From IMG/VR virus record IMGVR_UViG_3300031251_000089, positions 1-27,668 of that record: a stretch of DNA of 27,668 nt. The stretch is one strand, 5' to 3'. Below, in pieces: positions 1 through 27,668 of the stretch. This stretch comes from a virus. Every line of letters starts with the position of its first letter. The first letter of the stretch is position 1. The translations under genes and the position numbers were made by a program. The notes below the pieces were generated by a model. The model was not told the DNA's origin. It ran no database searches and worked only from the letters and a program-made list of their open reading frames with translations.

Positions 1-1
1 C

Positions 2-1432
2 GAGGAGATGGAGGAGCGCGACGCGCATTATCTCTCGGTGCTCGGCACCAGAAAGCGCGCGCTCTCGCAGATCAAGCCCTCGGTCGAGCCGCCCAAGAAG
101 GGAAGCGACGCCAAGGTGCTCGAGGCCGTCGAGGAGCTTGTCGAAGATCCGGCCTTCCCCGATCTCGTCGAGGATCTCTTGGACGCGCTGGGCAAGGGCT
201 ATTCGGCCGTCGAGATCCTCTGGGGCGAGGGGGCGGAGCCCTGGAAGACACCGGTCTATGTCTGGCGCGACCCGAAATATTTCACCTTCGACTATATCTC
301 GCGCTCGGAGCTGCGCCTGGCGCGCCTCGGCACGATCGACGGCGATCCGCTCGACCCTTGGAAATTCATCGTCCACACGCCCCGCAACAAGGCGGGCATT
401 CCGATCCGTGGCGGCTTCGCGCGGCTCAACGCCTGGTCGTTCCTGCTCAAGAGTTTTTCCCTGAAGGACTGGGCGTCCTTTCTCGACGTCTTCGGCATGC
501 CGATCCGGCTCGGCAAATATCACCCCTCCGCCACGGCCGAGGACAGGCGCAAGCTTTTGCAGGCGGTCACGCAGATCGCGTCGGACGCCGCCGCCATCAT
601 CCCCGAGAGCATGGTCATCGAGCTGCTCGAGGCGAAGACAGGCGGTCCGGGAACCGTCACGCCCTTCGAGGGGCTCTGCCGTTTCCTCGACGAGCAAATG
701 TCGAAGCTCATTCTCGGGCAGACGATGACGGTCGAGAACGGCGGCTCGCTCGCGCAGGCGCAGGTGCACAATCAGATCCGCATCGACATTCTGCAGGCCG
801 ACGCGCGCCAGCTCGCGGCGACGCTCAATGCGCAATTGATCGAACCCTTCGTGCGCTTCAATTTCGGCGACGAGGCCCCGCTGCCCCGCATAATTTTCCC
901 CGTGGCGGAGCCGCAGGATGTGGCGGCGCTCTCCAATGCGCTGTCGCTCACCGTGCCGCTGGGACTGAAGGTCAAGGCCGACGAGGTGCGCGACAAGCTG
1001 GGGCTCACCGCGCCCGAGGAGGGCGACGAGGTGCTGAAGCCCCAGCCGGCCCCGGCCGGAGGGCTGAAGCCCGATCGCAACAAGGGCCTCGCCGACGCCG
1101 CCGCCAATCTGGAGCTGCTGTTCGAAAGGCTTGGCGTTGGCTGCCCGGCCTGCGGCGAGAAGAAGACGCGCCTCGAGCGCAATCAAGAGGAGCCCTCCGC
1201 CGACGCGCTTGATCGGCTCGGCGAGGAAGAGAGCGCCGATTGGGAAGAGGCGCTCGGGCCGACCGTGCAGGACGTGCTCGACGCGGCGCGCGGCGCCAAG
1301 TCTTACGACGAGTTTCAGGCGGCTTTGAACGGGCTTTACGCGACGCTCGACACGAACGCGCTGCAAAAGCGTCTCGCCATCACCGGCGCGATCGGGCGGG
1401 GTTATGGGCTGGCGAAGGGCAAGCGGGATTAG
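2..1432 (+). CDS. Mu gp29-like portal protein (DUF935), 5' end cut by window
   Basis: This is the portal that forms the DNA entry and exit ring at the head vertex in Mu-type phages. The reading frame is open to the left edge. The first visible residues (EEMEERDAHYLSVLGTRKRA) match the internal MEERDxHYxSVLGTRKRAV-type signature of DUF935, so perhaps 30-50 N-terminal residues lie outside the window and the ATG at 8 is probably not the start. Further family marks are GYSAVEILW (around residue 67), the LLKSFSLKDWASFLDVFGMPIRLGKY block (around 147-170) and SKLILGQT (around 235). A CPAC motif near residue 380 in the C-terminal tail is less usual and could be a metal knuckle. It is followed after 68 nt by gpF, the standard Mu order. 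The function call rests on family similarity recognised by eye. Confidence 0.9.
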   Translation, partial: EEMEERDAHYLSVLGTRKRALSQIKPSVEPPKKGSDAKVLEAVEELVEDPAFPDLVEDLLDALGKGYSAVEILWGEGAEPWKTPVYVWRDPKYFTFDYISRSELRLARLGTIDGDPLDPWKFIVHTPRNKAGIPIRGGFARLNAWSFLLKSFSLKDWASFLDVFGMPIRLGKYHPSATAEDRRKLLQAVTQIASDAAAIIPESMVIELLEAKTGGPGTVTPFEGLCRFLDEQMSKLILGQTMTVENGGSLAQAQVHNQIRIDILQADARQLAATLNAQLIEPFVRFNFGDEAPLPRIIFPVAEPQDVAALSNALSLTVPLGLKVKADEVRDKLGLTAPEEGDEVLKPQPAPAGGLKPDRNKGLADAAANLELLFERLGVGCPACGEKKTRLERNQEEPSADALDRLGEEESADWEEALGPTVQDVLDAARGAKSYDEFQAALNGLYATLDTNALQKRLAITGAIGRGYGLAKGKRD

Positions 1433-1438
1433 CGGGCG

Positions 1439-1484
1439 GCGAGTAGCGAATAGCTCTACTCGCTACTCGCCATTCGCTGCTCGC
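1439..1484. repeat. Heptamer inverted repeat, copy 1
   Basis: The left arm GCGAGTAGCGAATAG (1439-1453) pairs with CTACTCGCTACTCGC (1456-1470) with one G-T wobble, and further YAYTCGC-type heptamers follow to 1484. It starts 7 nt after the portal stop codon TAG, and the gap holds a degenerate heptamer. It fills most of the space before the gpF ribosome binding site. It is one of six family members in this window. Confidence 0.85.
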
Positions 1485-1500
1485 TCCCCATGGAGAGAAC

Positions 1501-2676
1501 ATGGCTGACGCCTCCGACCCCTTCGCCCCCGAGGCCTTCCAGAAACCGCCGCGCGAGGTCACGCGCTTCTTCAATGAGAAGAAGCTCGAGCCCTCCTGGC
1601 ATTGGCAGGACGTCTGGGGCGAGGAGCATGCGCACGCCTTCACCGTGGCGAAGACGGCAGGCTATGACGTGCTGGGCGACATTCGCGACGCGGTGAAGAA
1701 GGCGCTCGACGAGCGCCAGGACTTCGAGCAGTTCCGCGCCGGGCTCGAGCCCATCCTCAAATCCAAGGGGTGGTGGGGCAAAGCCTCCGCCGTCGATCCA
1801 CTCACGGGCAAAAGCCAAGAGGTGCAACTCGGCTCGGCGCGCCGCCTCAAGACGATCTATTGGGCGAATATCGAGACGGCCTATGCGGCGGGCGATTGGG
1901 AGCGCAGCTGGCGCACGCGAAAGGCGCTGCCCTATCTCGAATATCTGATCTCCACGGCCGCGCACAAAAGGCTCGAGCATCTGGCGCAGGTCGGCACGGT
2001 CGAGCCCGTCGAGAGCCCCTATTGGGACAGCTGGTATCCGCCCTCGGCCTGGGGCTGCCAATGCCGCGTGCGGCAGATCTCGCAGATGGAGGCCGAAACG
2101 CGCCCGCGCTTCGGCCAGACGCCGGAGGACTTAGGGAGCCGCGAGTTCGTCAATAAGCGCACGGGCGAGGTGCAGCGCGTGCCCAATGGAATCGATCCGG
2201 GCTGGCACACCAATCCCGGCAAGACGCGCATGAAGGCCGCCGCCGATCTTATCGGCGGCCGGCTCGACGCCATGCCCGAGGACATCCGCCGCATCGCGGC
2301 GACGGACCTCGCCGACGGCCATATGTTCCGCCTCATCGCCTCGGGGGGCTTTCCCTTCGATCCCGCCTCGCTCGATCCCGAGATGATCAATCGCGGCCAG
2401 ATCGCGCTGCCCTTCGCGAGCCTGCCGAAGAAGATCGCCAGCGAGCTGGGCTCGACGGCGCGCACGCTGCGCCTCTCGGCGAAGGACGCGGCCTCGATCG
2501 ACGCGGTGCCGGAGGATTATGCGCTCGTGCAGACGATCCTCGATCATGGGAAGGTCGCGAGCGAGGGAACAGTCGAGGCGGAGATCGACGGGGAGGTCCG
2601 GCGCTTGAAGCTGCGCGTCGAGGCGGGCGGCGCGGCGGTCTATCTGGAGGGGATGGAAGGAGCGAGTGGCGAGTAG
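1501..2676 (+). CDS. Mu gpF-like head morphogenesis protein with C-terminal PBECR-like domain
   Basis: This is a minor head protein of the Mu gpF / SPP1 gp7 family, needed for head assembly and probably bound to the portal. The N-terminal 230 residues show the family pattern, with the diagnostic YWDSWYPPSAWGCQCRVRQ block near residues 174-195, equivalent to the gp7 Cys-x-Cys-Arg motif. The C-terminal part (about 300-391) reads LPKKIASELGSTARTLRLS...EDYALVQTILDHG, which resembles the phage Barnase-EndoU-ColicinE5/D-RelE-like (PBECR) nuclease-fold domains often fused to gpF proteins. I cannot confirm its catalytic residues. The start is supported by GGAGAG a few bases upstream (1492-1497). The last codons (...ASGE-stop) are written in heptamer repeat copy 2, so the repeat reaches into the coding end. 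Confidence 0.88.
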   Translation: MADASDPFAPEAFQKPPREVTRFFNEKKLEPSWHWQDVWGEEHAHAFTVAKTAGYDVLGDIRDAVKKALDERQDFEQFRAGLEPILKSKGWWGKASAVDPLTGKSQEVQLGSARRLKTIYWANIETAYAAGDWERSWRTRKALPYLEYLISTAAHKRLEHLAQVGTVEPVESPYWDSWYPPSAWGCQCRVRQISQMEAETRPRFGQTPEDLGSREFVNKRTGEVQRVPNGIDPGWHTNPGKTRMKAAADLIGGRLDAMPEDIRRIAATDLADGHMFRLIASGGFPFDPASLDPEMINRGQIALPFASLPKKIASELGSTARTLRLSAKDAASIDAVPEDYALVQTILDHGKVASEGTVEAEIDGEVRRLKLRVEAGGAAVYLEGMEGASGE

Positions 2677-2702
2677 CGAATAGAGCTCTATTCGCCATTC
2701 GC
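2662..2702. repeat. Heptamer inverted repeat, copy 2
   Basis: GCGAGTG-GCGAGTA-GCGAATA is followed by GAGCTC and TATTCGC-CATTCGC. The central 20 nt (2676-2695) form a perfect palindrome, GCGAATAGAGCTCTATTCGC. The gpF stop codon TAG (2674-2676) lies inside the left arm, so this copy supplies the last residues of gpF. Confidence 0.88.
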
Positions 2703-2705
2703 AGA

Positions 2706-2725
2706 GAAGCCCCGTGACGGGCCTC
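2706..2725. terminator. Possible bidirectional terminator hairpin
   Basis: GAAGCCC (2706-2712) can pair with GGGCCTC (2719-2725) with one mismatch and a 6-nt loop, followed on the plus strand by a short TTTT (2731-2734). It sits where the plus-strand head genes meet the converging minus-strand cassette. The T tract is short and spaced away, so the call is weak. The rest of 2703-2844 shows no gene I can support. Confidence 0.3.
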
Positions 2726-2844
2726 AATCGTTTTCGACCGGCGAGTGGACGCGGCGACGCGAAAAATGCGCCGGTGGCGTTCAATGATGCTTTAACGTCG
2801 AAGCTGGAGGCGAGGGCCGCATCGCTCTTGCGCGGCGCAGCCTG

Positions 2845-2967
2845 CTAGCCACCTTCGCGGATGAATTCGACAAGGCCTGTGGTGAAGCCGATCGCCAGGG
2901 CCACGGGGAACCAGACGGGAGCAGTGACCCACCAAAAGACGCGCTGCGCGGGCTCGGGAATGTCCAT
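2845..2967 (-). CDS. Small single-pass membrane protein, 40 residues
   Basis: The reading frame begins MDIPEPAQRVFWWVTAPVWF and ends GLVEFIREGG. A strong ribosome binding site, AAGGAAGGAGA, lies a few bases upstream of the ATG. Residues 10-31 are hydrophobic and aromatic (FWW, VWF, then VALAIGF), which looks like one transmembrane helix with an amphipathic charged C-terminus. It lies 89 nt downstream of the giant spike-like gene on the same strand, so the two probably share a transcript. I do not recognise a family. A small accessory membrane protein of the cassette (holin-like, anchor, or exclusion function) is possible but unproven. Size and clean initiation support a real gene. Confidence 0.6.
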   Translation of the reverse strand: MDIPEPAQRVFWWVTAPVWFPVALAIGFTTGLVEFIREGG

Positions 2968-3056
2968 GTCTGTTCTCCTTCCTTCGGGTCACGGGCTTTC
3001 GATCAGCACGGCTTCACCATCGCCGTCCTTGGCGACGGCGCCACTCGAGTTGCTCC

Positions 3057-6000
3057 TTACGAGAAGTGTTCGACGATCTTGCCAGCCCCATTGCCGCCAG
3101 CGCCGCCAAGAGCCGGGGTTCCACCGTTTTGGACGCAGCCGGCCCCGCCGCCGGCCGCGCCAAGCGCGCCTGCTCCGCCAGCGCCCGCGGACGTGGCATG
3201 TGAGCCGCCGCCGCCGCCGCCCGAGCCCGGAGCCAAGGGGATGGCGCTGGCGTTTGTCGGTAGGTTTCCGTTGCTGCCATTAACTCCTGTTGCCCCGGCT
3301 AAGCCCCCAGCGACGGCCGCCAGCGTTGGCGGATAGATCGATCCACCCGCTCCACCCGAGAACATGCCGTTACCTGCGGAGATGCCGCCGCCCGCGCCGC
3401 CGCCCGACGCCGCAAGCGCACCGCCAACCACCGCGCCGTTCGGCCCTACAGCTCCGTTTGCGCCGCCAGCCCCGGATGTCGGTTGGTTGGGCATTGTCGC
3501 AGCCGCGCCGAAGGTGCCGGAGCCTCCCGCAATACCAAAGATTCCGCCAGCGATCCCTCCTGTCGCGCTCGTCGCGTTTCCGCCAGCGCCCTGAGTGCCG
3601 GCGCTTCCGCCGCCGCCAGAGTTGCCCGCTAACTGCCCACCGGCACCGCCTCCTCCTGGACCCGCCCACAGATAGTAAGTCGTTCCGTTCCAGAGATAGC
3701 TCGCCTGTCCTCCACCGCCGTTTCCGCCGGCAGAGCTAGATCCCGTCGCTGCCGCGCCAGCCGCGCCGCCAGCGCCGATATATACAGACAGGGTTCCGGT
3801 AAGCGCGGAAACCTGCATCTCTGCGGCCTTCACAAAAGAAGCGCCGCCGCCAGAGCCGCCAGAACATGCGTTGCTTGTGGCCTGCTCTGCACCACCGCCG
3901 CCACCGCCACCACCACCGAGCAAGAAGACTTCAATCCACTTTGCGCCGACGCTCGCCGTGTAAGTGACAGGAGAGCCGGTATAGGAATAGCTGATAATGT
4001 TCGTCGCGGTTGGCGCGGAGGGCGCTCCACCATCGGACATGCAGTTATGCGTGGCGTCATATCCCAGCGCGTCGCCATTCGTGATCGAGCCGCAGAGCGG
4101 CGGCATGAACTGACCGTTCGCACCAACCGCGCCGCCAGGAAACGCGATCGCGTTACTCGTCGAGCCGCCGATCAGGTTGATCGGTGTGCTGGTGAGCGTG
4201 ATGTTTGCCGGCGTCGCGAAATTTGCAGCCAGCGTATAGCCATTTCCCGTCGTTCCCGAGAGTTGCGACGTGAACAAGAGCGTCGATCCGTCGACGGCGT
4301 AGCTCATCTTGGCGGTGAGCGTGGATGTCGAGATATTCCACGCGTTCACGGCGTTCTGTAGGGTCGCCGCAAGCGTCGCGCCGATCTGCACTTGGAACGT
4401 CGTTGTGACGGTGCTCTTGAACGTCCAGACGTCACCGTCGAGCGTGATCGTATCTCCGTCGGCCGGCTGCCCGGAGAGGGTCGCGCCGCGCCAAGCGTGG
4501 ACGCCGTTGCCGATGAACCCGTGCAGGCCCCAGAGTATTCCGGCAGGGTCAAGAGCAATAGGAGACGCCGCATAGGGGAGCGTTTGTGCGTTAAACAGAT
4601 TCACCCAGCTCTCGTTGCCGCCGGCGACGGGAGCGACTTCAGCCCATTCGTCTCCCGGCATGCCGTTGCCGAATAGCAGCGCGTCAGTCGAATCAAAGGA
4701 CGCGTTGGCCGCGCCCGCATTGAGCGTGACGACCGGATTGCCTGCGGTATCCAGACCGACGAGCAGCGCGTCGGGGCTCCCTGGATAGGTTCCCGAGGAA
4801 GCAGCAGCGGCGGGAGCAGCTAGCGTGACGACGAGAGTTCCTGTGTCACAGGATGTCACGCCGGCGATGAACGTCGATGACGTGTAGTCGTAGATATTAC
4901 TTCCCGCCGTGACGCCGGTGCAGGACGCGACTGCAATAGTCGAGGCTCCAGACGCCCATGACGCCGTCGCCGCAACAGAGGCCGGCGTCGTGCAGGACTT
5001 AACTGCGCCAAGCCATTTCGAGTTCTTCGAATCGTAGGCGTTGTTGCCGGCCGCGACGCCCGTGCAGGACGCTACGGAGATCTGCGTTGTCGCCGAGGCC
5101 CAGGCCGCTACCGCCGCAACAGAGGTCGGCGTCGTCGACGTCGGTGCGCCGGTCGACTTGTTGATGTGGATCTCGTGGCCGCCCTTTGGCTCTCCGATCG
5201 AGAAGCCGAAGTTGAAGCTCGGAATGGCGGTGTTCGCGACGCCGAAGCCCGCGTCAGAGCGGCCGACCCAGCCGAGAGCCGGCGACGATATCCAGGGAAG
5301 CGTGTAATTACTGCTGTTACTCTGCGTGATCGCGCCACGCGACGGGTCGTAGAGAAAGAGGAGCTGGTTCAGGCTGCTCGCGCAGCTCGAGGCGAACGCC
5401 AGGAGAAAATAGGACTGCGACTCGTTCGAGATCAAAACGCCTGGTTCCGTGCCCTGGCCGCAGAATTTCCAAGTTCCCTCAAAGAGGCCGCGTCCGATGC
5501 CGGGACCGTCTCCAGGATCAGGCGCGATAGCGGAGCCGAGATGACCCATGCCCAAGGATCCAGTCACCGCGTTAGGCGGCGTGGAGAACGGAGCATTCTG
5601 ATCCATGCACTCCCAGTCGTTGCCGGCGACGTATTCACCGACAGACCATTCGTAGTTTTGCAATCCGCAGTTGAAGATGCGCGGATAGGTGCAAACGCCA
5701 GACTCCCAGCACTCAGAAAGGCTTCCAGAATGAAGCGAGCCGACGCCGCCGAACAGCACCTGATCGACGAAATAAGAGTAGGCGAAAAAATTATCCTTAA
5801 CGACACCGCCGCCTGTGTTGTCGCCAGAGTCGAATAGACCGATGATCGTGTTTTCGGTGCCATTGTGGCTGATGTCCGAGAACACACAATTCAGCGCTGG
5901 AGCCATTGCCGAGTCGCAAGGGAAGTTGATCCCGGTTGGAAAGCCAACGACGAAATTATCGCTAACGGCGGCGTTTTGCAGAATGTCGATGCCCTGCGGA

Positions 6001-8255
6001 ATCAACCAGAGGTTCTGGGGCGTGGAGCCATCGCCGCTGAGCGCAACCGGACTATAGATATTGACCTTTGATGGATCGACAGTCGGGAGCTCGCGTGGAT
6101 CATAGAATGTGAACGTGCGCGTTGCGCCCGAGACCGTGACACCCTTAACGAGGGTTCCGAACGGGTAAGGCCCCCAGACCATGTCGCCAGGACGCAGCGC
6201 AGACAGCGGCGACGAGCCAATCGACACATTCGACGCCGTCGTCGTGGCTTTCTGCGAGAGCGTGTAATTTCCGGAGGCGTCTATAGAGAGCACCGTCGAG
6301 AAGATCGGAACAATCGGAACAATCGGCGTCGATGTGGTGCCTGCTGTGATCGTGTCGCCAACCGCGGGCAGAGACCCTTGCGAGCAGCTCGACACCGTCA
6401 TTGTGGGCGACCCACTCGTGAAGCTCGCCGTGCAGAGATTAGGTAGTTTCTCCGTCGCGGCGCTCACTCCCGCCGTCGTCACGAATTGATGCGCGAGCGC
6501 CGCAGGCAAACGCCAGACAGCCAGATTGTGCGGGCCGTAGACGACGAAGGGAGGACCGCCGGTCACGGCCTGCGGCAGCGTGTGCAACTTATCAGGTGTG
6601 CGGAGATAGTAAGCCGCGACATCCCCAGGCAGCGTCGCAGCGCCAGTATGGGCGATCGTCTCATTGACAGTGCCGATGCGCACGACGTCGCCGACCTGGA
6701 GCGAGCCAGTTTGCGTCGTGACGTGCATGACGGAGCCGTAAACGAAGGCGATTCCCGACCACGTTCTCGGCGTATAGGAGCAAGTTCCAGAGCAGGTGTA
6801 ATTCGGGTAGGTTCCGCCGCTCACTGTGCCGACGAGCGTCCCGCCAAAATCACTGCGACCATAGTAAATCGACGCGCCGACGGGAATCTTGGTTGCTTGG
6901 GAGATATCGGTCGAGACGACGAAATTCCCGCCCGAAATCGATCCTAGAAAAGCAGCGGTCGATGGCACGGTCAGCGGATGCGCGGAGTCGACGGTGAGCG
7001 TATTACTCGTCATCGGCCCCGTAACTGTCGCACCGCCCTGCGTCACGACACCCCAATCGTCCGTGATGGTGGTGTTAAGGTTGTATTTCCAACCCGTCGT
7101 CGCGATGATTCCGTCGCCCGCCGCCCAATTCTGCACGGGAATGTCGCCGATCGTGTTGGGCGCACGCGTGTTGGTGATGACCTGTGAACCGGTATAGGCG
7201 GTCGAGATCGTGCTCAGATTATTGGTGAAGCTGCCGACCGAGAAGACGCCGCAGTTACGAAAATGAGCACCGGCGACACCGTTATCCCAGGGAGAAAAGC
7301 CGCCCGTGTCGATGCGAACTCCGGTCACGCCCGCGGCGAAGGCGAGATAGACCGAGGGCGTTCTGTAGGTATTGACGCCCTCGCAATAGATTTCTCCAGC
7401 ATGCGACTCATCCAGCGTCTTCGAGAAGTAATAGACGCTCGGCGTCGCGCCGGCGACGATCGTCTGGCTCGTGTCGGTCCGACTGGCGGCTTGCGAGAGT
7501 ACGTAAGTTCCCGCGCCGCCCGCTGTGGGCGCGGAGATGATCGACGTGAAAATCGGCAGAATCGGAGTCGGCGAGGTCTGAGTCGTCAGAATGACTTCGT
7601 TCGCCGCAAGCGTTCCCGACGAACAGCCGGAAACGGTCATGATGTTCGACTGAGCGGTAAAGGACGCCGTGCAGCTCGCCTGCGAGCTGCTGCCTGGAAT
7701 GACCGGGAAATAGACGCGCTTGCCCGTCGCGCGGACGGCGTTGATATAAGGCAGAAGCGGCGCGTTATCGAAGCCGCCGCCCGCTGTGACGCAAGTCTGC
7801 ACGCCCGCGACGGGACCGCAGATGCTCGTCGCCGCGACGGCGTCGGGAGCGACGTTGGCGAGTTTCCCCGAGGTGTCCCAGCCGGCCATGTAGCCAGGCA
7901 TCGAGCCGGGGATCGCGTGGCCGACGCTGAAGAGCGCGGGGTCGGCGGTGACCAGCACATTGGTCGGCGTCGAGGTCCGCGCCCGCGCCCAGATGTGCTG
8001 CGCGCCGGTGAAATCATTGGACGCGCCGACGTTGAGATAGGTCGTGGGATCGCCGGACGGGGGCGCCGTCGGCGTCGACGGGTCGGAAACCGCGAATTGC
8101 GCCTCACCGCCGGGGAATTGATTTTGGACCGTGGCCGGCCCGGCCCCGAGATCGGTCCAGCTCCCCTGGGAGAGCGAGACCGTTGCGGCCTGCGCCGCGC
8201 CCGCTGCGAAAAGCGCCGCGATCGCCAGCGCCCAGAGCCCGTTTCTCATCCGCAT
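3057..8255 (-). CDS. Giant secreted tailspike/fibre-like protein (signal peptide, beta-helix-like body, Gly-rich C-terminus)
   Basis: The protein has 1732 residues and is encoded against the phage late operon. Residues 1-23 look like a Sec signal peptide: MRMR, a hydrophobic core ALAIAALFAAGA, then AQA before A24. Residues 160-185 (GFDNAPLLPYINAVRATGKRVYF) fit the entry to pectate-lyase-like right-handed beta-helix tailspikes. Irregular beta-rich sequence follows to about 1040. A repeated module occurs at about 195-275 and 608-685 (CTASFTxxSxxMTVSxCSxGxL). Two 48-residue tandem units follow at 1042-1137. Residues 1257-1365 (GDTITLDGDVWTFK...GTTGNGYTLA) resemble a module seen in phage tail proteins. 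Residues 1447-1725 are very Gly-rich, like adhesin tips of phage fibres. The ATG has GAGGGGAAG upstream. A tail fibre role fits the modules. The signal peptide and orientation instead suggest a secreted, lysogeny-expressed surface protein. Base use is visibly less GC-biased than in its neighbours. Confidence 0.75.
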   Translation of the reverse strand: MRMRNGLWALAIAALFAAGAAQAATVSLSQGSWTDLGAGPATVQNQFPGGEAQFAVSDPSTPTAPPSGDPTTYLNVGASNDFTGAQHIWARARTSTPTNVLVTADPALFSVGHAIPGSMPGYMAGWDTSGKLANVAPDAVAATSICGPVAGVQTCVTAGGGFDNAPLLPYINAVRATGKRVYFPVIPGSSSQASCTASFTAQSNIMTVSGCSSGTLAANEVILTTQTSPTPILPIFTSIISAPTAGGAGTYVLSQAASRTDTSQTIVAGATPSVYYFSKTLDESHAGEIYCEGVNTYRTPSVYLAFAAGVTGVRIDTGGFSPWDNGVAGAHFRNCGVFSVGSFTNNLSTISTAYTGSQVITNTRAPNTIGDIPVQNWAAGDGIIATTGWKYNLNTTITDDWGVVTQGGATVTGPMTSNTLTVDSAHPLTVPSTAAFLGSISGGNFVVSTDISQATKIPVGASIYYGRSDFGGTLVGTVSGGTYPNYTCSGTCSYTPRTWSGIAFVYGSVMHVTTQTGSLQVGDVVRIGTVNETIAHTGAATLPGDVAAYYLRTPDKLHTLPQAVTGGPPFVVYGPHNLAVWRLPAALAHQFVTTAGVSAATEKLPNLCTASFTSGSPTMTVSSCSQGSLPAVGDTITAGTTSTPIVPIVPIFSTVLSIDASGNYTLSQKATTTASNVSIGSSPLSALRPGDMVWGPYPFGTLVKGVTVSGATRTFTFYDPRELPTVDPSKVNIYSPVALSGDGSTPQNLWLIPQGIDILQNAAVSDNFVVGFPTGINFPCDSAMAPALNCVFSDISHNGTENTIIGLFDSGDNTGGGVVKDNFFAYSYFVDQVLFGGVGSLHSGSLSECWESGVCTYPRIFNCGLQNYEWSVGEYVAGNDWECMDQNAPFSTPPNAVTGSLGMGHLGSAIAPDPGDGPGIGRGLFEGTWKFCGQGTEPGVLISNESQSYFLLAFASSCASSLNQLLFLYDPSRGAITQSNSSNYTLPWISSPALGWVGRSDAGFGVANTAIPSFNFGFSIGEPKGGHEIHINKSTGAPTSTTPTSVAAVAAWASATTQISVASCTGVAAGNNAYDSKNSKWLGAVKSCTTPASVAATASWASGASTIAVASCTGVTAGSNIYDYTSSTFIAGVTSCDTGTLVVTLAAPAAAASSGTYPGSPDALLVGLDTAGNPVVTLNAGAANASFDSTDALLFGNGMPGDEWAEVAPVAGGNESWVNLFNAQTLPYAASPIALDPAGILWGLHGFIGNGVHAWRGATLSGQPADGDTITLDGDVWTFKSTVTTTFQVQIGATLAATLQNAVNAWNISTSTLTAKMSYAVDGSTLLFTSQLSGTTGNGYTLAANFATPANITLTSTPINLIGGSTSNAIAFPGGAVGANGQFMPPLCGSITNGDALGYDATHNCMSDGGAPSAPTATNIISYSYTGSPVTYTASVGAKWIEVFLLGGGGGGGGGAEQATSNACSGGSGGGASFVKAAEMQVSALTGTLSVYIGAGGAAGAAATGSSSAGGNGGGGQASYLWNGTTYYLWAGPGGGGAGGQLAGNSGGGGSAGTQGAGGNATSATGGIAGGIFGIAGGSGTFGAAATMPNQPTSGAGGANGAVGPNGAVVGGALAASGGGAGGGISAGNGMFSGGAGGSIYPPTLAAVAGGLAGATGVNGSNGNLPTNASAIPLAPGSGGGGGGSHATSAGAGGAGALGAAGGGAGCVQNGGTPALGGAGGNGAGKIVEHFS
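4845..5132 (-). repeat. Two tandem 144-nt units inside the spike-like gene
   Basis: Residues 1042-1089 and 1090-1137 of the minus-strand protein are diverged copies of one 48-residue unit. Both contain TPxSVAA, AWAS or SWAS, VASCTGV.AG, a Y-D pair and a closing SC-T. The DNA copies remain clearly alignable. This is a duplicated structural module, probably beta-rich with a Cys pair per copy. Confidence 0.75.
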
Positions 8256-8348
8256 GAGTGCTTCCCCTCGGGCGCATAGCCCGTCGTATTCGACGGACGT
8301 CCGAGAGGACGCCCGAAGGGAATGCTAGCGAAGGGCTTAGCGGGGGAT

Positions 8349-8368
8349 GTCCCGACAGCTGTCGGGAC
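8349..8368. promoter_or_regulatory. Perfect 20-bp palindrome between divergent genes
   Basis: GTCCCGACAGCTGTCGGGAC is its own reverse complement. It lies 94 bp upstream of the minus-strand spike gene start and 58 bp upstream of the chosen start of the plus-strand protease gene. It could be a dimeric operator or a hairpin. No convincing sigma-70 boxes could be placed around it. A second palindrome with the same arms lies at 20972-20987. The region 8256-8426 holds otherwise only the two ribosome binding sites. Confidence 0.6.
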
Positions 8369-8426
8369 TTTGGCGGGAGGGGAACTTTGCGACTTTGCAC
8401 CGTCCAAAACGGAGGCGCAAGCCCTC

Positions 8427-9446
8427 ATGCCGACACCGGATCGCCCCAACTCGGAACGTAAGCGCAGTCCGCCGCAGAGCGCGGCGGACATGCGCTTCTT
8501 CGATCCCGTGGCGTTGAATTTCGAAGGCCATGCGCCTGCGCCCTGGCAGCGCGTCGTGCCGCCGGGCGCGGAGGTCAAGGGCCGGGACGATCGGCGATTT
8601 CAATTCGCCGATCGCGCCGCGCTCGTTTCCGCCTTCAACGCCTCCATCCCCGTGCCCGTCGACTTCAACCACGCGGAATTCTTGAAAGCCCCGCAGGGCG
8701 ACGAAAGCCCCGCCGCCGGCTGGATGGAGGAGCTGCGCCTCTCTTCCGATGGCAGTATCGAGGCGCGCATCGAATGGAACGCCTCCGGCGCCGAGGCTAT
8801 CGCCACACGCGCCTATCGCTTCCTCTCGCCGGTGTTTCGCGTCGACGCCAAGGGCGCGGTGAAAAGCATCGCCGGCGCGGGCCTCGTCAACCGTCCCAAT
8901 CTCGATCTGCCGGCGCTGAACGCCGAGGGAGAAAGCACGATGAAAGGTCTCTTGAAGAAGCTCGGGCTCGCCGAGGAGACGAGCGAGAGCGACGCGATCG
9001 CGGCCGTCGAGCGCCTGCAGACGCAGGCGAACGCCACGCGGGTCGACCTCTCCACTTACGTGCCGCGCGCCGATTACGAGCTCGCGCTCAATTCCGCCAA
9101 GGAGGCGAAAGACGCTCTCGCCAAGCGCGACGCCGACGAATTCAAGGCCAAGGCGCAAGCTCTCGTCGACGGCGCTATTCAATCCGGCAAGGTCGCGCCG
9201 GCCTCGCGCGAGCATTGGCTGGCGCTCTGCGCCGATCAAAGCGGGCTCGAGCGCGTGGAGAAGCTCATCGGCGCGCAGCCCTCGCATTTCAAGTCGGCCG
9301 TCGATCCCTCGCGCAAGCCGCCGGAAGGCGACGCGCCCGCGCTCAACGCCGAGCAGAAGAAGATGCTCGCCGCCTGCGGGATCACGGAGGAGTCCTATCT
9401 CGCGTCGCAGAAAGAGCTCGAGGCGCGCCGCGCCGCCGTGGCGTGA
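8427..9446 (+). CDS. Mu gpI-like head maturation protease / scaffold precursor
   Basis: The 339-residue protein is the Mu gpI-type prohead protease, with the scaffold region as its C-terminal half. The N-terminal domain has the family layout: VPVDFNHAEF at 77-86 (the DFxH-type motif), ESPAAGWMEEL, an EARIEW strand, then YRFLSPVF and a GLVNRPN block before the linker. From about residue 172 on it is helical, charged and Ala-rich, as expected of a scaffold. The frame is open further upstream to 8322, but that start would have its ribosome binding site almost touching the ATG and would translate across the palindrome at 8349-8368. The ATG at 8427 has GGAGG 11 nt upstream and is preferred. An ATG at 8490 (MRFFDPVAL) is an alternative. 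Confidence 0.85.
   Translation: MPTPDRPNSERKRSPPQSAADMRFFDPVALNFEGHAPAPWQRVVPPGAEVKGRDDRRFQFADRAALVSAFNASIPVPVDFNHAEFLKAPQGDESPAAGWMEELRLSSDGSIEARIEWNASGAEAIATRAYRFLSPVFRVDAKGAVKSIAGAGLVNRPNLDLPALNAEGESTMKGLLKKLGLAEETSESDAIAAVERLQTQANATRVDLSTYVPRADYELALNSAKEAKDALAKRDADEFKAKAQALVDGAIQSGKVAPASREHWLALCADQSGLERVEKLIGAQPSHFKSAVDPSRKPPEGDAPALNAEQKKMLAACGITEESYLASQKELEARRAAVA
8940..9446 (+). CDS. Nested gpZ-like scaffold protein from an internal start
   Basis: An in-frame ATG (MKGLLKKLGLAEETSESDA) occurs at the boundary between the protease and scaffold parts of the gpI-like gene, with GAGGGAGA about 8 nt upstream. It would give a 168-residue protein identical to the C-terminal half. Phage Mu is known to make its scaffold gpZ from such an internal start inside gene I. 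Both the position at the linker and the good binding site support the same arrangement here. The internal initiation is inferred and not shown. Confidence 0.65.
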   Translation: MKGLLKKLGLAEETSESDAIAAVERLQTQANATRVDLSTYVPRADYELALNSAKEAKDALAKRDADEFKAKAQALVDGAIQSGKVAPASREHWLALCADQSGLERVEKLIGAQPSHFKSAVDPSRKPPEGDAPALNAEQKKMLAACGITEESYLASQKELEARRAAVA

Positions 9447-9472
9447 GCCCGCAATCACAGGAGACGTAACTC

Positions 9473-9886
9473 ATGGCTCTCACCGCCCCGCGCGCCACGG
9501 CGCAAATCCAGAACCCCGAGAAGCGCAATCTGCCCGTCGCCGCCAATGTGGCGGTCTGGCAGGGCGGCCTCGCCATGCTCGTCGGCGGCTATGTGAAGCC
9601 CGGCGCCGTCGCGACCGGCGGCCTCGGCGTCGGCCGCTTCAGCGCTTCCGTCTCCAACATCGGCGGCGCGGCCGGCGCGGTCTCGGTCGATGTGCGCACG
9701 GGCGTCTTCAAATTCTTCAACTCGTCTGGGGGCGACGCGATCACCAACGCCAATATCGGCGCGACCGTCTACATCGTCGACGACGAGACCGTGGCGCTCA
9801 CCAACGGCTCCGGGACGCGCTCTCCGGCCGGGACCGTCTTCCTCGTCGACCCCGACGACAACGGCGTCTTCGTCGACTTCGCCTGA
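9473..9886 (+). CDS. Probable head decoration / stabilisation protein
   Basis: The 137-residue protein is rich in Gly, Ala and Val and lies between the protease/scaffold gene and the major head protein, the usual place of a decoration protein. The sequence has an extended N-terminus, then a beta-rich body (VGGYVKPGAVATGG, VRTGVFKFFNSSGGDAITNANIG, ATVYIVDDETVAL). This recalls small DUF2190-like or D-like capsid decoration folds. The start is supported by AGGAGA about 9 nt upstream. Heptamer repeat copy 3 begins immediately after the stop codon. The role comes from position and general fold pattern rather than a firm family match. Confidence 0.65.
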   Translation: MALTAPRATAQIQNPEKRNLPVAANVAVWQGGLAMLVGGYVKPGAVATGGLGVGRFSASVSNIGGAAGAVSVDVRTGVFKFFNSSGGDAITNANIGATVYIVDDETVALTNGSGTRSPAGTVFLVDPDDNGVFVDFA

Positions 9887-9946
9887 GCGAACGGCGAGTA
9901 GCGAATAGAGCTGCTCGCCACTCCCCACTCGCCATTCGCTACTCGC
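9887..9946. repeat. Heptamer inverted repeat, copy 3
   Basis: It begins at the base after the TGA of the decoration gene: GCGAACG-GCGAGTA-GCGAATA, then GAGCTG, then CTCGC followed by four pyrimidine-rich heptamers (CACTCCC, CACTCGC, CATTCGC, TACTCGC). It ends 5 nt before the GGAGG that serves the major head gene. Confidence 0.85.
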
Positions 9947-9961
9947 TGGCCGGAGGCCAAA

Positions 9962-10858
9962 ATGCTCATCAACGCCACCAATCTCGACTTCCTCTACACG
10001 ACGCTCAGCGCCGGCTATCGCGACGGCTTTGCGGGCGTCACGCCCATGTGGGACCGTGTCGCGACAATGGCGCCCTCGGGCGGCCGCACACAGGCCTACA
10101 CCTGGCTCGGCCAGTTCCCGCTGCTGCGCGAATGGCTCGGCGAGCGCCAGGTCAAAAGCCTCGAGGCTCTGGCCTACACGCTCACGAACAAGAAGTTCGA
10201 GGCGACCGTCTCCGTGCCGCGCGACGACATCGAGGACGACGTCTGGCAGACCTACGCCTCGCTCTCGAAGGAATATGGGCGCGCCGCCGCGACGCACCCC
10301 GATCTCGAGATCTTCGGCAAGCTGCAGACCGGCGCGACCGATCTCTGCTACGACGGCCAGCCCTTCTTCTCGGCCAACCATCCGGTCGGCATCGAAGGCC
10401 AGACGCCGATCGCGCTCGCCTCCAACATCCAGACGGGCTCGTCGCCCCGCTGGTATTTGCTCGACACGACGCGCGCCCTGAAGCCGATGCTCTATCAGAA
10501 GCGCTCGGACTATCAGTTCGTGTCGAAGCTCGACCCGCAGTCCTCCGACCATGTGTTCATGACGGACGAGTTCCTCTACGGCATCCGCGGCCGTATGGCG
10601 CCAGGCTATGGCTTCTGGCAGATGGCGTTCCAATCCGCCGCGCCGGTCACCGCCGCCAATGTCACGGCCGCCTATACGGCGATGACGCAGCTGCAATCGA
10701 ACGAGGGCCGCAAGCTCGGCCTGAAGCCGAACCTCATGCTCTGTGGGCCTTCGACCTATTTCGCGGCGCGCGCGCTCATCAAGGCGCAGATGATCAACGC
10801 CACCTCGAACACGCTCTACGAGCTCGTCGAGGTCGTCAACGTTCCGTATCTCGACTGA
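9962..10858 (+). CDS. Mu gpT-like major head subunit
   Basis: The 298-residue protein is the capsid shell subunit. It matches the Mu gpT family through its length and signature stretches: an N-terminal MLINATNLDFLYTTLSAGYRDGF, WLGQFPLLREWLGER near 50-64, the KKFEATVSVPRDDIEDD block near 77-93, the FFSANHPV segment near 136-143, and a C-terminal LKPNLMLCGPSTYFAARALI. GGAGG sits just upstream of the ATG. Its upstream neighbours are protease/scaffold and decoration genes, a complete capsid assembly set. Heptamer repeat copy 4 starts directly after the stop codon. Confidence 0.92.
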   Translation: MLINATNLDFLYTTLSAGYRDGFAGVTPMWDRVATMAPSGGRTQAYTWLGQFPLLREWLGERQVKSLEALAYTLTNKKFEATVSVPRDDIEDDVWQTYASLSKEYGRAAATHPDLEIFGKLQTGATDLCYDGQPFFSANHPVGIEGQTPIALASNIQTGSSPRWYLLDTTRALKPMLYQKRSDYQFVSKLDPQSSDHVFMTDEFLYGIRGRMAPGYGFWQMAFQSAAPVTAANVTAAYTAMTQLQSNEGRKLGLKPNLMLCGPSTYFAARALIKAQMINATSNTLYELVEVVNVPYLD

Positions 10859-10906
10859 GCGAATGGCGAATGGCGAGTGGCGAATGGACGCCGGCTCGCC
10901 GCTCGC
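10859..10906. repeat. Heptamer inverted repeat, copy 4
   Basis: Four direct heptamers (GCGAATG, GCGAATG, GCGAGTG, GCGAATG) abut the TGA stop of the major head gene, then a diverged centre GACGCCGG and a shorter right arm CTCGC-CGCTCGC. This copy is the least symmetric on its right side. Confidence 0.8.
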
Positions 10907-10949
10907 TTTCTCCCGCAAACCCACGCTCGCGAACCCCAGCTGAGGCCCC

Positions 10950-11210
10950 ATGGCGAAGCCCCCTGCAAAACCGCAAGACGACGAGGCTCCCGCCTCCCCC
11001 TGGAAAACCGAGCTGCCCTTCGTCTCGGTCGTCTCGACGACCGGGCGCGACTATTGGGCGATCGGCCGCAAGTTCCATCCCCGCGAGCCGACGCTCATCG
11101 CGAAGGCCGATCTCCCCAACGACGAGGCGCAGGCGCTCGTCGCCGATCCCTGGGTCGTCGTGAGCGAGGTCCCAGGGCCGGAGAAGCCGGCGGAAAAGCC
11201 GGCCGCCTAA
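10950..11210 (+). CDS. Small structural protein, possibly Mu gp35-like
   Basis: The 86-residue protein has a Lys/Pro/Ala-rich N-terminus, a compact middle (FVSVVSTTGRDYWAIGRKFHPREPTLIAKADLPNDEAQALVADPWVVV) and a Pro/Glu/Lys tail. It lies between the major head protein and gp36, where Mu places gp35 and where HI1506-related proteins occur. I recognise the position better than the sequence. The ATG lacks a strong ribosome binding site (only GAGG about 5 nt upstream). The 139 bases before the next gene hold no gene I can support. Confidence 0.55.
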   Translation: MAKPPAKPQDDEAPASPWKTELPFVSVVSTTGRDYWAIGRKFHPREPTLIAKADLPNDEAQALVADPWVVVSEVPGPEKPAEKPAA

Positions 11211-11337
11211 ACATTACCCCGAGAGGGCGGTCTGGCACGGCTCGCAAGGCTTCCAGCACTCTTTGAGGACGGGGCGGATGATCCCGCGCCGTAGGGCATA
11301 GTCCGCCGCCCGCACCCATCATCCCCAGGAGGCGTGT

Positions 11338-11622
11338 TTGTTTACCAGGATGATCATCGAGCGCCTCGAAATCCTCGAACGAAAGGTCGCAAAGATCATG
11401 TCTACCGAAACCGATCTCGAAACCGTCCTCGCCACGATCAAGGCGGACATCGCCACCTATCAGGGCGCCGTCGCCTCGCAGTTCTCTTCGCTGCACGCGC
11501 AGCTCACGGCGCTGCAGACGCAGGCCGCGGCCGGCAGCCCCGTCTCGCAGGCGCAGCTCGACGTGCTCGTCGCCTCGGCGCAGGCGGTCGACGCCCAGAT
11601 CAAGGCCGCTCCGACGGCCTGA
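11338..11622 (+). CDS. Short helical hypothetical protein
   Basis: The protein has up to 94 residues and is almost entirely predicted helix, with heptad-like spacing (ERLEILERKVAKI, then DLETVLATIKADIATYQGAVASQFSSLHAQLTALQTQ). It is probably a coiled coil. Three starts compete: TTG at 11338, with AGGAGG 5 nt upstream; ATG at 11350; and ATG at 11398 (MSTETDLETVL), with a weaker GAAAGG. The TTG has by far the best binding site. Proteins of this kind are common between capsid and neck genes, but I know no defined function. Confidence 0.6.
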   Translation: MFTRMIIERLEILERKVAKIMSTETDLETVLATIKADIATYQGAVASQFSSLHAQLTALQTQAAAGSPVSQAQLDVLVASAQAVDAQIKAAPTA

Positions 11623-11712
11623 TAATCCGGCCGCCAAAAGCCGGACCGCGAGCCCAGCGGCAAGGGCCAGGGGGTGAAATGCCCCCACCATTCCCCCAAT
11701 CAGGCGGCTCCC

Positions 11713-12144
11713 ATGCCCTACGCGCAGCAAAGCGACATCGCCGCCAAATGGGGCGATCAATTCGCGCTCGCCGCGACCGATAGCGGCGGCAATTCCATCG
11801 ACGCTTCGCGCGTCGCGACGGCGCTTTCGGCGGCTTCCGCGCTCATCGATGGCTATCTCGTGCAGCGCTACAATCTGCCGGTCAACGCCACGCCCGACGG
11901 CGCGACGCTGCTGACAAAACTCTGCTGCGACCTCGCCATGGGGGAGCTCGCCGTCGACCCCGGCTCGCGCACCGAGATCGTCTGCAAATCCGTCGAGGAG
12001 GCGCACAACTTCCTAAAGCGCGTCGCCGACGGCTCGACCGCCATTCCCGAAATTCCGCAGCCCGGCGTCGATCCCGGCCCGCAAGAGGCCGTCATGGTCG
12101 CAAACACGCGCGAGCTGACGATGCGCAATCTGCGAGGCTTGTGA
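11713..12144 (+). CDS. Mu gp36-like head-tail connector (DUF1320)
   Basis: The 143-residue protein has the DUF1320 pattern: an N-terminal MPYAQQSDIAAKWGDQ, a helical bundle with ALSAASALIDGYLVQRYNLPV, then LLTKLCCDLAMGEL and a C-terminal EEAHNFLKRVADGSTAIPEI. The family lies at the head-tail junction region in Mu (gp36) and is related to small neck connectors. An upstream in-frame ATG at 11674 exists, but it adds a Cys/His/Pro leader not seen in the family, so 11713 is preferred. Its stop overlaps the next start by one base (TGATG). Confidence 0.8.
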   Translation: MPYAQQSDIAAKWGDQFALAATDSGGNSIDASRVATALSAASALIDGYLVQRYNLPVNATPDGATLLTKLCCDLAMGELAVDPGSRTEIVCKSVEEAHNFLKRVADGSTAIPEIPQPGVDPGPQEAVMVANTRELTMRNLRGL

Positions 12145-12629
12145 TGGATGGAGTGTCCATCTCCGTCGAGCTGCGCGGCTTCGAGGCGGCCGAGCTGAAA
12201 TTGCAGCGGCTCGAGCAGATCGTGCTCGGCGCCGAGCTTATGGACGCGCTCGGGCGCCTGGGCCAGCAGCAGACGAAGCGCCGCATCGAGGTGGAGAAGA
12301 CGACGCCCGATGGCGCGGCCTGGCCGCGCACGCGGGACGGACGCGGCGCGCTCTTCGTCACGGGCGCGCATCTCGACCGCTCCATCGATTACGAGGCCTC
12401 GGCGACCGAGGCGCGCTGGGGCTCGGGCTTTATCGGCGCGCGCGTGCATCAATATGGCGCGGTCATCACGCCGAAAAATGCGAAAGTCCTCGCCTTCGTC
12501 CAGGGCGGCCAGCATTTCTTCGCCAAGAAGGTCACGATCCCCTCGCGCGCCTATGTCGGCATGAGCGAGGCGAACAAGACCGAGATGGTCGACGTCGCCG
12601 CGCGCTTCGTCGCGGGAGCCGCGGCGTGA
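12144..12629 (+). CDS. Phage virion morphogenesis protein (Mu gpG / P2 gpS-like)
   Basis: The 161-residue protein belongs to the tail completion / virion morphogenesis family. It shows the typical order: an N-terminal helix with EAAELKLQRLEQI, the GRLGQQQTKRRIEVEKTTPDGAAWPRTR block around 38-62, and the LFVTGAHLDRSI..., GARVHQYG segments. In Mu and P2 relatives this protein finishes the tail end that docks to the head. A GTG three bases upstream is an alternative start. The downstream gene overlaps its stop (GTGA). Confidence 0.85.
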   Translation: MDGVSISVELRGFEAAELKLQRLEQIVLGAELMDALGRLGQQQTKRRIEVEKTTPDGAAWPRTRDGRGALFVTGAHLDRSIDYEASATEARWGSGFIGARVHQYGAVITPKNAKVLAFVQGGQHFFAKKVTIPSRAYVGMSEANKTEMVDVAARFVAGAAA

Positions 12630-13231
12630 CCGGAACTCTCCCGCATCTGCCGACGAGCCTCGACGATTTCCGCGACGCGGTCGTCTCCACGATCCAAGCG
12701 GCCATGCCGGGCGTGGATGTGGCCGGGCACAATGGCGCCTTCGGCGAGAAGGACATCCAGATTTTCGGGGCCAAGGCCCCGGCCGTGCGCGTCGCCGTGC
12801 TCGGCTGGAGCCTCGAGGAACTGAACGCCGTCGGCATCGTCGTGCCGGTCAAATGCTCCGCCGTTCTCGTCACGGCCGACGCGAAGGCGGACGACGGAAA
12901 GATCCTGCCGCGCGACCGCGCGCAGCTCGTGCTCGGCACGCAGCTCGCGATCCTCCTGAACTCGTCGCGCTTCGGCTTCAACCTCACCAAGCAGCCAGCG
13001 CAGGTGAAGGGCGAGAACCGCTATGAGGCGTCCTTCTTCGCCAAAGGCCTGGCGCTCATGGAGGTGACCTGGACGAGCAAGACCACCTTCGGCGTGCAGG
13101 CCGCCCAGCAGCTGGGCGCGCTCGCGCAGGTCTATGTGAACGGGACGCTGCTGCTCGATCCCGCTGACACGGGCGCCGATGTTCCCCTCGCCCCGCCCAA
13201 CGCGCCCTTCACGCCGCCGGAGGGATCGTAG
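12626..13231 (+). CDS. Mu gp37-like protein (DUF1834)
   Basis: The 201-residue protein starts at GTG and overlaps the preceding stop by 4 nt. It resembles the DUF1834 / Mu gp37 family by order, size and the central alternating pattern (AVRVAVLGWSLEEL, IVVPVKCSAVLVTADAK, LGTQLAILLNSSRFG, RYEASFFAKGLALMEVTWTSKTTFG). The family lies at the head-to-tail junction in Mu. The C-terminal 30 residues are Pro/Ala-rich and probably disordered. This is the last clearly Mu-type gene. The P2-type tail genes begin after the repeat that follows. Confidence 0.75.
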   Translation: MTGTLPHLPTSLDDFRDAVVSTIQAAMPGVDVAGHNGAFGEKDIQIFGAKAPAVRVAVLGWSLEELNAVGIVVPVKCSAVLVTADAKADDGKILPRDRAQLVLGTQLAILLNSSRFGFNLTKQPAQVKGENRYEASFFAKGLALMEVTWTSKTTFGVQAAQQLGALAQVYVNGTLLLDPADTGADVPLAPPNAPFTPPEGS

Positions 13232-13232
13232 C

Positions 13233-13275
13233 CATGCGCCGGAAAAGTGGGAACCGGTTTTCCGATAAGCGCATG
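13233..13275. repeat. Rhizobiales-type intergenic inverted repeat
   Basis: Outer arms CATGCGC (13233-13239) and GCGCATG (13269-13275) enclose inner arms CGGAAAA (13240-13246) and TTTTCCG (13258-13264) around a GTGGGAACCGG core. I recall very similar GGAAAAGTGGGAACCGGTTT-type elements between genes in many Rhizobiales chromosomes, but cannot search. It sits between the last Mu-type gene and the first P2-type gene. Confidence 0.75.
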
Positions 13276-13289
13276 GCGGGAGAGCGCTA

Positions 13290-13973
13290 ATGCAGGGCTA
13301 TGTCGCGCTCGCCGACCATTTGCGGCTGCAAAAGACCGTCGATGATCTGGCCTTCCAGGTCGCGGAGTCGCATCGGCGCATCGCCAATCTGCTCACGCCG
13401 GGCACGGTGAAAAGCTTCGATCCGCAAAAGGGCGCCGTCGTCGACGTGGGCTTCGAGACGCATCAGATCGAGCACGGCATGCACAGCGGCACGGGCAAGG
13501 ACTGGCAGCCCTTGAAGGAGGGCCAGAAGGTCACGGTGCTCTGCCCCTCGGGCGATTTTAGCAACGCCTTCATCATTCCCGGCGGATTTCACGATCAGAA
13601 CCCCGCGCCCTCGCAATCGGCGGGAGAGGACATTCGCGGGCAGCGCGGGACGGACGACAAGCCCGTGCGCCTCATCACCACGGACACGTCCTCGACGCTC
13701 GACAATCAGGCGAAGCAGACGAGCGTCACGGCGGGCGACGGGATCGCCTCGCTCACCAACGCCGGCAAGAAGACGAGCGTCAACGCCGGCGACAAGGTGG
13801 CGGAGCTCGTCAACGACGGCGAGAAATCTTTCGTGCGCGCCCGCAAGAGCGGCTGCGTCACCTGCGAGGTCACGGACCAGCAGAAGTTCCTCATCGTGGT
13901 GGGCCAGGGCTCGAGCCAGAAGGCCTATTACATCGACCCCTCCGTGCTGCGTGAGACCAGCATTCCCAGCTAA
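13290..13973 (+). CDS. V: Baseplate spike protein gpV (P2-like)
   Basis: The 227-residue protein is the central baseplate spike that pierces the outer membrane. The N-terminal region carries the OB-fold pattern of P2 gpV (GTVKSFDPQKGAVVDVGF, then WQPLKEGQKVTVLCPSGDFSNAFIIPGGF). The C-terminal half has the repeated short strands typical of the triple-stranded spike (SVTAGDGIASLTNAGKKTSVNAGDKVAELVNDG). The ATG follows GGGAGAG. P2 gpV is of similar length. It opens the tail block V-W-J-I, with one small unknown gene inserted after it. Confidence 0.9.
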   Translation: MQGYVALADHLRLQKTVDDLAFQVAESHRRIANLLTPGTVKSFDPQKGAVVDVGFETHQIEHGMHSGTGKDWQPLKEGQKVTVLCPSGDFSNAFIIPGGFHDQNPAPSQSAGEDIRGQRGTDDKPVRLITTDTSSTLDNQAKQTSVTAGDGIASLTNAGKKTSVNAGDKVAELVNDGEKSFVRARKSGCVTCEVTDQQKFLIVVGQGSSQKAYYIDPSVLRETSIPS

Positions 13974-13989
13974 TTGAAAGGAACCTTCA

Positions 13990-14280
13990 ATGGCCGTTCA
14001 AGCCGTTCGACGCCTGCCGCAGCCGGGAACGCCGCCCGTGGGCGCGGTCACGCATCTCTATTGTGTCATCAAGGCCGGTCCGGCCGGCGTGCGCATCCTG
14101 GGGCAGCGCATCGCACTCGGCCAGGTGTTCAGCGCCATCGAGAGCCAGGTCGACAGCCTGTTGCGCGAGGGCTGGGTCGTCGCCTCGCCTGCGGGCGCGA
14201 CGGCCGGGCAGATCCTCACCTCCTCCACGACGCCGGCGCTCCCCGTCTGGGCCGCGCCGAGCTACACGCCGCCGAGCTGA
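13990..14280 (+). CDS. Hypothetical baseplate-region protein
   Basis: The 96-residue protein lies between gpV and gpW, 16 nt after gpV, with AAAGGA upstream of its ATG. A Pro-rich N-terminus (RRLPQPGTPPVGAV) is followed by a compact stretch with THLYCVIKAGPAGVRILGQRIALGQVFSAIESQVDSLLREGWVVA and a Ser/Thr/Pro tail. I recognise no family. Its place suggests a baseplate accessory or assembly factor. Confidence 0.6.
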   Translation: MAVQAVRRLPQPGTPPVGAVTHLYCVIKAGPAGVRILGQRIALGQVFSAIESQVDSLLREGWVVASPAGATAGQILTSSTTPALPVWAAPSYTPPS

Positions 14281-14283
14281 TCC

Positions 14284-14679
14284 ATGAGCCGGGTCGGGAT
14301 CTCGCGCAGGAACGGAACGGTTTTGACCGGCTGGGACGAATGCCGCCAGTCGATCGAGGTCATCGCCTCCACGGCGATCGGCTCGCTCGTGCTCAACCGT
14401 TCCTTCGGCTCGAAGATTCCGTCGCTCGTCGACGCGCCCATGTCGCCGCCCGCCATGATGGCGCATTTCATGGCGATCGCCGAGGCCCTGCGCAAATGGG
14501 AGCCGGGCTATCGGCTGAAATCCATCGCGTTGAATTCGGCGTCGTCGTCGGGCGCGGTGAGCTTCACGCTCGCGGGCGTCTTCTATCCCAATGGCCATCT
14601 CGGCGATTACTCCATCGCCGAATATGGGCGCGGGACCGGCGTCATGGCCGTGCTCGCGGCAAGCGGGGGCGTGGGATGA
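14284..14679 (+). CDS. W: Baseplate wedge protein gpW (T4 gp25-like)
   Basis: The 131-residue protein matches the gpW/gp25 wedge family. It has an early ECRQSIEVIASTAIGSLVLNRSFGSKIPSLVD block, equivalent to the family's RxxIxxIL-T--GE-x-x-P-FG pattern, then an amphipathic helix (MMAHFMAIAEALRKWEPGYRLKSI) and terminal strands. It forms part of the baseplate wedge between gpV and gpJ. The ribosome binding site is weak, and the start lies 3 nt after the preceding stop, so translation is probably coupled. Its stop overlaps the gpJ start as ATGA. Confidence 0.85.
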   Translation: MSRVGISRRNGTVLTGWDECRQSIEVIASTAIGSLVLNRSFGSKIPSLVDAPMSPPAMMAHFMAIAEALRKWEPGYRLKSIALNSASSSGAVSFTLAGVFYPNGHLGDYSIAEYGRGTGVMAVLAASGGVG

Positions 14680-15602
14680 CGATCTCCTACACCACGCTCG
14701 ATCTCTCGACACTGCCGGCCCCCTGGGCCGTCGAGCCCTGGACATTCGACGCGATCCTCTCGGACAGCGTCACGAATTTCCTCTCCTACTGGTCCGCGGC
14801 GCAGGCCAAGGACCCGACGCTCCCCGCCTACACTGTGCAGACGCTCAAGGGGAACCCGGTCAATTTCGTGCTCTCGGCCGGGGCCTTTCGCGAAGGACTG
14901 CTGCGCCAGCGCGTGAACGAAGCCGTGCTGCAGGTCATGTGGGCGTCGAGCACGGGAAGCGATCTCGATCAGCTCGGCGCGCTCGTGGGCCTGGGCCGTC
15001 GCACGATCACGCCGGAAGACGACACGACGACGCCGATCACGCCCGCCGTCATGGAGAGCGACGCGGAATTTCGCGCGCGAGGTCCGTTCGCTCTGGACGC
15101 CACGGCCATCGGCTTTGCGGGCGGGACCTATCGCTCCATCGTGCTTTCGGCCTCCCCCGCCGTAAAGGCCGTCGCCATTGTGCGCGGCGCGCCGGGCGAG
15201 GTCGCGCTCATCCTGCAGGGGCGCAACGCCGACGGCTCGATCGCGGACGCCGACGCCGCCGCCGTGCGCGCCATCATCGTCGAGAACGACCAGCTCACCG
15301 ATGTCGTCTCCGTGCGCTCGGCCGCGCCGCTGCCCTATGCGATCGTCGCCCATGTCACCGTGCCGCCCGGCCCGGCGATCGGCCCCGTGCAGGCGACGGC
15401 CGTCGCGGGCCTCACGGGCGCCGCGAGCGCGCTGCAGATCATCGGCGCCAATGTGCCGACCGATGCGCTCATCGCCGCGGGGCGCCTGCCGGCCATGGCG
15501 AAATTCACGCTCGTCTCGCCCCCGGCCGACCTCGTCGTCGCGCCGGACCAAATCTCTTACGCGACCTCCGTCACCGTGAATGTGAGCGTCGTCGATGAGT
15601 GA
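14676..15602 (+). CDS. J: Baseplate assembly protein gpJ (P2-like)
   Basis: The 308-residue protein (P2 gpJ is about the same length) is a wedge component. Features are TLDLSTLPAPWAVEPWTFDAI at the start, then the LRQRVNEAVLQVMWASSTGSDLDQLGALVGLGRR block near 80-110, typical of gpJ/Mu gp47 baseplate proteins. The DAEFRARGPFALDATAIGFAGGTYRSIVLSAS segment and a C-terminal alpha/beta repeat domain complete it. The start ATG overlaps the gpW stop. The same frame is open upstream to 13974, but that part is antifamily in composition and overlaps two genes, so it is excluded. Confidence 0.88.
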   Translation: MTISYTTLDLSTLPAPWAVEPWTFDAILSDSVTNFLSYWSAAQAKDPTLPAYTVQTLKGNPVNFVLSAGAFREGLLRQRVNEAVLQVMWASSTGSDLDQLGALVGLGRRTITPEDDTTTPITPAVMESDAEFRARGPFALDATAIGFAGGTYRSIVLSASPAVKAVAIVRGAPGEVALILQGRNADGSIADADAAAVRAIIVENDQLTDVVSVRSAAPLPYAIVAHVTVPPGPAIGPVQATAVAGLTGAASALQIIGANVPTDALIAAGRLPAMAKFTLVSPPADLVVAPDQISYATSVTVNVSVVDE

Positions 15603-16812
15603 CGTCCTCTCCCTCCTCCCGTCGAACGCGTCGAGGCTCGAGCGCGCGCTGGAGATGGCGTCGAGCGAGCGCGACGCGCTCCCCATCGAGCTCATCTTCG
15701 AGGTCTGGGACCCACAGACCTGCCCGGCGCATCTGCTGCCCTATCTCGCCTGGGGCCTCGGGCTCGAAATCTGGTCGGATCAATGGAGCGAGGCGAAGCA
15801 GCGCGCGACCATCGCCAAAATCTGGAAGTTGAAGCGCGACAAGACAACTTTGCGCGGCATCGGCGGCTATCTCGACCTCGTCGACGCCGCGATCGTCAAG
15901 GCCGTCCGGCCCAGAGACAAGGTCTTCGCCGTCGACAGCTTCACCCCCGAAGAGCAGGCGGCCTATGAGGCGGCGCTGCCGCAGGTGAGAATCTTCCCGA
16001 TGGCGCAGAGCTTCCCTTGCATGCCCGGCATGGACTTCTGGGGGAAGGGCGCGCTGGGTTATGGCCTCGCCTTCACCCTGGATGATGCGGGCGAGCGTTT
16101 CGCCGAGCGCGGCGAGTTCATCGAAAACGGCGTTACGACGCGCTGTGTCGTAACGGGGGCGGGCGTGGGTGCGCTCGACCGCTCCTATCTCGTGCGGCTG
16201 GCGGGGCCCGCGCCGGGGAACGACTTCTTCGCCGATCATTCGGCGCTGGGCCAATCGACGCTCTATCCGGATGACGCGGGGGCGAAGGTCATCGCCGTCG
16301 ATCCGGACCCGGCCGCGCTGCATTTCGCCGTGCCATCGGGGCTCGCGCCGACGACGGTGCGCCCGCTGGACGAGGCGGATGTGGTCCCGGTCGGGATCTG
16401 CGAGGCCTTCGACTTTTTCGTCGTCGGGCGCGACGTGATCTATCCCGACGACGCGGCGGAGCACATCTACCAGCTGCTCCGCTTCTACGATCCTTCGGCC
16501 GTGATCTCGGCGCGCGGCTATGGCGTCTCCTTCTGGGATTGGAGCAGCTTCGGCTGCGCGCCCTTCACGAGCTGGCTCACGCTCGACGTGCGGCTCGACG
16601 GCGTCCCCTGGGGCTTCCCCGGCCCCTTGGGTCTCGGCGTCGTCTACGACCCGGACCTCACGCCGCTCTGGGACGCGCTCTGGGCCGTGCGCGTCGCGCA
16701 GGCCGCGCGCGACGACATCTTCGTCTCGACCACGACGGAACACGCAATCGAATTCGTCTCCGGCCGCGCCTTCGGGGCCTGGAGCTTCGGCGACTATGAG
16801 AGGATCGTCTGA
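15595..16812 (+). CDS. I: Tail protein I (P2 gpI-like) with long C-terminal extension
   Basis: The 405-residue protein has a P2 gpI-type first 150 residues (baseplate protein that joins wedge to fibres). The CPAHLLPYLAWGLGLEIWSDQW block near 43-64, KRATIAKIWKLKRDKTTLRGI (about 68-90) and the RIFPMAQSF region are diagnostic. P2 gpI is about 176 residues, so over 200 extra residues follow. They are rich in aromatic residues and Asp/Gly and end in GAWSFGDYERIV. The extension may be a fibre adaptor for the unusual fibre that follows. It overlaps gpJ by 8 nt (ATGAGTGA) and the next gene by 1 nt. Confidence 0.85.
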   Translation: MSDVLSLLPSNASRLERALEMASSERDALPIELIFEVWDPQTCPAHLLPYLAWGLGLEIWSDQWSEAKQRATIAKIWKLKRDKTTLRGIGGYLDLVDAAIVKAVRPRDKVFAVDSFTPEEQAAYEAALPQVRIFPMAQSFPCMPGMDFWGKGALGYGLAFTLDDAGERFAERGEFIENGVTTRCVVTGAGVGALDRSYLVRLAGPAPGNDFFADHSALGQSTLYPDDAGAKVIAVDPDPAALHFAVPSGLAPTTVRPLDEADVVPVGICEAFDFFVVGRDVIYPDDAAEHIYQLLRFYDPSAVISARGYGVSFWDWSSFGCAPFTSWLTLDVRLDGVPWGFPGPLGLGVVYDPDLTPLWDALWAVRVAQAARDDIFVSTTTEHAIEFVSGRAFGAWSFGDYERIV

Positions 16813-19091
16813 TGGAACAGAAAGTCAATTTCGCCCAGTATCAGCAAGTCCGGACCTCCGACCTCGCCAATATCCAGGACTATGCCGAGGCGAGCCTCGA
16901 CGACGTCGTCTATGACACGCTCGTCTCCGACATGCGCTTCTCCGGGCTGCTCGCCACGCAATCGGGGCCGGCGGCGATCTCCGTCGCGACGGGCCGGCTT
17001 TACGTCGGCGGCAAGGTCTATTTCATCCCCTCGACCTCCTCCTTCGACTTCACGACGCAGCTCCCCGTCGCGGCGAAGAAGATCGTGCTGCTCACGGCCT
17101 GGGGATCGGAGGCCGACACCAATGTCGAGCCGGTGAATTTCCTCAACGTCACCCAATCGACGCCGCAGGCTCCGGTCTACACGCCGCAGAATGTCGCGAC
17201 GACGCATGCGCGCGTCCTCAATCTCGGCACGGCCATCGGCGTCGAGGCGCCCTCGCCCTCCGATCCGGTCATCTCGGGCACGTTGCTCGCCATCGCGCGC
17301 GTGGTGCTTGCGCCGACGGGCGTCGTCTCGGTGACCATGCTGACCGCGAACGAGGTCCCGAACCTCGAGGATGTGGACGGGCGCGTCGGCGCGCTCGAGG
17401 CCTGGGAGGCCGTGGCGGCGCCCGAGATCGCCTCGCTCCTCGCCATCATCGCGCGCCTCTCCAACGACGCCAACAACACCGTCAATCAGGCGCTCATCGG
17501 CCGCATGCTGGCGCGCATCGCCGTGCTCGACAGCAAGAACGGCGTGCCGACCAACGCGGCCGACAGCTGGGCGGATTTCTTCCTCGATCCGACGACCTCG
17601 GAGCTCACGGACCCGCTCTCCAATTGTGCGGTCGCCGAGGGCGTGCGCTTCCCCGACGCGGGGGCGGCGGACGCCGCGATCCAGCTCTTCAACCCGCTCA
17701 ATCCGCTGGCCTCGATCGCCGGCAATGTGCTCTTCCCGGCCTACACGGAAAATCTGCGCGCGACCGTCGGCCCGCAGACGGGCAGCCAGCAGATCTCCGC
17801 CTACACCTATCAGACGACGAGCTTCGTGCAGCTCACGATGACGCGCACGCGCACGCGCTGGGGCACGCCCTTCACCGTCTGCACCAATTCGGCCTTCTGG
17901 TCCTCGGGGAGCTACGATCCGACGACGCAGATCTTCAAGCTGCCCTCGGGCGAGACCTTCTCGCTCAATCCGGCCGACGCGCAGAAGGCGCTCATCAACC
18001 ATCAGATGGTGCGGCTCACCGAATATTGGGTCGACAATTGGCAGGTGCCCTATTGGGACGTCGTCTCCTCGACGACGACGCTCTCGGGCGCCTCGGTGCA
18101 GGAGACTTTTCCGGTCGGGCAGGACATGTGGTGCTCGTCGATCGCGGCGCAGTTCACGCAGCTCGACAGCTCCGGCCCGGTCACGCTCTATCTCTGCGCC
18201 ACGACGCCGACGGGCGAGGTCGACCCAACCCAAGTGCTGGGCCAGGTCACCGTGCTCTTCGCCAATCTCACGACGCAGGGCAAGGTCAAGTTCACCTTCC
18301 CGACGCCAGTCTATCTGCAGGCGGGCAATCGCTACGGCTTCCGGCTCGTGACGGCCGCCAATCACTATGTGGCGACGGCGGCGGGAACGGCCTTCCCCAA
18401 CGGCATGTTCTTCGGGATCGTGGGCGGCGTCGCCATCCCCGATCCGACGCATCATCTCGTCTTCGATCTCTACGCCTGCAAGTTCAGCCAGTCGCTCGTC
18501 GCGATCGACCTCGTGGGCCTGCAGCTCTCGGGCGGCATTTGCGGCATCGACATTCTGGCGCGCTCGATCGCGCCCTCCTCGACGAGCCTCACCTTCGTGG
18601 TGCAGTCAGGCGGGCAATGGATCCCGCTCTCGGCGGCGACGGCCGGGCAGCTCAACTCGGGGGGCGCGCTGCCGCCGCTCCTGCCATTCCGCGCGATCTT
18701 CTCCGGCACGCCGGACATGATGCCCTGCCTCGACCTCCTGAACTCCAATGTGCACGTCAACCGGCCGGGCACGGCCTACACGAACATCTGGCCACATGGC
18801 GGCCAGGCGATCCCGGCGCCCTCGACGCAGATCCGCCAGACGATCCGCTACGAGAATTGGAACGCGGCCTATCACACGGCCTCCTGCTCGCTCCTGACCG
18901 GGACGGGCTTCTCCACGGTGACCGCGCCCTCCTCCTACAGCGACGTGAATAATCCCGACGGCTCGCTCGAGCGCACCTATGTCTGGAACCTCGGCTCGGC
19001 CATCTCGAGCTTCAAGTTCAAATCCGTGGGCGCGACCTCGACGCCGCTCATCGTGTTCCACGAGGCGTGGGTGAAGGGCTGGTCGTTGTAG
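16812..19091 (+). CDS. Large tail fibre / baseplate-attached protein, 759 residues
   Basis: It occupies the place of the P2 tail fibre gene (after gpI, translationally coupled by TGATG). The N-terminal 70 residues (QYQQVRTSDLANIQDYAEASLDDVV...GRLYVGGKVYFIPS) look like the baseplate-binding start of DUF4815-type fibre proteins. A predicted helical bundle with DGRVGALEAWEAVAAPEIASLLAIIARL (about 190-225) may form a trimer coil. The rest is beta-rich with many Thr/Ser/Tyr residues and a small-domain boundary near 400-560 (CSSIAAQFTQLDSSGPVTLYLC...AGNRYGFRLVTAA). I cannot name a catalytic function. Its stop codon TAG abuts heptamer repeat copy 5. Confidence 0.7.
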   Translation: MEQKVNFAQYQQVRTSDLANIQDYAEASLDDVVYDTLVSDMRFSGLLATQSGPAAISVATGRLYVGGKVYFIPSTSSFDFTTQLPVAAKKIVLLTAWGSEADTNVEPVNFLNVTQSTPQAPVYTPQNVATTHARVLNLGTAIGVEAPSPSDPVISGTLLAIARVVLAPTGVVSVTMLTANEVPNLEDVDGRVGALEAWEAVAAPEIASLLAIIARLSNDANNTVNQALIGRMLARIAVLDSKNGVPTNAADSWADFFLDPTTSELTDPLSNCAVAEGVRFPDAGAADAAIQLFNPLNPLASIAGNVLFPAYTENLRATVGPQTGSQQISAYTYQTTSFVQLTMTRTRTRWGTPFTVCTNSAFWSSGSYDPTTQIFKLPSGETFSLNPADAQKALINHQMVRLTEYWVDNWQVPYWDVVSSTTTLSGASVQETFPVGQDMWCSSIAAQFTQLDSSGPVTLYLCATTPTGEVDPTQVLGQVTVLFANLTTQGKVKFTFPTPVYLQAGNRYGFRLVTAANHYVATAAGTAFPNGMFFGIVGGVAIPDPTHHLVFDLYACKFSQSLVAIDLVGLQLSGGICGIDILARSIAPSSTSLTFVVQSGGQWIPLSAATAGQLNSGGALPPLLPFRAIFSGTPDMMPCLDLLNSNVHVNRPGTAYTNIWPHGGQAIPAPSTQIRQTIRYENWNAAYHTASCSLLTGTGFSTVTAPSSYSDVNNPDGSLERTYVWNLGSAISSFKFKSVGATSTPLIVFHEAWVKGWSL

Positions 19092-19137
19092 GAATAGCGA
19101 ATGGCGAGTGGCGAATGGAGCTCTGCTCGCTACTCGC
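19092..19137. repeat. Heptamer inverted repeat, copy 5
   Basis: It starts at the base after the fibre gene TAG: GAATA, then GCGAATG-GCGAGTG-GCGAATG, centre GAGCTC, then CTCGC-TACTCGC. It ends 19 nt before the AAGGAGA of the next small gene. Confidence 0.85.
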
Positions 19138-19169
19138 TATGAGCCAATCACCCATCAAGGAGAAAACCG

Positions 19170-19349
19170 ATGTCCGAAGCCAAAACCGATCCCGCCCCCA
19201 TTTCCTGGGCCGGCTATTTCGAGGTGACTCTTAATCGCGCCGCCGTCGTCGAGGGGCATGTCTACCGACCGCGCGAAAGGCATGTCGTGGACGCCGCGAC
19301 GCTGAAGGCGCTGGGCGACGCCGTCGAGACGCAGACGCCCGCCAAGTAA
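19170..19349 (+). CDS. Small hypothetical protein, 59 residues
   Basis: This short gene between two fibre genes begins MSEAKTDPAPISWAGYFEV and ends ETQTPAK. AAGGAGA lies 7 nt upstream of the ATG. The middle (YFEVTLNRAAVVEGHVYRPRERHVVDAATLKALGDAV) has one beta-hairpin-like part and one helix. It resembles small tail accessory proteins found beside fibre genes, but I assign no family. The next gene starts 12 nt downstream with its own GAGGA. Confidence 0.7.
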   Translation: MSEAKTDPAPISWAGYFEVTLNRAAVVEGHVYRPRERHVVDAATLKALGDAVETQTPAK

Positions 19350-19361
19350 CGAGGACATCTC

Positions 19362-20519
19362 ATGGCGCTTCCGCCCGACATCGATTTCGAGAAGGACCCC
19401 GCCGCCTCGCCCAGTCGCATGAACAAGGCGATGACGGCGCTCGACTGGCGCATCAAGGCGCTCGAGGTCTATCGTCCCGGCCTCGACGCGCTCTTGAACC
19501 AGCTCCAGCAGATCGGGCTCGACCGGCTCGACGCCGCGCTGCGGCCGGTCTACGACCAGCTCACGGCCTGGAGCCTCGCGGGCGTCACGGGACCCGCCGG
19601 ACCCGCCGGGCCTGCGGGCGCGGCCGGCGCCAATGGCTCCCCCGGCGCGCCTGGGTCTGTCGGGCCGGCAGGTCCAGCAGGACCGCAGGGGCCGCAAGGG
19701 ATCGTCGGCGCGTCCGGCGCGACGGGCCCGATGGGCCCCACGGGCCAGCCCGCGCGGCAGACCGTGCTCGCGGGGCCGGTCGACGGCAATGGCTTCCCGA
19801 ATTTCCTGCCGGCGACGTCAGGATCGCTCTCGCTCACGACGCAGAACATCTCGGGGTCCAATCCGCTCATCGTCTCGGCGGCGCAGGGCTTCTCCGCGCA
19901 GGGGGGCGTCGACAATGTCGTGGGGCTCGGCGCCAATGTGACCTGGTCTGGCCTGCCGGCGAACTCCACGGTCTTTCTCTTCGTCAATGCGAGCACGGGC
20001 GCGCCGGTCTGGATCGGGATCGCGCCCCTCTATCAGAACGCCGCGCCCTCCGTTTCGAACTACCAGTTCACCTTCCAGATCGCGTCGATGACCGGCTATC
20101 TCGGCAATGGGACGGCGGCCGTGGCGACGCCGCTCGTCTGCGTCGGCGAATGCGTGACGAACGCGAGCTCGGTGACCTCGACGGTCGCCTACGCCTATCG
20201 CGGCGCCTATGACTCCGGATGGACGCAGAACCTGCCGGGGACCAGCACGTCGGTCTCCTTCAACAGCAATCTCGGCGTCAAGGATGCGGTCTTCGGCTTC
20301 ATCGCCGAATGCACGACGGCGACGCAGGGCTTTTCCGTCGGCGATCAGCTCGATGTGTTTTTGAATGGCGGTTTCTATTCTGCCGGCGGCACGAGAAATC
20401 AGTCGTGGATCTCGACCTATAATTCGACGCCGACCATCTTCCCCAAGGGTGGCGGCTCCCTCGCCACGGTGACCACGACAAGCTGGAAATACAAGCTCAT
20501 CGCTAAGCGGAGGTGGTGA
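19362..20519 (+). CDS. Collagen-like tail fibre protein
   Basis: The 385-residue protein starts with a helical segment (about 15-70: [34 protein letters not shown]) that could bind the baseplate or trimerise. Then comes an uninterrupted run of about 19 Gly-X-Y triplets (residues 74-130, many GPA and GPQ), a collagen-like trimeric shaft known from many phage fibres. The C-terminal 250 residues are Ser/Thr/Asn/Gly-rich beta sequence with a closing [14 protein letters not shown]. This is the pattern of receptor-binding tips. A second fibre next to the 759-residue protein suggests more than one adhesin. GAGGA lies 7 nt upstream of the start. Confidence 0.85.
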
Positions 20520-20521
20520 CC

Positions 20522-20920
20522 ATGTCGACGCTCTGGACCGATGGAAACGGCTATTTCTACTCGGGCGACAAGCGCCCCGGCGATCGCGCGGCGAGCGACG
20601 CCGAGGTCGCGGCCTGGAGCGCGGCGCATCCCTCCATGCCGGGCTCCGTCGCCGTCGTCTCGGCCGGGACGACGGCGCTCTCGGGGACCTATGCGATCGA
20701 CCCGGACACGCGCGCCGAGATGGCGGAGATCGTCACCTACATCATCCAGCACAGCGCTTTTCCCGCCGGGCTCTCGGCGCTGCCCTGGGCGGACAGCTCG
20801 GGGGCCTATCACAGCTTCGCGACGCCCGCCGCCTTCGTCGGCTTCGCCACGGCCATCGCGGATTATGTGACGGCCGTGCGGCTGGGGAGCAGTCCGGTGA
20901 CGCCGCTCAATATCGCGTGA
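20522..20920 (+). CDS. DUF4376-like protein, probable fibre accessory or chaperone
   Basis: The 132-residue protein has an N-terminal module (MSTLWTDGNGYFYSGDKRPGD, then SDAEVAAWSAAHP). Its C-terminal half (TYAIDPDTRAEMAEIVTYII... WADSSGAYHSFATPAAFVGFATAIADYVTAVR) matches the DUF4376 layout found next to phage fibre genes. GGAGGT lies 7 nt upstream of the ATG. A GTG nine bases earlier is less likely. It starts 2 nt after the collagen fibre, so it is probably coupled to it and may help fold it or attach it. Heptamer copy 6 abuts its TGA. Confidence 0.7.
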   Translation: MSTLWTDGNGYFYSGDKRPGDRAASDAEVAAWSAAHPSMPGSVAVVSAGTTALSGTYAIDPDTRAEMAEIVTYIIQHSAFPAGLSALPWADSSGAYHSFATPAAFVGFATAIADYVTAVRLGSSPVTPLNIA

Positions 20921-20972
20921 GCGAATGGCGAATAGCGAGTGGCGAGTAGAGGCCGTTCGCCATTCGCTACTC
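20921..20972. repeat. Heptamer inverted repeat, copy 6
   Basis: GCGAATG-GCGAATA-GCGAGTG-GCGAGTA begins right after the TGA stop, followed by a diverged centre and CGC-CATTCGC-TACTC. It runs straight into the palindrome at 20972-20987. Confidence 0.85.
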
Positions 20973-20987
20973 CCGACATATGTCGGG
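20972..20987. promoter_or_regulatory. Perfect 16-bp palindrome, second member of a pair
   Basis: CCCGACATATGTCGGG is self-complementary and has the same 7-bp arms as the palindrome at 8349-8368, differing only in the central two bases. It lies 75 bp upstream of the tail sheath start, at the boundary between fibre and sheath-tube blocks. It could be an operator or a hairpin. The stretch 20988-21062 shows nothing else but the sheath binding site. Confidence 0.55.
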
Positions 20988-21062
20988 GCGCTGATTTCCG
21001 GGGGGAGCCCGTAGCTTCCCCGCAATCGAAGCGCGCGTCAAGGGCGCTTGAAGGGGCCTGAA

Positions 21063-22325
21063 ATGACCGCATCGCCCAATCAATTCTTCCATGGCGCCGA
21101 GGTCGTCGACGTCGTTCAGCCGATCGACGCGCTGACGATCAACGACCAGGCGGCGATCGGCCTCATCGGCACCGCGCCGGGCGCCGACCTCTCGGTCTTC
21201 CCCTATCACACGCCGGTGCTCTTGAATTCCGCGCCGCTCAAGGCGCAGAGCCTCGGGAATACGGGCACGCTGCCGCAGGCCATCGCCGACATTTATCTGC
21301 AGACGGGCGCGCATGTCGTCGTCGTCAACGTTCCCTCGCATAGCGATCTCGGCGCGCAATTCACCGAGATCATCGGCTCGGCCGCGGCGCAGAACGGCGT
21401 GCACGCTTTTCTGCACGCGGGCGCGCTGGTCGGCGTGCGCCCCAAGACGCTCGTCGCGCCGGGCTTCACCTCGCAGCTCGTGGCGAACCCCTCGGCTCCC
21501 TCGACGCTACTCGCCAATCCGGTCGTCTCGGCGCTGATCGGCATCGCCGAGGCGCTGCGGGGCCGCGTCTATGCCTCCACGCCCTCGACCTCCGACACGG
21601 ACGCGCTGGCCTACGCCGAGATGTATTCTTCCGACCGGCTGGAGATGTTCTATCCGCAGCTCATGCAGTGGGACAGCCAGGGCTCGAACAGCTACATCCC
21701 CGTGCCCATGGAAGCCTCCATGGCCGGCCTGACCGCCTGGGTGCATTACAATCTCGGCTATTGGCAAAGCCCATCGAACAAGGTGGTGCAATGCGGCGGG
21801 CCCTCGGCCCCGGTGCAGTGGGACAACACCTATACGAGCGAGGCGAACGACCTCAACGCGGCCTTCATCACGACGCTCATCAACATGGGGGCGGAGCTCG
21901 GCGCGGGGCTCCCGACCGGCTGGCGGCGCTGGGGAAACCGCGCCGCCGACGGCACTTTCGAGAGCGTGCGCACCACGCGCGACGCGATCGACGAGGCGCT
22001 CATCGCCTATTCGCTCAAATGGCTGGACGTGACGCCGTCGCCCCAGATCCTCAACGACATGTGCTACTCGATCACTCTGTTCTTCCGGCAGCTGCAATCG
22101 GACGGCGCGATCCTCGGCGGCCGCATCTGGATGGCCCCGGAGGATAACGTCTACACGGACATGGCGAACGGCGTTTACCGCTTCCGCATCGATCCGACGC
22201 CGGCCGCGCCCATGGAGCATGTGACCTATCTGGCGCAGCTCAACGACAATTATTACGCCAATCTCGTCGACACTTTCGGGGCGCTGATCGCCAGCAATTC
22301 CTCGTCCTCGGCGTTCGGAGGCTAG
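21063..22325 (+). CDS. FI: Contractile tail sheath protein (P2 FI-like)
   Basis: The 420-residue protein (P2 FI is 396) forms the contractile sheath. It opens with FFHGAEVVDVVQPIDALTINDQAAIGLIGTAPGAD, the usual sheath start, and has LPQAIADIYLQTGAHVVVVNVP near 78-99. Further family blocks are APGFTSQ, VSALIGIAEALRGRVYAS, NPGLYW-equivalent AWVHYNLGYWQSPSNK, and a C-terminal RTTRDAIDEALIAYSLKWLD. The C-terminal sheath domain ends in RFRIDPTPAAPMEHVTYLAQLND. A TTG at 21048 adds five residues, but the ATG at 21063 has AAGGGG at good spacing. With the tube gene 3 nt downstream it proves a myovirus-type tail. Confidence 0.93.
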   Translation: MTASPNQFFHGAEVVDVVQPIDALTINDQAAIGLIGTAPGADLSVFPYHTPVLLNSAPLKAQSLGNTGTLPQAIADIYLQTGAHVVVVNVPSHSDLGAQFTEIIGSAAAQNGVHAFLHAGALVGVRPKTLVAPGFTSQLVANPSAPSTLLANPVVSALIGIAEALRGRVYASTPSTSDTDALAYAEMYSSDRLEMFYPQLMQWDSQGSNSYIPVPMEASMAGLTAWVHYNLGYWQSPSNKVVQCGGPSAPVQWDNTYTSEANDLNAAFITTLINMGAELGAGLPTGWRRWGNRAADGTFESVRTTRDAIDEALIAYSLKWLDVTPSPQILNDMCYSITLFFRQLQSDGAILGGRIWMAPEDNVYTDMANGVYRFRIDPTPAAPMEHVTYLAQLNDNYYANLVDTFGALIASNSSSSAFGG

Positions 22326-22328
22326 ACC

Positions 22329-22838
22329 ATGGGCGCCTTCTCCCTCGATTTCATCCCGCAGCAGTTCTCGACGACGCTGAACGGCTATCAGGTCGCGGGC
22401 TCCTGCGACCGCATCAACATGCCGCGCATCGACTTCGACACGGTCTCGCACCGCGGCGGCGGCATGATCGGCCCGCGCGAGATGCGGCTCGGGATCAAGC
22501 TCATCGAGTGGTCTGTCTCCTTCATCTCCTTCGACCCGCAGATCCTCGGGCTCGGCGCGGCGAAGAACGCGGTCTTCTCGGCCTCGGGCTACATGGACGG
22601 CGACGCCAATGCGACGCACACCTGGAGCCTGCAGACGATCGGCAGCCCCAAGAAATTCGACCCGGGCCGCTTCGAGCCGGGACGCAAGATCGAGCTCAAT
22701 CTCGACATCACCTGCGTCGCGGCGCTGCTCAAGATCGATAGTTCCATCGTCTACGACATCGACGTGCTGAACGGCGTCTTCGCCTTCAACGGCGTCGACG
22801 GCTATCCGGCGATCAAGACGGCGCTCGGCCTCGCCTGA
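22329..22838 (+). CDS. FII: Tail tube protein (P2 FII-like)
   Basis: The 169-residue protein (P2 FII is 172) polymerises into the inner tail tube. Family marks are the opening VNxFxxG-like NGYQVAGSCDRINMPRIDFDTVSHRGGGMIG, then MRLGIKLIEWSVSFISFDPQI (about 56-76). FDPGRFEPGRKIELNLDITC and the closing YDIDVLNGVFAFNGVDGYPAIKTALGL complete it. Its GGAGG binding site lies in the last codons of the sheath gene. The 55 bases that follow contain only the AGGAGA of the chaperone gene. Confidence 0.92.
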   Translation: MGAFSLDFIPQQFSTTLNGYQVAGSCDRINMPRIDFDTVSHRGGGMIGPREMRLGIKLIEWSVSFISFDPQILGLGAAKNAVFSASGYMDGDANATHTWSLQTIGSPKKFDPGRFEPGRKIELNLDITCVAALLKIDSSIVYDIDVLNGVFAFNGVDGYPAIKTALGLA

Positions 22839-22893
22839 CCCCACACGAAAAACCTCGCACGACCTTCCCCTTTTTCAGAAACAGGAGACCGCC

Positions 22894-23268
22894 ATGGCTC
22901 TGTCCCCCGATCTTCAGCCCGCCACCGCCACGTCTGCGGCTCCCGCCGATGCGCCGCTCGAAGCGGCTCCGGCCGCCGCCGCCGCCGCCGCGCCGGAGAC
23001 GCCGGCCCCTGTCAACTTCGACACGGGTGGCTCCTGGCCGGTCGAGGCCGTGACGCTCGACCATCCCTTCATTTTCGCGGGCGCGACCTATGCGGGCTAC
23101 AGCTTCCGCACGCCCTCGGGCGCCGAGATGACGGCGTTCATGGGCGGGGGCCTCACCACGGTCGATTTCGCTGGGATGCTCTCCGGGCTCTCGGCCAGTG
23201 TGATGGCGAAGATGCATGGCGCGGATTTTCGCGTGCTCGTCGGCAAGGTCGGCGCTTTTTTGCGCTGA
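22894..23268 (+). CDS. E: Tail assembly chaperone gpE (short form)
   Basis: The 124-residue protein (P2 gpE is 91) binds the tape measure during tail assembly. The first 45 residues are an Ala/Pro-rich tail (APAAAAAAAPETPAP), which makes it longer than usual. The chaperone domain runs from about 50: VEAVTLDHPFIFAGATYAGYSFRTPSGAEMTAFMGG, then a helix SASVMAKMHGADFRVLVGKVGAFLR. AGGAG precedes the ATG. The last codons carry the slippery sequence for a -1 shift. Confidence 0.85.
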   Translation: MALSPDLQPATATSAAPADAPLEAAPAAAAAAAPETPAPVNFDTGGSWPVEAVTLDHPFIFAGATYAGYSFRTPSGAEMTAFMGGGLTTVDFAGMLSGLSASVMAKMHGADFRVLVGKVGAFLR

Positions 23269-23420
23269 GCCCGAAGAACCTCCCCGAGGTTCTCGACGAC
23301 ATCGGGCTCGCCTTCCCCTATGCGCGGCGCGACGTCGCCGCGCTCCCGCTCAACGCCATTCTGCGGCTGCACCGCCGGGCCATCGACCATCTCGCCGCGC
23401 TCTATAGGAGACCCGCATGA
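22894..23420 (+). CDS. E': gpE-E' fusion by programmed -1 frameshift
   Basis: Reading gcT TTT TTG in the gpE frame and slipping back one base at 23256-23262 continues translation from GCG (23262) for 52 codons to the TGA at 23418-23420. This gives a fusion of about 175 residues. The extension (ALSPKNLPEVLDDIGLAFPY..., ending LHRRAIDHLAALYRRPA) is compact and has no stop until it overlaps the tape measure start. P2 makes its gpE+E' by a -1 shift on the same T TTT TTG heptamer, and the P2 fusion has a similar role. No ATG explains this frame on its own. Confidence 0.8.
23256..23262 (+). promoter_or_regulatory. -1 frameshift slippery site T TTT TTG
   Basis: The heptamer TTTTTTG stands in the correct register (gcT TTT TTG) near the end of gpE, six bases before the zero-frame stop region. 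It is identical to the functional P2 gpE/E' slip site and lies between the same genes. Confidence 0.85.
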
Positions 23421-25558
23421 GCGGCGCGATGTCCGTCGAGATGATCCTCAAGCTGGTCGACCAGTTCGTCGGCCCTCTGCGCAGCGCCGAAAGCGAGCTC
23501 AAGAATTTCGAGCGCACGGCCAAGGAGCTGCAAGGCTCCTCGGCGCAGGGCGGCAAGCGCCGCGCCGCCGACTGGGTCGAGGAGCAGCGCGCGCTGCGGG
23601 CGGCGCAGGGCGATCTGGAGGGCTATCGCCGCAAGCTCGATCAGGTCCGCGAGGCGCAGCTCGCCCTCGTCGAGGCCTGGGCATCGCGCAAGCTCGCCCA
23701 GGGGGCCGAGGGGCTCGCCCATCGGGCCTTCGAGGCCGGCAAGGAGGGCGCGCACAGCGAGGCCTCGCTGATCTCCCAGGGCAACAGCCCCGAGGACATC
23801 GCCGAAATCCAGAAGCGCGCCGCCGCGCTCTCGCGCCAGTTCAAGCAATTCGACCGCTCGACGATCGAGAGCATGATCGCCGACGCCAAGACCTTTGTGG
23901 GCACGCTGGAGCATGCGTCGGAAGCCATGCCGGAGCTTCTGCAGCTCCGCCAGATCCAGCAGGGCCTGCATGGCCGCACCTCCGACAAGGACTTCGGCTA
24001 TCTCGCGAAAGCCTTGGAGCAGGGCGGCGTCGCCAATGATCCGGCGAAACGCGCGGCGCGCACCGATACTTTCGCGCGCTGGATGCAGGTCTATCGCGAC
24101 ACTTTCTCGGTCGACGACATCAATCAATTCTACCAGGGGCTCAAGGGCCCGATCGCGCGCTCGCTCTCGGAGAATTTTCTGCGCGGCGCGGGCGGTCACT
24201 TCATCCAGGAGATGGGCGGCCACGCCTTCGGCAATGCGCTGACCCAAATGGACGCGGCGATCACGGCCGGCCGCATGCAGCCGCGCGCGGCGGCCGAGAT
24301 GAAGGAGCTGGGGCTGCTGCGCGCCGGCAAATTCGTCCCGGGCGGTCCCTTCGGCGTGCGCGCCGTCATGCCCGGCGGCGTCGAGGGCGGCGATCTCTTC
24401 CGCCACGATCCGCAGCGCTGGGTCGAGGAGGTGCTGGCGCCCAAGCTCGCGAAGCTGAAGCCGGAGAAGCGCGAGGAGGCGATCTCCGCGCTCTTCACCG
24501 ATCAGACGAGCCGCAACATCGTCGACAAGCTCCTCAATCAGAGCGCCGTCATCGCCAAGGACGCCGCGCAGATCGCGGGCGCGCCGGGACGCGAGAAGGG
24601 CGCGGGGATCTGGGACACGAAGGACCCGGCCATGGGCTTCTCGGCCTTCGGGTCGCAGTTCAAGAACATCATGCGCGACGCGGGCAAGGCTCCGACGGAA
24701 TGGGCGAACTCGGCGGCGGCGAAGGGCGCGGCCTGGCTCTCGGCCGTGGGCAAGGCTTCAGAAGAGCATCCGACGGCCGCGACGCTCGGCGTCGGGGCCG
24801 GCGCGGCGGGTCTGGGCTATGGCGCCTGGAAGCTCGGCTCGGCCGCGCTGGAGCGCTCGCTCGGGCTTTTGCGCGGGACGGGCGCCGCGGCCGAAGGCGC
24901 GCAGGGACTTTCGACCGGCGGCAAGCTCTCCTCCGTGCTCAAGGGCTTGGGCGACGGGATCAAGGAGGGGGCGAAGCTCGCCGAGGGCGACCTCGGACTC
25001 AATCCCGGCGCCATGGCCTCGATCGGCAAGAGCCTGCTCTCGGCGCTCGGCAAGGGCCTGCTCGCCGGCATCGCGACCGAGGCCGCGAGCTACGGCATCG
25101 ACAAGCTTTTCGGCGGCCGCGAGCAGCTCGCCAAGGACCGCGCCAACATCAACGCCAAGGCGTCGGAATGGTGGAACACGAAGGGGGCGAAGGAGCTTTC
25201 GCTCGTCTCCTCGGCGCATGCGGAGGAGCATCCTACGGCGGCGGCCGGCGGCGGAACGCCGGCCTCGCAGGCCGTGGAGGCGGCGAAGTCGCTCAACGCC
25301 ACGACGATCGCGCCCAAGGTCGACATGTCCGGCTTCGAGCAGGTGACGAGCAAGACGAATGAGGCGAAGGCGGCGCTCGACAAGCTTTCCGGGACGATCG
25401 TCAAGATCAACGTCGACGCCTCGGGTCTCGACCAGGTGGTCTCCAAGGCGGCGGCGGCGCAGGCCGCGATCTCCAAGCTCGGCGCATCCGCGCGCGCCGC
25501 TTCGGCCGGCGTCTCGCCGGGGCTCGGGTCTCTGCATGACGGACCGGAGCAGCATTGA
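23417..25558 (+). CDS. T: Tail tape measure protein (P2 gpT-like)
   Basis: The 713-residue protein sets tail length and sits in the tube. It opens MSVEMILKLVDQFVGPLRSAESELKNFE, followed by long charged helices (residues 15-100) and Gln/Arg/Ala-rich helices to about 420. Two hydrophobic Gly/Ala stretches are membrane-like: LGVGAGAAGLGYGAWKLGSAAL near 455-478 and LLSALGKGLLAGIATEAASY near 535-555. The C-terminus is again coiled. P2 gpT is about 815 residues, which implies a slightly shorter tail. The start overlaps the E' stop (ATGA), which supports the frameshift reading. GAG-Glu/His repeats (EEHPTAA) occur twice, near 450 and 610. Confidence 0.9.
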   Translation: MSGAMSVEMILKLVDQFVGPLRSAESELKNFERTAKELQGSSAQGGKRRAADWVEEQRALRAAQGDLEGYRRKLDQVREAQLALVEAWASRKLAQGAEGLAHRAFEAGKEGAHSEASLISQGNSPEDIAEIQKRAAALSRQFKQFDRSTIESMIADAKTFVGTLEHASEAMPELLQLRQIQQGLHGRTSDKDFGYLAKALEQGGVANDPAKRAARTDTFARWMQVYRDTFSVDDINQFYQGLKGPIARSLSENFLRGAGGHFIQEMGGHAFGNALTQMDAAITAGRMQPRAAAEMKELGLLRAGKFVPGGPFGVRAVMPGGVEGGDLFRHDPQRWVEEVLAPKLAKLKPEKREEAISALFTDQTSRNIVDKLLNQSAVIAKDAAQIAGAPGREKGAGIWDTKDPAMGFSAFGSQFKNIMRDAGKAPTEWANSAAAKGAAWLSAVGKASEEHPTAATLGVGAGAAGLGYGAWKLGSAALERSLGLLRGTGAAAEGAQGLSTGGKLSSVLKGLGDGIKEGAKLAEGDLGLNPGAMASIGKSLLSALGKGLLAGIATEAASYGIDKLFGGREQLAKDRANINAKASEWWNTKGAKELSLVSSAHAEEHPTAAAGGGTPASQAVEAAKSLNATTIAPKVDMSGFEQVTSKTNEAKAALDKLSGTIVKINVDASGLDQVVSKAAAAQAAISKLGASARAASAGVSPGLGSLHDGPEQH

Positions 25559-25899
25559 TGAAACTGAGCCAATATCTGCGCAAGAACTCGGTCGGCTACG
25601 CCCATTGGTGCCCGGCCTGCAAGGAGACGCATAGCTTCTTCGTCGATCAGCCCACGCGAGGCGGCGCGCGCTGGAGCTTCGACGGCAATGTCGAGCGGCC
25701 GACCTTCAATCCCAGCATGAACATCAGAACGGGGCCGCGCCCGACGGTCCCGGTCGGGAGGCCCGACGCCGGGCAGATCGACGTCTGCCACTATTTCCTG
25801 CACGCCGGAAAGCTGCAGTTCTGCCCTGACAGCACGCACGCTCTTGCTGGGAAGACGGTCGATCTGCCGCCGCTCCCGCCTGAGCCTGGGGAGCGCTGA
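25558..25899 (+). CDS. DUF6527 protein (putative metal-binding; often misnamed ammonia monooxygenase)
   Basis: The 113-residue protein is coupled to the tape measure stop (TGATG). It has the DUF6527 pattern: HWCPACKETHSFF at 16-28, WSFDGNVERPTFNPSM at 39-54, DVCHYFLHAGKLQFCPDSTHALAGKTVDLPPLP at 75-107. Cys18, Cys21, His25, Cys77, His78, Cys89 and His94 are candidates for zinc binding. Family members are widespread in phages and are sometimes labelled ammonia monooxygenase, which this sequence does not support. It lies between gpT and gpU, so it is probably a virion or tail assembly protein of unknown role. Confidence 0.75.
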   Translation: MKLSQYLRKNSVGYAHWCPACKETHSFFVDQPTRGGARWSFDGNVERPTFNPSMNIRTGPRPTVPVGRPDAGQIDVCHYFLHAGKLQFCPDSTHALAGKTVDLPPLPPEPGER

Positions 25900-26321
25900 T
25901 GGCTGGCGAGGTCCTTCTGGCCTGGGGGCCGCATCTCTTCACCGTGGGCTCCATGTCCTATGAGGAGCTGGAGCGCCGCGCCGCCGGCCGCTGGATGGAT
26001 CACGAGATCATCGGGCGAAGGCCGGCCGGACAATATCTCGGCCCCGGCCTCGAGCCCGTGCGAGTCATCGGCTGCGTCTTTCCCCTGGAGATGACGGGCG
26101 GCGAGGACGCCATGATCCAGGCGCTCATGGCCGATGTCTCCGTCGGCCAGGTCTATTCGCTCATCGCCATGTCCGGCGACGTCATCGGCGTCTATCGCTG
26201 CCAGGTCGCGCAGAAGCGCGGCAGCTTAGCTACGAGCTGGGGCGCGGATCAGCGCATCCTCTACGAATTCACCTTCCTGCCGCAAGAAGACGCGGGGCAG
26301 GTCTTTGGGTCCTGGCCATAG
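25899..26321 (+). CDS. U: Tail completion protein gpU (P2-like)
   Basis: The 140-residue protein (P2 gpU is about 159) caps the tail or ends tube growth. It opens with [27 protein letters not shown], the conserved gpU start (FxVxTLPYQxLxR-type). Later come [24 protein letters not shown] near 41-64 and a middle with [23 protein letters not shown]. It ends with an EFTFLPQED strand. The start overlaps the DUF6527 stop (TGATG). The P2 order T-U-X-D is kept, with a GapR gene inserted before gpX. Confidence 0.87.
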
Positions 26322-26331
26322 GAGAAGCGCG

Positions 26332-26568
26332 ATGGGCTATGTGGACGGCGGTCATCTCAAGGCCTTCATCGAGCGGGTCGAGAAGCTCGAGGAGGAGAAG
26401 CGCTCCATCGGCGACGACATCAAGGATGTCTATGCCGAGGCGAAGAGCATGGGCTTCGATCCCGGCGTGATGCGCAAGATCGTCTCGCTGCGCCGCCAGG
26501 ACAGCGGCCGCCGCGAGGAGGAGGCGAACATCCTCGAGCTTTATCTGCAAACGCTGGGGATGGCGTGA
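26332..26568 (+). CDS. GapR-like nucleoid-associated protein (DUF2312)
   Basis: The 78-residue protein (Caulobacter GapR is about 89) has the family core almost end to end: [38 protein letters not shown], then [12 protein letters not shown] and [17 protein letters not shown]. GapR binds overtwisted or AT-rich DNA as a coiled-coil tetramer. The basic stretch MRKIVSLRR matches the DNA-binding part. AGGAGA lies 7 nt upstream of the ATG. An in-frame ATG at 26305 overlaps gpU and is less likely. The gene sits between gpU and gpX, an odd place for a DNA-binding protein. Its stop overlaps the gpX start. Confidence 0.85.
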
Positions 26569-26786
26569 TGCCCACGAGCTATGTGACGCAGCAGGGCGAT
26601 ATGGTCGACGCCATCGCCTATGTGCATTACGGGACCGAGCATGGCGGGACGGCCGAGGCGATCCTCGCCGCCAATCCCGGCCTCGCCGCGCACGGCCCTG
26701 TGCTGCCGCCCAATCTCCGGCTCACCCTCCCTGATCTTCCGGCGCCCGCGACCCCGCAGCTCGCGCAAGTGAGCCTTTACTCATGA
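26568..26786 (+). CDS. X: Tail protein gpX (P2-like, LysM-like fold)
   Basis: The 72-residue protein (P2 gpX is 67) has the pattern [22 protein letters not shown], then an Ala/Asn block (EAILAANPGLAAHGPVLPPNLRLTLPD). These are the LysM-like lines of the tail X family. It probably sits near the tail tip or hub between gpU and gpD. The start overlaps the GapR stop by one base and its stop overlaps the gpD start (ATGA). Confidence 0.85.
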   Translation: MPTSYVTQQGDMVDAIAYVHYGTEHGGTAEAILAANPGLAAHGPVLPPNLRLTLPDLPAPATPQLAQVSLYS

Positions 26787-27668
26787 CGCCCGAGGTCACC
26801 GTCTCGCTCGGCGGCAATGCGCTCGGCGCGGTGGCGCAGCGCGCGCTTTCCGGCCGCATCATCGAGTCGGACGGGGAGAAGGCCGACGAGCTCATGCTCG
26901 AGGTCTCCAATTTCGACGGCCGCCTGCAAAAGCCCAAGACCGGGCAGACCGTGACCGTCTCGCTCGGCTGGAAGGAGATCGGCACGATCAAGGTCGGCCA
27001 GTTCACCATCCTCAACGTCTCGAAGCGCGGGCCGAAGGCGGTGTTTCTGATCTCCGGCCATTCCGCCGATCTCGCCAAGACGCTGAAAGGTAGCAAGCGG
27101 CGCGGCTGGAAGGACCCGAAGAAACTGGGCGACGTGTTCAAGGACATCGCCCAGGACAATCAGCTTTCCCCGCAGATCGACCAGGCGGTGCAGCAGATCA
27201 AGATCGAGACGATCGTCGCTCAGACGGACGAGAGCGACATGCATCTCATGACGCGCCTCGCGCGCCATCACGATCTGATCGCCAAGGTGCAGGACGGCAA
27301 TCTCGTCGTCGTGCCGCGCGGCAAGGGCACGGCCGCCTCCGGCCAGGCCATGGGTTCCGTGACCGTGACGCCGCAGGACACCTCGGGCGAGTTTTCCTTC
27401 GACTATAACGACCGAAATGAGCGCGGCCATTCCAAGGGCACGCAGTTCGAGCGCGGCAAGGCCAAGCGCAACAGCAAGAAGAGCCAGTCCGGATCGAGCC
27501 AGGGGAGCGACTCTCCCGACTGGACGCACGCTCATATTTTCGGGGGCTCGGACGAGGCGCAGCGCCACGCCGACGGCCGCAAGGGCAAGTTCGACCGCGA
27601 CACGGCGCGGGTTCACCTGCCGCTGCGGCCAGGGCTGACCGGCGTCGCGCCGGGCGGCGTCATCCAGA
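26783..27668 (+). CDS. D: Late protein gpD / baseplate hub (P2-like), 3' end cut by window
   Basis: The reading frame begins at the ATG overlapping the gpX stop and stays open to the right edge, giving about 295 residues (P2 gpD is 387). Family features are the opening PEVTVSLGGNALGAVAQRALSG, the DELMLEVSNFDGRLQKPKTGQTVTVSLGW block (about 34-65), then GHSADLAKTLKGSKRRGWKDPKKLGDVFKDIAQ near 93-128. DESDMHLMTRLARHHDLIAKV follows. It is a hub that connects the tube to the spike gpV, so both tail parts are covered in this window. The missing end lies to the right. Confidence 0.9.
   Translation, partial: MTPEVTVSLGGNALGAVAQRALSGRIIESDGEKADELMLEVSNFDGRLQKPKTGQTVTVSLGWKEIGTIKVGQFTILNVSKRGPKAVFLISGHSADLAKTLKGSKRRGWKDPKKLGDVFKDIAQDNQLSPQIDQAVQQIKIETIVAQTDESDMHLMTRLARHHDLIAKVQDGNLVVVPRGKGTAASGQAMGSVTVTPQDTSGEFSFDYNDRNERGHSKGTQFERGKAKRNSKKSQSGSSQGSDSPDWTHAHIFGGSDEAQRHADGRKGKFDRDTARVHLPLRPGLTGVAPGGVIQ

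Follow-up and report, generated by a model that had tools for sequence, protein, structure and literature searches.

A predicted exported fiber-type protein in the F/I accessory locus of a Mu-like phage

Both the synthesis of tail fibers and their attachment are regarded as cytoplasmic events. The closest described counterpart of the locus considered here is found in D3112 and JBD30, Mu-like phages of Pseudomonas that carry anti-CRISPR genes between G and I (PMC4378225). In Mu itself, gene I is transcribed from a late promoter of its own that depends on C (PMC4461284), and the central gyrase site came to light through mutations located near G and I (PMC10052514). At the protein level the nearest described relatives are Gly-rich fibers, among them those of DUF2793, the family of the RcGTA tail fiber (PMC10883770, PMC7296036). 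A phage protein acting at the envelope is known from T5, whose Llp, a small lipoprotein acting on FhuA, provides receptor-blocking superinfection exclusion (PMC9586334). Here we describe a pair of antisense genes at the F/I position of a Mu-like phage, one of them for a very large protein with a predicted export signal and a fiber-type tip.

A cassette between the F and I genes

The window, by which we mean the whole stretch of DNA analyzed, is an entire IMG/VR contig of 27,668 bases (IMGVR_UViG_3300031251_000089). By Pfam and PHROG matches, its genes are those of the head and tail of a Mu-like phage: portal, F, I, a structural protein, the major head protein T, neck and baseplate, with a collagen-type fiber (19362-20519), sheath, tube and a probable tape measure also among the tail genes. 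The virus probably infects alphaproteobacteria and, judged by the nearest prophages, its host order is probably Rhizobiales. As an earlier note on this DNA had reported, a large open reading frame and a gene for a 40-residue membrane protein run antisense between F and I. The features are as follows.

1501..2676, plus strand: gpF-like minor head protein, left flank of the cassette (PF04233, phrog_220)
2669..2702, no strand: inverted repeat at the F stop (repeat search)
2776..2797, plus strand: conserved non-coding element between F and the cassette, consensus GGCTTTCAATGGCCTTTTAACG (comparison of relatives)
2845..2967, minus strand: 40-residue single-span membrane protein, downstream of the spike (open reading frame; one hydrophobic span)
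3057..8255, minus strand: the spike, a predicted exported fiber-type protein of 1732 residues (open reading frame; domain homologies)
3060..4037, minus strand: Gly-rich receptor-binding-type tip of the spike, residues 1407-1732 (phmmer, AlphaFold2, Foldseek)
4038..7940, minus strand: orphan body of the spike, about residues 106-1406 (sequence; no relatives)
7941..8186, minus strand: N-terminal WTDLG domain of the spike, about residues 24-105 (homology to stand-alone tail-module proteins)
8187..8255, minus strand: predicted Sec signal peptide of the spike, residues 1-23, MRMRNGLWALAIAALFAAGAAQA (rule score 5.16)
8322..9446, plus strand: gpI-like head maturation protease, right flank of the cassette (PF10123, phrog_328)
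8349..8368, no strand: perfect 20-bp palindrome between the spike start and the probable I start (repeat search)

Position 8322 is the first start codon of gpI; the true start is probably near 8490, because homology begins near residue 63. The open frame of the spike extends over 1755 codons, with a chance probability of about 3e-22 at the GC content of the window, and its ATG is preceded by a Shine-Dalgarno-like GAGGGG stretch. The 40-residue gene has, as the earlier note had seen, a strong ribosome binding site upstream (AAGGAAGGAGAACAGACATG); its product matches phrog_1374 (E 0.003), and no relative of weight was found in phages. About 18 relatives have the GGCTTTCAATGGCCTTTTAACG element between F and I, and shuffled sequence has none (0). 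Expression mutually exclusive with that of the late genes, at which the earlier note hinted, is a conjecture. A sigma-70 promoter scan gave nothing above chance level for the cassette, and a scan for intrinsic terminators was likewise at chance level. With the PADLOC models, neither protein matched a known anti-phage defense family, and this candidate was dropped. Cassette coding is less GC-rich, as had been noted (63.1% versus 66.8% elsewhere in the window; GC3 0.73 versus 0.75-0.91 in late genes). This is consistent with a separate origin, but the evidence is weak because the tip and the Thr/Ser-rich body bias the composition.

We collected 46 loci by portal, 80 by alignment of F and 20 prophage regions from Rhizobiales genomes, and in most of them F and I are only a few hundred bases apart. 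Among the phages nearest to the window, whose F is 60-66% identical, the cassette site varies. Three loci have no inserted gene (L006, L007, L053) and one has a longer F (L008). Two other antisense genes occupy the site in L004, one encoding 345 residues with a WTDLG-like start and no signal, the other a signal-bearing protein of 358 residues that matches phrog_5939, ‘tail protein’ (E 1.3e-27). In L005 (also L052 and L054) F is followed by an antisense tail cluster of siphovirus type, which ends in a signal-bearing fiber-like protein of 790 residues and a small signal-bearing protein. The same antisense gene is not found in the same place in all relatives; the closest ones are empty or hold another antisense fiber-type cassette, which agrees with the separate acquisition proposed in the earlier note.

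The cargo at F/I is diverse. It includes antisense genes of OLD/GajA-like (L079) and LmuA-like, Lamassu-like (L119) type, both recognized by PADLOC, an antisense gene for 672 residues with a weak HATPase match (L124), a HEPN-like gene (L081), other cargo (L109) and small secreted proteins (L117, L253, L255, L259, L265). Two related prophages of one genome, L258 and L259, differ in what they carry. This variety, together with the Mu I promoter and the gyrase-site mutations, indicates that F/I is a natural boundary and cargo site and not an unbroken operon. The view that Mu-type phages have no break here does not hold, given the anti-CRISPR genes of D3112 and JBD30 and the other cargo in relatives. 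Judged from these sequence comparisons, the phage, of Mu-like type, carries the cassette as accessory cargo inserted between F and I. The lysogen-type cargo of the locus, namely anti-CRISPR, OLD/GajA-like, LmuA-like, HEPN-like and small secreted proteins, fits the cassette being a moron.

Signal peptide and domains of the spike

The spike begins with MRMRNGLWALAIAALFAAGAAQA followed by ATV, a textbook Sec signal with predicted cleavage after residue 23 (AQA-AT), and it is the only open reading frame of the window that passes our signal-peptide rule. The rule is home-made, not SignalP, and is calibrated only by internal and upstream controls; it fires on one of 465 internal windows of fiber-like proteins. 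No lipobox with Cys at +1 is present, so a lipoprotein was dropped, and an autotransporter was dropped as well, since Pfam finds neither a C-terminal barrel nor a YadA anchor and the C-terminus is the Gly-rich tip.

Behind the signal lies the WTDLG domain. In the G9 phage this domain is a stand-alone tail-module protein of 182 residues with its own signal peptide (L135 11753-12301, minus strand; E 2e-4 to 5e-3 in single-sequence search), and it occurs without a signal peptide in L178 (13606-14175; pairwise E 5e-5) and, as a weak match, in L004 (5021-6058, minus strand). The body contains internal Cys-paired repeats at about residues 193-268 and 608-680, with a third pair at about 1046-1136. 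Searches with the whole spike in viral contigs, cultured phages, plasmids and Rhizobiales genomes found no relative and one weak partial match. The body alone gave marginal matches only, and a sequence search of the PDB with the spike gave none. A single-sequence structure model of the body (pLDDT 32) is too poor to confirm a beta-helix. Outside the tip there is no Pfam or PHROG match, and in particular no Mtd_N, DUF2793 or known PHROG fiber base; no GDSL match was found in Pfam.

The tip is where kinship is clearest, and its description as a Gly-rich fiber tip is borne out. It is PF21722-like (E 1e-3, below the Pfam gathering score), and phmmer finds homology to phage fiber tips over its whole length to the last residues (E 8e-28 to 3e-14). 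Some homologs sit on Mtd_N tail fibers without a signal peptide (L181, E 8e-28; L166, E 2e-24), others are little more than a tip behind a signal peptide (L162, L209, L202), and in host genomes the same tip is found on DUF2793 proteins. Modeled with AlphaFold2 (pTM 0.77), the tip has the Bxb1 tail tip as a Foldseek match (9d93, E 4e-8) and the Pam3 fiber as a weak one; 234 viral models were matched as well, and many of these represent Gly-rich proteins of phages. A scan of viral contigs for the Gly-pattern of the tip was saturated by low-complexity matches. The homologies and predicted fold support well the identity of the spike as a protein assembled from tail-fiber parts. Its gene lies antisense in the head module, not sense in the tail module.

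Signal-bearing fiber-type proteins in related phages

The related, Mu-like G9 phage has three signal-bearing proteins in its sense-strand tail module: the N-domain protein of 182 residues, a GDSL esterase of 603 residues and a fiber of 785 residues. The esterase gene (L135 9933-11744, minus strand; PF13472, E 7.5e-14) adjoins that of the N-domain protein, and the fiber gene lies further along, ahead of the sheath gene. Another signal-bearing relative, in L209 (9650-11692), also has a GDSL esterase domain. When the GTA-like tail tip of L005 was used as query, 80 loci were obtained. Among 35 distinct phages, 15 encoded signal-bearing fiber-like proteins downstream of Mtd_N, compared with 1 of 35 upstream (itself a fiber-like gene) and none antisense; over all loci the rule was positive on 28 of 133 fiber-like N-termini. 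Family A5, found by homology, has a signal peptide in all 25 loci, the rule recognizing 23 and visual inspection the other 2; these counts are to be read knowing that the search pattern included Ala at -1 and that some loci are from the same or nearly the same phage. Most of its genes follow Mtd_N on the same strand at a distance of 25-140 bases. The number of cysteines is even in 19 of 24 signal-bearing fibers, which calls for caution as the sequences are related; over the broad set, these fibers did not have significantly more cysteine than other fiber-like open reading frames (p 0.12).

Nearly every example comes from a metagenome. The class was absent from the parts examined of the cultured phages Polewnik, Kuura, RcKemmy, Orisa03 and Lyrsu01, whose fiber proteins have no signal peptide, and we found no report of signal peptides on tail-fiber proteins in the open-licence literature, which is no proof of absence. 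On these comparisons, export-tagged fiber proteins form a recurring and apparently undescribed class in alphaproteobacterial phages. In relatives their genes belong to the tail operon and share its strand, so lysogen-only cassettes do not account for the whole class. The argument that an export signal alone sets the protein apart from tail fibers is thus not supported: the tail operons of relatives contain such proteins, and the recognizable domains of the spike are tail-fiber modules.

Alternatively, the signal-bearing proteins, the spike included, may be true virion fiber or spike parts: exported by Sec and folded with disulfides in the periplasm, they would become attached to the tail as the cell lyses or afterwards. 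We consider this unlikely; a point in its favor is the tip, which some phages have joined to an Mtd_N base and others as a separate protein behind a signal peptide. The signal-bearing genes also lie directly behind the fiber gene, and Mtd_N proteins are shorter in phages that have them (p 6e-4; not corrected for relatedness and suggestive only), an inverse relation to long Mtd_N fibers by which they may replace a virion part in some phages. However, the proteins of L162 and L209 have no recognizable docking domain between signal peptide and tip, tailed-phage assembly is cytoplasmic as far as is known, and the window phage has a separate, full fiber gene while its cassette is antisense. A broader proposal, also doubtful, is that many alphaproteobacterial phages send fiber parts or tips through Sec for disulfide folding in the periplasm and attachment outside the cytoplasm, the window holding a giant mobile version in an accessory locus.

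Proposed role and known systems

We tentatively propose, at somewhat short of an even chance, that the spike is an exported fiber-type protein of an accessory locus, with the envelope as its site of action and receptor masking as its most likely mode. For the class as a whole, too, the simplest account would be dispatch to the envelope, there to block or alter phage receptors. Envelope action is favored because the locus has a cargo role and the spike lacks a virion base. The spike would have a promoter of its own, active in the lysogen, the infected cell or both; it would pass through Sec, lose 23 residues and form disulfides in the periplasm. Its tip would then engage a glycan or protein of the cell envelope, and the occupied or altered receptor would exclude other phages, perhaps GTAs, with the same kind of tip; such masking could also keep progeny off the producing cell and debris. 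The mode would resemble that of superinfection-exclusion proteins, with a fiber tip in place of a small lipoprotein. Exclusion of the phage itself by the same tip is not implied, because its own collagen-type fiber differs. The spike has no device for crossing the outer membrane, neither autotransporter barrel nor lipobox, that would account for surface display; it may act in the periplasm or be released at lysis. The 40-residue membrane protein could be a partner or anchor, which is a guess. The moron at the envelope suggested by the earlier note thus survives in part: the Sec signal and the lysogen-type cargo of the locus fit it, and the signal-bearing fibers in the sense tail operons of relatives show that such proteins also occur outside lysogen-only cassettes.

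A host-serving role is improbable. The spike would here be a lysogenic-conversion adhesin or surface enzyme, used in biofilm, attachment or glycan modification and unrelated to phage exclusion, as its export signal, large size and lysogen-type locus would allow and as the signal-bearing GDSL esterases of the same class might suggest; but its recognizable domains come from tail-fiber modules, and the corresponding proteins of relatives belong to the sense tail operon. Least probable is that the hydrophobic N-terminus does not work as a signal and is instead a membrane anchor that stays uncleaved, or is left over on a fiber gene that landed backwards and is decaying, for although the antisense position, the lack of a promoter in our scan and the orphan body would suit this, the frame stays open for 1732 codons without decay (a decaying gene was dropped), the signal is kept in homologous families (25 of 25) and the core length and AxA motif are SPase I-like.

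If the spike acts at the envelope, the anti-CRISPR locus of Mu-like phages would accept envelope-acting cargo besides intracellular defense genes. A signal peptide conserved on proteins encoded directly behind the fiber gene, some of which have the tips of virion-type fibers, suggests one of two things: receptor-binding domains are exported by these phages to serve as weapons or shields, or assembly of virion parts can follow export. Soluble esterases and receptor-binding domains for alphaproteobacteria might be drawn from this class as well.

Several known systems share one side of the spike. Phage fiber and spike proteins with GDSL/SGNH esterase domains have counterparts among its signal-bearing relatives (L135, L209), whereas the GDSL proteins of cultured phages that we checked lack a signal peptide and the spike lacks a GDSL match. 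With exclusion proteins of the T5 Llp type the likeness is in the proposed job only, an exported phage protein that blocks a receptor and spares progeny (PMC9586334); Llp is a small lipoprotein acting on FhuA from the periplasm, while the spike has 1,732 residues, no lipobox and no relation to it. To PF21722/phrog_863 tail proteins, the Bxb1 tail tip and DUF2793 (RcGTA Rcc00171-type) fibers the tip is homologous over its full length, with the same predicted fold, but unlike in those Gly-rich fibers it stands behind a signal peptide and an orphan body, without an Mtd_N or DUF2793 base. The F/G-I anti-CRISPR locus of D3112/JBD30-type Pseudomonas phages is alike in position, in its variable cargo and in its absence from relatives (PMC4378225). 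Its acr genes are small and co-directional, whereas the cargo of the window is a 5.4-kb antisense pair that includes a giant, predicted exported fiber-type protein.

A short element in the interval between F and I

The interval between the gpF-like minor head protein gene (F) and the gpI-like head maturation protease gene (I) carries a 22-base non-coding element with the consensus GGCTTTCAATGGCCTTTTAACG, found there in about 18 relatives and absent from shuffled sequence used as a control. The copies include those below, among others.

window 2776-2797: 22-base element
L004 3901: copy in a relative
L005 8598: copy in a relative
L006 12658: copy in a relative
L053 11242: copy in a relative
L063 5120: copy in a relative

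In both the window and the related locus L004, the cassette sits between this element and I. The element may serve as a late promoter for I, or it may be a central gyrase-type site.

Exchange of cargo at the F junction

In the phage of contig IMGVR_UViG_3300031250_000006 (L005/L054), the portal and F are close to the Mu-like ones of the window, and a GTA-like siphovirus tail cluster follows immediately after F in antisense. This arrangement is an exchange of head and tail modules at the same F junction as the window cassette. Genome G165 houses two closely related Mu-like prophages, L258 and L259, whose F-I intervals hold different cargo; they offer a natural pair in which to study how this locus is reloaded.

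Reading frames near the right end of the window

Two further reading frames lie here.

26305-26568, plus strand: small gene in the tail operon
26777-27616, minus strand: antisense ORF, probably spurious

The product of the first has a match to phrog_4212 (E 4e-28) and a weak one to phrog_639, annotated "transcriptional regulator"; we take it to resemble GapR/DUF2312 DNA-binding proteins. The second is probably spurious because the plus strand opposite appears to encode a tail/late-control protein, from about 26784 and running off the contig end.

Signals and giant fibre-like ORFs in relatives

Signal peptides, called by our own Sec-signal rule, also occur in related fibre and tip modules.

L162 14833-15291: 152-aa protein behind the Gly-rich tip gene, signal peptide present
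L209 13181-13594: its apparent 137-aa counterpart behind the Gly-rich tip gene, no signal peptide
L184 14592-21734: 2,380-aa giant fibre-like ORF behind a signal-bearing fibre gene
L216 14625-21332: 2,235-aa giant fibre-like ORF behind a signal-bearing fibre gene

As the small protein bears a signal in L162 and lacks one in L209, the signal may have been gained or lost within the tip-gene module. The giant fibre-like ORFs of L184 and L216 have hydrophobic, signal-like starts and are similar in size to the spike of the window.
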